Positions 1 to 64,000 of a DNA stretch of 64,000 bases are shown piece by piece. Positions within the stretch are counted from its first letter, which is position 1; the number at the start of each line of letters is the position of its first letter. The notes under the pieces are model-generated. The model was not told where the DNA came from. It saw only the letters and a program-made list of their open reading frames with translations, and made no database searches. Made by a program: the position numbers and the translations under genes. The stretch is from Candidatus Limosilactobacillus intestinigallinarum (GTDB lineage: Bacteria; Bacillota; Bacilli; Lactobacillales; Lactobacillaceae), in the NCBI GenBank assembly GCA_019117285.1, contig DXAA01000001.1, positions 1-64,000 on the forward strand, given 5' to 3'.

Positions 1-14
1 ACCCGAGAGGGTAG

Positions 15-131
15 TGTGGTGATGATGGCTTGAAGGATACACCTGTTCCCATGCCGAACACAGAAGTTAAGCTTCAACACGCCGAAAGTAGTTGGGGGAT
101 CGCTCCCTGCGAGGATAGGACGTTGCCACGC
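15..131 (+). rRNA. rrf: 5S ribosomal RNA
   Basis: Typical 5S sequence tgtggtgatgatggcttgaagg...cccatgccgaacacagaagttaag...gaggataggacgttgccacgc, followed by tRNAs. Confidence 0.93.
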
Positions 132-138
132 GGATTAT

Positions 139-210
139 TCCGGCATAGCTCAGTTGGTAGAGCACCTGACTGTTAATCAGGTTGTCGTCAGTTCGAGTCT
201 GACTGCCGGA
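139..210 (+). tRNA. tRNA-Asn (GTT)
   Basis: Acceptor TCCGGCA/TGCCGGA, anticodon loop ctGTTaa, T-loop gttcgag. Confidence 0.95.
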
Positions 211-254
211 GTTGCTGAGATGTTGACTGGTTTGGTTGACATCTTTTCTTTTAT

Positions 255-327
255 GCCAACTTAGCTCAGTCGGTAGAGCATCTCCCTCGTAAAGAGAAGG
301 TCGGAGGTTCGATTCCTCTAGTTGGCA
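255..327 (+). tRNA. tRNA-Thr (CGT)
   Basis: Acceptor GCCAACT/AGTTGGC, anticodon ctCGTaa, T-loop gttcgat. Confidence 0.93.
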
Positions 328-343
328 TTTTCTAATAATAGCG

Positions 344-387
344 AACCTTTATACCAGCTTAAAACGTTGATATAAAGGTTTTTTGTG
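344..387 (+). terminator. Rho-independent terminator after rRNA/tRNA cluster
   Basis: aacctttata...tataaaggttttttg stem followed by T-run. Confidence 0.75.
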
Positions 388-449
388 TAGATATCGAAAA
401 ACGTAGCGGAGAGATCCCTTCTGAGGTTTCTGATGGGCGATGACCACGT

Positions 450-722
450 ATGATGTCCAGCTTAAAGGAAAGTACCTACCTGGCCGCTGGACTGCCGGTG
501 ATCGTTCGGGATGAGAACCCATCGGCCAAACGCATTCATGATAATGGCCTGGGTCTGGTGGTCAGTTCCCTCGACGAGGCCGTCGCGCAGATCGACAGGA
601 TGAGTGAGGACGAGTATGAGCAATTGTTGGCAAACGTCAATCGCTTTGATGTCTTGATTCGTAACGGCTACTTCACGAAACACGCCCTGGTGGAAGCCGT
701 CCTCAAGGCCTATCAAGCGTAA
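450..722 (+). pseudogene. C-terminal remnant of a Gtf3-like sugar transferase
   Basis: 90-aa ORF KESTYLAAGLPVIV...GLGLVVSSLDEAV...RNGYFTKHALVEAVLKA aligns with the C-terminus of the intact ORF at 46862-47890 (KLSTYLAAGIPVII...HLGIVVSSLDEAV...RNGYFTRRVLTAAVFKA); in-frame stop just upstream. Confidence 0.75.
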
Positions 723-831
723 TGAAACAAGGTTGATGAGTGTTCATTGTTGGACTGATGGGCACCGTCGTGAATAAAAGAATTCCCGTCTGGATAAAAT
801 CCGGTACGGGAATTCTTTTAATCTGTGTGGT

Positions 832-1398
832 TTAATAGTGGTCATTTGGGGAGTGCTTGCGCTGCCAGATCTGGTGAACCTTCGGCAGGCGGGCAACAAG
901 GTTGTAGTAATAGCCGAGGTAGGATGATGCAGTAAGCGTCCAAATGTACCAGTCGGTATGGAAGAAGACCATTAGGACCGGATTGAGATTCTTGATAATG
1001 TACTCAACGAATTCGTCGGTAATGCTGTCCGAGTTCATGTGGAGGCCAAAGTAAAGTTGAAGGGCGATATCTGCTGAGAAGATAATGATCCAACCGATTA
1101 GGTAGGGCCAGTTTCGCTTGGCCATGATGACGGGACGGCCCAGCCGCCGTTTTCCGGTGTCGATGATCTGCACCCCGCTGGCCTGGTACTTGCCAATGAG
1201 CATGCCAACAATGAAAATGATTGCCAAGAAACGGAACTTTTCGGCGGTGGGGTGACGGTCTACCGAGATGATCACCATGAAAAGCGTGTAGGTGGGAATC
1301 AGAATGATCCGCCAGCGTTTAATCCGGGTGTAGTGGAAGGTCCCTTTGACCAGGGTATGCAGGAGAAAGAGCAGTAAGATAATCAGCCAGATAAGCAA
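832..1398 (-). CDS. Predicted membrane protein of unknown function
   Basis: 188-aa ORF with several hydrophobic segments. Confidence 0.7.
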   Translation of the reverse strand: MLIWLIILLLFLLHTLVKGTFHYTRIKRWRIILIPTYTLFMVIISVDRHPTAEKFRFLAIIFIVGMLIGKYQASGVQIIDTGKRRLGRPVIMAKRNWPYLIGWIIIFSADIALQLYFGLHMNSDSITDEFVEYIIKNLNPVLMVFFHTDWYIWTLTASSYLGYYYNLVARLPKVHQIWQRKHSPNDHY

Positions 1399-1530
1399 TC
1401 ACTCCTCGAAGGTCGGCTGGGTGACGAGATAAAACATTGCTCCTTATATTTTATCCCAATCAGTAGGGCCGTGGCGAGCAATATAAAAGGACCATCCACC
1501 GTCGACCGGTGATGATCCCTCATCATAATT

Positions 1531-2019
1531 TTACTTGAGCTGCAGTGAGCTGACCCAGGCACTGAGCTTGGCCGGGGAGTTCAGGACGTCCCCCTGCTGG
1601 AGGTCCAGCTGGTAGCCGTTCTCCTTGACCGTCCGGGCGATGTTGGACTGGGCGCGGTCGTAACCGGTGCTGCTGGACGTGCCGAAGGTGGCTAGCACCT
1701 TACCGTTGAGGTCCAGTTGGTCGATCGTGGCGGCAATCAGGCGTGGAGGGATTCCCCACCAGATTGGGTGACCGATGATTACGTTGTCGTATCCACTCAG
1801 GTCCGGCAGGTCATCCTTGATCGGGACCCGGCCGTCGTGTTCCTGTTTCTGTTCGACGGTGGCCCGGGTCGTCTCGTCGTGCCAGTTGAGGTCCGTGGCC
1901 GTGTATGGCTTGACCGGGTGGATCTCAGCGAGGTCGGCACCGAGTTGCTTGGCAACCTGCTCGGCTGCTTTCTTGGTGGTTCCAGTGGCGGAGTAGTAAA
2001 GTACAATCGTGTTTGACAT
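1531..2019 (-). CDS. Flavodoxin family protein
   Basis: N-terminal SNTIVLYYSATGTTKKAAEQVA FMN-binding motif; IIGHPIWWGIPPR. Confidence 0.88.
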   Translation of the reverse strand: MSNTIVLYYSATGTTKKAAEQVAKQLGADLAEIHPVKPYTATDLNWHDETTRATVEQKQEHDGRVPIKDDLPDLSGYDNVIIGHPIWWGIPPRLIAATIDQLDLNGKVLATFGTSSSTGYDRAQSNIARTVKENGYQLDLQQGDVLNSPAKLSAWVSSLQLK

Positions 2020-2122
2020 GAGAAGGACTCCTTCAATAACTTACTTTTTACAAGTCTATTATAGAAAATTGCTCGCCGATTGTTAAATGATAAGGTGCGT
2101 TGGAAATTAGTAAAAATAGTGC

Positions 2123-2152
2123 TTGACGGTTTCCGGACCGGTAAGATATAAT
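2123..2152 (+). promoter_or_regulatory. Promoter of second tRNA-Asn
   Basis: TTGACG-18 nt-TATAAT immediately upstream of the tRNA at 2173. Confidence 0.7.
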
Positions 2153-2172
2153 ATTGATTGTTGATTTGTTAT

Positions 2173-2244
2173 TCCGGCATAGCTCAGTTGGTAGAGCACC
2201 TGACTGTTAATCAGGTTGTCGTCAGTTCGAGTCTGACTGCCGGA
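2173..2244 (+). tRNA. tRNA-Asn (GTT), second identical copy
   Basis: 72-nt sequence identical to 139-210. Confidence 0.95.
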
Positions 2245-2304
2245 GCTATCAGGACGGCTGGTGAATTATCATCAGTCGTTTTTTCATTCAGGGAGTGGTT
2301 TCAA

Positions 2305-2601
2305 ATGGATATCGTTTACCTAACGTTATGTGTCGTTTTTATGGCGATCGGGGTTCAGTTCATCCGCGGTAAATGGCTGCGCCTGCTGGCGGGGAGCTGG
2401 GGCCAGCCCAAGAAAGACCTCAAAAAGCCCGGTCTGATCGTGGCCCCGGCAATGATCGGCCTTGGCCTGAGCATGTTCTTCCTGGGCTTCTTTGATAGCC
2501 ACTACTGGGCTAACATCGGTAATGCCATCTTTGTGTTATCGATTGCCTACCTGGTGGGGGTCGTAATTCTTACCTACATTAATTTTGGCCGAGGAAAATA
2601 A
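2305..2601 (+). CDS. Small membrane protein of unknown function
   Basis: 98-aa hydrophobic ORF; the ORF-track start at 2158 lies across the tRNA, so ATG at 2305 is used. Confidence 0.7.
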   Translation: MDIVYLTLCVVFMAIGVQFIRGKWLRLLAGSWGQPKKDLKKPGLIVAPAMIGLGLSMFFLGFFDSHYWANIGNAIFVLSIAYLVGVVILTYINFGRGK

Positions 2602-2752
2602 GCGGGTCGTCAAACGGACGGGCCACTTTTCTTTTTTAAACAGAATTCACACTCAAGTTAATTAGTTTAACCGGGCGCATCATCATCCTAAAAATTATTA
2701 AGTGAAATGAAACATTCTCCCACTTCTTTCTCATCAAAACTTTATTTTGTAA

Positions 2753-2781
2753 TTGACTATTCCGGTGGGGAGGACTAAAAT
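2753..2781 (+). promoter_or_regulatory. Candidate promoter of POT transporter gene
   Basis: TTGACT-17 nt-TAAAAT about 100 bp before the ATG. Confidence 0.5.
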
Positions 2782-2884
2782 AATTACATTGTCATAAGAA
2801 AGTTAGATTTTTCTAATTATTTGGAATGAGTATTCTGAGTGATTAATCTGACCGTGCAATTATCAATGGAGGAATCAAATCTTT

Positions 2885-4384
2885 ATGAGTAAACAAAAAG
2901 ATATTGATACTGCATTCTTCGGGCAACCGCGTGGTCTCTCGACCCTGTTCTTCACCGAAATGTGGGAACGGTTCAGTTACTACGGAATGCGGGCAATTCT
3001 GTTATTCTACATGTACTATGCCGTCACCAAGGGCGGCCTGGGGATGAGCGAAACCACCGCCGCTTCGATCATGTCGATCTACGGTTCCCTGGTTTACCTG
3101 TCCGGGGTTGTCGGTGGTTGGCTGTCTGACCGGGTCTGGGGCCCACGGCGGACCGTCTTCATCGGTGGTGTCCTGATCATGTTCGGGCACATCGCCCTGT
3201 CGTTGCCGTTCGGCGTCAGCGCCCTCTACGTCTCGATCGCCCTGATCGTTGCCGGGACCGGGCTCCTGAAGCCAAACGTCTCCGAAATGGTCGGTGGTCT
3301 TTATTCCGAGAATGACCGCCGGCGGGACTCCGGTTTCAGTATGTTCGTCTTCGGGATCAACTTAGGGGCCGCGGTGGCCCCATGGGCGGTTCCGTGGGCA
3401 GCCAACGGCTTCGGGCTGAACCTCTTCCATGGCGAGATGAACTTCCACGCCGGGTTCTCCCTGGCCGCCATCGGGATGTTCTTTGGCCTGGTCCAATACG
3501 TTATCGGCGGACGGAAGTACCTGTCCAAGGATAGTCTGTACCCAGACGATCCGATCGACAAGGAAAGCCTGCGTCCGGTCATGATCTGGACCCTGGTCGG
3601 GGTCGTTGTCCTGGCCGTTGTCCTTGGCCTGCTGGCTGCGATGGGGCAGTTGAACATCACCAACATCATCACGATCATCACGATCATCGCGATTGCTTTG
3701 CCAATCTACTACTTCATCATGATGCTGAACTCCAAGAAGGTCACGAAGGAAGAACACTCCCGGGTATTGGCTTACATCCCGCTGTTCATTGCCGCCGTTA
3801 TCTTCTGGGCCATTGAAGAATCTGGTTCAGTTGTCCTGGCCCTCTTCGCCGAACAACGGACGATTCTCCACATCGGTGGCTGGCACTTTGCCGCCGCTAA
3901 CTTCCAGACCCTGAACCCACTGTTCATCATGATCCTGACGCCGGTCTTCGTTACCCTCTGGGATCACTGGAAGAAGCAACCAAGTGCCCCTGGTAAGTTC
4001 GCTGCCGGGCTGGTCTTCGCTGGTCTGTCATACGCCTTCATGGCGCTGCCAGCCCTGATCCACGGCACCACCGCCGGCCGGGTTTCCCCGTTCTGGCTGG
4101 TTGGTTCCTGGTTCATCGTTGAAATCGGTGAAATGCTGATTTCTCCAATCGGTTTGGCCGTTACGACCCGGTTGGCACCAAAGGCCTTCAAGTCCCAGAT
4201 GATGAGTATGTGGTTCCTGGCCGACGCCGCTGCCCAAGCGGTTAACGCCCAGATCGTTAAGTTCTACTCATCCGCGACTGAAGTACCATACTTCCTGACC
4301 ATCGGTTTGGTAAGTATCGTCTTCGGGATCATCCTGATGTTCTTCGTCAAGAAGATCCACGGCCTCATGGGTGGCGTTGACTAA
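2885..4384 (+). CDS. dtpT: POT/PTR family di-/tripeptide transporter (DtpT-like)
   Basis: 499 aa; FFTEMWERFSYYGMRAILLFYM and GGWLSDR motifs of the POT family. Confidence 0.9.
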   Translation: MSKQKDIDTAFFGQPRGLSTLFFTEMWERFSYYGMRAILLFYMYYAVTKGGLGMSETTAASIMSIYGSLVYLSGVVGGWLSDRVWGPRRTVFIGGVLIMFGHIALSLPFGVSALYVSIALIVAGTGLLKPNVSEMVGGLYSENDRRRDSGFSMFVFGINLGAAVAPWAVPWAANGFGLNLFHGEMNFHAGFSLAAIGMFFGLVQYVIGGRKYLSKDSLYPDDPIDKESLRPVMIWTLVGVVVLAVVLGLLAAMGQLNITNIITIITIIAIALPIYYFIMMLNSKKVTKEEHSRVLAYIPLFIAAVIFWAIEESGSVVLALFAEQRTILHIGGWHFAAANFQTLNPLFIMILTPVFVTLWDHWKKQPSAPGKFAAGLVFAGLSYAFMALPALIHGTTAGRVSPFWLVGSWFIVEIGEMLISPIGLAVTTRLAPKAFKSQMMSMWFLADAAAQAVNAQIVKFYSSATEVPYFLTIGLVSIVFGIILMFFVKKIHGLMGGVD

Positions 4385-4552
4385 GTATTACAATTAAACT
4401 TGATTACATCAAAAGTCCGGCGGGCACGTCTCGGCGGGCTTTTTGCGTAGTTGGAAAAATATTGAAATTAGGGCTTGCATTTGATTGCGGAATTGGGTAT
4501 TATAATAAACGTTGATTAGTTGTGCTTGCGCAATTGGTCGGCAAACCCTTTT

Positions 4553-4635
4553 GGGGGAGTAGCGAAGTCTGGTTAAACGCGACGGTCTGTAAAACCGTTC
4601 CTTCGGGTTCGGTGGTTCGAATCCACTCTCCCCCA
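4553..4635 (+). tRNA. tRNA-Tyr (GTA)
   Basis: Class II tRNA with long variable arm, acceptor GGGGGAG/CTCCCCC, anticodon ctGTAaa. Confidence 0.93.
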
Positions 4636-4644
4636 TTTCATTAT

Positions 4645-4716
4645 TGGGCTATAGCCAAGCGGTAAGGCAACGGTTTTTGGTACCGTCATGCGCTGGTTCG
4701 AATCCAGCTAGCCCAA
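4645..4716 (+). tRNA. tRNA-Gln (TTG)
   Basis: Acceptor TGGGCTA/TAGCCCA, anticodon ttTTGgt. Confidence 0.93.
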
Positions 4717-4723
4717 CTGATTA

Positions 4724-4757
4724 AAGACGGTGGTCAGTTGACCACCGTCTTTTTTTA
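4724..4757 (+). terminator. Rho-independent terminator
   Basis: aaagacggtggtcagttgaccaccgtctttttttaa. Confidence 0.9.
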
Positions 4758-4928
4758 ACGTTTTAAAACGTATTTTTCTTGAAATGTCCCAAATTGCGAC
4801 AAAAGTGGCGAGACGTGCTTGATTTGGTCGTTAGGCCAGTTCTAAACTGTTCAACATACTGTCAAAAAAGCGGGCGGTCTTGGCAGGGCCGGCCGTGAAG
4901 CAATTATAAGAGAAAGGGATTTGTTATT

Positions 4929-7400
4929 TTGAAGCGACTGATTCACAATCATGTTTTTGCGTTGATTGCCTGGATCGTGATCACGGTGGTGGCCATCGTT
5001 GCCTTGCCAAACGTCAACCAGTTGACCCGTGAACACTCCGCAATCAACCTGCCAAAGAGTGCCCAGAGTCAGGTGGCCAGTGCCCTGCAGAACAAGCACT
5101 GGGGACACCACCAGAACAACACCTACCAGGTGGTGGCGGTGTTTAACAACGGCGACCGGGCCATGTCATCCAAGGATAAGGCCAACGTCCAAAAGACAAT
5201 CAACCGTCTGGACAAGCACAGTGGTAAGTACGGGATTAAGGCGATCACCGGGCCCAACGACAATGCGGCGACCCGCAAGCAGCTGATCTCTAAGGATAAG
5301 ACCACCGAGATTGCCCAGCTGAACGTCTCCAAGGATCATGGAACCCTGCGGTACATCAACCACCAGCTGTCCCACGCTGCCAAAACGAGTGGCGTCAAGA
5401 CCTACATCACTGGGGCCGACATCCTAAACGATGACTTCTCCGGGGCGGTCCAGGAGGGGATCAAGAAGACCGAGGCCATCTCGGTCATCTTCATCTTCGT
5501 TGTCCTACTCTTGGTCTTCCGTTCCCCGATCACCCCGTTGATCTCCCTGCTGAACGTCGGGATTGCCTTTATCACCTCCTTCAGCATCGTGACTAACCTG
5601 GTCAAGCACGTTAACTTTCCGTTCTCGAACTTCACCCAGGTCTTCATGGTGATCGTCCTCTTCGGGATCGGGACTGACTACAACATCCTGATGTACAACA
5701 AGTTTAAGGAAAACCTCGGCCAGGGGATGGACAAGTGGACTGCGGCCCACGATGCCCAGCACAAGGCCGGCCGGACGATCCTCTACTCCGGCTCCTCGAT
5801 TTTGATCGGGTTTACCTCCCTGGCCCTGGCCAAGTTCTCGGTATACCAGTCAGCGGTCGGAGTGGCCGTTGGGGTAGCCGTCCTCTTGATCCTGCTGTTG
5901 ACCCTGAACCCGTTCTTCATGGCGACCCTGGGCAAGAAGATGTTCTGGCCCGCCAAGAAGTTCACCGGTGAGTCGACCAGCAAGCCGTGGCACCGGATGG
6001 CCCAGAACTCGGTCCTGCACCCGATCATCACCCTGGTGGTCGTCTTCGCGATCATCCTGCCGATCGGGCTGTCCTATCAGAACCACCTGAACTACGATGA
6101 TGCCGACGAAATCAGCAACACCGTGCCGTCCAAGAAGGGGCTGCTGGTCGTGGAAGACCACTTCTCCAAGGGGACGGCGGAACCGACAACCGTCTATATC
6201 AAGGCTAACCACCGGCTCGATAACGAGCGCGACCTGATGCTGATCGATCGGGTTACCAACCAACTGAAGAAGAGCACCGGGGTTAAGACGGTGGCCTCTG
6301 TCACCCAGCCGGCCGGCTCCAAGGTTGACGAGCTCTACGTCAACAACCAGCTGGGGCAGATCACCGGCCAGCTCGGGACTGCCCAGTCCAGCATCGGTCA
6401 GCTCTCCCAGGGCATGCAGAGCCAGGAGAGCGCCGCGGCGGCCCAGGCAGCCCAGTCCGGTGCCAACCCGGCCCAACTGGCGGCCGAGCAGCAGAGCGGC
6501 ATGCAGATGATGCAGGGTGTCGACAAGATGAGCGCCGGCCTCAGCCAGGGCGGTGACTATCTGACCGGCCTGCAAAACTCAGCGGCTGCCAAGACCTTCT
6601 ACATCCCAAGCAACCAGATTGGTAACAAGGAATTCCAGCAGTCGATTGACAACTACCTGTCCGCCGATAAGAAGACGGCCAAGATCACGATTATCCTCGA
6701 CTCCAATCCAAGTGGGGCCCGGGCAACGCGGGAGATCCCGCAGATCACCGACCTAGTTCGCTACAGTCTGAAGGGAACGGCCCTGCGCCACGCGAGCGTG
6801 GTGGTGGGTGGCCAATCCTCCAAGATTGCCGACACCAAGCGGGTAGCCGGCGGTGACTTCATGCGGACCGCCGCCATCATGGTCATCGGGATCGGCCTGG
6901 CCCTGATCCTGATCACCCGGTCACTGCTCCAGCCAGTTTACATTCTGGGGACCCTGGTTTCCGCCTACATGGCGGCCCTGTCGATCACCCATCTGCTGAC
7001 CCGGGTCTTCCTGGGTCGGCCACTGCTGACCTGGAACACGCCGTTCTTCAGTTTCATCATGCTGCTGGCCCTCGGGGTCGACTACAGCATCTTCCTGGTC
7101 ATGCGTTACCGCAACATTGACCAGAACAAGTACCTGCCAACCGAACGGATTGTGCGGGCGGCTAAGGAGATCGGGACCGTGGTCATCTCCGCGGCCATCA
7201 TCCTGAGTGGGACTTTCGCGGCACTGATTCCGTCAGCGATCCCAACCCTGATTGAGGTGGCGATGACCGTTATCTGTGGGCTGATCATCCTCGTGATCAT
7301 CATTCCGCTGGTCGTCCCGGCCACGATTCACCTGACCTACCCACTGAAGTCGACCTTCCGTGACGATGAGGGGAATCGTAAGAAGCAATTGAATCATTAA
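4929..7400 (+). CDS. MMPL/RND family transporter
   Basis: 823 aa with two copies of the MMPL repeat (FGIGTDYNILMYNKFKE and LALGVDYSIFLVMRYR); Gln/Ala-rich extracytoplasmic linker. Confidence 0.9.
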   Translation: MKRLIHNHVFALIAWIVITVVAIVALPNVNQLTREHSAINLPKSAQSQVASALQNKHWGHHQNNTYQVVAVFNNGDRAMSSKDKANVQKTINRLDKHSGKYGIKAITGPNDNAATRKQLISKDKTTEIAQLNVSKDHGTLRYINHQLSHAAKTSGVKTYITGADILNDDFSGAVQEGIKKTEAISVIFIFVVLLLVFRSPITPLISLLNVGIAFITSFSIVTNLVKHVNFPFSNFTQVFMVIVLFGIGTDYNILMYNKFKENLGQGMDKWTAAHDAQHKAGRTILYSGSSILIGFTSLALAKFSVYQSAVGVAVGVAVLLILLLTLNPFFMATLGKKMFWPAKKFTGESTSKPWHRMAQNSVLHPIITLVVVFAIILPIGLSYQNHLNYDDADEISNTVPSKKGLLVVEDHFSKGTAEPTTVYIKANHRLDNERDLMLIDRVTNQLKKSTGVKTVASVTQPAGSKVDELYVNNQLGQITGQLGTAQSSIGQLSQGMQSQESAAAAQAAQSGANPAQLAAEQQSGMQMMQGVDKMSAGLSQGGDYLTGLQNSAAAKTFYIPSNQIGNKEFQQSIDNYLSADKKTAKITIILDSNPSGARATREIPQITDLVRYSLKGTALRHASVVVGGQSSKIADTKRVAGGDFMRTAAIMVIGIGLALILITRSLLQPVYILGTLVSAYMAALSITHLLTRVFLGRPLLTWNTPFFSFIMLLALGVDYSIFLVMRYRNIDQNKYLPTERIVRAAKEIGTVVISAAIILSGTFAALIPSAIPTLIEVAMTVICGLIILVIIIPLVVPATIHLTYPLKSTFRDDEGNRKKQLNH

Positions 7401-7468
7401 ATGAGGTAAGTTCCTGAGATGTGCTATCATGTCTTAGGAACTTTTATTTTACGAGGGAGCGATTAACC

Positions 7469-8113
7469 ATGCCCAAACAGGGACAATTTGCCAAGTCGGC
7501 CCGACTCAAACGGGTCAACAACTTCAAGGTGCGCCGTCATGCACAGGGGCAGAGGATCAACGACGACCAGCTGACCGACTTTCTCCTGGTCCGCTTCAAC
7601 CTGACGGCCAAGAAGCGGGTTCCATCGACCGCCCAGGAAACGGTCCAGCGCTTCCTGATCGAAGTCAGTGACCAGCTGATCGCGGCCAACGGCGACCTGG
7701 CAACCCTGGTCCCCGACCTCCTGACCGACATCAACCACCGGGCCCCCTGGCAGTTCTATTGTCAGCTGCTGCCCCAGTGGACCTTGGTCCAGGACTTCCT
7801 GAAAAAGGAGCTGCCGGCGGTCCCACTGGCTAGCCGCCGTTACGTGACCAGCACGGTGACCACGGCCAACCTGACCCAACTGGTGGCCCGGCTGCTGGCC
7901 AAGAAGGCGGCGGCAATCACCTTCCTGAAACGGCCCAACGTCCCGGTGGCCATACAGGAGCAGACGGCCCGGTTGTTGGTGGCCAGCATCTACTCGGCCG
8001 GGGCAATCGACTGGGCCAAGGTCCGGGGCCTGCTGGCGCCGTTTCCGTTCACGGTCGATGCCAGCCTGGACGCGGGGACCCAGGAATGGCTGCGTCAGCT
8101 GGCAAGGTCCTGA
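7469..8113 (+). CDS. Conserved hypothetical protein
   Basis: 215 aa from ATG 7469 preceded by a GAGGGAG SD; no family recognised. Confidence 0.6.
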   Translation: MPKQGQFAKSARLKRVNNFKVRRHAQGQRINDDQLTDFLLVRFNLTAKKRVPSTAQETVQRFLIEVSDQLIAANGDLATLVPDLLTDINHRAPWQFYCQLLPQWTLVQDFLKKELPAVPLASRRYVTSTVTTANLTQLVARLLAKKAAAITFLKRPNVPVAIQEQTARLLVASIYSAGAIDWAKVRGLLAPFPFTVDASLDAGTQEWLRQLARS

Positions 8114-8141
8114 AATTCCGTATGCATTTTGGGCCGGCCTT

Positions 8142-8150
8142 TGGTATAAT
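8142..8150 (+). promoter_or_regulatory. Extended -10 promoter element of MFS gene
   Basis: TGGTATAAT matches TGnTATAAT. Confidence 0.5.
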
Positions 8151-8251
8151 TGAGCCGTTCAAGAATAATTTAACGATCAAAGGGTGCTGTGGTGGAGCAA
8201 AATCACCGGAGCACGCTTTTTAATTTTGTAATCATAAAAGGAGGGGTTGCC

Positions 8252-9652
8252 TTGCAATCAACACAACCAAAACACATCTATCCCGCCCTGGGGGCCCTGG
8301 CGTTGATGACCTTCATCGGGATCCTGAACGAGACCTCGATGAACGTCACCTACCCGGAGCTGGCTAACCTGTTCCACGTCTCCCTGGATGTCGTCCAGTG
8401 GATCACCACCGGCTACCTGCTGATGGTGACGGTCACGATGGGGACGACGGCCTACCTGCTCCGCCAGTTCACGGCCCGGCGGTTGCACCTGCTTTCGGTG
8501 ACAGCCTTCATCGTCGGTGACGTCCTCAGTGCCCTGGCGATCAACTTCCCGATGCTGCTGATCGGTCGGCTGATCCAGTCGGTGGCCACCGGTCTGGCGA
8601 CACCGATTCTCTTCCACCTGATCTTCACCGAGATCCCGCGGGAGAAGCTGGGGGCGATGACCGGGTTCGCGGGGATGGTGATCTCCTTTGCCCCGGCCTT
8701 GGGACCAACCTACGGGGGATTTATCTCCGAGACCTTCTCCTGGCGGATGATCTTCTGGTTGCTGCTCCCCCTGGCCCTGATCAGTCTGGTGGTCGGTCAA
8801 CTCTACATCCGTAACCGCCCGTTCGGCAACGACAAGCCCTTCAGCTATGGGAGCCTGATTGCCCTGGCCCTGGCGCTGTTTGCGGTGGTCTACGGCTGCT
8901 CGACGATCGGGAAGGGGGGCTTTGGCCCGGCCTTCTGGATCCTAATGGTGGTGGCGGTGATTTGCTTTGGCCTCTTCATCTACGTCAACAACCACGGCCA
9001 GTCCCAGCTGTTTGACCTGACCGTCTTCAAGGTCAAACCCCTGCGCCTGTCGACCTTGACCTACTTTAATCTCCAATTCATCAACATCGGGATCTCTCTG
9101 GTGATTCCCCTGTATGCTCAGTACGTCCTCCACACCTCGGCTACGGTGGCCGGCCTGGTCCTGCTGCCGGGATCGGTTCTTGGGGCCTTCCTAGCACCGC
9201 TGGCGGGCCGGCTGGCCGATGAGCAGGGCTTTGCCAAGCCGGTGACCTTCGGCGGGACCCTCCTCCTGGTAGGGACGGCTTGCTTTGCCATCTTCCAACG
9301 CCAGCTGACGGCCTGGTGGCTGATGATCTTCTTCCTCGTCCTGCGGGCTGGTTTCAACTTCGCCTTCGGGAACACGATCTCCAACGCCTCGATCCTGGTC
9401 GACCAACGTAACAGTTCCGACGTCAACTCGATCTTCAACATGGTTCAGCAGTTTGCGGGCTCCCTGGGAACGGGATTGCTGGCCTCAGTGATCGCCTTAG
9501 CCCAGCAGCGTGGCACCGGCAGCCTGGTCCAGCAGACCTTCGTCGGCGGGCGGGTCGACTACCTCCTGCTGACCGTGCTGGCGGTCGTGGTGGTGGTCGC
9601 CATCGTCGTCAACTATCGCTGGCAGAGGCGGTTGGGTGTGACCAAAAAATAA
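8252..9652 (+). CDS. MFS drug transporter, DHA2/EmrB-QacA type
   Basis: 14-TM-like MFS protein; aaaggagg SD before TTG 8252 (track start 8189 GTG is in frame). Confidence 0.85.
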   Translation: MQSTQPKHIYPALGALALMTFIGILNETSMNVTYPELANLFHVSLDVVQWITTGYLLMVTVTMGTTAYLLRQFTARRLHLLSVTAFIVGDVLSALAINFPMLLIGRLIQSVATGLATPILFHLIFTEIPREKLGAMTGFAGMVISFAPALGPTYGGFISETFSWRMIFWLLLPLALISLVVGQLYIRNRPFGNDKPFSYGSLIALALALFAVVYGCSTIGKGGFGPAFWILMVVAVICFGLFIYVNNHGQSQLFDLTVFKVKPLRLSTLTYFNLQFINIGISLVIPLYAQYVLHTSATVAGLVLLPGSVLGAFLAPLAGRLADEQGFAKPVTFGGTLLLVGTACFAIFQRQLTAWWLMIFFLVLRAGFNFAFGNTISNASILVDQRNSSDVNSIFNMVQQFAGSLGTGLLASVIALAQQRGTGSLVQQTFVGGRVDYLLLTVLAVVVVVAIVVNYRWQRRLGVTKK

Positions 9653-9664
9653 CGTGGTTAAAAA

Positions 9665-9710
9665 TGAGATGGTCCTCATTATGAGGGTTGTCTCATATTC
9701 TGTTTTAAAA
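9665..9710 (+). terminator. Candidate terminator downstream of MFS gene
   Basis: tgagatggtCCTCATtATGAGGgttgtctca stem followed by T-rich sequence. Confidence 0.5.
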
Positions 9711-9788
9711 CCACAATTCGATTGAATTAGGTTAGCATCAATGTGATAATGTGACTGGATTAAAAAGAAAGTGTAAAAGAGATAATTA

Positions 9789-11438
9789 ATGATGGATACA
9801 ATCGTCCACTTCATGGTGAACAATCAAGTTTTTACCCTATTTGTCTGCATGGCCCTCGGCTTTGCGATCGGTAACTACAAGATCGGTGGCAAGTTCAACA
9901 TTGGGGCGACGGTGGGGACCCTGATCGTGACCCTGATCGTCGGCCAGATTGGGGCCTTTCCGCGTAACGAGATGTTGGGCACGATCTTCTTTGGTGCCTT
10001 CATGTTCTCGGTTGGCTACCGGATCGGCCCCCAGTTGTTGGTCAGCCTGCGTCTGTTTGGGGTCCGCATTGTTATTGCCAGTCTCTTCTGGATGGTGACG
10101 GCCTTCCTGGTCGGCTGGGGGCTGTTTGCGGCCTGCCACATCGGGCCGGGAATCGCGGCCGGGGTCATCTCCGGTTCGCTGACCCAGTCGGCCACCGTGG
10201 CCAGCTCGCTGCAGACGATCGGCGCGCTGCCGGTCAGCCACGCGGTCAAGACCACCTACGAGGCCCAGCTACCCGTCGCCTACGCTCTGACCTACGTCTT
10301 TGGTACCCTGGGGGTCATCATCTTCCTGCGGGACCTGGCACCCAAGATGATGGGAATCACTATCGAGCAGCAGGGACCACAGATGGCGCGGAAGTACCAC
10401 TTCCACGCCAAGAACCCGAACCCGACCTGGCGGCGGACCTACCAGGTTGCCGTTGACTCACCGTTGGTGGGGAAGACGATCGCCGAGTTTAACAAGTGGA
10501 CCGATTATCACATCATCGCCTTGGCCGTCTTCCATGGTCACAAAATGACCGACCACCTCGAATACCAGATCAAGCCTGGCGACCTGGTGACCGTGATTGG
10601 CTACGCAGTTCACTTCGACCGCCTCCACCAAGTGCGGGGGATCAAGGAAGTCCTGACGCCGACTAATGCGCCTCAGGAACGGAAATTCGTCCTCGGTAAG
10701 AAGTTTAAGCCGGTCCAGTTGGCGATTCTGCGTCAGCACGGGGTCTTCATCAACATTCAGGACCCGATCACCGGTAACGAGCAGTTGGTTAACCAGCTGC
10801 GTCCCGGGGATGTGATCTCCCTGACCGGGAATACCTCGCGGACGGCCAACATCCTCCACCAGCTCGGTCGCTGGGCTACCACCGACCAGGCGATCAACTA
10901 TGTTTTGTTCTCGCTGGGGATCGGTGGGGCTTCCCTTTTGGGGATTATCGGCTTAAAATTAAATGGTATTCCCTTGCAACTGGGGAACGGGACCGCGGCG
11001 CTGATCATGGGCCTGGTCCTGAGTTCCTGGATTGACCGGCACCGCGACTACAAGTCGATCCCGGAGACGGTGACGAACTTCATGCAGAGCTTCGGTCTGA
11101 CCCTCTTCGTGGGGACGGTCGGCCTGCAGTCGGCCCAGGCCTTTACCGGGGCAATCAAGAGTCTTGGCTTTGGGGTGTTGATCGTCGGGGCAGTGATCTC
11201 GATTGTCCCGCACCTGCTGACCCTCCTGTTTGGGCGGTACGTACTGCGGATGGAACCCCTGGCCCTGCTGGGGGCGCTGACCGGCTCTGGGACGATTGCC
11301 GCTGCCATGAGTGAGATCTCGCAGAAGGCCGGACCCGAGGGTGGGGCTTACTACGCCGCCGCCTTTACCCCCGCCTTCGTTGTTGGTAACATCGGAATCA
11401 CCCTGCTGGGCCCGATCTTCGTGGCCCTGCTGTCATGA
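9789..11438 (+). CDS. AspT/YidE-type transporter (aspartate:alanine exchanger family)
   Basis: 549 aa: two AspT/YidE membrane halves flanking TrkA-C-like domains. Confidence 0.82.
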   Translation: MMDTIVHFMVNNQVFTLFVCMALGFAIGNYKIGGKFNIGATVGTLIVTLIVGQIGAFPRNEMLGTIFFGAFMFSVGYRIGPQLLVSLRLFGVRIVIASLFWMVTAFLVGWGLFAACHIGPGIAAGVISGSLTQSATVASSLQTIGALPVSHAVKTTYEAQLPVAYALTYVFGTLGVIIFLRDLAPKMMGITIEQQGPQMARKYHFHAKNPNPTWRRTYQVAVDSPLVGKTIAEFNKWTDYHIIALAVFHGHKMTDHLEYQIKPGDLVTVIGYAVHFDRLHQVRGIKEVLTPTNAPQERKFVLGKKFKPVQLAILRQHGVFINIQDPITGNEQLVNQLRPGDVISLTGNTSRTANILHQLGRWATTDQAINYVLFSLGIGGASLLGIIGLKLNGIPLQLGNGTAALIMGLVLSSWIDRHRDYKSIPETVTNFMQSFGLTLFVGTVGLQSAQAFTGAIKSLGFGVLIVGAVISIVPHLLTLLFGRYVLRMEPLALLGALTGSGTIAAAMSEISQKAGPEGGAYYAAAFTPAFVVGNIGITLLGPIFVALLS

Positions 11439-11463
11439 TTAAATAAGAAAGGTAACAATTACT

Positions 11464-12177
11464 ATGAAACAATTCTTTACTGTACTTGGCGGGATGGGGA
11501 CCCTGGCCACCGAGAGTTACGTCCGGATCCTCGACGCCCGGACCCCGATCCATCGCGACCAGGATTACCTGAACTACATTGTGGTTAACCACGCCACGGT
11601 GCCGGACCGGACTACCTGGATCCTGGACCACAGCAAGCCGGATTACAACCTGGACCTGATCGAGGACATCAAGCAGCAGAGCCTGCTCAAGCCTGCCTTC
11701 TTCGTCCTGATCTGCAATACGGCCCACTACGCCTTTGATAAGCTGCAGGCAGCCACCGACATTCCGATTCTGAACATGCTTCAGGAGACGGTCAACGCGA
11801 TCAAGCAGATCAAGCCGGACGCTAAGAAGGTTGGTCTGTTGGCGACCCGGGGGACGGTGGAAGCCGGCCTCTATGACCACTACATCACCGACGCCGGCTA
11901 TGAAGAGATCAAGCCGACCCCGGAGATTCTCGACATGACCGAGGACCTCATCTACCACGACATCAAGGAGAGTGGCCATTCCAACGGCGCTAAGTATCAT
12001 GAATTGGTGCGGCGGATGATCGAGGAAGAGGGGGCCGACATTGTCATCCTCGGCTGCACCGAACTGTCCTACGCTGAGGAGATGAACCCGGAGACCCAGT
12101 ACCCGGTTGCCGATTCCCAGTCGATCATTGTCGACCGGTCACTGGAGAAGGGCCTGGCCCTGCGGCAAAACAAATAG
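11464..12177 (+). CDS. Aspartate/glutamate racemase family protein
   Basis: GGMGTLATESY, ICNTAHYAFDKL, ILGCTELSYAEE catalytic Cys motifs. Confidence 0.88.
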   Translation: MKQFFTVLGGMGTLATESYVRILDARTPIHRDQDYLNYIVVNHATVPDRTTWILDHSKPDYNLDLIEDIKQQSLLKPAFFVLICNTAHYAFDKLQAATDIPILNMLQETVNAIKQIKPDAKKVGLLATRGTVEAGLYDHYITDAGYEEIKPTPEILDMTEDLIYHDIKESGHSNGAKYHELVRRMIEEEGADIVILGCTELSYAEEMNPETQYPVADSQSIIVDRSLEKGLALRQNK

Positions 12178-12181
12178 AAAT

Positions 12182-12236
12182 CAAGCAGGATTTCACGATT
12201 GGTTATCACAACCGATGGTGGAATCCTGCTTTTCTT
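12182..12236 (+). terminator. Rho-independent terminator
   Basis: aagcaggattTcac...gtggaatcctgcttttc. Confidence 0.85.
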
Positions 12237-12338
12237 TATTACATTTGGCGGGCAGCGTAGGTTGATTGGTCTAGATAACTAACATCGTGTTAAAATAAGA
12301 TCCAGTAATGAGAATCATTTGGCTTGAGGAGAAAGAAA

Positions 12339-13040
12339 ATGGGATCACCAGTATATATTCAGATTCATAATCAATTACGCGAAAACATTGAAAGTGGCAA
12401 GTGGACGGTCGGCCAGAAGATTCCGGCCGAACGGGAACTAGCGGCCAGCTTCGACGTCAGCCGGATGACACTGCGCCAGGCGATCCAGGCCCTGGTCGAC
12501 GAGGGGATCCTGGAGCGGCGCGTTGGGTCCGGGACCTTCGTGGCCAATCGTAAGGTCCAGGAGAAGATGTCGGGGGTGACCAGCTTCACCGAGCTGATGC
12601 AGGCCTCGGGCAAACGGGCTTCCAGTAAGACGATCTCCTACCACCTGACGATTCCGTCGCAGACAGAGATCGAGAAGCTCCAGCTGCCGGCCGGGGCTAA
12701 GGTACTGCGGATGGAACGGATCCGTTATGGCAACGACGTCCCGCTCTGTTACGAGGTGGCGACCGTGCCGGCCAAGCTGGTTGAGGGCTTCAGTAAGAGT
12801 GAAGTGACCAGCTCCTTCTACCGGACCCTGGAGGAGAAGGCCCACCTCTATCCGGGTCACGCCACCCAGGCGGTCTCGGCCACCACGGCCACCGAAAAGA
12901 TCGCTACCTATCTGCAGATCAAGCGGGGGGATGCGCTGTTGCGGATGACCCAGCTATCCTACCTGCAGGACGGTCGGCCGTTTGAATACGTCCACACCCA
13001 GTACGTTGGCTCCCGCTTTGAGTTCGTGCTGGAGAAGTAG
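12339..13040 (+). CDS. GntR family transcriptional regulator with UTRA domain
   Basis: YIQIHNQLRENIESGKWTVGQKIPAERELAASFDVSRMTLRQAIQAL wHTH; C-terminal UTRA. Confidence 0.9.
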   Translation: MGSPVYIQIHNQLRENIESGKWTVGQKIPAERELAASFDVSRMTLRQAIQALVDEGILERRVGSGTFVANRKVQEKMSGVTSFTELMQASGKRASSKTISYHLTIPSQTEIEKLQLPAGAKVLRMERIRYGNDVPLCYEVATVPAKLVEGFSKSEVTSSFYRTLEEKAHLYPGHATQAVSATTATEKIATYLQIKRGDALLRMTQLSYLQDGRPFEYVHTQYVGSRFEFVLEK

Positions 13041-13089
13041 TCGTTTCGTGCTACAATAACGATATTATATTTTGAGAGGATTAAGATTC

Positions 13090-14562
13090 ATGAAATTCAA
13101 TTATCCCGATGATAGTTTGGCCCTGCACACCGATGCCTATGAGCTGAGCATGATGCAGACCTATTGGAAGCAGGGGGTCGGTAACCGTCGCGCCGTCTTT
13201 GAGGCCTTCTTCCGGAAGATGCCGTTCCAGAATGGCTACGCGGTTTACGCTGGGCTTGACCACATCATCCGCTACATTAAGCAGCTTCACTTCACGGATA
13301 GCGACATCGCCTACCTCAAGTCGACCGACCAGTATGACGACGACTTTCTGGAGTACCTGCGCAACTTCAAGTTCACTGGTTCGATCCGCAGTTTTGAGGA
13401 AGGGGACTTTGTCTTCAACCACGAACCGATCTTTCAGGTTGACGCCCCAATCATCGAGGGCCAGCTGATTGAGACGGCCATCCTGAACATCCTCAATTAC
13501 CAGATCATGGTGGCCACCAAGGCATCGCGGATCAAGTCGATCGTCGGTGACCAGAGCGTGATGGAGTTCGGCTCACGGCGGGCGCAGGAGTTTGATGCCT
13601 CCATCTGGGGGACCCGGGCGGCTTACATTGGCGGTTTCAACGCCACCAGTAATGTCCGGGCCGGCAAACTCTTCGGAATTCCGATCTCCGGGACCCATGC
13701 TCACGCCCTCGTCCAGGCCTACCGGAATGACTACGACGCTTTCAAGGCCTACGCCCAGACCCATCGTGACTGTGTCTTTCTCGTCGACACCTTCGATACC
13801 TTGAAGAGCGGGGTACCGACCGCCATCCGGGTGGCCAAGGAATTTGGCGACAAGATCAACTTCATTGGGGTCCGGATCGACAGTGGTGACCTGGCTTCCT
13901 TATCTAAGCGGGTTCGGACGATGCTGGATGAGGCTGGCTTTCCGGAAGTGAAGATCTTTGCTTCCAACGGCCTCGACGAGAAGACCATCCAGAACCTGAA
14001 GATGCAGGGGGCCAAGATCGACGTCTGGGGGATCGGTACTAAGCTGATCACCGCCTACGACCAGCCGACCCTGGGCGCAGTCTACAAGCTAGTGGCCGTC
14101 GAGGATGATAATGGTCAGCTGGTCGACACCATCAAGCTGTCGAACAATGTGACCAAGATGTCAACGCCGGGCAAGAAGCAGGTTTGGCGGATTAACGATC
14201 GGGTCGACGGTAAGAGCGAGGGTGATTACATCACCTTGGCCGACGAAAACCCGTGCACTCAAGATTCGCTGAACATGTTCAACCCGAACTTCCCCCTTCA
14301 GCAAAAGGACGTCAGTGACTTCATCGCCCGGCCGATGCTCAAGGACATCTGGAAGGACGGCGAGTTTGTCTACGATGAACCAACCCTGGACGAGATCCGC
14401 GATCATCGGACGGCCAGCATGGACGCCCTCTGGGATGAGTACAAACGCGACCTCAACCCCGAGGTCTACCCGGTCGACCTTTCCCAGAAGTGCTACGATA
14501 ACAAGCTGGCGATGATTCACCACATTCATGAATACGTTAAGACACTCGGTCATAAGGAGTGA
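13090..14562 (+). CDS. pncB: Nicotinate phosphoribosyltransferase
   Basis: [40 protein letters not shown]. Confidence 0.93.
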
Positions 14563-14567
14563 TAGCC

Positions 14568-15395
14568 ATGCGGAAAATGCAGGAACAGATTATTGATGAT
14601 TTGAAGGTTAGCCCCAACATCGACCCCCGAGAAGAGGTCGAGAAGCGGGTTAAGTTCATCCACGACTTCATGCAGAAGACGGGGATGAAGACGATTGTGT
14701 TGGGAATCTCCGGGGGCCAAGACTCTACGCTGGCTGGTCGGCTCTGTCAGCTGGCGGTTGAGCAGCGGCGCCGGGAGACCAATGATGATGCCTATCAGTT
14801 TATCGCGGTCCGGCTGCCCTATGGTACCCAGGCGGACGAGTCTGACGCCATGGAGGCCATCAACGACTTCATTAAGCCCGACAAGACAATGCGGGTCAAC
14901 ATCAAGCCGGCCACGGACGCGATGGTGAAATCACTGGAAGAGGCGGGCGCTGACATCAGTGACTTCAACAAGGGGAACATCAAGGCCCGCCAGCGGATGA
15001 TCGTCCAATATGCCATCGCCGGTCAGTACGGCGGGGCCGTTGTGGGGACGGATCACGCCGCGGAAGCCGTTACCGGTTTTTACACCAAATTCGGTGACGG
15101 CGGGGCAGACATTACCCCACTGTCTGGCCTGGACAAGCGGCAGGGCAAGGCCCTCCTGCAGTACCTCAAGGCTCCGGCTAACCTGTATGAGAAGACGCCA
15201 ACCGCCGATCTGGAGGATGACAAGCCGATGCGGGCAGATGAGGCAGCCCTGGGTGTCTGCTACGAGGACATTGATAACTACCTGGAAGGACACGTGATCG
15301 CTGAAAAGGCGGCTGAAAAGATCGAGGACTGGTACAAGAAGACCCGTCACAAGCGTCACCAACCGATCACACCACTGGATACCTGGTGGAAGTAG
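14568..15395 (+). CDS. nadE: NH3-dependent NAD+ synthetase
   Basis: [19 protein letters not shown]-loop; [23 protein letters not shown]. Confidence 0.95.
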
Positions 15396-15413
15396 AGTTT
15401 TAACGGAGGATTT

Positions 15414-17591
15414 ATGGACGAAAAGACACTGCAGCTAGTTAGTCAGCAATTACCAGATCTGAAGAAGGGCCAGATCAAGGCGGCCCTGCAACTGATGGAC
15501 GAGGGGAACACGATTCCCTTCATCGCCCGTTACCGCAAGGAGGCCACGGGAACCCTTGATGAGGTCCAGTTGCAGACGGTTCGTGACCAGTACCGCCACG
15601 TCACCAACCTGCTGGAACGTCAGGAGACCGTCATCAATAAGATCAAGGAGCAGGGAAAACTGACCCCGGCCCTGGAGAAGCAAATCAGGGCGGCCACGGA
15701 GCTTCAGGAGGTGGAGGATCTCTACCTTCCTTACAAGCAGAAGCGCCAGACCAAGGCCCAGAAGGCGAAGGCGGCCGGCCTGGCCCCCCTGGCCAACTGG
15801 CTGCTGACCTACCCGGACGACGACCTAACCACGGCGGCAGCGAAGTATGTCAACGACGAGGTGCCGGACGCCCAGGCGGCCCTGGATGGGGCCCATGAAA
15901 TCCTGGCGGAGGCGATCAGCGAGATGGCCACGGTCCGTGGTTGGCTACGCGACTACACGACCAATCACGGCCAGCTGGTCACCAAGCTGAAGCGCAACGG
16001 CGAGGCCAAAGATGAGCTGGGTACCTACAAGCAGTACTACGACTTTGCTGCTCCGGTGAAGGATCTCAGTTCCTACCAGATCTTGGCGATCAACCGGGGT
16101 GAAAAGGCGGGGGTCCTCAGCGTCAAGATTACCGTTGACACCAATGCGGTACTGAACTACCTTCACTTCCGGCTTATCCGGACCAGTAAGCGCAACGCTG
16201 CCACCGCCTTCATCACCGCGGCCTATACGGACGCGCTCAAGCGTTTCTTGGGTCCAGCAATCGAACGGGAGCTGCGTCGTCAGCTGACTGAACAGGCGGA
16301 CATCCAAGCAATCAAGGTCTTTGGTGAGAACCTCTACCACCTCCTGATGCAGGCGCCGATCAAGGGCAAGGTCGTGATGGGCTTTGACCCTGCCTACCGG
16401 ACCGGGTGTAAGCTGGCGATCCTTGACGAAAACGGCAAGTTCCTGACCAAGGCGGTCATCTATCCGCACGAGCCGGCCCCCGCAAAGAAGCGGGCCGCTG
16501 CGGAGGGGGAGTTTTGTCAGCTGATCGAGCAGTACGGGGTTGAGATGGTTGCGATCGGTAATGGAACCGCCAGTCGGGAGTCCGAGAAGTTCGTGGCCGC
16601 GGCCCTGAAGAAGCTCTCCCGACCGATCTACTACGTGATTGTCAACGAGGCCGGGGCATCCGTCTACTCCGCCAGTGAGGCGGCCCGGGAGGAGTTCCCG
16701 AACCTCCACGTTGAGCAGCGGAGCGCCATCAGCATTGGCCGCCGTCTCCAGGATCCCCTGGCGGAGCTGGTCAAGATCGACCCCCAGGCCATTGGGGTCG
16801 GTCAGTACCAGCACGATCTGCCGAAGAAGGAACTGGGGCTGGCCCTAGACGACGTGGTTGAGCGGGCGGTCAATCGGGTTGGGGTTAACCTCAACACTGC
16901 CAGTTACCAGTTGTTGACTCAGATCTCGGGGCTCAATAAGACTATCGCCCGGAACATTGTTCACTTCCGCGATGAGCATGGTCGCTACACGAACCGAACT
17001 CAGCTGAAGAAGGTCCCGCGCCTCGGGCCCAAGTCATACCAGCAGGCGGTTGGCTTCCTGCGAATTCCTGCCGGTGAGAACCCGCTGGACAACACGGATG
17101 TCCATCCGGAGAGTTATGGGATTGCGACACGGATCATGAATGACACCGGAATCGCAATTGACGATCTTGGGACGGCAGCGGCTACCAAGCGGCTGGCGAC
17201 GGTTGATCCGGCAGCCTACACGACGGCGAAGGTTGGGGAGGAGACGGTCAATGACATCATTGACTCCCTCAAGAAACCGGGCCGCGACCTCCGGGACGGG
17301 ATGCCAACCCCGCTGTTGCGTCACGACGTCATGACGATCGAGGACCTGAAACCAGGGATGAAACTTCAGGGGACCGTTCGCAACGTGGTTGATTTTGGGG
17401 CCTTTGTTGACATCGGCGTTAAGCATGATGGCCTGGTCCACGTCTCCAAGATGAGTAAGAAGTTCATCCGGGACCCACGAACCGTCGTGGCGGTCGGGGA
17501 CATTGTCGACGTCTGGATCGATGATGTCGACCTGAAGCGGCAGCGGATCCAGCTGACGATGGTTGCCCCGAAGAAGGCCGACAATGGATAA
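15414..17591 (+). CDS. tex: Tex-like RNA-binding protein (S1 domain)
   Basis: 725 aa; IPFIARYRKEATGTLDE, GFDPAYRTGCKLA, C-terminal S1 domain. Confidence 0.92.
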   Translation: MDEKTLQLVSQQLPDLKKGQIKAALQLMDEGNTIPFIARYRKEATGTLDEVQLQTVRDQYRHVTNLLERQETVINKIKEQGKLTPALEKQIRAATELQEVEDLYLPYKQKRQTKAQKAKAAGLAPLANWLLTYPDDDLTTAAAKYVNDEVPDAQAALDGAHEILAEAISEMATVRGWLRDYTTNHGQLVTKLKRNGEAKDELGTYKQYYDFAAPVKDLSSYQILAINRGEKAGVLSVKITVDTNAVLNYLHFRLIRTSKRNAATAFITAAYTDALKRFLGPAIERELRRQLTEQADIQAIKVFGENLYHLLMQAPIKGKVVMGFDPAYRTGCKLAILDENGKFLTKAVIYPHEPAPAKKRAAAEGEFCQLIEQYGVEMVAIGNGTASRESEKFVAAALKKLSRPIYYVIVNEAGASVYSASEAAREEFPNLHVEQRSAISIGRRLQDPLAELVKIDPQAIGVGQYQHDLPKKELGLALDDVVERAVNRVGVNLNTASYQLLTQISGLNKTIARNIVHFRDEHGRYTNRTQLKKVPRLGPKSYQQAVGFLRIPAGENPLDNTDVHPESYGIATRIMNDTGIAIDDLGTAAATKRLATVDPAAYTTAKVGEETVNDIIDSLKKPGRDLRDGMPTPLLRHDVMTIEDLKPGMKLQGTVRNVVDFGAFVDIGVKHDGLVHVSKMSKKFIRDPRTVVAVGDIVDVWIDDVDLKRQRIQLTMVAPKKADNG

Positions 17592-18030
17592 TCAAGAGTT
17601 ACAAAGACTAACCGAGCAATGGTCGTTGGAATACTTCCAGCGGCCTTTTCTACACCGGATCGTGTTCAATGCCCGGCTGAAGACGACGGGGGGCCGTTAC
17701 CACCTGGCTGACCACCACATTGACATCAACCCGCTGATGTACACCGACCTGAAGGGGGTGGTCCTCCACGAGCTGTGTCACTACCACCTGCACCTGACCG
17801 GCCAGGACTACCACCACCGCAGTCCGGCCTTCAAACACCTCCTGGCCCGGGTCGGTGGTTCTCGGTATGCGCCTCCGACCAGTAAGGCCCGCCACCGGCG
17901 CCGGGCGCGATGGCTCTACCAGTGTCAGGGATGTGGGGCCTTGGTTGCCCGCCAACGCCGGTTTAACACCGCTCGCTACGTCTGCCGACGGTGTGGGGGC
18001 CGATTTAAATTAATTAATTTAAAAAAGTAG
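17584..18030 (+). CDS. SprT-like family protein
   Basis: HELCHYHLHLTGQDYHH metalloprotease-like motif and C-terminal zinc ribbon CxxC...CRRCGG; starts at ATG 17584 overlapping tex. Confidence 0.88.
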   Translation: MDNQELQRLTEQWSLEYFQRPFLHRIVFNARLKTTGGRYHLADHHIDINPLMYTDLKGVVLHELCHYHLHLTGQDYHHRSPAFKHLLARVGGSRYAPPTSKARHRRRARWLYQCQGCGALVARQRRFNTARYVCRRCGGRFKLINLKK

Positions 18031-18079
18031 TTGCCAAGTAGGGTCACGTTTGCTATAATAATTTCTGTTGATGAGATAT

Positions 18080-18165
18080 GCGGCCGTGGCGGAACTGGCA
18101 GACGCGTAAGATTAAGGATCTTATGGTCAATTATGACCGTGGAGGTTCAAGTCCTCTCGGCCGCA
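18080..18165 (+). tRNA. tRNA-Leu (TAA)
   Basis: Class II tRNA, acceptor GCGGCCG/CGGCCGC, anticodon atTAAgg. Confidence 0.93.
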
Positions 18166-18265
18166 CTACTAAAGCACCTAGTCATTTGACTGGGTGCTTT
18201 TTTGTTTTTAAATATTTTCTAGCTTGTCTAATAATCACGGGATCATCAGACATTCACTGAATTAC

Positions 18266-18295
18266 TTGTCTTCCACGGCTTGTAAGCGCTATACT
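18266..18295 (+). promoter_or_regulatory. lacL promoter with overlapping cre site
   Basis: TTGTCT-18-TATACT; TTGTAAGCGCTATAC at 18280-18294 matches 13/15 of WTGNAARCGNWWWCA. Confidence 0.6.
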
Positions 18296-18331
18296 TAAAG
18301 GTGAAACTTACTTTATGAGGAGGATTTTTTA

Positions 18332-20281
18332 ATGGATGCAGATATCAAATGGTTAGATGATCCGGAGACGTTCCGGGTTAACCAGCTTCCTGCGCACAGT
18401 GACCATCACTACTATGGCAACTATGCAGAGTGGGCAGCCGGCGCCAGTCGCTTTACACAGTCCCTCGATGGTCAGTGGCAATTCAAATTTGCCCAGACTC
18501 CCCAAGAACGGTTGCACGGTTTCTATGGATTGGACCAGGATACCACGGACTTCGATTCAATCACCGTGCCCAGCGAGATCGAGATGAACGATTACGCCCA
18601 GAACAACTACATCAACACCCTGATTCCGTGGGAAGGGAAGATCTACCGGCGCCCAGCCTATGCCCTGCGTGCCGATGATGACCAGGCCGGCTCCTTCAGC
18701 ACTGGCAGTGATAACACGGTCGGCATGTACCGGAAGACCTTTGACCTGGACCCCGCTCTGCGTGGCAAGGAGATCCGGGTCCGGTTCGAGGGGGTCGAGC
18801 GGGCCATGTACCTCTGGCTTAACGGCCACTTCATTGGGTACGCCGAGGACAGCTTCACCCCGTCCGAGTTTGACCTGACCCCGTACATTCAGGATGAGGG
18901 TAACGTGATGGCGGTTGAGGTCTTCAAGCACAGCACCGCTTCCTGGATCGAGGACCAGGATATGTTCCGCTTCTCCGGGATTTTCCGCAGCGTCAGCCTG
19001 TTGGCCCAGCCGGTGACCCACGTTGAAGACATGACGATCCGACCGGTAGTGGAGGACAACTTCAAGGATGCCCGCTTCAACCTCAGCCTCAAGCTGGCCG
19101 GTGAACAGGCTGGAAGTGTCCACGTCATGGTTAAGGATGCCGATGGTAATGGCCTGCTGGACCAGACCCTGCCGGTATCTGAGGACGTCGACCTGACCGA
19201 TGTTGACTTCAAGGATGTCCACCTCTGGGACAACCACGATCCCTACCTCTACCAGCTGCTGGTTGAGGTTCGCGATTCGGCTGGTCAACTGCTGGAACTC
19301 GTTCCGTACCGATTTGGCTTCCGGCGGATCGAGATCAATGATGACCACGTGGTATTGCTCAACGGCAAGCGCCTGATCATCAACGGGGTCAACCGGCACG
19401 AGTGGGACGACCACCGCGGCCGGGCGATCACGATGGCCGACATGACGAAGGACATCGCCACCTTCAAGGAAAACAATATCAACGCCGTCCGGACCTGCCA
19501 CTACCCGGACCAGATTCCGTGGTACTACCTCTGTGATCAAAACGGGATCTACATGATGGCCGAGAATAACCTCGAGTCCCACGCCACTTGGCAGAAGATG
19601 GGGGCCATCGAGCCATCATATAACGTGCCGGGTTCCGTTCCGCAGTGGAAGGAGGCCGTCGTTGACCGGGCCCGGAGTAACTACGAGACCTTCAAGAACC
19701 ATACGGCGATCCTCTTCTGGTCACTGGGGAACGAATCGTTTGCCGGTGACAACCTGGTCGCCATGAACAAGTTCTACAAGGAGCACGATGACAGCCGCCT
19801 GACCCACTACGAGGGCGTTTGCCACACCCACGACTACAGCAAGCAGATCCCGAGCCTGGATCCAAAGGGCTACCTGCCGGCCAGTGGGACCAAGGACTAC
19901 CGTGACCAGATCTCCGACGTGGAGAGCTGGATGTACCTGCCACCAAAGCAGGTCGAGGAATACCTGAAGAACAACCCGGACAAGCCGTTTATGGAGTGTG
20001 AGTACATGCACGATATGGGTAACTCCGACGGGGGAATGGGTTCCTACATCGAGCTGCTCGACAAGTACCCACAATACTTCGGTGGCTTTATCTGGGACTT
20101 TATTGACCAAGCAATCGCGGTCAAGGATCCGATCAGTGGTCAGGAGGTCATGCGCTACGGCGGTGACTTCGACGATCGGCACTCAGACTACGAATTCTCG
20201 GGTGACGGCCTGATGTTTGCGGACCGGACACCAAAACCAGCAATGCAGGAGGTACGGTACTACTATGGCTTACACAAATAA
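18332..20281 (+). CDS. lacL: Beta-galactosidase large subunit
   Basis: GH2 Lac[50 protein letters not shown]. Confidence 0.95.
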
Positions 20282-21224
20282 ATTACACGTCATTTACGGC
20301 GACGGCGCCCTCGGGGTTGCTGGTGACGACTTCCACTATCTTTTCAGCTACGAGCGTGGGGGCCTGGAATCAATGAAGATCAAGGGCAAGGAATGGCTCT
20401 ACCGGGTCCCAACCCCGACCTTCTGGCGGGCCACGACCGACAACGACCGGGGGAACGGCTTCAACATTCGTTCCGCCCAGTGGGTCGGCGCCGACCTCTT
20501 CCAGAAATGTGTCGACATCGACCTGACCGTCGGTGACCACCACTTTGACGAACTACCGGTGGCACCACGGACCAACGACTTCACGGGTGACGAGATGGCC
20601 GATGGGGTCGTGATCAGCTATACCTTCGAGACGCTGACCACCCCGGCAACCCACGCCACGGTCAGTTACGAGGTCCAGGCGGACGGTCAGATCAAGGTCG
20701 GTGTTCACTACGCCGGCAAGAGCGGCCTGCCGGAGTTGCCGGTCTTCGGACTGCGGCTGATTATGCCGACTGAAGCAACCGGCTTCACCTATGAAGGCCT
20801 GTCCGGTGAGACCTATCCAGACCGGATGGCCGGAGCCACGCACGGGACCTTCACGGTGAAGGGGCTCCCGGTAGCTAAGTACCTGGTTCCCCAGGAGAAC
20901 GGGATGCACATGGCGACGGACTGGGTCAAAATCACCCGGAAGACTACTCAGAATAACGCTGACCACGACCGGACCCCGTTCAGTTTGAAGGTCGCCAAGG
21001 ATGACCGGCCGATCAATTTCAGTTGCCTGCCATACACGGCCGAGGAGCTGGAAAACGCCACTCACCTAGAGGAACTGCCGTTGGCGCGGCGGACCGTCCT
21101 GGTAATTGCCGGTGCCGTCCGCGGGGTCGGTGGGATTGATAGCTGGGGTGCCGACGTTGAAAAACGGTACCACATCCCGGCTGATCAGGACATCACCTTC
21201 TCATTTATCCTGAACGCTAAGTAG
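20265..21224 (+). CDS. lacM: Beta-galactosidase small subunit
   Basis: GH2 C-terminal domain ORF overlapping the lacL end by 17 nt; [13 protein letters not shown]. Confidence 0.93.
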
Positions 21225-21280
21225 TGAACTACCTGGCCGCCAACGACCGACATGGACCCTTAAAAGAACGTGTTTAAAAT

Positions 21281-21325
21281 TAATCACCACCAGCTTCTTC
21301 ATCAGCTGGTGGTGATCTGTTTTAA
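21281..21325 (+). terminator. lacLM terminator
   Basis: aatcaccaccagcttcttcatcagctggtggtgatctgtttt. Confidence 0.8.
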
Positions 21326-21328
21326 ATG

Positions 21329-21376
21329 GTAACGCCGTGCTGCCTCGATAGCATCGGGACAACACGGCGTTATTAT
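21329..21376 (-). terminator. Terminator of the convergent membrane-protein gene
   Basis: aacgccgtgctgcctcgatagcatcgggacaacacggcgtt inverted repeat. Confidence 0.65.
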
Positions 21377-23151
21377 TATTCAGTTATCTGCTGCCAGAAG
21401 CGGGGACAGTTGCGGATGAACCGGTAGATCCCGTAGAGGAGGAGCAGGGTCAATCCGGTCAGGGAGACTGTCAGCATGGCCTTGAACCAGCCAGCCATCT
21501 TAAAGTAGAGGGTGGCGGTGTTCTTGCCGCGACGTTGGTGGACATATGGGGCGCCGATCGAGGAGCGCTGGTAGTGCGTCAGGTGGTGACCATTGACGGT
21601 CAGCTGTGACTCGGCGTAGGCGATGATCGGCAAACGGACCTTCTTAGCCTGCTTGGCGTTCCAGGTCAGCTGGAGACCACCATGGGGTAGGACCGTGTGC
21701 TTGTATTCCTGAGCGTGGTTGATGATCTGGTCCTGGTAGGCAAAGGAGCGGATGTACTTCTTATTGACGTACTTCTTTGGGATTGGCAGGTAGTCTGGGC
21801 TCCGTTTCTCAACCATCGTCAACAGCTGGCCGGGATAGAGGTCATGGACCGACCGGCGCAGCTTGACCCGGTTGTCGGTGACCCAGGCGATGGCGCTGGA
21901 GGAGTTGAGAACGGCAGACGACTGGTAGCGGGCGGTCCGCTGGAAGACGTCGATGGTGTTGGGGACAAAGACCTGGGTGACCACGAAGAACAGGACCCCA
22001 ATCGTGATGTTGCGGCGCAGGTGCAGGGCCGGCTCATGATCACGCTGGACAAAGGCGGTGGCAGAAATTGCCACCCCTAGCAGGAGCAGGGGGTAGGCGA
22101 TCACGGTCAGCCGGTTGGGGAACTGGAGGTTGTGCTGGAGACTTGGCACGGCGACCGCCAGCTTTTCCCACGGCGTCCAAATCGAACTGAACATCAGCAC
22201 GATTGCCCCCCAAATGGTGACCGTCGTGTTGACCAGGGATCGTTTCAGGTGACAGCAGACATAGACGAACTGAGCCAGGAAGAGCAGCCAACAGAAGTAG
22301 ATCAGGTAGGCCCGGGTACTGCTGAATTGCGATGGGACCAGCGAGTTCTTAAACATGTCAAAGGCCGCCGGCGTTGCGATGTTGTTGTGCAAGTTGAGCA
22401 TCAACAGGGCCCCCCAGACGTTGGCCGTCAGGATGGTAGTACCGACGACGGCCAGGGCGGTTTCCTTGATCATTTCCCAGCGGTGGTCGGTTCGGACCAG
22501 GCCGATGATGAAGAAGGGAACCAGGGTGACGACGAAGAAGATCGAACTCAGCAGGTGGATCTGGATGATAATGGTCATCAACGTCATCAATGGTAGCCAG
22601 TGGACGGGGTGGTGGCGATCCTGAAGCATTGTTAGTCCGCACATCAGCATGTACGGCGCCAACATCGCTCCCCAGGCGTTCATGTTCTGAGCGAGTTCCC
22701 AGCGGGGCAGCCAACCGATGTTCATGAAGATCAGACTGACCAGGAGGGCAAAGCGGCGTGAACTATGAGCCTTGATGGCCAGGAGGTACATCCCGACGCC
22801 CCCGCCGATGTAGACGATTAGGTTGGTGACGACCTCATAGCGAAACCAGGTCCCTAATAGACCGATCAAGGCTCCGTTGAGGTAGGCGAACAGCGGTCCG
22901 TAGACGGCGTTGATCACCCGGCCACTCTGCTGGAAGCAATAGTTACTCTGGAAGTAACTGAAGTTGAACTGTTGAAGCTGCTTGGCCGCGTCATAGAAGC
23001 GGTTGAAGTGGAAGATCGAGTCGGTTCCCAGGATCACCCCGTGGGAGATCAGCTGGGGGTACATGATAATGTAGGCCATCGCACAGATCGCCAGATAGGG
23101 CAACGACCAGTTAATGAGGTGGTATATTTTTCTTTTCATATTCATTCCCAT
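21376..23151 (-). CDS. Large polytopic membrane protein, YfhO/GT-C-like
   Basis: 591 aa multi-TM protein with GTDSIFHFNRFYDAAKQLQQ and C-terminal extracytoplasmic part. Confidence 0.7.
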   Translation of the reverse strand: MGMNMKRKIYHLINWSLPYLAICAMAYIIMYPQLISHGVILGTDSIFHFNRFYDAAKQLQQFNFSYFQSNYCFQQSGRVINAVYGPLFAYLNGALIGLLGTWFRYEVVTNLIVYIGGGVGMYLLAIKAHSSRRFALLVSLIFMNIGWLPRWELAQNMNAWGAMLAPYMLMCGLTMLQDRHHPVHWLPLMTLMTIIIQIHLLSSIFFVVTLVPFFIIGLVRTDHRWEMIKETALAVVGTTILTANVWGALLMLNLHNNIATPAAFDMFKNSLVPSQFSSTRAYLIYFCWLLFLAQFVYVCCHLKRSLVNTTVTIWGAIVLMFSSIWTPWEKLAVAVPSLQHNLQFPNRLTVIAYPLLLLGVAISATAFVQRDHEPALHLRRNITIGVLFFVVTQVFVPNTIDVFQRTARYQSSAVLNSSSAIAWVTDNRVKLRRSVHDLYPGQLLTMVEKRSPDYLPIPKKYVNKKYIRSFAYQDQIINHAQEYKHTVLPHGGLQLTWNAKQAKKVRLPIIAYAESQLTVNGHHLTHYQRSSIGAPYVHQRRGKNTATLYFKMAGWFKAMLTVSLTGLTLLLLYGIYRFIRNCPRFWQQITE

Positions 23152-23300
23152 ATCTTATTAAAATTAGTCAATCTCTACAATTATAGACTATTTTGCCCCG
23201 CGGTGACATTCTAATGAAACAAATGTGCCGAGATGTCGGATCATGGACGATGGGGCGCGGATGGTGGGTGTACAATAGGAAACAACTCCGTGAGAAAGAG

Positions 23301-24260
23301 ATGAATTCAATGTTTTCTATTTTTCTGTCGGCCGTTTCCGGGGTCCTGATCATCCTGGTGATGGTCGTGGTCGGCTTTGTAATGAACGAACGCGGCTGGT
23401 TCAATCCCCAGTCGCCCCGCATTATCTCCCGGCTGGTCACCGAGGTGGCGCTGCCGTGCTACATGGTCACCACCATCATGCACGACTTCTCAGCCGGGGA
23501 GCTGAAGACCCTCTTGCCGGACCTCCGTTACCCCGTCCTGTCGATGATCATCCTCTTCGCCCTATCCTTTGCGGTGGCGCGGGCGATCGGCATCAAACGG
23601 TCCCACATCGGCCTCTTCTCGTCGATGTTCTTCAATTCCAACACGGTCTTCATCGGGCTGCCGATCAACCTGGCCCTCTTTGGCAACGCCTCAATCCCGT
23701 ACGTCCTGGTCTACTACATGGCCAACACGACCTTCTTCTGGACGCTGGGGGTCTGGCTGATCCAGCGCGACGGCCTGCATGAGGCCAAGATCGACGTCAA
23801 GACGGCGCTCAAGAAGATCTTCTCGCCGCCGCTGCTTGGCTTCATTCTCGGGGTTATCCTGGTGATGCTCCATGTTCACCTGCCGAAGTTTGTGATGAGC
23901 GACCTCGCCTACATCGGTGGGCTGACCATCCCGATGTCGATGATCTTCATCGGAATCGCGATCTCCAACGCCGGGCTGAGTCGGGTCCGGCTGACCCGGG
24001 ATGCCTGGGGGATCCTGTTGGGCCGCTTCCTCTTTGCCCCGGTCCTGATGGCCATCCTGGTCCTGCCGAGCAGCATGCCACCGCTGATGAAACAGGTTTT
24101 CATTCTTCAGGCGGCGATGCCGGTGATGACCAACGCCCCGGTTGTTTCCAAGCTATACCATGCGGATGCCAACTATGCGGCCATCATGGTGACCGAGACC
24201 ACCGTCTTGAGTGTGATCGTCATCCCAATTTTGATGGTGATTATCAAGACCTTATTGTAG
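23301..24260 (+). CDS. AEC family (auxin efflux carrier-like) transporter
   Basis: Hydrophobic 319 aa; FFNSNTVFIGLPI, QAAMPVMTNAPVVSKLYHAD motifs. Confidence 0.85.
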   Translation: MNSMFSIFLSAVSGVLIILVMVVVGFVMNERGWFNPQSPRIISRLVTEVALPCYMVTTIMHDFSAGELKTLLPDLRYPVLSMIILFALSFAVARAIGIKRSHIGLFSSMFFNSNTVFIGLPINLALFGNASIPYVLVYYMANTTFFWTLGVWLIQRDGLHEAKIDVKTALKKIFSPPLLGFILGVILVMLHVHLPKFVMSDLAYIGGLTIPMSMIFIGIAISNAGLSRVRLTRDAWGILLGRFLFAPVLMAILVLPSSMPPLMKQVFILQAAMPVMTNAPVVSKLYHADANYAAIMVTETTVLSVIVIPILMVIIKTLL

Positions 24261-24323
24261 GCTCAGACTGTTAAATAGTGCACAATTGCGCTATGATTAA
24301 TACTGGCAAAGGAGTGAAAGTGT

Positions 24324-25010
24324 ATGGTAGATTTAGTAATTGTTCGGCATGGTCAGAGCCAGGCCAACCGGGATAACATCTTTACGGGCTGGACGGATGT
24401 ACCGTTGACCCCTGAGGGCATTCAGCAGGGGATCGCGGTCGGCAAGGAACTGAAGCAGTTGGGCATTCAGTTCAGCGACGCCCATACCTCCTACATGGAG
24501 CGGGCAATTATGACTACCAACCTCGTCCTCGATGAGATTGATCAGCTCTACATTCCAATCCACAAGACCTGGCGCCTCAACGAGCGGCACTACGGCGCGC
24601 TGAGTGGGCGCAACAAGGCCCGGGTCAAGGAGGAGGTCGGCGCCGACCAACTTCACCGCTGGCGGCGGGGCTTTGCGGACCTGCCGCCGCAGTTGGAGCA
24701 CCGTCAGCATGAGCGTCGTTACGACCGGCTGGGGGTTAAGATGCCCCTGAGTGAGAGTCTGGCGATGACTCAGAAGCGGCTGCTGCCGTACTGGCAGGAC
24801 CAGATTGCGCCCCGGCTCCTCGACGGCAAGAACCAGCTGATCGTGGCCCACGGCAGCTCGCTGCGGGCCCTGATCAAGTACCTCGACCAAATTCCCGACG
24901 ACGAGATTGACCAGGTTGAAGTACCCAACGGCAAGCCGATCTGGTACCGTTTCGATGACCGGCTGAACATCTTCAAGAAGACCTTTATTACAATGGATGG
25001 TGAAAAATAA
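24324..25010 (+). CDS. gpmA: 2,3-bisphosphoglycerate-dependent phosphoglycerate mutase family
   Basis: IVRHGQSQANRDNIFTGWTDVPLT and NERHYGALSGRNKA. Confidence 0.88.
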   Translation: MVDLVIVRHGQSQANRDNIFTGWTDVPLTPEGIQQGIAVGKELKQLGIQFSDAHTSYMERAIMTTNLVLDEIDQLYIPIHKTWRLNERHYGALSGRNKARVKEEVGADQLHRWRRGFADLPPQLEHRQHERRYDRLGVKMPLSESLAMTQKRLLPYWQDQIAPRLLDGKNQLIVAHGSSLRALIKYLDQIPDDEIDQVEVPNGKPIWYRFDDRLNIFKKTFITMDGEK

Positions 25011-25874
25011 ATGATTCATGAGCTGCACAACAACCCCGAACTGGCCGGTCAGGTTCGCCTGATTGAGAACATTACCTACGCTGCCGTGGCCGGACGCCCC
25101 CTCAAGATGCAGATCCTGGCGCCGTGGACCCAGCGCTACCCCCAGCAGTACCACACTGATCCCCGGCCGTTGATCGTCTTTGTCCAGGGGAGTTCCTGGC
25201 GGACGGGCCGGATGGGGGAGGAGATCCCGCAGCTGGTCCAGTTCGTCAAGCACGGCTACGTGGTCGCCACGGTCCAGCACCGCAGCGCCATCGACGGTTT
25301 TGCCTTCCCAGCATTTCTGAAGGACGTCAAGACGGCAGTTCGTTTCCTCCGGCACAAGGCGGCCAAGTATGCGATTGATCCCCACCGGGTCGCCATTTGG
25401 GGGACCTCATCCGGGGCCAACGCCGCCATGCTGGTCGGCCTGACCGGGGATGATCCCAGATACAAGACCCACCTCTACGCTGGGGAGTCGGATCGAGTTG
25501 ACGCGGTGGTTTCCTGCTTCGCCCCGATGGACGTGGCTGACACTTTCAAGGCGTCAGCCAAGGTTCCCGGCAACAAGCTCCTGCAGTTCTGCCTGTTTGG
25601 CATGGACACCAGCAAGTGGCCGGCTGAGATGGCGGCGATGAGTCCGTTAGATGTTGCCAAGCTGGGTCAGGACTACCCGCCCTTCCTGTTGATGCATGGT
25701 GATGCCGACCAGGTGGTGCCGTACCACGAGATGGTCGACATGTACAACAAGCTGGAGGAGGACGGCTACGATGTCGATGCCTACCGGGTGAAGGGGGCCA
25801 ACCACGAGCGTGACTTCTGGAGCCAGCAGGTCTACGATATCGTCTTGGACTACCTGGACAAAAAAGTGAAGTAA
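25011..25874 (+). CDS. Alpha/beta hydrolase (esterase/lipase family)
   Basis: VFVQGSSWRTG, IWGTSSGANAAMLVGL nucleophile elbow, LMHGDADQVVPYHE. Confidence 0.87.
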   Translation: MIHELHNNPELAGQVRLIENITYAAVAGRPLKMQILAPWTQRYPQQYHTDPRPLIVFVQGSSWRTGRMGEEIPQLVQFVKHGYVVATVQHRSAIDGFAFPAFLKDVKTAVRFLRHKAAKYAIDPHRVAIWGTSSGANAAMLVGLTGDDPRYKTHLYAGESDRVDAVVSCFAPMDVADTFKASAKVPGNKLLQFCLFGMDTSKWPAEMAAMSPLDVAKLGQDYPPFLLMHGDADQVVPYHEMVDMYNKLEEDGYDVDAYRVKGANHERDFWSQQVYDIVLDYLDKKVK

Positions 25875-25875
25875 A

Positions 25876-25920
25876 CTAAAAAAGATATCGGGAAATTTTT
25901 CCCGGTATCTTTTTTTAGTT
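25876..25920. terminator. Bidirectional terminator
   Basis: taaaaaagatatcgggaaatttttcccggtatctttttttag. Confidence 0.85.
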
Positions 25921-25926
25921 AGGAGT

Positions 25927-27267
25927 TTAGGCCAGGGTTCCCATCGGATCCCATGGCTTCAGGACGATTGGATCTTGGGCCTGGGCCTTTTTTAGTTTGT
26001 CGGAGAGGTACTTCTTGTTGATGACGATCTGGTAGCAGTACTTGTCCATCCAGGCGTCGCTCATCACGAAGTAACCTTTGTGGCCGACCTTGTTGCCCCA
26101 GGAGTTTTCGACCTTCCACTTGGTTGGCTTGCCGTTGACGATGTCGACCCCGGTCAGGACCATTGCGTGGTCCATCATGCTCTGGCCGTAGTCGAGGGCC
26201 TCGGCCTTGGTCATGTCCAGGTCCATGTCGAAGAGGGCGTTGTAGTCGTAGGTGTTGAGGGCCATGATGCCGAGCTTGGTCTCGGAGTACTGGACGACGT
26301 CGGAACCGAACCAGACACTCTCACCGTGCTTGAGCTGTTCGATGGCCAGCTCCTTGAACTCGTCCATCGGCAGGTTAAGGTGCTTGATCTGCCGGCCGCC
26401 GACCACGTTACCCAGCATGTCGATCGTGTAGGTCTTGTGGTACTTCTTGTCGGCGGTTGGGGCCTGGATAATGGAGACGTAGTTATCGAGGTTCCAGCCG
26501 ATGTACTTCTTGAAGAATTCCTGCGGCGTCAGGTTGGTGTCGCGGTGGAACTCGTTGTCCTTCTTGGTCCGGTACTCAAAGTCGAAGTGGGTGCTTGGTT
26601 CCCCAAAGGCATAGGCCAACATCCGGTAGACCTCGTTCAGCATTGCCATCCGCTTGGCGTCGAGCTCACCCTGGTCGGCGTGGTCCTCGTTGACCATCTT
26701 GCGGAGGATTACGGCGTCGTGGCGGAGCTTGTTATTCAAGACACCATCGATACCCCGGGAGTTGTTGGAGTTGAAGGACTCCGGCATGGCAGACTTTGGC
26801 ATGACCCCATACTTCTCAATCAGGGCACAGAGCATGTCCCACTGGCCACCATCGTTTTGTGGTTCGGCCATCAGCCAGGCTACCTTGCGGCTGTCCGTGG
26901 CCTTGTGGGCAGTCTTCAGGACGTTCTCGTAGAAGTAGTTGGCCTTCTCAAACTTGTCCCAGAAGAACTGGTAGGACTGGGAGAGCTCAAAGTTATCGGG
27001 GAGATTGAACTTCTGCTGCATCTCGTGACGCATCGTGTTCAGGGCGGCAAACATCCAGCAGCGGCCGGATTGTTTCTGGTCGGCGACATCCCCGGTCTTC
27101 AGGTCAATGGAGAAGTGGGGATCGTTGTCCTTGATGGCGTGCCAGTTGAAGCTGGCGTTGCGCACCCCGTTCTTGGTGACCGCGTTCTCGATGACGTGGC
27201 TGTCGCGCCGAGCGTCATAGTCACTGCGGAACCGTTTAATATCATCCTTTTTAATCTTAAAAGCCAT
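25927..27267 (-). CDS. pepC: Aminopeptidase C (peptidase C1B, bleomycin hydrolase family)
   Basis: QKQSGRCWMFAALNTMRH active-site Cys; DHAMVLTGVD; KVENSWGNKVGHKGYF. Confidence 0.95.
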   Translation of the reverse strand: MAFKIKKDDIKRFRSDYDARRDSHVIENAVTKNGVRNASFNWHAIKDNDPHFSIDLKTGDVADQKQSGRCWMFAALNTMRHEMQQKFNLPDNFELSQSYQFFWDKFEKANYFYENVLKTAHKATDSRKVAWLMAEPQNDGGQWDMLCALIEKYGVMPKSAMPESFNSNNSRGIDGVLNNKLRHDAVILRKMVNEDHADQGELDAKRMAMLNEVYRMLAYAFGEPSTHFDFEYRTKKDNEFHRDTNLTPQEFFKKYIGWNLDNYVSIIQAPTADKKYHKTYTIDMLGNVVGGRQIKHLNLPMDEFKELAIEQLKHGESVWFGSDVVQYSETKLGIMALNTYDYNALFDMDLDMTKAEALDYGQSMMDHAMVLTGVDIVNGKPTKWKVENSWGNKVGHKGYFVMSDAWMDKYCYQIVINKKYLSDKLKKAQAQDPIVLKPWDPMGTLA

Positions 27268-27410
27268 ATAAAGACCTCCTTGTTATTCTTACCCCTTATT
27301 ATAGGGGAATCGCCGGGCCGGGGGAAGGCGGAGCACTCATTGTTATGGGGATATTAAGAAACTGGCGTCCGGGGGGATTGCGGCTATAATGGGGGTGAGG
27401 GGATGAGAAT

Positions 27411-27566
27411 GTGCAACAGACGATCATGTGGGTGCGGTTTTGCTTCTGGCTCCTGGTGGTGATCCTGACCCTAGGCAAGCAGATGATGCTGGCGATGGAT
27501 CTGATGGCAATTGGGATGTGCCTGGAGGCTGGCTACTGCCTCTATCGTAACTACCATCGCGGCTAA
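27411..27566 (+). CDS. Putative 51-aa small membrane protein
   Basis: GTG-start ORF MQQTIMWVRFCFWLLVVILTLGKQMMLAMDLMAIGMCLEAGYCLYRNYHRG with gaggggatg SD, TATAAT at 27385 and a downstream terminator. Confidence 0.5.
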   Translation: MQQTIMWVRFCFWLLVVILTLGKQMMLAMDLMAIGMCLEAGYCLYRNYHRG

Positions 27567-27575
27567 GCTAATAAG

Positions 27576-27622
27576 AAAAGATCGAGCGCCTCGCACAAAA
27601 CGGGGCGTTCGATCTTTTTGTA
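27576..27622. terminator. Terminator between the small ORF and rpiA
   Basis: aaaagatcgagcgcctcgcacaaaacggggcgttcgatctttttg. Confidence 0.85.
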
Positions 27623-27641
27623 ATTATAAGGCAACCCAATT

Positions 27642-28325
27642 TTAACGGGCGTGCAGTACCTTTGGACCTTCGTTGGTGCCGACGATAACGTCGTTGACCC
27701 GGTTGAGGAAGAGGCCAGTCTCAACCACCCCAACCATGTGGATCAATTCGTCCGCCAGTTGTGCCGGGTGGTCGATCTCGCCGAGGTGGAGGTCGATGAT
27801 GTAGTTGTTCTCATCGGTGCGGAACTTCTTGTCACCGGCCATCCGCCAGCTCGGCTTGTAGCCCTTCTTCTCCAGACGGGCGAAGACGTGTTGACTACCG
27901 AACGGGATGACCTCAACAGGAAGTGGGAACTTCCCCAGCTTGTGGACCAGCTTGCTCTGGTCAACAATCCACATTACCTTGTCAGAGGCGTTGGCGACGA
28001 TCTTCTCCCAGAGGAGGGCGCCACCGCCACCCTTGATGCCTTGGAAGTCGTCACTGATCTCGTCGGCACCGTCGATGGTCAGGTCGATGTGGTCGACGTC
28101 ATCGAGGTTCTTGATGGTGATACCGAGGCTCTCGGCCTGCTTAGTGGTCCGACTTGAAGTCGTAACCCCGATGATGTTGGTCAGGTTACCGGCCTGGACC
28201 TGCTTGCCGAGTTCGTCAACCATGTAGCGAACGGTGGACCCGGTCCCGAGACCGACGATCATGCCAGACTTGATGTACTTGACTGATTCCTTACCCGTTT
28301 GGGCCTTCAATTCGTCTTGATTCAT
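27642..28325 (-). CDS. rpiA: Ribose-5-phosphate isomerase A
   Basis: [48 protein letters not shown]. Confidence 0.95.
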
Positions 28326-28342
28326 AAAACATTCCTCCTATG

Positions 28343-28651
28343 CTAAAAACGATCTTCTGGTAATAACAAACGCTGGAATTCCGGATGCAGCTTGAACTGC
28401 TGGGTTGCGTAGGGACACATCAGCTTGACGGTCCAGCCCTGGTCACTGGCATACTTGATAAAACGTTTTACAAGAACGGCAGCAATCCCCTGACCACGAT
28501 AATCAGGGTGGACAAAGACCCGTTCGACGACAACCCGGTCGGAGTAGCCGGCAACGGCGGGGAAGCTGATCTCCCCGACGAACGGCTGCTGGTCGTCACT
28601 GGCAACGATCCGGTGATCCTCAATTTGATATTGCAAAGTGATCACATCCAT
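28343..28651 (-). CDS. GNAT family N-acetyltransferase (YjdJ-type)
   Basis: VVERVFVHPDYRGQGIAAVLVKRFIKYA. Confidence 0.88.
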   Translation of the reverse strand: MDVITLQYQIEDHRIVASDDQQPFVGEISFPAVAGYSDRVVVERVFVHPDYRGQGIAAVLVKRFIKYASDQGWTVKLMCPYATQQFKLHPEFQRLLLPEDRF

Positions 28652-28764
28652 TCACCTTCAATTTTCCGTAAAGTAATCCTAAAAGTCAAGCCTTAGCGAT
28701 ACCATTAGGAAAGGTTCTATCCTATAATATTAAAATAGTGATTTAAATCGATGAGGTGAATGAA

Positions 28765-29301
28765 ATGAAACGCGGATTCAAGGTAGTTTCAAGCAAGATC
28801 AACGACGACATCAACCTGCCCCGGCGACAGACGGCCAATGCGGCCGGCTACGACTTCGAAGCGGCCGAAGACTTCACCCTGCCGTCAATCTGGAAGGGGA
28901 ACTTTATCAAGGCCCTCTGGACAATCCACCAGCAGAAGAAGCTGACGGACGCCGACTTCACCGCGGCTGATGCTCCCCTGAAGCCCTACCTGGTACCAAC
29001 CGGGATCAAGGCCTATATGCAGTCCAACGAGTTTCTCCTCTTGGCCGACCGGTCGAGTGGTCCCCTGAAGCGTCGCCTAGTCCTGCCTAACGGGGTCGGG
29101 ATCGTCGACGCCGACTACTACAATAACGACGGTAACGAGGGGGAAATCTTCTTCCAGCTGATCAACTACGGCCTGCGGGACTACCACATCAAGAAGGGGG
29201 AGCGGATCGGTCAGGGGATCTTCGTGCCGTACCTGCTCGCCGATGATGAGGAGACGCCGACCGCCCAGCGGACCGGTGGCTTTGGCTCAACCCAGAAGTA
29301 A
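28765..29301 (+). CDS. dut: dUTP diphosphatase
   Basis: [52 protein letters not shown] motifs. Confidence 0.9.
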
Positions 29302-29312
29302 GGAGCGTTAGG

Positions 29313-30689
29313 ATGGCAAAGGTAAGAACACAGTATGTCTGCCAGAACTGCGGCTATAACTCGCCCCGCTACCTGGGCCGCTGCCCAAACTGTGGTGAGT
29401 GGAACACCTTCGTCGAGGAACAGGTGCAGAGCAGCACCGGGGCGGCCACCAAGGCCAAGACGACTACCCTGACCGGGCTGGTATCCAAGCCACAGAAGAT
29501 CAGCGAGATCAATAGCCACGAGACACCCCGGGTCAAGACCCGACTCAACGAGCTCAACCGGGTACTCGGTGGCGGGATCGTTCCTGGCTCCCTGATCCTG
29601 ATCGGTGGGGACCCCGGCATCGGGAAGTCGACCCTCCTCCTCCAGGTTTCGGGTCAGCTGAGTGACGACCACCACCGGGTCCTCTATGTTTCCGGGGAGG
29701 AGAGCGGTACCCAGATCAAGATGCGGGCGGAGCGTCTCCACGTGGCCGGGGACAACTTTTACGTCTATCCGGAGACCAACATGGACAGCATCCGCGACAC
29801 GATCCGCGACCTCAAGCCCGAGTTTGTGGTGATCGATTCCGTCCAGACGATGCAGGCCACCGACGTCAGCTCGGCAATCGGCAGTGTCTCCCAGATCCGG
29901 GAGGTGACCGCCCAACTGATGCAGATTGCCAAGAGCAACAACATCACGATCTTCGTGGTCGGCCACGTTACCAAGGGTGGGGCACTGGCTGGGCCGAAGA
30001 TCCTCGAGCACATGGTGGACACCGTCCTCTACTTCGAGGGGGACCTCCACCACACCTACCGAATCCTGCGCTCAGTGAAGAACCGGTTCGGGTCAACCAA
30101 TGAACTGGGGATCTTCGAGATGCATACCAACGGGTTGACCGAAGTCAAGAACCCGTCCGAGATCTTCCTGGAGGAACGCCTCCGCGACGCCACCGGGTCG
30201 GCCGTCGTGGTTTCCCTAGAGGGGACCCGACCAATCCTGGTCGAGATCCAGGCCCTGGTCACGCCAACGGTCTACGGAAACGCCCAGCGAACCGCTACCG
30301 GTTTGAGCCGGAACCGTGTATCATTAATTATGGCGGTGCTGGAGAAGCGGGCCAACCTGATGCTGCAGAACCAGGACGCCTACCTGAAGGCGGCCGGTGG
30401 GGTCAAGCTGGATGAGCCCGCGATTGACCTGGCCATCGCGGTGGCGATCGCGTCGAGTTACCGGGACAAGGGGACCCGACCGAGCGATGCCTTTGTCGGG
30501 GAGGTCGGGCTGACCGGCGAGATCCGCCGGGTCAACCGGATCGAACAGCGGGTGGCCGAGGCCCAGAAGTTGGGCTTCCAGCGGATCTTCGTCCCGAAGA
30601 ACAACCTGAAGGGGTGGAACCCACCGACCGGAATCGAGGTTATTGGGGTGGCCACCCTGCGTGAGGCCCTTCGCCTGGCACTAGCCTAA
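29313..30689 (+). CDS. radA: DNA repair protein RadA
   Basis: Zn finger [22 protein letters not shown], Walker [30 protein letters not shown]. Confidence 0.96.
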
Positions 30690-30713
30690 AATTGAATAAA
30701 GGAGGAATGATGA

Positions 30714-31895
30714 ATGCGGAAACGGATTGTGGTTGCGATCTACGTCCTCGTGGGGGCCATGGTTGGCTTTTACTACCTGCCCCTGCTCTGGGACGTATTC
30801 AACCTACACTTTGCACTCCCGTTGTTGGTATTCTTGGATATTATTATCGGTGCACTTATTTTCTGGCTGTTAGGACTGCTATTGGCCAAACCAACAATGC
30901 GACTGCTGACCCAAATTGAGCGGGAACTGACGCGCAAGAACCCACTTTACCTGATCTTCGGGTCCCTATTGACGATCTTTGGCCTGATCTTGGCGGTATT
31001 GATTTCCATTCCACTCTGGCAGACCAATATTCCGGTCGTCAACAACGTCCTGCCAATCCTGCTGATGCTGGTCTTCAGCTACCTGGGCTTTCGCCTGGGG
31101 ACGACCCGGATCGACGAATGGAAAAAGTTGCTGAACCGGCGGGGCCAACACGACGATAAGGGTGAGGTCCTGGACCGGCACGATGCCAACTACCACCATT
31201 ACAAGATCCTGGACACCAACATCCTGATCGATGGGCGGATCTACGACCTGGTCAAGACCGGTTTCTTGGAAGGGACCTTGCTGGTGCCAAACTTTGTCCT
31301 CTACGAGTTGCAGTACATTGCCGACTCCGGGGAGAGCATCAAGCGGGTTCGGGGTCGTCGGGGCCTGGACATCTTAAACAAACTGCGTAGCGAGAAAATC
31401 GTGCCGATCGAGATGTACGATGGCGACTTCGAGGACATCCCCGAGGTTGACAGCAAGCTGATTGCCCTGGCCAAGAAGGTCAACGGGGCGATTGTTACCA
31501 ACGACTACAACCTCAACAAGGTCATTCAGTTCCAAAACGTCGATGTCCTAAACATCAACAACCTGGCCAAGTCGTTGCGGCCCCGGGTGATCCCCGGTGA
31601 GACCCTCAACGTCGTGGTCGTCAAGAAGGGGACCGAACGTCAACAGGGGGTTGCCTACCTAGACGACGGCACGATGGTCGTGGTCGAGGACGGTCGTTAC
31701 TTCATGAACAAGCCGATCGAGGTCGAGGTCACCAGCGCCCTGCAGACCGATGCCGGCCGGATGATCTTTGCCCGGCCACGGCACTCCCAGCGGGGAATTG
31801 ACGATCATGCCAAGGACAATGGGCAGGCTAAAGCTACCGGCCAAGATAAGTCCAAAGATAATCCTCAGGGCAAGGCCAAGAATAAGAAGAAGTAA
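30714..31895 (+). CDS. PIN/TRAM domain membrane protein (YacL-like)
   Basis: N-terminal TM segments, KILDTNILIDGRIYDL PIN domain, C-terminal TRAM. Confidence 0.92.
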   Translation: MRKRIVVAIYVLVGAMVGFYYLPLLWDVFNLHFALPLLVFLDIIIGALIFWLLGLLLAKPTMRLLTQIERELTRKNPLYLIFGSLLTIFGLILAVLISIPLWQTNIPVVNNVLPILLMLVFSYLGFRLGTTRIDEWKKLLNRRGQHDDKGEVLDRHDANYHHYKILDTNILIDGRIYDLVKTGFLEGTLLVPNFVLYELQYIADSGESIKRVRGRRGLDILNKLRSEKIVPIEMYDGDFEDIPEVDSKLIALAKKVNGAIVTNDYNLNKVIQFQNVDVLNINNLAKSLRPRVIPGETLNVVVVKKGTERQQGVAYLDDGTMVVVEDGRYFMNKPIEVEVTSALQTDAGRMIFARPRHSQRGIDDHAKDNGQAKATGQDKSKDNPQGKAKNKKK

Positions 31896-31897
31896 TC

Positions 31898-31936
31898 AAA
31901 AGAGGGCAACCACGGATTGATGGTTGCCCTTTTCGT
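31898..31936 (+). terminator. Terminator after the yacL-like gene
   Basis: agagggcaaccacggattgatggttgcccttttcg. Confidence 0.85.
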
Positions 31937-31951
31937 ATCCCAAATTTAGGC

Positions 31952-32109
31952 AAAAGAAAAGGACGGCCTGGGATTGGCCGCCCTCGATAATAGGGAGTAT
32001 TACGAAAACTTGGGGGAGATTTCGTAATGATTATTTTTTCGGTTACTATTGGGAGGAGTAATTGAAAAATAATAGGTTTCATTGATGTAGCAAAGCTCTT
32101 TCTTTACTA
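31952..32109 (-). ncRNA. Candidate small RNA with C-rich (CUCCC/UCCC) loops
   Basis: -10 TATAAT (minus, 32120-32115); 5' hairpin UAGUAAAG/CUUUGCUA; hairpin 32043-32061 with loop CCUCCCAAU; hairpin 31999-32028 (AUUACGAAA/UUUCGUAAU) with loop UCUCCCCCAAGU; terminator GGGCGGCC-AAUCCCA-GGCCGUCC + UUUUCUUUU at 31952-31983. Confidence 0.55.
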
Positions 32110-32264
32110 CGCTTATTATACTAGCAGTAGAATGTGAAGAAATTATGACCAAAGTCTTAAAGAACTTTTCAACCGCTGAAATCTTCAAGTGGGCGCGGAA
32201 CAAGCCGGTTTGTGGTAAGATGAAGGAAGCAATTTGCAAGTAAATCAAGATGAGGGAGCGGATT

Positions 32265-33680
32265 AAGATGCTAACAATTTATAATACGCTGACAAGGAAG
32301 AAAGAGGAGTTCAAGCCACTACATCCAGGCGTTGTTAACATGTATGTCTGTGGCCCGACGGTTTACAACTACATCCACATCGGCAATGCCCGGTCGGCCA
32401 TTGCCTTCGACACGGTGCGGCGCTACCTGGAGTTCAAGGGTTACAAGGTCAATTATGTTTCCAACTTCACCGACGTCGACGACAAGATGATCAAGGCCGC
32501 CCACGAGCAGGGGATCACCATTCCCCAGCTGGCGGAGAAGTACATCAACGCCTTCATGGAGGACACGACGGCGATCAACATCGAGCCGGCCACCATGCAC
32601 CCGCGGGCTACGGAGAATATCCCCGACATCATCAAGTTCGTCAGCGGTCTGATCGACAAGGGCTACGCCTACGAAAAGGACGGCGACGTCTACTACCGGG
32701 CCCGCAAGTTCAAGCATTATGGTCAGCTGTCCGGTCAGTCGATTGACGACCTCGAAGTCGGGGCCAGTGAGCACGTCAGCGCTGATGAGGTGGACAAGAA
32801 GGAGGACCCGATGGACTTTGCCCTCTGGAAGGCAGCCAAGCCCGGTGAGATCAGCTGGGATTCCCCATGGGGCAAGGGCCGGCCTGGTTGGCACATCGAG
32901 TGCTCTGTGATGTCAACCAAGTACCTCGGCAAGACGATTGATATCCATGCCGGGGGTCAGGACCTGGAGTTCCCCCACCACGAGAACGAGATTGCCCAGA
33001 GTGAGGCCGAGAATGGCCAGCAGTTCGTCCGCTACTGGATGCACAACGGTTTCGTCACCATCGGTAAGGACAACGAGAAGATGAGCAAGTCCCTGCACAA
33101 CTTCATCACCGTCCACGACATCATCAAGGAGGTTGACCCCCAGGTACTGCGCTTCTTTATGGCGACGACCCAGTACCGGCGGCCAATCCAGTACAGTGAG
33201 GACAACCTAACCGACGCCCAAAACAATCTCGACCACATTCAAACGGCCTATGATAACCTGACCTATCGGGAGCAGGACGCCCAGGCCGGCGGGGACGACA
33301 CCGTCACGGCTAAGCTGGCGGACTTCAAGCAGCGCTTCACCGACGCCATGGACGACGACATCAACGTCCAGAACGGGATTGCCGTGGTCTACGAGTTGGT
33401 TAAGTATGCCAACGTCTATGCCCAACAGGACCAGGTTCAGGCAGGGGCCCTGGCTGACCTGAAGACGACCCTGGCAACGTTGATGAGCATCTTCGGGGTC
33501 AAGCTGACCGCCTCCGACAACCAGATCGACGATGACCAGATCAAGCAGCTGATTGCGGAACGCAATGCGGCCCGCAAGAACAAGGACTTCGCCCGCAGTG
33601 ATCAAATCCGGGACGACCTGAAGAAGCAGGGGATCATCCTCGAGGATACCCCGCAGGGCACTCGCTACAAGAAGGAGTAA
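32265..33680 (+). CDS. cysS: Cysteinyl-tRNA synthetase
   Basis: [41 protein letters not shown]; likely ATG near 32268. Confidence 0.94.
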
Positions 33681-33692
33681 TTCAAAATAACA

Positions 33693-34106
33693 ATGGAAAA
33701 CGCAGACTATCGACAACTGAACGGGATCGCCCTGGCCTACCTTGGCGATGCCGTCTACGAAGTATTCATTCGCCAGCACCTGCTGAGCACGGGCTTGAGT
33801 AAGCCAACCAAGCTCCAGCACATTGCTACCCACTATGTCTCGGCCAAGGCCCAGGCGGCTTTGATCGACCTGATGAAGGCTGACAAACTCCTCAACGAAA
33901 CCGAGTGGGCCTACTTCAAGCGGGGGCGCAATGCGAATAGCCATACCCACGCCAAGCACACCGCGGTCCTGACCTACCGGATATCCACCGGCTTCGAGGC
34001 CCTGATGGGGTACCTCCAGCTCTCGGGCCAGCAGGAGCGCTTGAACGAACTAGCAGAATGGTGCATCAAACAAGTGGAAGCGGGGCGGACAAAGCATGAA
34101 GACTGA
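33693..34106 (+). CDS. mrnC: Mini-ribonuclease III
   Basis: [35 protein letters not shown]. Confidence 0.92.
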
Positions 34107-34845
34107 AAACACTGATTTTATCATCGGCCGGCACCCAGCGGTTATGGCCCTTAAGTCGGACCAGGAGATCAATAAAGTCTTTATCCAATCGGGACTGAAG
34201 GCCGACGCAATCGCCCAGATCATCAAGCTGGCGAAGCAAAAGCACCTGGTCATCTCCAACGTGCCCAAGAACAAGCTGGACATGATGACCGACCACCAGA
34301 ACCACCAGGGGGTTGCCCTGGCGGTGGCTGCCTACCAGTACGCCACCATTGACGACCTCTTTGCCAATGCGGCTAAGCATAACGAGGATCCTTTCTTCCT
34401 GATCCTGGACGAGCTAGAAGATCCCCACAACCTGGGTTCGATCATCCGGACAGCGGACGCGGCCGGGGTTCACGGGATCATCATTCCCCGGCGGCGGGCG
34501 GTTGGCCTGACCTCCGTCGTTGCCAAGACCTCAACCGGAGCCATCGAACATGTGCCGGTGGCCCGGGTCACCAACCTGGTCCAGACTGCTAAGGAGCTCC
34601 AGGAGCGTGGGGTTTGGCTCTTTGGTACCGACATGCAAGGAAAGGACTACCGGACCTGGGATGCCCACGGAGCGGTGGCCCTGGTGATCGGTAACGAGGG
34701 GAAGGGAATCTCCACCCTCCTCAAGAAAACCTGTGATGAGATGCTGACGATTCCGATGATCGGCCACGTCCAGAGCCTGAACGCCAGTGTGGCGGCCAGC
34801 CTGCTGATCTACCAAGGGTTCAACTCTCGTCATCCATTGGAATAA
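34096..34845 (+). CDS. rlmB: 23S rRNA (guanosine-2'-O-)-methyltransferase, TrmH/RlmB family
   Basis: [41 protein letters not shown]. Confidence 0.93.
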
Positions 34846-34852
34846 ATGACGA

Positions 34853-34892
34853 AACGCCTCTTCAGTTCGTGAAGGGGCGTTTTCTTTTGAAA
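34853..34892 (+). terminator. Rho-independent terminator
   Basis: gaaacgcctcttcagttcgtgaaggggcgttttctttt. Confidence 0.75.
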
Positions 34893-35221
34893 CATTTTTC
34901 ACTTATCGTCCAATCAAGCAACGGTATGTCGCAATAAAAGACGACACTATAATAGGCGTTTATCTATTAAATGGATTGCTAATCCTAGATATTAACGTTC
35001 GATTAGCCGTTCTATTAAACATATAAAGACCTGTTGTCTATCTAATATCTTTGATAGATTAATAGCAGACGCGAGGGTTTCACGAAAATTGCTGCTGAGA
35101 TTGAAAGCGCTTTTCGCCGCCGGCTGGGAAAGGCAAACCCCATGCCGGACGGAAACTAGTCATGCGACGAGCACTAGTTGAAATCGTGACGGGTCAATTA
35201 AATGGGGAGGAGCATGCAAGC

Positions 35222-35815
35222 ATGCGCTGCACCAACAAAAATAGGTTTTTTTCACACGATAAAGAAGAAGTGAGGCTGCTGATCGCGGCCCGGGCAGGAA
35301 AGGATCAGGAGTTCCAAATGCTGTTTAACCAGTATTGGCCACTGGTTCGGCGATTATGGCAGGAATACTACGTCGCCGATCTGGAGCTGGAGGACTGGCA
35401 TCAGGAGGCCGAGGTTGTCATGATGAAGGCCCTGGACCGGTACCACGGCGGGTCACTAATCAAGTTCGCCGGCTTTTACAAGCAGAGCCTGATCAATCGT
35501 CTACTGGATCTCTATCGGGCTCGCCAGGCATACAAACGGATTCCGGCCAGTCAGCTTTCGTCATTAGGGGATGAGGATGCTGACCGGTTGGTGGACGGCT
35601 ACCACAACCGTCCGGAAGACATTGTCTACTGTCAGACCTGTCTGGCAGCCTTCATGCGCCGGTGTTCACCATTTGAGCGTCAGGTGATCAGCCAGTTGCA
35701 TCAGGGGACCAGCATTGCCCAGCTCGAACTGAATCTTAACTGCGACGAGCGCAAGATCCGGAGTGCATTGACGCGGGGACGGCGGAAGCTGGTTGCTGAA
35801 CTACAGCAAAGATAA
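35222..35815 (+). CDS. Sigma-70 family sigma factor (ComX/SigH-like)
   Basis: DQEFQMLFNQYWPLVRRLWQEYYV region 2 and C-terminal HTH; GGGGAGGAG SD at 35204-35212 supports ATG 35222 over 35162; position between rlmB and rpmG. Confidence 0.8.
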   Translation: MRCTNKNRFFSHDKEEVRLLIAARAGKDQEFQMLFNQYWPLVRRLWQEYYVADLELEDWHQEAEVVMMKALDRYHGGSLIKFAGFYKQSLINRLLDLYRARQAYKRIPASQLSSLGDEDADRLVDGYHNRPEDIVYCQTCLAAFMRRCSPFERQVISQLHQGTSIAQLELNLNCDERKIRSALTRGRRKLVAELQQR

Positions 35816-35925
35816 TATAAAACGACCGAGCAAGCGTTTAGTAGTGCCCGGTCGTTTTATTTAACAGTTCAGTTGATTTAAATGTAAATTTCGTGCTAAC
35901 CTATTTATTGAATGGAGGCGGTAGT

Positions 35926-36075
35926 ATGTCCCAACGAAAGGTTGCCTTGGAATGTACCAAGTGCGGTGCGCGTAACTACACGATCACCGCTAATCCGCAA
36001 CGACAATCACGTCTAGAACTACGTAAATTCTGCAAGCATTGCGGGGAGTACACGCTCCACCGTGAGAGCAAGTAG
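35926..36075 (+). CDS. rpmG: Ribosomal protein bL33
   Basis: [19 protein letters not shown]...[16 protein letters not shown]. Confidence 0.93.
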
Positions 36076-36087
36076 GTGGAGGCAAGG

Positions 36088-36264
36088 ATGCACTTAATTC
36101 GATTTATCAAGAGTGTTAACCATGAGATGAAGCTGGTTGTTTGGCCAACTGCAAAGGAAAACCGGCGCGACACAACGATCGTTATTTCACTGACGTTGTT
36201 CTTCGTCCTCTTCTTTGCCCTGTTCGATTGGTTGATTCAATTATTAATGAAACTGTTTGTCTAA
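36088..36264 (+). CDS. secE: Preprotein translocase subunit SecE
   Basis: FIKSVNHEMKLVVWPTAKENRRDT plus single TM, followed by nusG. Confidence 0.92.
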   Translation: MHLIRFIKSVNHEMKLVVWPTAKENRRDTTIVISLTLFFVLFFALFDWLIQLLMKLFV

Positions 36265-36380
36265 GATATGGTCAAACGGTGGGTTGTCTGTTATACTGAG
36301 TTTGGTGAACTTCGTGAAGAGCGAGGTTTTTTATTTTGGCAAAAACTTTGAAAAGCATTAATCTTTAAGGAGGATTTATC

Positions 36381-36929
36381 GTGGAATCACATGAAAAACG
36401 TTGGTACGTCTTACACACCTACTCCGGTTACGAAAACCGGGTGAAGAGTAACCTGGAATCCCGGGCCCAATCGATGGGGATGCAGGATTACATCTTCCGG
36501 GTAGTTGTCGCAAACGAGACGGTGCGGCAGGTGAAGGATGGCCAGGCCAAGGAAGTTGTCGAGAACACCTTCCCGGGCTACGTCTTGGTTGAGATGATCA
36601 TGACCGACCAGGCATGGTACATCGCCCGGAACACGCCAGGCGTTACCGGCTTCCTGGGTTCCCACGGTGGTGGTTCCAAGCCAACCCCACTGCTTCCCGA
36701 AGAAGTAGAACGGATCATGAAACGGATGGGTGCCGAGATCACCGTCAGTGACCTGGATGTTAAGGAAGGTGACACGGTCAAGGTAATTGCCGGACCATTC
36801 GCCGATCTGACGGGGAAGGTTACTGCAATTGACCATGAAAAGCAGAAGCTCAAGGTCAACGTGGAGATGTTCGGCCGGGAAACCTCAGCCGAACTGGGCT
36901 TTGACCAGGTCGACACCTCAGTGGATTAA
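36381..36929 (+). CDS. nusG: Transcription termination/antitermination protein NusG
   Basis: KRWYVLHTYSGYENRVKSNLESR; KOW domain. Confidence 0.95.
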   Translation: MESHEKRWYVLHTYSGYENRVKSNLESRAQSMGMQDYIFRVVVANETVRQVKDGQAKEVVENTFPGYVLVEMIMTDQAWYIARNTPGVTGFLGSHGGGSKPTPLLPEEVERIMKRMGAEITVSDLDVKEGDTVKVIAGPFADLTGKVTAIDHEKQKLKVNVEMFGRETSAELGFDQVDTSVD

Positions 36930-37060
36930 TCATCTAAAACAAGCTTGAAATTATGAGATAACTGTGGTATGTTTCTATGGTATGCTATTCGACATACTGT
37001 GGGAGAGGTAAATTTGCTGCCTCATCATGACCACAACACGGACTAAGGAGGTTTTGTCTC

Positions 37061-37486
37061 GTGGCAAAGAAAGTAGCTAACGTTGTCAAGTTGCAAATTC
37101 CTGCCGGTGCAGCTACCCCAGCTCCACCAGTAGGTCCAGCACTTGGGCAAGCAGGTATTAACATCATGGGCTTCACTAAGGAATTCAACGCTCGGACTGC
37201 AGACCAAAAGGGTATGCTGATCCCAGTTGTAATTACCGTTTATGAGGACCGTTCATTCGACTTCATTACCAAGACGCCACCTGCTGCTGTCTTACTGAAG
37301 AAGGCCGCTGGTGTTGAACACGGTTCCGGTGAACCTAACACGAACAAGGTTGCTTCTGTAACCAAGGACCAAGTTAAGCAAATCGCCGAAACTAAGATGC
37401 AAGATCTAAACGCAGCTGACGTAGAAGCAGCTATGCGCATGATTGAAGGTACTGCACGCAGCATGGGCTTCACTGTTGAAGGCTAG
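37061..37486 (+). CDS. rplK: Ribosomal protein uL11
   Basis: [29 protein letters not shown]. Confidence 0.97.
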
Positions 37487-37579
37487 TTGCTAAGCAGTCC
37501 GGACGTATTATCAAAGTAATGCGTCTCCGTGGGAGGTATTAACTCCGCTAGACCACATTTGCAAGGAGGAAAACACAAG

Positions 37580-38272
37580 ATGGCTAAGAATCGTGGTAAG
37601 AAGTACCAAGACGCGCTTAAAAAGGTTGACAGCAAGAAGGAATACGCTGTTAACGACGCGGTTCAATTAGTAAAAGACATTGACTTTGCTAACTTTGACT
37701 CAACCGTTGAAGTTGCATTTAACTTAAACGTTGACACTAAGCAAGCTGATCAACAATTACGTGGTGCCGTTGTTTTGCCAAACGGTACTGGTAAGGACCA
37801 AACCGTTATCGTATTTGCTGACGGTGAAAACGCCAAGGCTGCTCAAGACGCCGGTGCTGACTTTGTTGGTTCCGACGACCTGGTAGAAAAGATCCAAGAC
37901 GGCTGGCTCGACTTTGATGTTGCAATTGCAACGCCAAACATGATGCCTAAGGTAGGTCGCCTTGGTCGGATCCTTGGTCCTAAGGGCTTAATGCCAAACC
38001 CAAAGACTGGTACGGTTACGATGGACGTTGCTAAGGCGGTTTCTGACGCCAAGGCCGGCCAAGTTACCTACCGGACTGACCGTGATGGTAACGTTGCTGT
38101 ACCATTCGGTAAGGTTTCCTTCGACACTGACAAGCTGGTTGAAAACCTGAAGACGTTGGAAGACATCGTTGCTAAGGCTCGTCCTGCTTCAGTACGGGGA
38201 ACTTACATCAAGCACGCTTCAATCGCCTCAACCTTTGGCCCAAGCGTTACGCTTGATCTTGCTTCATTCTAA
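37580..38272 (+). CDS. rplA: Ribosomal protein uL1
   Basis: [17 protein letters not shown]...[20 protein letters not shown]. Confidence 0.97.
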
Positions 38273-38291
38273 TTTAGAATATAAGCTAAAA

Positions 38292-38324
38292 AATTGCCGC
38301 GAGTTTCTGCTCGTGGCTTTTTTA
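38292..38324 (+). terminator. Terminator after rplA
   Basis: ttgccgcgagtttctgctcgtggctttttta. Confidence 0.8.
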
Positions 38325-38332
38325 ATACACTA

Positions 38333-38371
38333 AAAAGCCGCGGGACCGGGAAGAGGCCACGCGGCTTTTGG
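38333..38371 (-). terminator. Terminator after the hydratase gene (minus strand)
   Basis: aaaaagccgcg...cgcggctttt inverted repeat. Confidence 0.65.
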
Positions 38372-38405
38372 GGTAGGATGATGTTCATTAATGGTAACGA
38401 AAGGA

Positions 38406-39197
38406 CTATTGAACGGTCAGTTCGACCTTACCCAAACCATGGTCGAAGCGGACCAGCCAGTGGCCCTGGACCAGTTTGGGTGGCAGGACGAAGGTCCCCG
38501 ATGAAACCAATTGGCCCTGACGGAAGACCTTCCCCTGACTAGCCAGCTTCTTGACTAACCATTGCAGGGAATTCAGTGGATTGCCGAGGACCTCTTTCGA
38601 AACGCCTGCATCGAGTTGGCGGTCACCGAGGAAGAGCTGGGCATTGACCGTAGCCAGCTCATCAACGTTTTGAAAGAGGGCGTCGGTCGGGTGCTCCTGA
38701 CCGTAAACCACCAGGCCGCCGACAGCACAGTCAGCCATTACGTTGTACTTGCCAAGGTCTGGGAACCAGTCAGCAAAGCGGGAGTCGGGGACCTCCAGTG
38801 CCCCGGCAACCGTGGTCTTATGCATTAGGTCGTCAAGACGATCGTCGGGGCGAAGGTCTTCTTTGGCCCGGAAGGCGAGTTCCACCTCAACCAGCGGTTC
38901 CATCTGGTCGGCCAGCTTAACGGTGGCCGGTGATGGCAGGAAGTGGCTGTCGACCTGCTGCCCGTAGAGCGGGGAGTCGGCATCAAACATCTGTTGGGTC
39001 TGCTTGCTGGTCAGCGAGACCTTGTAGCCACCGACCGGGACGCCCTTTAGTTTCATCACCTGGTCCTGGACGGCATAGGCGGTGTCATCGTCGGTGACGG
39101 TACCGGCCCAGTCCGTCTCGTGAAGGGGGTTGCCAGTGCTGGCGGCGTCAAATAGTGCTTGGGCAAATTTAGTTTGTTGTTCGTTTAATGTAGTCAT
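38406..39197 (-). CDS. FAH-superfamily hydratase (2-keto-4-pentenoate hydratase-like)
   Basis: 263 aa from ATG 39197 with ggaggaatt SD; GYKVSLTSKQTQQMF, EPLVEVELAFRAKEDL. Confidence 0.82.
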   Translation of the reverse strand: MTTLNEQQTKFAQALFDAASTGNPLHETDWAGTVTDDDTAYAVQDQVMKLKGVPVGGYKVSLTSKQTQQMFDADSPLYGQQVDSHFLPSPATVKLADQMEPLVEVELAFRAKEDLRPDDRLDDLMHKTTVAGALEVPDSRFADWFPDLGKYNVMADCAVGGLVVYGQEHPTDALFQNVDELATVNAQLFLGDRQLDAGVSKEVLGNPLNSLQWLVKKLASQGKVFRQGQLVSSGTFVLPPKLVQGHWLVRFDHGLGKVELTVQ

Positions 39198-39243
39198 AAT
39201 CAATTCCTCCGTTCGGTTTGACCATGACCCCATCCCCAATCGT

Positions 39244-39330
39244 TCACCCACACGGATGAGGATCATGGTTATTATCTGTTTGGTAGTTGTGCTGCGTAAT
39301 GTTGATATCACTAATGTTGCTTTCGTTCAT
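39244..39330 (-). CDS. 28-aa ORF between T-box and hydratase
   Basis: AAAGGAGGTGAgggccATG SD; MNESNISDINITQHNYQTDNNHDPHPCG. Confidence 0.55.
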   Translation of the reverse strand: MNESNISDINITQHNYQTDNNHDPHPCG

Positions 39331-39354
39331 GGCCCTCACCTCCTTTAGAGAAAC

Positions 39355-39625
39355 AAAAAAACGTCCTTCAAGCATCGCTGTGATGCTTAAAGGACGAATA
39401 GCTCGTGGTACCACCTTATCTTCATGGAAAATCCATCTCAACCAGACATGATAATCTGTGGTCCGGGTAATGGTGGACGAGACCAGGGGAACCTACTGTC
39501 TTCAGCCCCCAGCTTCCAGGTGATGTTCGGTTCGGCGACGTCGCTTGGTTCACACCAGCCACCAAGTCTCTGCGGTCAGTCGTCAACCTACTATCCTGAG
39601 CATTGCTGTTTCTGTCTTAAATTGC
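39355..39625 (-). promoter_or_regulatory. T-box riboswitch, specifier read as AUC (Ile)
   Basis: Minus strand: AGTA...AGAGACTTGGTGGCTGGTGTGAACCAAG...AACC-GAAC-ATC-A; antiterminator motif GGTGGTACCACG; terminator gtcctttaagcatc...gatgcttgaaggacgttttttt; promoter TTGACA-17-TATGAT. Confidence 0.9.
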
Positions 39626-39708
39626 ACTCATCATACTCATCAAATTTTAATCTGTCAACCCCGAATCACAAAAATGTTAGAATTAATGGCGACAAGGAGG
39701 AGATCGTA

Positions 39709-40596
39709 ATGAACGTAACTGAGCTAAGCATTCCCTTTGGCCACTTTCATACCTATTGTCGGATCGTCGGTAAACCCAGTGACCGGGTGCCCCTGTTGCT
39801 TTTACACGGTGGCCCGGGCTCAACCCATAACTACTTTGAGTTGCTGGATGGCCTGGCAGAACGGACCGGCCGCCAGCTGATCATGTACGACCAGCTGGGC
39901 TGTGGGCGGTCGTCGATCCCCGATGACCAGCCCACACTGTACACGGCGGGAACCTGGGTGGCCGAGCTGGCCAACCTCCGTCGCTATCTGGGACTGGATC
40001 ATGTCTACCTGTTGGGCCAGTCTTGGGGTGGGATGCTGGCGATCATCTACCTCTGTGACTACCAGCCCCAGGGAGTCGATGGCGTGATCCTCTCCAGCAC
40101 CCTGTCCTCGGCCCGGCTGTGGGCCAGTGAGCTCCACCGCCTGATTAAATTCATGCCGGCAGCTGACCAGGCGGCCATCCGCCAGGCCGAAGCGACGGGG
40201 GACTTCAGCAATCCGGCCTACCAGCGGGCCAACGCGGCCTTCATGGCATTACACGCGGCTGCCCCGGTGACCCCGCAGTCGCCAGAACCACTACGCCGGG
40301 TCAAGCAGGGCGGGGCAGTGGCCTACCTGACTGCCTGGGGGCCTAACGAATATAACCCCCTGGGCAACCTCAAGGACTACGAATACACCACCAAACTCGA
40401 CCGGATCCGGATGCCGGCCCTGGTGATCGACGGGACCAACGACCTTTGCACACCCCTGGTGGCCAAGACGATGTTTGATCACCTGCCGCACGCCTGCTGG
40501 CAACTGTTCCAAGGGGCCCGGCACATGGTCTTTGCGGAGCAGCCCGCGGCCTATGAGCAGACGGTGGCCGACTGGCTGGCGGTCATTGAAAAATAA
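39709..40596 (+). CDS. pip: Alpha/beta hydrolase, proline iminopeptidase family
   Basis: LLLHGGPGSTHNYFELL, YDQLGCGRSSIPDD, LLGQSWGGMLAIIYL; SD aaggagg before ATG 39709. Confidence 0.88.
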   Translation: MNVTELSIPFGHFHTYCRIVGKPSDRVPLLLLHGGPGSTHNYFELLDGLAERTGRQLIMYDQLGCGRSSIPDDQPTLYTAGTWVAELANLRRYLGLDHVYLLGQSWGGMLAIIYLCDYQPQGVDGVILSSTLSSARLWASELHRLIKFMPAADQAAIRQAEATGDFSNPAYQRANAAFMALHAAAPVTPQSPEPLRRVKQGGAVAYLTAWGPNEYNPLGNLKDYEYTTKLDRIRMPALVIDGTNDLCTPLVAKTMFDHLPHACWQLFQGARHMVFAEQPAAYEQTVADWLAVIEK

Positions 40597-40694
40597 AATT
40601 ACCCCTTAACAAGTACCACCGGTTGGTGTATACTGCTTACCAACGTCGATAATTAAAAATTGATGAGAATATTAACTTTTAAGGAGTGACGACA

Positions 40695-41891
40695 ATGACA
40701 CAATTTAAGTTTTCAAAGCGTGTTCCGGCAGATGGAACGGATGCGGTGGGCGCAATTCTCAAGGCAGCGGCGGATCCACAAATCATTTCATTTGCTGGGG
40801 GATTGCCGGCACCCGAATTATTCCCAGTCAAAGAAATGAAGGCAGCGGTGGACAAGGTTTTTGACACCCACGGTCAGGAAGCCATGCAGTATGGCGCCGC
40901 CAAGGGGGTTACCGCCCTGCGTGAATTGATCCAAAAGCATGTTAAGGAAAAGGAAGACGTCGATGCTAAACTCGACAACGTCCTGGTCACCACCGGGTCA
41001 GAACAGGTCCTCGACCTGGTCGGGAAGGCCTTCGTCAACCCCGGTGACACCGTCCTGGTTGAACAACCAACCTACCTGTGTGCCCTCGATGTGTTCAAGA
41101 CCTACGGGGCTAACTTCGCTGGTGTGGAAATGGACGAGCAGGGGATGAAGATGGATGCCTTAGAGGAGGCCCTGAAGGCTCACCCCGAGACCAAGCTGAT
41201 CTATACGGTGCCAAACTTCCAGAACCCAACCGGCCGGACGATGGCCCTAGACCGACGTAAGAAGCTGGCCGAGCTGGCCGCCAAGTACGACGTCTACGTC
41301 CTGGAGGATAACCCATACGGTGAGATTCGTTTCGCCGGCCAGCACGTCCCGGCCGTCAAGTCCTTCGACACCACCGGTCACGTCTTCTACATGAGTACCT
41401 TCTCCAAGACCCTGGCCCCCGGTTTCCGGCTGGGCTGGGTTGTGGCCGATGCCGACGTGGTCAACAAGCTGACCGTGCTGAAGCAGTCGGCCGACCTGCA
41501 TACCGACAACCTGGTTCAGTACGCGGTGGCCCAGTTCTTTGCGGACAACGACGTCGACGCCCACGTCCGTGAGATCAGTGCCCTCTATGGCAAGCGTAAG
41601 CAGCTGATGGCCGACGGAATCAAGCAGTACTTCCCGGCCGGGGTCAAGTACACCGATCCCGAGGGCGGGATGTTCCTCTGGGTCGAGGTTCCCGGGGTGG
41701 ACGACACCGTCGAACTCTTCAAGGAGTGCCTGAAGCATAACGTGGCCTTCGTGCCCGGCGATCCGTTCTTTGCCGGTAAGCCACAGCCGGGGGCCTTCCG
41801 CCTGAACTACTCCAACGCTCCGGAGGACAAGATCAAGGCCGGCATGAAGCAGCTCGGTGAGGCCCTCCAGGACGCCGTTGCTGGTAAGTAA
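40695..41891 (+). CDS. PLP-dependent aminotransferase class I/II
   Basis: ISFAGGLPAPELFP, VPNFQNPTGRTM, STFSKTLAPGFRLGW. Confidence 0.9.
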   Translation: MTQFKFSKRVPADGTDAVGAILKAAADPQIISFAGGLPAPELFPVKEMKAAVDKVFDTHGQEAMQYGAAKGVTALRELIQKHVKEKEDVDAKLDNVLVTTGSEQVLDLVGKAFVNPGDTVLVEQPTYLCALDVFKTYGANFAGVEMDEQGMKMDALEEALKAHPETKLIYTVPNFQNPTGRTMALDRRKKLAELAAKYDVYVLEDNPYGEIRFAGQHVPAVKSFDTTGHVFYMSTFSKTLAPGFRLGWVVADADVVNKLTVLKQSADLHTDNLVQYAVAQFFADNDVDAHVREISALYGKRKQLMADGIKQYFPAGVKYTDPEGGMFLWVEVPGVDDTVELFKECLKHNVAFVPGDPFFAGKPQPGAFRLNYSNAPEDKIKAGMKQLGEALQDAVAGK

Positions 41892-41935
41892 TGGTTATTT
41901 TCAGTTTCCCAACAATATCTTAAGTGTGTTTCCCA

Positions 41936-41973
41936 AGCCCCAGGCGCGATCGTGACGTGCCTGGGGCTTTTGG
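41936..41973 (+). terminator. Rho-independent terminator
   Basis: aagccccaggcgcgatcgtgacgtgcctggggcttttg. Confidence 0.9.
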
Positions 41974-42078
41974 GGTGCATTCGGGTGCCGTATGGTTGGG
42001 TATCATAAAAAAGTATTTTATAATTGATAGTTGATTGACTATCATATAATAAGTAACTTTTGAAAAGGAGGAACAATC

Positions 42079-43833
42079 GTGGCAATTCTCAAACAACTCC
42101 GCTGGTTCTTCCGCCAACAGTGGCGCCAGTACCTCGGCGGGGTGGTTGCCCTGATCCTGGTGGCGATCTGTAACGTTATCCCGGCCCGGATTATCGGGAA
42201 CGTCGTCGATGCGATCAGCGCCCACCGGGTTCTCTTCGGTTGGCTGATGATCCAACTGGGGATCATGGTCGGGGCGGCCCTGATCCAGTATTTCCTGCGC
42301 TTCGCCTGGCAGAAGCTCCTCTACGGCAGCTCCTATGTTCTGGAACGACAGCTACGCAGCCGGCTCTTCCACCACTTCATGGTCATGGACCCCAGCTTCT
42401 ACCAGCGCTGGCGGACCGGTGACCTGATGGCCCACGCCACTAACGATGTTGAGGCGGTGCGGGAAGTGGCCAGCTACGGCATCCTGACCCTGGCTGACTC
42501 GGTGATCACCGGGGGTTCGATGATCATCGCGATGGGGGTCTTCGTCAGCTGGCGCTTGACCCTCCTGACCCTTCTGCCACTGCCCCTGCTGGTCCTCTTG
42601 TCCCACCACCTGGGTAATAAGATCCACGACGCTTACGGCCACGCCCAGCAGGCCTTCGGGGAGCTCAACAACAAGACCCAGGAGAGCATCAGCGGGATCA
42701 AGGTTGTCCAATCCCTCGGTGAGGAGCAAGCCGACCTGGCCGACTTTCACCGCTATGTTCAGCACGCCCTCCATACCAACCTGCGGGCCTACTTCTGGGA
42801 CGCCCTCTTCAGCCCGGCCACGACCCTGATCATGGGCCTGGCCTACATCATCGCCATCGGGGTCGGTGGCTGGGCGGTCGGCCAGGGTCAGCTGTCGGTC
42901 GGTCAGTTGGTCACGATGATTACCTATCTCGGCGAACTGGTCTGGCCGCTGTTTGCGATCGGGACCCTGTTCAACACCCTGGAACGGGGGCGGGCCAGCT
43001 ATGACCGGATCAATACCCTGCTGGCTGAGCAACCGACCTGGCTGCCAGCACCCCAGAACAGTGCAGTGCCGACCGGTGACCTGGTGGTGAAGATCGATCA
43101 CTTTGCTTACCCGGACGGAAAAGTGGATGTCCTCCACGACGTCCACTTCACGGTGCCTAAGGGAGCCAAGGTCGGACTGGTGGGTCCAACGGGGAGCGGG
43201 AAGTCGACCCTGCTGCGATTGTTGGTTCGTGATTTCGACCACTACCAGGGGACCATCACCATTGCTGGCCAGGATATCCGCCAGCTGCCGTTGAATGACT
43301 ACCGGCGGCGGGTGGCCTACGTGCCGCAGACCAACTTCCTGTTCTCGACCACCATCGACCGTAACCTTCGCTTCGGCAACCCGGCTGCTGGTGATCGCCG
43401 CCTCCGTGGGGTGACGGCAGCTGTCGCCATGGATAACGAGATTGCGGCGATGCCGGATCGCTACCAGACCACGGTCGGTCAGGACGGCACCAATCTCTCC
43501 GGAGGCCAGAAACAACGGCTGGCGCTGGGGCGGGCCCTGATGAAGGACGCTCAGTTGCTGGTCCTGGATGATCCCCTGTCGGCCGTGGACGCCGAGACGG
43601 CCGAGCAGATCGAACAGCACCTGGAACAGGCTGGCGACCAGTCGATCATCATGGCGACGAGCCGACTGAGCACGGTCGGTCAGCTGGACTGGCTGATCGT
43701 CATGGAGGACGGAACGATCACGGAGCAGGGGCGGCCCGACCAGCTTCTGGGCCAGCCGGGCTGGTACCGGGATACCCTGCGTGAGCAACTGCGCCGGCAA
43801 CGATTGGAGGATGACCTAAATGAAACAAACTAA
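42079..43833 (+). CDS. ABC exporter, ATP-binding/permease subunit 1
   Basis: TMD plus NBD; Walker A GPTGSGKSTLLRL, LSGGQKQRLALGRALM, degenerate DDPLSAVDA. Confidence 0.92.
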   Translation: MAILKQLRWFFRQQWRQYLGGVVALILVAICNVIPARIIGNVVDAISAHRVLFGWLMIQLGIMVGAALIQYFLRFAWQKLLYGSSYVLERQLRSRLFHHFMVMDPSFYQRWRTGDLMAHATNDVEAVREVASYGILTLADSVITGGSMIIAMGVFVSWRLTLLTLLPLPLLVLLSHHLGNKIHDAYGHAQQAFGELNNKTQESISGIKVVQSLGEEQADLADFHRYVQHALHTNLRAYFWDALFSPATTLIMGLAYIIAIGVGGWAVGQGQLSVGQLVTMITYLGELVWPLFAIGTLFNTLERGRASYDRINTLLAEQPTWLPAPQNSAVPTGDLVVKIDHFAYPDGKVDVLHDVHFTVPKGAKVGLVGPTGSGKSTLLRLLVRDFDHYQGTITIAGQDIRQLPLNDYRRRVAYVPQTNFLFSTTIDRNLRFGNPAAGDRRLRGVTAAVAMDNEIAAMPDRYQTTVGQDGTNLSGGQKQRLALGRALMKDAQLLVLDDPLSAVDAETAEQIEQHLEQAGDQSIIMATSRLSTVGQLDWLIVMEDGTITEQGRPDQLLGQPGWYRDTLREQLRRQRLEDDLNETN

Positions 43834-45580
43834 GTTAACCCACCGGCGGCAGCGGGCAGTCTTGCGGCGGATCTTCAAGGCGGCCCGGCCATTCTGGTGG
43901 CAGTTTACCCTGGCGATTGTCATGGCCGTCGTCCTCAGTGTCGTCAACCTTCTCTTGCCACGATTGATCCAGTTCTACATCGACCACTACCTGCGTCACG
44001 GCCCGATCCTGCTGAAGTGGATCATCATGTTTATCGGGATTTACCTGGGGCTGACGATTATCCGAGCCCTCCTTCAGTTCGTCCAGGCCTATAGCTTCGC
44101 AGTCGGGGCGGAGCGGACCCTGGAAAGCTTGCGGGACCGCTTGATCCGCCACATCTACTTCCTGGGGATGAAGTTCTTTGACAACACGCCAGTTGGTGAA
44201 ATTGTCTCCCGGGTGACCAACGACACCAAGACCCTTTATAACTTCTGGAACCTGATTTTGAACCTGGTTGTAGCCGTGACCGGCCTGGTGGCGGCCTTCG
44301 TGGCCATGTACCTGGTCAGCCCACTCCTGGCCTGGTTGACCCTGGGCCTCTTGGCGGTCATCATCCTTTTGGTGCGCTGGTATCAGAAACTCAGTGTGCC
44401 CGTCTACCAGCGGGTTCGCGCGAGCCTCAGTAACTTGAACACCCGGCTCAACGACGCCCTGGGCGGGATCGAGATCATCCAGCAGTTCGGCCAGCAACAC
44501 CGGTTGGCCACGGACTTCGACCGGGAGAACAACCGCTACTTCGGTTACCGGAACCGGTTGATCAACTTCGACTCCTTCTTGCTCTACCCGATTGTCAGCC
44601 TGATGTTCATCCTGGCGGAGACGGCCACCCTCGGCTATTTCGGCTGGCATAGCGAACGAACGATGGTGGCGGCCGGGGTCGTCTACGCCTTCATCGCCTA
44701 CCAGCAGAACTTCTTCAACCCACTGACCAGTGTGATGGAAAACCTGGCGACCTTCCAGGAGGGGATCGTCGCCGGGGACCGGATCTTCACCCTCCTGGAC
44801 CGGCCCTCGACCCAGCCGGCCCAGGGGAATGAACCCCTCCAGGTCACGGCGGGGAAGATCGAGTTTCGTCACGTGACCTTTGGCTACGATCCAGACAAAC
44901 CGGTGCTCAAGGACATCTCCTTTACGGTTGAACCGGGACAGATGGTCGCCCTGGTCGGTCACACGGGGAGCGGGAAGAGCTCAATCATCAACCTCCTGAT
45001 GCGCTTCTATGAGTTTCAATCAGGGCAGATCCTGGTCGATGGTAAGGACATCCGTCGTTATTCCCTGCGTGAGTTGCGCCACCGGCTGGGACTGGTGGTC
45101 CAGGAACCGATTATCTTCTACGGGACGGTTGCCCACAACATCGGGATGTTCACCGATGAAAATAACCGCGCCAACATCAAACAGGCGGCCCGGCTGGTGA
45201 ATGCCGACCACTTCATTGAGCAGCTGCCCCGTCAGTACGACACCCTGCTGAGTGAGGGTGGGGGCAACCTTTCAACTGGTCAACGCCAGCTGATTGCCTT
45301 CGCCCGGGTGATGGCCCGTCACCCACGGGTCCTGATCCTGGATGAGGCGACCGCCAGCATCGATTCGCACACTGAGAAGATGATCACCGCCAGCATCAAC
45401 GAGATGAGCAGTCAGCAGACCACCATCGCGATTGCCCACCGCCTGGCCACCATCCGCGACGCCGACCAGATCCTGGTCCTGCGGGATGGCCGGATCGTCG
45501 AGCGGGGAAATCACGAGTCCCTGATGGCTAAGGACGGCTACTACGCCAAGATGGTCCGCCTCCAGGAAAACGAAAATTAA
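43820..45580 (+). CDS. ABC exporter, ATP-binding/permease subunit 2
   Basis: Overlapping start; Walker A GHTGSGKSSIINL, LSTGQRQLIAFARVM, LDEATASID. Confidence 0.92.
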   Translation: MKQTKLTHRRQRAVLRRIFKAARPFWWQFTLAIVMAVVLSVVNLLLPRLIQFYIDHYLRHGPILLKWIIMFIGIYLGLTIIRALLQFVQAYSFAVGAERTLESLRDRLIRHIYFLGMKFFDNTPVGEIVSRVTNDTKTLYNFWNLILNLVVAVTGLVAAFVAMYLVSPLLAWLTLGLLAVIILLVRWYQKLSVPVYQRVRASLSNLNTRLNDALGGIEIIQQFGQQHRLATDFDRENNRYFGYRNRLINFDSFLLYPIVSLMFILAETATLGYFGWHSERTMVAAGVVYAFIAYQQNFFNPLTSVMENLATFQEGIVAGDRIFTLLDRPSTQPAQGNEPLQVTAGKIEFRHVTFGYDPDKPVLKDISFTVEPGQMVALVGHTGSGKSSIINLLMRFYEFQSGQILVDGKDIRRYSLRELRHRLGLVVQEPIIFYGTVAHNIGMFTDENNRANIKQAARLVNADHFIEQLPRQYDTLLSEGGGNLSTGQRQLIAFARVMARHPRVLILDEATASIDSHTEKMITASINEMSSQQTTIAIAHRLATIRDADQILVLRDGRIVERGNHESLMAKDGYYAKMVRLQENEN

Positions 45581-45624
45581 AAAAATCCCTTTACAGGATT
45601 GGGGAAGCATGTTAAACTATCTGA

Positions 45625-45738
45625 GTTGATTAAATATGACTCTGCCTAAGACTCAGGTGGCGAAAGCCTTAATCCAATGCCTGCCGAGGAAGAAATGTAA
45701 GTTCCTTCTCTATGTCTGCGGTCATAGGGATTTTTTTA
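45625..45738 (+). promoter_or_regulatory. Ribosomal protein L10 leader
   Basis: Structured leader with actctgcctaagactcaggtggcgaaagccttaatccaatgcctgccgagg and attenuator-like T-run just upstream of rplJ. Confidence 0.75.
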
Positions 45739-45777
45739 TAAAATCCGATCAAAATACATTGCAGGAGGTGAAAATTC

Positions 45778-46278
45778 ATGAGTGAAGCAGCTATTGCAAA
45801 GAAGGCTGAAATCGTTAAGAACACTCAAGCTCTGCTTAACGACGCTGAATCAGCTATCGTTGTTGACTACCGTGGTTTGACGGTTGCCGAAGTTACCGAC
45901 TTGCGTAAGCAACTCCGTGACGCCGGTGTTAAGATGTCAGTTATCAAGAACAAGATTCTTGACCGGGCCGTTGAAGGCACTGACTACGAAGATCTGAAGA
46001 GCACCTTTGTTGGTCCTACTGCTGTGGCTTTCTCAAACGAAGACCCAATCGCACCAGCAAAGATCCTGAAGAAGTTCGCTGATGACCACGACGCTCTTGA
46101 AATCAAGGGTGGCTTCATCGAAAAGAGTGTTAAGACTCTCGATGAAATCAACGAATACGCTACTATGCCAAGTCGCGAAGACCTGTTGTCAATGCTTGCA
46201 TCTGCACTGCAAGATCCAATGCGGAAGATTGCCCGTGCAGTCAAGGCTATTGCCGACAAGGAAGACGAAGCCGCATAA
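45778..46278 (+). CDS. rplJ: Ribosomal protein uL10
   Basis: [33 protein letters not shown]. Confidence 0.97.
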
Positions 46279-46340
46279 TTGCCGTATTAAGATTAAATAT
46301 CAAATTAAAATCAATTACCTAAATATTGGAGGAAATAAAC

Positions 46341-46706
46341 ATGGCTTTTGATAAGGATGCTATCATTGCTTCATTAAAGGAAGCATCAATTTCTGACCTT
46401 AACGACCTTGTTAAGGCAATCGAAGACGAATTCGACGTTTCTGCTGCTGCTCCAGTTGCTGTTGCCGGTGCTGCCGGTGGCGACGCTGCTGCTAAGGACA
46501 GCTTCACTGTTGAATTGACTGAACCAGGTCAAGCCAAGGTTAAGGTTATCAAGGCTGTTAAGGACATCACTGGTGTCGGCCTGAAGGATGCTAAGGACCT
46601 GGTTGACGGTGCTCCTTCAGCAATCAAGGAAGACGTTAAGGAAGACGAAGCTAACGACATCAAGGAAAAGCTTGAAGCCGCTGGTGCTACTGTTACCCTT
46701 AAGTAG
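46341..46706 (+). CDS. rplL: Ribosomal protein bL12
   Basis: Ala-rich hinge and [25 protein letters not shown]. Confidence 0.97.
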
Positions 46707-46728
46707 TCTTACATTCATTAATACACGA

Positions 46729-46762
46729 AAGTGGTCGCCAGATTGGCGGCCACTTTTTTTGT
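46729..46762 (+). terminator. rplJL terminator
   Basis: aagtggtcgccagattggcggccacttttttt. Confidence 0.92.
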
Positions 46763-46876
46763 TTTACAAATTTTCTGGAATATGTTGATAATGGGTTCAC
46801 ATCTACTGATAAAATCTATAATATTATAGTTAATAACAATATTATTACAAAATGAAATTGGATGGGGAAATTAACC

Positions 46877-47890
46877 ATGAAAGTACATATTACCAATCTT
46901 TATGGGATGGGGATTCAGAGTGTGGCCCAGATTGCCCAACACATGGTTGCCAAGATTGCCTGTCAGAATCTAGGTTACCATGAGTTGGCGATCTTTAACT
47001 ACCGGTGGAACGAGGAGCCACTGAATGCCCGGACGGCCCGCTACGATGGGATCCTTTCGGCGGTCGGTAATCACGATATCGTGATCTTTCAGTCACCATC
47101 GTGGAACGAATTGGGTTGGGATAGTGGCCTGATGGACCGGCTAGCCAGCTATGAAGACGTCAAGAAGATTGTCTTCGTGCATGATGTGATTCCGCTGATG
47201 TTTGAGGTCAACCGCCAATTGATGCCGCAGTGGGTCCACTACTATAATCAGGCGGACGTCCTGATCGTCCCGTCGACCAAGATGCTTCAGGTATTGCAAC
47301 AGGCAGGGGTCAATGTTAAGAAAGTGGTGATTCAGCAGATGTGGGATCACCTGACGACGGTGGACCCGTTGATTCAGCCGGGAAACCGACGGGTGATTAA
47401 CTTTGCTGGTAACCCCCAGAAGTTTACCTTTGTGCGGGATTGGAACTATCCGACCGTTCAACTGCGCCTATTTGCTCCGGCGCAGGCGTGGCCGGGCCAG
47501 CCCAATGTCCGCTTTATGGGCTGGCAAGATGACTCTCAATTGATGACAACTCTCCGGCAGAACGGGGGCTTTGGTCTGGTCTGGTCAACCGATCCGTACT
47601 GGTCCAAGTACATGGCGTTGAATGCGTCCTACAAGTTGAGTACCTATCTGGCCGCGGGAATTCCGGTGATTATTAACCCTCAGACGCCCGCCCGCCAGTT
47701 GATCGAGCAAAACCACCTTGGCATCGTCGTAAGCAGTTTGGACGAGGCCGTTCAGGCCGTTGCTGATTTTCCGGATGATCGTTACCAGGCAATGCAGGCG
47801 GCGGTGGAACGCTTTGCCTTCCTCCTGCGGAATGGTTACTTTACCCGGCGGGTGCTGACGGCGGCCGTGTTTAAAGCGTTGACTGACTAA
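46877..47890 (+). CDS. Gtf3-like sugar transferase
   Basis: MKVHITNLYGMGIQSVAQIAQHMV, FAGNPQKFTFV, STYLAAGIPVIINP; ATG 46877 preferred. Confidence 0.8.
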   Translation: MKVHITNLYGMGIQSVAQIAQHMVAKIACQNLGYHELAIFNYRWNEEPLNARTARYDGILSAVGNHDIVIFQSPSWNELGWDSGLMDRLASYEDVKKIVFVHDVIPLMFEVNRQLMPQWVHYYNQADVLIVPSTKMLQVLQQAGVNVKKVVIQQMWDHLTTVDPLIQPGNRRVINFAGNPQKFTFVRDWNYPTVQLRLFAPAQAWPGQPNVRFMGWQDDSQLMTTLRQNGGFGLVWSTDPYWSKYMALNASYKLSTYLAAGIPVIINPQTPARQLIEQNHLGIVVSSLDEAVQAVADFPDDRYQAMQAAVERFAFLLRNGYFTRRVLTAAVFKALTD

Positions 47891-47906
47891 GGATTGGAGG
47901 ATTCTA

Positions 47907-49415
47907 ATGAATTACTTTATTACTACTGCCCAGACCCCCCTGACCTCATCGATTGAGCTTGCCCAGGTGCGGCGGCTGAAGATCTTTGATAGCCTAAAGC
48001 AGCCCGCCACGATCGTGGATCTCCGCTATAATTTTGACCATCGGCAAATCGAACGTCAGTTAGGGATCACCGGCCGGGTGCTGAACATGTACCAGTATTT
48101 CCAGCGCTTGCCATACCAGTTCCTCGACGGTCAGGCGAGCCACGACCTGGCAGACCGGATATTGCATCAGGATGGCTACGTGGTGCATGATGATGAACAG
48201 GCCGCCTACCTTGATGGTCAGAAACGGGTGCAGGCTTTCTACCGGGACGAGAACCTTTACTATATTGATTACAATAATCAAGAGGAAAAGTTGGTCCGCC
48301 GCGATTTCTACGACTGTGGCTGTCGGACCTACAGTGAGTTTGTTGATGAGCATGGTCAGATGACGATGCGCCAATACTATGACTACCAGGGCCGGCCGAA
48401 GATCACCTACTACTACCATGGGGTCTTCAAGAACAAACCGGTTCTCAAGATGATCCACCTACGCGACCGTGACCAGCTGCACACCTTTGAGACTGAGGAC
48501 CAGTTCCGGGCCTACTTCCTCGATCAACTGGTGGAACATGACCCGGGGGCCTCGTTTATCAGTGACCGCTCGGATGTAACCCTGAACGCCTTTTTGCAGA
48601 TGCGGTACCGGATTGCCCGCTACCAGGTTTTCCATTCCACCTTTACCATGGACGGTCGGCCCGACGGCCAGCTTTTTCCAATCTACGACCAGATTAAGGG
48701 GATGCTGGCCGGTCAATACCTGACGGGCCTGATCTCCTCGACCGATCGGGAGGCCCAGGACGCCAAGAAGCGTTTCCAGACCGCGAAGAGTTACGGGATT
48801 CCCGTTACCTATATGCCGACCGCCCTGCTTAACAAGCGGATCCCGTTTAGCCAACGTAAGCGGGGCCAGATCATTGCGGTGGCCCGGTTGACCACCGTCA
48901 AGCGGCTTGACGACCTCATCAATACGGTGGTCCTTTTGCACCAGCGCTTTTCATTTGTGGACCTGAAGATCTATGGCTTTGGTGATGGTAACTACGCTAC
49001 TACGAATTACCTCCACCGGCTGGTCAAGCAGAACCAGGCTCAGGATTATATTCACTTCTGCGGCTTCACCCGTGACCTGACCAGTGTCTATGAGACAGCC
49101 GAGATTGAGGTACTGACGAGCTTCTATGAGGGCTTTGCCATGGCCCTCTTGGAAGCGGCCGGGCATGCCTGCCCGACGGTGAGCTATGACATCAACTATG
49201 GCCCGGCAGAAATCATCCAGAATGGGGTAAACGGTTGTCTGGTTCCGAATGGTGATTCGCATGGCCTGTATGTCACCCTGGCAAACCTCCTGGAGGACCA
49301 ACCGAAACTCCAGGAATTCTCCGCGCATGCCCAGGCGGTGGTGACCAAGTATTCCTTTACAAATGTAAAAGCTAAGTGGCAACAATTCCTGCAACAGGAG
49401 GGGCTTTGGCAATAG
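47907..49415 (+). CDS. GT4 glycosyltransferase, TagE/GtfA-like
   Basis: 502 aa; C-terminal VLTSFYEGFAMALLEAAGHACPTVSYDINYGPAEIIQNGVNGCLV. Confidence 0.85.
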   Translation: MNYFITTAQTPLTSSIELAQVRRLKIFDSLKQPATIVDLRYNFDHRQIERQLGITGRVLNMYQYFQRLPYQFLDGQASHDLADRILHQDGYVVHDDEQAAYLDGQKRVQAFYRDENLYYIDYNNQEEKLVRRDFYDCGCRTYSEFVDEHGQMTMRQYYDYQGRPKITYYYHGVFKNKPVLKMIHLRDRDQLHTFETEDQFRAYFLDQLVEHDPGASFISDRSDVTLNAFLQMRYRIARYQVFHSTFTMDGRPDGQLFPIYDQIKGMLAGQYLTGLISSTDREAQDAKKRFQTAKSYGIPVTYMPTALLNKRIPFSQRKRGQIIAVARLTTVKRLDDLINTVVLLHQRFSFVDLKIYGFGDGNYATTNYLHRLVKQNQAQDYIHFCGFTRDLTSVYETAEIEVLTSFYEGFAMALLEAAGHACPTVSYDINYGPAEIIQNGVNGCLVPNGDSHGLYVTLANLLEDQPKLQEFSAHAQAVVTKYSFTNVKAKWQQFLQQEGLWQ

Positions 49416-49426
49416 GCTGATTTAAA

Positions 49427-49475
49427 CTAAAAAACAAGGTTTAGGATACGACATCCTAAACCTTGTTTTTTAATA
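49427..49475. terminator. Bidirectional terminator
   Basis: aaaaaacaaggtttaggatacgacatcctaaaccttgttttttaa. Confidence 0.92.
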
Positions 49476-49486
49476 ATCACATTATT

Positions 49487-50512
49487 TTAGTTGGCACCGT
49501 GGGTGAAGTCGACAACCATCCGACCGATGATCTTGCCTTCCTTCATCTCGTCAACGATGTCGTTGATCTCACTGAGCTTCCGGGTGTGAACGATTGGGTC
49601 GATCCCGCCGTCGGCTGCCAGCTGGAAGGCCTCGGCCAGATCCTGCCGGGTGCCGACCAGGGAGCCGACAATCTCGATTCCGTCGAGAACGGTCTTAGAG
49701 ATCGGTACATCGATGTTCCCCTTTGGCAGAGAAACGGCAACCACCTTGCCACCAGCCTTAACAGAGGCCAGGGCCTGGTCGTAGCAGATCGGGGCGGTGG
49801 CCGTTACCACGGCCGCCTGAACGCCACCGACCTTGTCCTGGATTTCCTTGGCCGGGTCAGTTTTGGCGGAGTTGATGACGATGTCGGCACCGTTCTCCTT
49901 GACGGATTCCAGCTTATCGTCATTGATATCAACGGCGATAACGTGGGCCTTGAAGACGTTCTTCGCCCATTGAACACCGAGGTTCCCCAGGCCACCGGCA
50001 CCATAGATGGCGATCCATTGACCAGGACGAATCTCGCTGGTCTTGATGGCCTTGTAGGTGGTGACCCCGGCACAGGTTACGGATGTTGCCTTGACGGGGT
50101 CGAGGTTTTCGGGAACCTTGACCGCGTAGTTGGCTTCGACGATGCAGTATTCGGCCATTGCCCCGTCGACGTTGTAACCGGCGTTCTTAACGTGCCGGCA
50201 GAGTGATTCGTTACCGCTGACACAGTATTCACAGTGGCCACAGCCGGAGAAGAACCAGGCGATGGAGACCCGGTCACCAATCTTGACGCTGGTGACCCCA
50301 GGAGCAACCTTGACGACGCGGCCGATCCCCTCGTGACCGGTGATCCGGCCGGGAACCTTACCGAAGTCGCCGGCTGCGACGTGGAGGTCGGTGTGGCAGA
50401 GACCACAGTACTCCATCTTGACCAGGGCTTCACCAGCCTTGAGGTCACGCAGCGGCACATCCTTAACGTCAAAGTATCCATCACAATTGTCACGTACTAC
50501 AGCAGCTTTCAT
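49487..50512 (-). CDS. adhP: Zn-dependent alcohol dehydrogenase (AdhP family)
   Basis: [60 protein letters not shown]. Confidence 0.92.
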
Positions 50513-50616
50513 TGTAAAGCATCTCCTCGAGGTGATTAAAAATGTTTGGATTTGTTGAAAGAGTGAAACATCATTCAATCACCTCATGGCTCTACTGTAG
50601 AACCAACTTTGTGAAA

Positions 50617-50631
50617 ATGCAAGCGTTTTCT
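50617..50631. promoter_or_regulatory. cre-like site upstream of adhP
   Basis: ATGCAAGCGTTTTCT matches 14/15 of WTGNAARCGNWWWCA; overlaps a minus-strand TTGCAT -35. Confidence 0.55.
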
Positions 50632-50718
50632 TGAACAAAAAGTAACTTTTTTAGTAAAAGTAAAACTCCCCAACCCAAGAAAAGGGTGGGGAGCCGATTG
50701 GAACGGAATAGCTGCTAC

Positions 50719-51006
50719 TTAGCTGGCGGCATGGTGCATGTGGTTAACATTCGTCATGCCCTTGTAGCCAAAGTAGAACTGGATGGCGGCGACAGCGATG
50801 TTGACCCAGTTCATGGTGATGAACCAGCCATCAATCGCACTGACGTCGTGAGTAACGCTGTAGTATACCCAGAATCCAATCACAATTGCACAAACGTTGA
50901 TCCAAGCGAAGGTCTTTTGTAACGTTTGGTCATCGAGCTTAAACCACATCCATACCACATTGACGACAAACCAGATGGCTAAAACCCAGAATACAAAGTT
51001 AAACAT
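50719..51006 (-). CDS. Small membrane protein of unknown function
   Basis: MFNFVFWVLAIWFVVNVVWMWFKL..., three hydrophobic segments; aaggaggggtg SD. Confidence 0.75.
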   Translation of the reverse strand: MFNFVFWVLAIWFVVNVVWMWFKLDDQTLQKTFAWINVCAIVIGFWVYYSVTHDVSAIDGWFITMNWVNIAVAAIQFYFGYKGMTNVNHMHHAAS

Positions 51007-51412
51007 AAGACACCCCTCCTTAGAGTTCTGATTGTAACAACGGATCAATGATCAACCTCATCGATCACCTTCATTGTAGGGCGCCAGCGGGGATCCGTTA
51101 AGAACGGTTGGCCCTGACTGGTGGTTATCTGTACAAAGTTGGTAAACAAATCAGTGGGGGACCGTCGATGGATTATGGTGTTATTAGTCGGCTGATCGCA
51201 ACGACTGTATCGTAATAAGACATACTAAAATGAACATTATTTATGAAAGGGGGCCCGATTAGCCGGTAGAAGAAGTGCTGGGGTACCGGAGTTCCAGGAA
51301 GTCCACGACCCTGCCCACCCTGTACAAGGACTGCGAGACGGTAATCAAGCTAGACGGCCGTTCAGGACCGCTACCAGATCAAAAAGGATGTCAGAGGCAA
51401 TACACTGAACTA

Positions 51413-51455
51413 AAAAGCAGGGATGCGCTGCATGGGCACCCCTGCTTTGGTTTAC
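51413..51455. terminator. Terminator after mscL
   Basis: aaagcagggatgcgctgcatgggcacccctgcttt. Confidence 0.75.
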
Positions 51456-51880
51456 TCAGTTTTCGCTTTTGGCGTTGACTTCTGCTTAACAGCCACTTGG
51501 GACGGCTGATCCTGTTGCTGCTTCAGGGTCTCAGCGATCTCCTTGAGGTATTGTACCTCGGCACTCGGTTCTGGTGCGGGTTCCTCCTCCTTTTTGGTGC
51601 GGAAGCGGTTGACCCCCTTGACTAGGAGGAAGACGACGAAGGAGATGATCAGGAAGTTGATCACCGCGTTCAGGAAGGAACCGACCTTGAACTGAGCGGA
51701 ACCAACGGTGAAGATGATGTTGGATAGGTCGATCTTACCGACGAAGAGCCCGATCAAGGGGTTAATCAGGTAGGCGACCAGGTCCTTGACGATGGTCGTG
51801 AAGGCCGACCCGACGATGATCCCGACGGCCATGTCCATCACGTTGCCGCGGGCAATAAATTCTTTGAACTCTTTAAGCAT
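51452..51880 (-). CDS. mscL: Large-conductance mechanosensitive channel
   Basis: LKEFKEFIARGNVMDMAVGIIVGSAFTTIV. Confidence 0.95.
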   Translation of the reverse strand: MLKEFKEFIARGNVMDMAVGIIVGSAFTTIVKDLVAYLINPLIGLFVGKIDLSNIIFTVGSAQFKVGSFLNAVINFLIISFVVFLLVKGVNRFRTKKEEEPAPEPSAEVQYLKEIAETLKQQQDQPSQVAVKQKSTPKAKTE

Positions 51881-51999
51881 GTTGCGCTCCTCCTTTGGTT
51901 GGTGTTGAATATCTTAATTTTACCAGATCGCCAAATCCCCGCCAAGCCTGGTGGGGCGGGGGATCGTGGCCTTGGAAAATTCTTAAATAATCGACACAA

Positions 52000-52036
52000 A
52001 AGGGGCCACCCGGCAAATGCCAGGTGGCCCCAATTA
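52000..52036 (-). terminator. adhE terminator
   Basis: ggggccacccggcaaatgccaggtggcccc. Confidence 0.85.
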
Positions 52037-52057
52037 GCTAATCAAATTTAATTTATG

Positions 52058-54688
52058 TTACTTAACGTCTTCCACACCGGTACCGTCGTAGCAACGTTCC
52101 AGGAGTTCCTTGAGCTGGCTGACCAGTGGTTCAACCGGGTTAGTGGTCGTACATTGGTCCTCGTAGGCCAGGACGGCGAGTTGGTCAACAACCTTGTCGA
52201 ACTGTTCACGGGTAACGCCGTTGTCCTTCAGACTCAGCTTGACACCACATTCGTGGGCCACCTCGATGTACTTCTTGGCGTAGGCTTCGGCCAATTCCTC
52301 ATCCGTGTTACCTTGCAGACCGATGAACCGAGCAAGATCGGCGTAGTCCTTGGTTGCGTGGTAAGTCTCGTAGTGTGGCCAGAGGGCAAGCTTTTGTGGC
52401 CGTTGGGCGTTGAAGCGGATAACCTGTGGCATGGCGATGGCGATCAAGAGACCGTGTGGCAGACCGAAGGCACCACCCATCTTGTGGGCCAGGGAGTGCG
52501 TGATCCCCAGGAAGGCTTGGCCGAATGCCATTCCGGCCATCGTGGAGAAGTCATGCATCTTCCGCCGGGCGAGCTTGTCACCGCGAACGGACTTCGGCAG
52601 GTATTCCATGGCGCCCTTGACGGTTTGCAGTGACCAACCACGGGTGTAGTCGGTGGCCATCACGGAAACGTAGGATTCAGTGGCGTGGCAGATAACGTCC
52701 AGACCCGTGTAGGCCGTGGTCTTGGCTGGGACCGTCTCCACGAATTGGGAGTCAACGATCGCAATGTTTGGCGTCAGGGCGTAGTCAGCCAGTGGGTACT
52801 TGACGTGGGTCTTGGAGTCGGTGATGACCGCAAATGGGGTCACTTCAGAACCGGTCCCGGAGGTGGTTGGGATAGCAATCATCTGGGACTTAACCGGCTT
52901 CTTGATCTGGTAAGCACGCTTCCGGATATCGAGGTACTTCTGCATTACGCCGTACCAGGAGGTCTCTGGGTGCTCGTAGAACATCCACATTGCCTTGGCG
53001 GCGTCCATTGGTGAACCACCACCGAGGGCGATGATCGTGTCCGGCTTAAAGTCGTTCATCATTGCGACACCCTTTTCAACGGTGTTCGTGGATGGGTCTT
53101 CCTCAACGTCATCGAAGACGAGGTAGGCGGTCCGGTTTTGCCGGAGCCGCAGTTGGTCGATCACCCGTTGAACGTAACCCCGCTTGCTCATCCCCGGGCC
53201 GGTAACGATGAAGGCCCGCTCAATGTTTGGGATATCCCGCAATTCTTTTAATGAGTTCCGTTGAAAGTATACTTTTGGGGGAATCTTGACCCATTGACGG
53301 TTCTCACGCCGCTTGGCGATGACCTTGATGTTCAAGAGGTCCCAGTCGGTAACGTTGTGGGAAACTGAGTTACCACCGTAGGAACCAGTCCCCAGGGTCA
53401 GGGAAGGTGTCATGTTGTTGTAGATATTACCAATCCCACCGATCCCAGATGGGGAGTTGACGATGATCCGGGAAGCCCGCATTTCCAGGCCATACTTGGT
53501 AGCCAGATCTTCGTCTAAGGTGTGGATAGCAGCCGTGTGACCTTCACCACCGTAGTGCAGGAGCTGACGGCAGATGTCAAAGGCATTTTCACGTGAAGTT
53601 GCCCGGTACATGGTCAGCACTGGGGACAGCTTTTCGGCGGACAGTGGGTACTTGTCACCGACCCCGTCGTATTCGGCGATCAGGACCTTGGTGTTGGCTG
53701 GAACGTTCTTCAGGCCACACATTTCGGCGATGGCGTTGGCAGAACGACCCGCAATTGGTCCCCGCACTTGGTGACGTTCAGGATCAATGAAGCCATCAGT
53801 AAAGGTCTTGATCTCGTTTGGCTTGATGAAGTAGCAGTTCCACTTCTTGAATTCTTCCTTAACTTGGTCGTAGATTTCATCGTCAACCACGACGGAGTTT
53901 TCGGAGGCACAGATCATCCCGTTATCGAAGGTCTTGGAAAGGACGATGTCGTAGATGGACCGGGCGATGTTAGCCGACTTTTCGATGTAGGCCGGACCGT
54001 TACCAGGACCAACCCCCAGGGCCGGGTTACCGGAACTGTAAGCCGCCTTAACCATGGCTGGACCACCAGTTGCCAGGATGGTGGCGGTGTTCGGGTTCGT
54101 GATCAATGCGTTCGTGGCCTCAAGGCTGCATTGTGGGATCCATTGGATCATGTTCTTTGGGGCCCCAGCCTTTTCGGCGGCTTCCTGCAGGATCTTGGCA
54201 GTCTTGATGGAGGATTGCAGAGCCTGTGGGTGGAAGGAGAAGATGATCGTGTTTCGTGTCTTAGCGGAGATGATGGACTTGAAGATCGTGGTGGAGGTTG
54301 GGTTCGTAACCGGCACGATTCCGGCGATTACCCCCAGTGGATCCGCGATGGTGATCGTTTGGTCTTCATCGTTGTCTTCGATGATCCCAACCGTCTTGTC
54401 ATGACGGATGTTGTTCCAGATGTATTCACTGGCGTAGATGTTCTTGATGGCCTTATCTTCGGCAACCCCACGACCGGTTTCCTTAGCGGCGTCAACGGCT
54501 AAGTCCATGTGATGTTCTTCAGCAGCCAGGGCCATTGCCTGACAGATCTTATCAACCTGTTCTTGTGAATAGTATCGTAATTTTTCAAAGGCAGCCAGAC
54601 TCTTCTGCATCAGGTCGTCGACCATTGCTTGAGCCTGTTGTTGCTTGTTTTCCTTGGATTCAACAGTTTGCTTTTTTTGATTAGCCAT
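52058..54688 (-). CDS. adhE: Bifunctional acetaldehyde-CoA/alcohol dehydrogenase
   Basis: 876 aa; N-terminal ALDH domain, C-terminal Fe-ADH with ALGGGSPMDAAKAMW and GITHSLAHKMGGAFGLPHG. Confidence 0.97.
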   Translation of the reverse strand: MANQKKQTVESKENKQQQAQAMVDDLMQKSLAAFEKLRYYSQEQVDKICQAMALAAEEHHMDLAVDAAKETGRGVAEDKAIKNIYASEYIWNNIRHDKTVGIIEDNDEDQTITIADPLGVIAGIVPVTNPTSTTIFKSIISAKTRNTIIFSFHPQALQSSIKTAKILQEAAEKAGAPKNMIQWIPQCSLEATNALITNPNTATILATGGPAMVKAAYSSGNPALGVGPGNGPAYIEKSANIARSIYDIVLSKTFDNGMICASENSVVVDDEIYDQVKEEFKKWNCYFIKPNEIKTFTDGFIDPERHQVRGPIAGRSANAIAEMCGLKNVPANTKVLIAEYDGVGDKYPLSAEKLSPVLTMYRATSRENAFDICRQLLHYGGEGHTAAIHTLDEDLATKYGLEMRASRIIVNSPSGIGGIGNIYNNMTPSLTLGTGSYGGNSVSHNVTDWDLLNIKVIAKRRENRQWVKIPPKVYFQRNSLKELRDIPNIERAFIVTGPGMSKRGYVQRVIDQLRLRQNRTAYLVFDDVEEDPSTNTVEKGVAMMNDFKPDTIIALGGGSPMDAAKAMWMFYEHPETSWYGVMQKYLDIRKRAYQIKKPVKSQMIAIPTTSGTGSEVTPFAVITDSKTHVKYPLADYALTPNIAIVDSQFVETVPAKTTAYTGLDVICHATESYVSVMATDYTRGWSLQTVKGAMEYLPKSVRGDKLARRKMHDFSTMAGMAFGQAFLGITHSLAHKMGGAFGLPHGLLIAIAMPQVIRFNAQRPQKLALWPHYETYHATKDYADLARFIGLQGNTDEELAEAYAKKYIEVAHECGVKLSLKDNGVTREQFDKVVDQLAVLAYEDQCTTTNPVEPLVSQLKELLERCYDGTGVEDVK

Positions 54689-54718
54689 AACAAATTGCTC
54701 CTTTAATCTTTAATAAGT

Positions 54719-54736
54719 TTGTTACGCTTTGAACAT
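54719..54736. promoter_or_regulatory. Rex-like site 1 upstream of adhE
   Basis: TTGTTACGCTTTGAACAT. Confidence 0.4.
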
Positions 54737-54775
54737 GGTTAATATTAATATAGGCGATTGGGAAAAGCAAGTTCT

Positions 54776-54793
54776 TTGTGACTCCTTGAACAA
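54776..54793. promoter_or_regulatory. Rex-like site 2 upstream of adhE
   Basis: TTGTGACTCCTTGAACAA, half sites TTGTGA/AACAA. Confidence 0.5.
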
Positions 54794-54941
54794 TGGTTAT
54801 TCTACTGAATTCGCTTACAATATTATTCTGTCAAGGGGCGACAGCATGGGAAAAATATTGGTATATTTTTGGCCGCCTCGTTTTGCATAAAATTTGGTTC
54901 ATTCATCATTTGAATGATGTTTCACATTGCTGGACAAAAGA

Positions 54942-54982
54942 AAGGCCCCGCCGACCAGGTGACAGGCAGGCGGGGCCTAGCT
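54942..54982 (-). terminator. nrdF terminator
   Basis: aggccccgccgaccaggtgacaggcaggcggggcct. Confidence 0.8.
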
Positions 54983-54984
54983 AA

Positions 54985-56007
54985 CTATTCACGTGAGTTC
55001 TTATCCTTACCGGCGTTGGGGTCTTTGATGTTGTAGTCATCGTCGCTCATCGCCTCAACCTCACCGAGTCGGTAGCCGTTACCGACCTGGCTGAAGAAGT
55101 CGTGGTTGGAGGTGGAGGTTGAAATCCCGTTCATGACTACGGGGTTGACGTCGGCCGCGGTGTCGGGGAAGAGTGGTTCTTGACCGAGGTTCATCAGCGC
55201 CTTGTTAGCGTTGTAGCGGATGAAGGTCAAAACATCACTGGTCCACCCAACCTGGTCATAGAGGATCTTGGTGTAGTCCTCCTCGTTGCTGTAGAGGTCG
55301 TAGAGGAAGTTGTACATCCAGTCCTTCATGTCCTGCTGCTGCTTCTCGGTCCGGTCGTGCATGCCGACCTGGAACTTGTAGCCAATGTAGGTGCCGTGGA
55401 CCGATTCGTCCCGGAGGATCAGTTTGATGATCTCCGCCACGTTGTTCAGCTTGTTGTGGCCCAGGTAGTAGAGCGGGGTGTAGAACCCAGAATAGAAGAG
55501 GAAGGTTTCCAAAAAGACGTTCGCCACCTTCTTCTTCAACGGGTCTTCCTCAGGATCGAGGTACATGTTGGCAATCTTGGTGGCCTTGTTCTGGAGGTAC
55601 TCCTCAGAGTCCGACCAATTGAAGATCTCGTCGATCTCGTCGGGGGTGTTCAGGGTGGAGAAAATGGTGGAGTAACTCTTGGCGTGGACTGATTCCATGA
55701 ACTGGATATTGTTCAAGACAGCGGTCTCGTGCTGGGTCTTAACGTCCTGTTTGAGGGCGGTCAGGCCGGCCTCGGATTGGACGGTATCCAGGAGGGTCAA
55801 CCCCCCGAAGACGTGACCAACTGTCCAGCGGTGGTCGTCATCCAGTTCCCGCCAGTCATCGAGGTCATTAGAAACGGGGATCCGGGTGTCCAGCCAGAAC
55901 TGTTCGGTCAGCTTCTCCCAGGTCGCCTTGTCGATCATATCGGAAACCTCGTTCCAATTGATCGCCTTATACTTTTTCAGTGGCTTAAATTCTTCTTCAA
56001 GCTTCAT
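54985..56007 (-). CDS. nrdF: Class Ib ribonucleotide reductase beta subunit
   Basis: AINWNEVSDMIDKATWEKLTEQFWLDTRIPVSNDL; metal ligand motifs ESVHAKSYS, DESVHGTYIG. Confidence 0.95.
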   Translation of the reverse strand: MKLEEEFKPLKKYKAINWNEVSDMIDKATWEKLTEQFWLDTRIPVSNDLDDWRELDDDHRWTVGHVFGGLTLLDTVQSEAGLTALKQDVKTQHETAVLNNIQFMESVHAKSYSTIFSTLNTPDEIDEIFNWSDSEEYLQNKATKIANMYLDPEEDPLKKKVANVFLETFLFYSGFYTPLYYLGHNKLNNVAEIIKLILRDESVHGTYIGYKFQVGMHDRTEKQQQDMKDWMYNFLYDLYSNEEDYTKILYDQVGWTSDVLTFIRYNANKALMNLGQEPLFPDTAADVNPVVMNGISTSTSNHDFFSQVGNGYRLGEVEAMSDDDYNIKDPNAGKDKNSRE

Positions 56008-56080
56008 TACGCGACTCCTTTATCATGATTAAACAATTACGCATTAATGTTTCTAAGTTTAGCAGGTGACCGATGCCAAA

Positions 56081-58267
56081 TCAAATGACGCAGCTCTCAC
56101 ACTGGTTGGCGCCGATCTCGTCGTTGTCGTCGGTGAAGGTCCGGATGTAATAGAGCGACTTGATTCCTTTCTTATAGGCATAGTGCCGCAGGAGGTTGAG
56201 GTCCCGGGTAGTCATCTTGTTGGTCCGGCCGGCCTTCCAGTCATAGAGCCCTTCTGGGATGGTGGAGCGCATGAAGAGGGTCAAAGACATCGACTGGTCA
56301 ACGTGTTGCTGGGCTGCCGCGTAGGTATCGATGACCTTACGCATGTCGGTGTCGTAGGCGGACTTGTAGTACGGCATCGTGTCGTTGGACAGGTACGGGG
56401 CCGGGTAGTAGATCTTCCCGATCATCTTTTCCTGGCGTTCCTCAATCCGGTTGACGATCGGGGTCAGGCTGGCGGTTGAGTCGTTAATGTAGGCCGTTGA
56501 ACCGTTCGGGGCCACGGCCAGCCGGTAGGCGTTGTAGAGACCGCCCTTCATGACTCGATCACGGAGGGCCTGCCAATCGTCAGGACCGGGGAGGAAGATG
56601 CCGTTAAAGAGGTCCTTGACGACGTCAGACTGGGGCCGCCAGTCCCGGTTGACGTACTTATCGAAGTAGGAACCATCAGCGTAGGTACTCTTGTCGAAGT
56701 CGTGGAAGGACTCACCGCGTTCTATGGCGATCTCATTGGAGGTGACCAGGGACCAGTAATTCAACAGCATGAAGTAGACCCCGGTGAATTCGATGGCGAC
56801 CGGGCTCCCGTATTGGATATGGTTCTTGGCCAGGTAACCGTGCAAGCCCATGGCACCGAGCCCGATGGCGTGGGTGAGGTCGTTGCCGTGCTTGATAGTT
56901 GGCACGGTGTCGATCTGTTCGACGTCGCTGATCCGGGTTAATCCGCGGACCATTGCCCGGACGGACCGGCCAAAGTCGGGACTTTCCATCATATTGGCAA
57001 TGTTGGTCGAACCGAGGTTACAGGAGATATCCTGCCCTAACTTGGTATAGGTCTGGTCATCGTTGACCCGTGACGGGACCTGAACCTGGGCGATTTCGGA
57101 GCAGAGATTGCTCATGACGATCTTACCGGCAATTGGGTTGGCCCGGTTGACGGTGTCGATGTTGATGATGTAAGGGTAGCCGGATTCTTGCTGGAGCTTG
57201 CTGATCTCGTCCTCGAGGTCCCGGGCATTGAGCTTCTTCTTGTGGATCTCGTCATTAGCGACCATGTTGTCGTACTCCTTGCTGATGTCCACATAGGAGA
57301 ATGGGACGCCATAAACCCGTTCAACATCGTAGGGACTGAAGAGGTACATGTCTTCGTCTTTTTCAACTAGCTCGTAGAACTTATCTGGGACGGTGACCCC
57401 TAGTGAGAGGGTCTTCAGCCGGATCTTTTCGTCGGCATTTTCCTTCTTGGCGCCCAGAAATTCGATAATGTCGGGGTGGAAGACGCTCAGGTAGACCACG
57501 CCGGCCCCCTGACGCTGGCCCAGCTGGTTGGAGTAGGAGAAGCTATCCTCGAGGAGCTTCATCACCGGTACGACCCCGCTGGCCGCACCCTTGATCTTCT
57601 TGATCGGGGCACCAGCCTCCCGGAGGTTGGACAGGTTGATCCCGACCCCACCACCGATCTTGGAGAGCTGGAGGGCGGAGTTAATTGTCCGGCCAATAGT
57701 GTTCATGTCGTCGGTCGTCTGGATGGCAAAGCAGGAGATGAATTCGCCCCGCCGCTTGCGACCGACGTTGAGGAAGGTTGGCGTGGCTGGCTGATAGCGC
57801 TGGTGGATGATCTCATCGGCCAGGTCCATCGCCAGGTCCTCATCGCCGTCGGCCAGGTAGAGGGCGTTCATTGCGACCCGGTCGATGTAGTTCTCCAGGT
57901 AGTATTCCTTGTCGTTGGTCCGCAGGGCATACTGAGCGTAGAATTTATAGGCGGCCATGAAGGAGTGAAAATGGAAGTTTTGCGCCTTCAGATAGTCGTA
58001 CAGCTTTTCTAAGAAGGCTAGGCTATACTTGTCCATGAAGCCCCGCTCGATGTAGTCGTGATCCTCTAACCAGGTGAAGCGTTCCTTTAATGAAGAGAAG
58101 CGTTTGGTGTTGGGCTTGACGTTGTGCTCGATGAAGTCGGCGAGGGCCTCCTTGTCCTTGTCGAGTTGAATCTGCCCGTCACGGGGGATGTTGACCTCGT
58201 TGTTGAGGTCGAAGTAGCGAACCTTGGTCAGGTCGATATCAGATAGTGCCATGTGTTTTTTACTCAC
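56081..58267 (-). CDS. nrdE: Class Ib ribonucleotide reductase alpha subunit
   Basis: GRKRRGEFISCFAIQTTDDMNTIGRTINSALQLSKIGGGVG; C-terminal ANQCESCVI. Confidence 0.96.
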   Translation of the reverse strand: MSKKHMALSDIDLTKVRYFDLNNEVNIPRDGQIQLDKDKEALADFIEHNVKPNTKRFSSLKERFTWLEDHDYIERGFMDKYSLAFLEKLYDYLKAQNFHFHSFMAAYKFYAQYALRTNDKEYYLENYIDRVAMNALYLADGDEDLAMDLADEIIHQRYQPATPTFLNVGRKRRGEFISCFAIQTTDDMNTIGRTINSALQLSKIGGGVGINLSNLREAGAPIKKIKGAASGVVPVMKLLEDSFSYSNQLGQRQGAGVVYLSVFHPDIIEFLGAKKENADEKIRLKTLSLGVTVPDKFYELVEKDEDMYLFSPYDVERVYGVPFSYVDISKEYDNMVANDEIHKKKLNARDLEDEISKLQQESGYPYIINIDTVNRANPIAGKIVMSNLCSEIAQVQVPSRVNDDQTYTKLGQDISCNLGSTNIANMMESPDFGRSVRAMVRGLTRISDVEQIDTVPTIKHGNDLTHAIGLGAMGLHGYLAKNHIQYGSPVAIEFTGVYFMLLNYWSLVTSNEIAIERGESFHDFDKSTYADGSYFDKYVNRDWRPQSDVVKDLFNGIFLPGPDDWQALRDRVMKGGLYNAYRLAVAPNGSTAYINDSTASLTPIVNRIEERQEKMIGKIYYPAPYLSNDTMPYYKSAYDTDMRKVIDTYAAAQQHVDQSMSLTLFMRSTIPEGLYDWKAGRTNKMTTRDLNLLRHYAYKKGIKSLYYIRTFTDDNDEIGANQCESCVI

Positions 58268-58353
58268 TTTCTAATGCTTACTTGCGACAATAAATAAGCC
58301 AGGGCGAAGATGAGCGAACTCACTGGGCCCTGGCTTAAGGGTGACGTCAGCCA

Positions 58354-58575
58354 TTATGCTAGTTGTGCAAGACGATCTGGACGGAAGCCGGAAAATGCGT
58401 TACCGTTGGGAAGCTTGACAACCGGAGTGGCCATGAAGCCCTCGGCCTTCAGCTGGTCGACATATTCAGGTTGCTCGTCGATGTTGTGTTCGATGAAGTT
58501 GATCTGGTGCTGCTTCAGGAACTTCTTGGTCATCTTGCATTGAATACAGTTGTTCTTGGAGAAGACGGTTACCAT
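58354..58575 (-). CDS. nrdH: NrdH-redoxin
   Basis: VFSKNNCIQCKMTKKFLKQHQINFIEHN, CxxC motif. Confidence 0.94.
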   Translation of the reverse strand: MVTVFSKNNCIQCKMTKKFLKQHQINFIEHNIDEQPEYVDQLKAEGFMATPVVKLPNGNAFSGFRPDRLAQLA

Positions 58576-58619
58576 CGTAATCCCTCCTTTAAGCGCGAAA
58601 TCGTTTGTTGATGTTTTCT

Positions 58620-58646
58620 AGTATAGCGGGAAATTTGGAAAAATCA
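58620..58646 (-). promoter_or_regulatory. nrdHEF promoter
   Basis: Minus strand TTGATT-16-TATACT. Confidence 0.55.
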
Positions 58647-58654
58647 ATCAAAAA

Positions 58655-58702
58655 ATACCATATATTGTGGTTCGCCTTTTAGTGAAACACGATATATGGT
58701 AA
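58655..58702. promoter_or_regulatory. Tandem NrdR-box-like sites
   Basis: ataCcATATATtGtgg (58655-58670) and acaCgATATATgGtaa (58687-58702), 32 bp apart, close to acaCwATATATwGtgt. Confidence 0.65.
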
Positions 58703-58813
58703 TAATAACGGGAACTAGCCTTGTGAAACTTTTTTGGCTATCACTAGATAAAACTCAATTAAATATTATACACTGGAAACGACGAAAAGTATTTCAATCT
58801 ACGGAGAAATTTT

Positions 58814-59314
58814 ATGACAGACGAAGAAATTCATCAGAAGTATATGCGGGTCGCAATTAAGGAGGCCCGTCAGGCCCAGCTACTGGGTGAGGTCCCAATC
58901 GGGGCAGTGGTTGTTCACGACGACCAGATCATCGGTCGCGGCCACAATATGCGGGAGAAGTTTCAGGACGTGACCTACCATGCCGAAATGCTGGCGATCA
59001 TGGAGGCCTGCACCACCCTGGGCAGTTGGCGTCTGGAGGATTGCGACCTCTACGTCACCCTGGAGCCCTGCATCATGTGTAGTGGGGCGATTGTCAATGC
59101 CCGGATCAAGAACGTTTACTATGGGGCCCAGGACCCTAAGGCCGGGGCGGTGGACAGCCTTTACCACTTACTGAACGATCAGCGACTCAACCACCAGGTC
59201 CACGTCGAAAGCGGCATCCTGGGGGCGGAATGCGGTCAGATGCTGAAGGACTTCTTCCGGGCGATCCGTAAGAAGAGAAAGCTGGCCCGGAAAAAACGTC
59301 GGGCAAAGGGCTAG
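58814..59314 (+). CDS. tadA: tRNA-specific adenosine deaminase
   Basis: HAEMLAI and EPCIMCSGAI zinc motifs. Confidence 0.95.
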   Translation: MTDEEIHQKYMRVAIKEARQAQLLGEVPIGAVVVHDDQIIGRGHNMREKFQDVTYHAEMLAIMEACTTLGSWRLEDCDLYVTLEPCIMCSGAIVNARIKNVYYGAQDPKAGAVDSLYHLLNDQRLNHQVHVESGILGAECGQMLKDFFRAIRKKRKLARKKRRAKG

Positions 59315-59345
59315 CATTTCACGGCGAAGTAGTGTACTATAAATA

Positions 59346-59440
59346 TTGCCGTAAGGCCTTAGAGCAAGGTTGCACTTACGAACCGTGTCAGGTCCGGAAG
59401 GAAGCAGCACTAAGTATGAAGCAGCTTGTGCTCTAAGTTT
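59346..59440 (+). ncRNA. ffs: Signal recognition particle RNA (small bacterial type)
   Basis: gtgtcaggtccggaaggaagcagcactaag tetraloop/domain IV hallmark, closing stem cttagagca/tgctctaag. Confidence 0.95.
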
Positions 59441-59458
59441 TATTGATAATCAACTCTG

Positions 59459-59497
59459 GCTCACAACTGAGATAGCTCGTTGTGGGCCTTTTACTTT
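59459..59497 (+). terminator. Terminator after SRP RNA
   Basis: ggctcacaactgagatagctcgttgtgggccttttac. Confidence 0.75.
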
Positions 59498-59586
59498 CTT
59501 AAAATGCCAAACATATTGATGACCAATTGAGCAGGAAAGCTTGTATAATATTTATTAGCACTTTGTTATCAGAAAGGAAGGTTTGC

Positions 59587-61500
59587 GTGAGTTACCAGGC
59601 TTTGTATCGGGTTTGGCGGCCCCAGCGCTTTGATGAGCTGGTCGGCCAACAGATTGTGACCCAGACATTAAAGAACGCAATCATTACTAATCAGATCAGT
59701 CACGCCTACCTCTTTGCGGGCCCCCGGGGAACGGGGAAGACGTCGGCAGCCAAGATCTTTGCCAAGGCGGTCAATTGCCACCATTCCAAGGATGGTGAGC
59801 CCTGCAACCAGTGTGAAATCTGTCAGGCGATCACCAAGGGACAACTCAACGATGTGATCGAAATCGATGCGGCCTCCAACAACGGGGTCGAGGAGATCCG
59901 GGATATCCGGGATAAGGCCAAGTACGCGCCAACCCAGGCCGATTACAAGGTCTACATCATCGACGAAGTCCACATGCTCTCCACCGGGGCCTTCAACGCT
60001 CTGCTGAAGACCCTTGAGGAACCACCGGCCAACGTTATCTTTATCCTGGCGACGACGGAGCCCCATAAGATTCCACTGACGATCATCTCCCGGGTGCAGC
60101 GCTTCGATTTCCGGCGGATCAGCGCCCAGGACGCCTTCGACCGGATGAAGTATATCCTGGATCAGAAGAAGGTTGACTACGAGGAGAAGGCCCTGTGGGT
60201 AATTGCCAACGCCGCCGAGGGTGGAATGCGGGATGCCCTGAGTATTCTCGACCAGGTGCTTTCCTTTAGCGATAACGAGGTTAAGCTCGATGACGCCCTC
60301 CTGGTGACCGGCAGTGTGACCAAGCAGCTGCTCAAGAAGTACTTCCTGGAGCTGGCCCACCACGAGAGTGCCAACGCCCTTGATACAATGAAAGATATCC
60401 TGGCGGAGGGGAAGGACGGTCAACGCTTTATCGAAGACCTGATCTCCTTCATCCGGGATGTCCTTCTCTATCAGGAGTCACCGGACCTGATCAAGGTGGC
60501 CGCGACCGGTCTCAAGGATGAGGACTTCAAGGAACTCAGTGCGGCGGTTTCCGCCACCGGCCTCTACCAGATGATCAACGAACTCAACGAGATCCAGGAG
60601 GAGATGCGGTTTACCACCCATCCAGACGTCTACTTGGAGGTATTGACCGTTAAACTCTGTCAGATCAAGACCGGGGCGACCGCGGTGAGCGCCCAACCGG
60701 TTGCTCAACCGGAAACACCTGCCCAAGCAGCGCAACCAAACCTGGCGGCCAACGCGACGATCAAGCAACTCCAACAGGAGATTCAGCAGCTCCAGCAGAC
60801 GGTCCAACAGCTCAAGGCCAGTGGTGGAGGAGTGGCCAAGAAGCCGGCCCAACCGCGGGTCAAGCAGCGTAAGGTCCAGGTTAACCTGGGACAGATTTAC
60901 CCCGTTCTGGGAGCTGCCACCCGTAAGGACCTGGTTAACATTCAGAACCTGTGGGAAGATATGCTCAACCACCTGACGGTTCCCCAACGATCGCTCCTCC
61001 ACGTCTCTAAACCCGTGGCGGCCAGTGATACTGGGGTAATCGTTGCCTTTAACTACGCCTTCCTCTTCCAGGAGGCCACCACGGATGATAACTTGATCGC
61101 GGCGATGGAGGGGGCCCTCCAGCAGTTGATGGGGAGCGAGCATAAGGTGGTCTTTGTACCACAGGATAAGTGGCCGCAGATCCGGAAGAACTATATCAAG
61201 GAGCACGGCCTCGACCACCGGAAATCGGCCGCTGTCAAATCATCAGGGGCAGGTCAACCAAAGCCGGCGCCGAGTCAGGCCCCAAGCCAGTCGACTAGTC
61301 AGGCCACCACGGCCGCACCGGCCCCGCAGCAGTCGGCCCCGCTGAACGCGGAACCACCACTACCGGAGGAACCACCGCTCGATGAGGACGATGGCAGCCC
61401 GGCGGCCCCACAGAAACCGCAGTCGGCAGGTAGCCAAGACCCCGTGACAGCGGCAAAGCAGCTTTTTGGCGACGATATTGTTAAAATAGAAGATAACTAA
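59587..61500 (+). CDS. dnaX: DNA polymerase III subunit gamma/tau
   Basis: YQALYRVWRPQRFDELVGQ, GPRGTGKTSAAKIFAKAVNC; GTG start 59587. Confidence 0.96.
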   Translation: MSYQALYRVWRPQRFDELVGQQIVTQTLKNAIITNQISHAYLFAGPRGTGKTSAAKIFAKAVNCHHSKDGEPCNQCEICQAITKGQLNDVIEIDAASNNGVEEIRDIRDKAKYAPTQADYKVYIIDEVHMLSTGAFNALLKTLEEPPANVIFILATTEPHKIPLTIISRVQRFDFRRISAQDAFDRMKYILDQKKVDYEEKALWVIANAAEGGMRDALSILDQVLSFSDNEVKLDDALLVTGSVTKQLLKKYFLELAHHESANALDTMKDILAEGKDGQRFIEDLISFIRDVLLYQESPDLIKVAATGLKDEDFKELSAAVSATGLYQMINELNEIQEEMRFTTHPDVYLEVLTVKLCQIKTGATAVSAQPVAQPETPAQAAQPNLAANATIKQLQQEIQQLQQTVQQLKASGGGVAKKPAQPRVKQRKVQVNLGQIYPVLGAATRKDLVNIQNLWEDMLNHLTVPQRSLLHVSKPVAASDTGVIVAFNYAFLFQEATTDDNLIAAMEGALQQLMGSEHKVVFVPQDKWPQIRKNYIKEHGLDHRKSAAVKSSGAGQPKPAPSQAPSQSTSQATTAAPAPQQSAPLNAEPPLPEEPPLDEDDGSPAAPQKPQSAGSQDPVTAAKQLFGDDIVKIEDN

Positions 61501-61510
61501 AATGTAAAGG

Positions 61511-61831
61511 ATGGATAAGACTATGATGCGTGGAATGAATATGCAACAAATGATGAAGCAGGCTAAGGCAATGCAGAAGAAAATGATGGCCGAGCACGAG
61601 GAACTGGCCAAGCAGGAATTCATCGGCAAGGCGCCCGATGACATGGTGACGGCGACCTTCACCGGTGACAACAAGCTGGTCGACCTGAAGATCAACAAGG
61701 AAGCCGTTGATCCCGATGACATTGACATGCTTCAGGACCTGGTGGTGGCGGCCATCAATGATGGGATGACCAAGGTCAACGAAGCCACCCAGCAGACCCT
61801 TGGCAAGTACACCCGTGGCATGGGGATGTAG
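61511..61831 (+). CDS. YbaB/EbfC family nucleoid-associated protein
   Basis: [19 protein letters not shown] between dnaX and recR. Confidence 0.94.
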
Positions 61832-61834
61832 TTG

Positions 61835-62434
61835 ATGCAGTACCCAGAACCACTTGCCAAGCTGATTGAAAGCTACACCAAGCTACCGGGGATCGGTCAG
61901 AAGACGGCCACCCGGCTGGCCTTCTACACCCTGGGGATGGAAGAGGACGACGTGACCAACTTCGCCAAGTCACTCCTGTCGGCCAAGCGGGACCTCCACA
62001 GTTGCAGTATCTGTGGTAACATCACGGAGGATGATCCGTGTCCGATCTGTCGGGACAAGACCCGGGACCGGTCTAAGATTCTGGTGGTTGAACAGTCTCA
62101 GGACATCATGGCCATGGAGCGGATGCATGAGTATCATGGGCTCTATCACGTCCTGCAGGGGGTCATCTCACCCGTTGCGGGAACCGGTCCTGAGGATATC
62201 AACATCACGAGCCTGCTGAAGCGGCTCCAGAAGAATGACGAGGTCAAGGAGGTTATCATCGCGACCAACGCCTCCTCGGACGGGGAACTGACGGCGGGTT
62301 ACCTCGCCAAGCTGATCAAGCCAGCGGGGATCAAGGTCACCCGGCTAGCCCACGGACTGTCCGTGGGGGCCGACATTGACTACGCCGACGAGATGACCCT
62401 GTTCAAGGCGGTTCAAGGACGAACGGAGATGTAG
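61835..62434 (+). CDS. recR: Recombination mediator RecR
   Basis: [45 protein letters not shown]. Confidence 0.97.
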
Positions 62435-62437
62435 GAA

Positions 62438-62689
62438 ATGTTATTCAGACGCCAGCCAAAGCATGAAGTGGAAAAGAAGCGCAACCAGCGGCTGCTGACC
62501 ACGATTTACGAGACCAAGGCCAGTTGGGACCACGCCCGGGAGACTGAGCGGGCCGTCTATGAAGCCAACGTCAGCAGTGAGCTTCAGGACCGGTCCCACC
62601 TGCAGGAGCAGAAGTACCTGTACCTGTACCGGATCGCCCGCCGCTACCACGTCCACGGCCAGCTTAACCATGGCATTGTCAGCCAATAG
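62438..62689 (+). CDS. YaaL family protein (DUF2508)
   Basis: Small ORF between recR and tmk, conserved context. Confidence 0.82.
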   Translation: MLFRRQPKHEVEKKRNQRLLTTIYETKASWDHARETERAVYEANVSSELQDRSHLQEQKYLYLYRIARRYHVHGQLNHGIVSQ

Positions 62690-62703
62690 AAAGGAAACCA
62701 AGC

Positions 62704-63363
62704 ATGAGTGGAAAGTTTATCTCTTTTGAGGGGCCCGATGGCGCAGGCAAGACCAGTGTGATCCGGCAGATCAAGGCCGACCTGGTTGCCCAATTAGGAG
62801 CCGACCAGGTCTTGTACTCGCGGGAACCCGGTGGCAGTCCCATCTCCGAACAGATCCGGCAGGTCCTTTTTGCCCCGGAGAACACGGATATGGATGCCCG
62901 GACTGAGGCACTTCTCTTTGCCGCATCACGCCGCCAGCACGTCGTTTCGACCCTCCGGCCGGCCCTGGCAGCTGGTAAGGTGATCCTGTGCGATCGCTAC
63001 GTTGACAGCTCGGTCGTTTACCAGGGTGTTGGCCGCCAGTTGGGCGAGGAGACCATCTGGAAACTGAACCAGTATGCCATCGATGGCCTGATGCCCGGGC
63101 TGACGCTCGACCTGGATGTGCCATCGGAGCTTGGTCTCCGGCGGATTGCCGAGCACCGGGCCGATCAGGTCAACCGCCTGGATAAGGAAAAACTATCCTT
63201 CCACCACATGGTTCGGCACGCCTTTCTTGACCTTCAGCGGGCCAATCCGGATCGGATCAAGTTGGTCGACGCCAGCCAGCCCCTCGACCAGGTGGTTGCC
63301 GATGTCAAGCGGCTGATTAACCAGCGCTACCCAGAACTATTCGCTAATGAAATACAGAGGTGA
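62704..63363 (+). CDS. tmk: Thymidylate kinase
   Basis: FEGPDGAGKTSVI, SREPGGSPISEQIR, LCDRYVDSSVVYQG. Confidence 0.97.
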   Translation: MSGKFISFEGPDGAGKTSVIRQIKADLVAQLGADQVLYSREPGGSPISEQIRQVLFAPENTDMDARTEALLFAASRRQHVVSTLRPALAAGKVILCDRYVDSSVVYQGVGRQLGEETIWKLNQYAIDGLMPGLTLDLDVPSELGLRRIAEHRADQVNRLDKEKLSFHHMVRHAFLDLQRANPDRIKLVDASQPLDQVVADVKRLINQRYPELFANEIQR

Positions 63364-63368
63364 TTATA

Positions 63369-63692
63369 ATGAAGATGATTGTGGCCATTGTTCAAGCAAA
63401 GGATAGCAGCCGCCTGCGAAAGGCATTCACTGCTGCCAACATTCAAGTGACCCAGCTCTCCACGACCGGGGGGTTCCTGCGGGAAGGGAACGCGACCTTC
63501 TTGATTGGGATCCAGGATGACCGGGTTCAGGACGTCTTAAATGTCATCAAGAAAAACGCTAAGTCCCGGGAGCAATACATTACTTCCCAGATGCACATGG
63601 ACGTTGAGGGGGGCTCGGCCTTCCCGGTCAACGTCAAGGTTGGTGGGGCAACGGTTTTTGTCCTACCAGTTGATGACTTCATTAAATTCTAA
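63369..63692 (+). CDS. darA: PII-like cyclic-di-AMP receptor (DarA/YaaQ)
   Basis: MKMIVAIVQAKDSSRLRKAFTAANIQVTQLSTTGGFLREGNATFLIG. Confidence 0.93.
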   Translation: MKMIVAIVQAKDSSRLRKAFTAANIQVTQLSTTGGFLREGNATFLIGIQDDRVQDVLNVIKKNAKSREQYITSQMHMDVEGGSAFPVNVKVGGATVFVLPVDDFIKF

Positions 63693-63709
63693 GTAAGTGG
63701 GGGATTAAT

Positions 63710-64000
63710 TTGGCTGAGGAACCACGAGAACGTGCGGAAGAGCTCCAGCCGCAGATTGTCAACCGTCTTAAGCGCATCTTGGATAATCACGAATTGGCCC
63801 ATGCCTACCTGTTTGTGGGGCCAACTGGCTCTGGCAAGTTGGAGATTGCGCGCTGGCTGGCTTTGCGGCTCTTCTGTCTGCACCCGCAGAACGGTGAGCC
63901 GGACCTGACCTGTGCGGAGTGCCAGCGGATCCTGTCTGGCAACCATCCGGATATCGTGACGGCTGCCGCATCGGGTCGCCAGATCAAGGTTGACGAGATT
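63710..64000 (+). CDS. holB: DNA polymerase III subunit delta' (partial, runs off the window)
   Basis: TTG-start ORF ...ILDNHELAHAYLFVGPTGSGKLEIARWLALRLFC, downstream of tmk-darA. Confidence 0.88.
   Translation, partial: MAEEPRERAEELQPQIVNRLKRILDNHELAHAYLFVGPTGSGKLEIARWLALRLFCLHPQNGEPDLTCAECQRILSGNHPDIVTAAASGRQIKVDEI

Follow-up and report, generated by a model that had tools for sequence, protein, structure and literature searches.

What does the gap between yacL and cysS encode in Candidatus Limosilactobacillus intestinigallinarum, and what could its product do? The window analysed here is a 64,000-nt stretch of this genome (contig DXAA01000001.1, positions 1 to 64,000), to which all coordinates refer. 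Judged from its sequence, the locus upstream of cysS is a real, strongly conserved small RNA (sRNA) gene with an intrinsic terminator. Its parts and neighbours are listed below; the name yacL is our assumption from gene order.

30714-31895, plus strand: yacL (PIN domain; Pfam PIN), convergent neighbour
31952-32110, minus strand: body of the sRNA gene (about 155-159 nt; start predicted near 32110), matched by covariance model R1
31952-31985, minus strand: intrinsic terminator from a terminator scan, stem 31985-31959 with UCCC in the loop, then a U tract (UUUUCUUUU)
31993-31998, minus strand: single-stranded ACUCCC ahead of the terminator (ACUCC in 39/48 relatives)
31999-32028, minus strand: hairpin 3 with CUCCCCCAAG loop (CUCCCCC), both-side changes in 4/8 pairs, 85% of cells paired
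32030-32073, minus strand: hairpin 2 with CUCCUCCC loop, nearly invariant (n = 48 sequences)
32051-32069, minus strand: predicted anti-initiation-region element UUUUUCAAUUACUCCUCCC (anti-Shine-Dalgarno, or anti-SD, plus anti-UUG), the common core of the superfamily
32087-32110, minus strand: hairpin 1 (5' hairpin), both-side changes in 4/7 counted pairs
32118-32126, minus strand: extended -10, TGcTAGTAT (conserved pattern TGnTAnTAT across 52 aligned loci)
32133-32149, minus strand: direct repeat GTCATA-N5-TTCACA, a putative box for an OmpR/PhoB-type response regulator, standing where a -35 would be expected
32250-33680, plus strand: cysS (Pfam tRNA-synt_1e), divergent neighbour

The window also holds a T-box leader on the minus strand (39387-39612; 98.4 bits), an L10 leader (45627-45745) and an SRP RNA (59350-59447).

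Model R1, which itself includes the window sequence, matches 31952-32110 at 154.1 bits, and the minus strand folds at -42.4 kcal/mol compared with -23.1 ± 3.5 kcal/mol in dinucleotide shuffles (z = -5.6). The stretch is present in one copy each in 53 of 54 Limosilactobacillus genomes, with no match at all in the remaining one (G036), and Paucilactobacillus also carries the cysS-adjacent sRNA. Across the aligned loci of these two genera, RNA body and promoter are conserved while the flanks have diverged. Compensatory changes occur in hairpin 1, hairpin 3 and the terminator (alignment A1, 48 sequences), where both sides have changed at 9/9 counted terminator pairs, and the CUCCUCCC loop is kept. 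For the whole structure, 94% of cells are paired and 178 double-change cells were counted versus 48 in shuffles, a comparison inflated by kinship among the sequences, and versus 16-45 when the structures were slid by 1-3 columns, a control that retains kinship. Hairpin 2 hardly varies and therefore provides no covariation evidence, yet it is strong evidence of constraint. Conservation and covariation, like the occurrence of copies elsewhere, far exceed chance expectation. The original prediction had placed a promoter -10, hairpins, C-rich loops and a terminator on the minus strand, all of which were found in position, and its proposal of an sRNA with C-rich loops fit for SD pairing is well supported at the sequence level by conservation, covariation, loop invariance and the lack of a conserved open reading frame (ORF).

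That the region instead codes for a small protein, or for a cysS leader on the plus strand, is scarcely credible. Although 82-amino-acid ORFs cross it on the minus strand, their candidate ATG occurs in only 27 of 48 relatives (it is missing in 21) and ORF lengths differ, which argues against a small protein; the original prediction likewise saw no convincing ORF. A cysS leader is rejected because no leader family matches the plus strand and because the promoter repeat and the terminator U tract both lie on the minus strand.

The window RNA has four C-rich sites that are mostly unpaired, and the C-rich motifs are likewise mostly unpaired across relatives. In hairpin 2, the loop CCUCCCAAU is enclosed by UUACU/AGUAA; the C-rich motif of hairpin 3 has an unpaired probability of 0.96, and the ACUCC stretch has a mean of 0.95 across relatives. 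The CAA (anti-UUG) within UUUUUCAAUUACUCCUCCC is the Limosilactobacillus form, which is replaced by CAU in relatives. In one genome (G038, locus L040), a natural deletion takes out the UAUUUUUUCA arm of hairpin 2 and the CUCCUCCC loop is kept.

Upstream of the gene, the TATAAT (32120-32115) that had been proposed as the -10 is present and overlaps the extended -10 TGcTAGTAT; the latter is preferred because relatives keep TGnTAnTAT, not TATAAT. No -35 element occurs at this minus-strand promoter. The direct repeat that stands there instead, about 9 nt upstream of TAGTAT, is conserved in Limosilactobacillus and Paucilactobacillus and, like the multicopy, order-wide family described below, is missing from the original prediction.

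The setting next to cysS raises the alternative of a mainly local role, in which divergent transcription or antisense action tunes cysS or yacL while the C-rich loops are secondary. Divergence from cysS is indeed kept at 85/87 loci where both are placed (a set that includes duplicate records), with a promoter-to-cysS start distance of 97-238 nt. Such a role is nevertheless very improbable: the RNA has its own terminator before yacL, its body and promoter are maintained between diverging flanks, and relatives elsewhere in the Lactobacillaceae and the order sit at other genomic locations.

Those relatives make the window RNA, on present sequence comparisons, a member of a large Lactobacillales sRNA group that often has several paralogs per genome. 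Model R1 finds members at about 37-52 bits in other Lactobacillaceae; Paucilactobacillus has extra copies, and a genus that is probably Lactiplantibacillus (g38) has several clustered copies per genome. Model R2, built from the relatives found with R1, matches 147 of 398 Lactobacillales genomes at E <= 0.01, although drift among its distant matches is possible because of that origin. Beyond Limosilactobacillus, we infer family and genus identities except for Paucilactobacillus and the Ref84 loci discussed below. A common core is directly visible in relatives, namely ACUUUUUCAUUUACUCCUCCAAAGUAAAU, then ACUCCUUUU, then the terminator, and the element common to the group, UUUUUCA[U/A]UUACUCCUCC, is complementary to translation starts. 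Clusters of two to four paralogs occur in g38 (L173, L178, L184, L190, L198), where one paralog class (GTGATTGAACTTGTCACTC...) lacks the TTCACA repeat; its upstream region carries a conserved TTACCTTTTAAC-like sequence that may be the site of another regulator. In another family (f9), short and nearly identical relatives stand in tandem, three or four to an array and about 200 nt apart (L298, L299, L300, L310).

Among named RNAs, the nearest is Ref84 by sequence, the csRNAs by layout and LhrC by overall logic. No Rfam model matches the window region at threshold; weak matches include Ref84 (RF02846), for which the window RNA scores 17.8 bits against a gathering cut-off of 52 bits. The link to Ref84 is stepwise: R2 matches coincide with Ref84 loci in two genomes (Enterococcus; L301 and L302, at 100.9 and 100.1 bits for Ref84 and 48 bits for R2), and distant R2 relatives score 37-45 bits against Ref84; intermediates match both models. 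Shared features are the UUUUUCAUUUUACUC core and UACUCCUUUU ahead of the terminator; Ref84 lacks hairpins 1 and 3 of the window RNA; neither of the two Ref84 loci shows a clear TTCACA repeat, unlike the window RNA. E. faecalis sRNA_109 and E. faecium sRNA_093 are similar to Ref84 and of unknown function (PMC7724050).

The CiaR-controlled csRNAs of Streptococcus occur several per genome, with stem-loops at both ends and anti-SD and anti-AUG sequences, and their promoters have two 6-mers, separated by N5, some 10 nt ahead of the -10 (PMC3091779). The window promoter has the same layout with a different repeat sequence (PMC3091779): the CiaR box TTTAAG-N5-TTTAAG is absent and GTCATA-N5-TTCACA is found instead. 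The window RNA also has stem-loops at both ends (hairpin 1 and the terminator) and, in UUUUUCAAUUACUCCUCCC, predicted anti-SD and anti-start-codon sequences. It differs from csRNAs in being larger, with two C-rich hairpins, and in having a CUCCUCC loop instead of UCCUAAA; the csRNA stretch [A/C]UCCUAAA[A/C] does not occur in it (CUCCUCCCAAU does), and UCCUAAA is found only in relatives of one family (f4), which carry ACUCCUAAAA with UUUUUCAUUAA as csRNAs do.

In Listeria, the multicopy LhrC1-5, Rli22 and Rli33-1 are controlled by a two-component system that responds to cell-envelope stress, and these RNAs have several UCCC/CU-rich sites in loops, a single-stranded stretch and the terminator loop (PMC4132741). 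The window RNA, too, has several UCCC/CU-rich sites, some in loops and others single-stranded. However, it has no match to the LhrC model (RF00616) up to E = 10, one distant relative reaches 35 bits with the cut-off at 110, and the LisR element of LhrC lies at about -55 to -75, whereas the window repeat adjoins the -10. A search of 12 whole genomes with RF00616 found nothing and is uninformative because its controls were silent too. By sequence, the window RNA does not pass the formal tests for Ref84, csRNA and LhrC and so is assigned to none of them. RsaE and RoxS, to which PMC4132741 also refers, have C-rich motifs and pair with SD sequences. The window RNA shares the motifs and is predicted to pair likewise, and the RsaE/RoxS-type reading of the original prediction holds only as a likeness in presumed mode of action; membership is not supported, with no Rfam match of the region to this family even at E <= 10, and the sequence relatives that were found are other Lactobacillales RNAs, including Ref84. 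Ern0160/Ref19C of Enterococcus represses LysM-protein genes (PMC12870237), a role similar to that suggested here, but its locus adjoins queA and it pairs inside the ORF, unlike the start-site pairing predicted for the window RNA. By analogy, the sRNA most likely works as csRNAs or LhrC do, through an OmpR-type envelope-stress regulator and occlusion of the ribosome-binding site.

The promoter repeat extends the comparison to other genes. KTCAYA-N5-TTCAYA is a consensus common to many copies, about 9 nt upstream of the -10. Among 83 distant copies, which are non-redundant but not phylogenetically independent, the relaxed repeat lies upstream of 40 (0.3 in shuffles and 0 in the reverse complement) and is absent from 43; the strict form lies upstream of 34 (0.02 in shuffled upstreams and likewise 0 in reverse complements), and enrichment occurs at spacer 5 only. 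Exact box sites are rare, with 18 in 12 genomes and none for a reversed control pattern. Except for two, they lie in front of C-rich sRNAs, two further sRNA types included. Both types lie directly 3' of an exact TTCACA-type box in g38 (L200 and L212-L214; L201 and L217), and the second is about 240 nt long. The box is also found upstream of LysM-NlpC/P60 genes, and a weaker version precedes htrA in 14 genomes (best-score sum 217 versus 185.1 ± 2.8 in shuffles). In genome G035, a near-perfect box (GTCAAATATTTTTCATA) lies 126 nt upstream of walR (L459); walR autoregulation was rejected because 13 other genomes do not share this box.

PhoP-type repeats read TTHACA-N5-TTHACA. The TTCACA-N5 repeat fits this pattern and the reverse-strand WalR consensus as well as it fits the site of an envelope-stress regulator, and motif comparison did not distinguish PhoP-, WalR- and LisR/CiaR-like regulators. 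The RNA might consequently be a conserved sRNA with SD-pairing loops outside any stress regulon, its repeat being a basal promoter element or the site of a regulator for another signal, such as phosphate or WalR. We regard this as unlikely, as the repeat also occurs at htrA and at a LysM-NlpC/P60 hydrolase gene, which suggests a connection with the envelope. The window RNA is probably a trans-acting sRNA, induced by an OmpR/PhoB-type regulator, that blocks ribosome binding under envelope stress, a reading based on sequence features. Under envelope stress, an OmpR/PhoB-family response regulator bound to KTCAYA-N5-TTCAYA, which replaces a -35, would activate the sRNA together with htrA and a gene for a cell-wall hydrolase. 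The resulting noncoding RNA of about 155 nt would expose up to four C-rich sites. Its central element UUUUUCAAUUACUCCUCCC would pair with the SD sequence, start codon and lysine codons, so that ribosome binding is blocked, and the other C-rich loops could make additional SD contacts. Targets would be envelope or surface genes.

An SD sequence, a start codon and AAA (lysine) codons are typical of the starts of many signal-peptide protein genes. The complement of the core, GGAGGAGUAAAUGAAAAA, has just these parts, and the 3' arm of hairpin 2 in relatives (AGUAAUGAAAA) resembles the predicted target. Pairing was scanned over 1.2 Mb of one genome (G035; 60% of it). Ten signal-peptide-like genes are among the 25 best pairings, compared with a mean of 4.2 and a maximum of 9 in 60 flank-shuffled controls, which is suggestive only because several cut-offs (top 25, 50 and 100) were viewed. 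The top matches, named by eye, include htrA, a YSIRK surface protein and a secreted protein of LysM-like type. Total pairing with start regions in this part of the genome was not above the flank-shuffled controls, a search for GGGAGGAG...ATG in four genomes found no gene in common, and a search of 54 genomes for the 13-nt complement mostly returned the sRNA itself, with no genus-wide target. Targeting is therefore presented as a hypothesis. The 13-nt complement matches a YSIRK-type surface-protein start in G035 and G005 only, and this start (GGAGGGGUAAUUGUAUG, L. reuteri group) is the best candidate for pairing with the CUCCUCC loop.

A wider reading, in which we place somewhat less than even confidence, is that one ancient Lactobacillales regulon is involved: an envelope-stress OmpR-family regulator acting at TTCACA-N5-TTCACA would drive htrA and one to several start-directed sRNAs, and the CiaR-controlled csRNAs, Ref84 and the window RNA would be diverged branches of that regulon. 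In the open-access literature, no report of a cysS-adjacent Limosilactobacillus RNA was found and conserved trans-acting sRNAs of Lactobacillaceae are scarcely present; this lactic-acid-bacterial sRNA group is almost undescribed so far. Lactobacillaceae are important gut and food bacteria, hence the interest of an sRNA family for which a regulator site, an active element and co-regulated genes can all be predicted. The comparison also brings the orphan Ref84 of Enterococcus, the streptococcal csRNAs and the window RNA under a single comparative frame.
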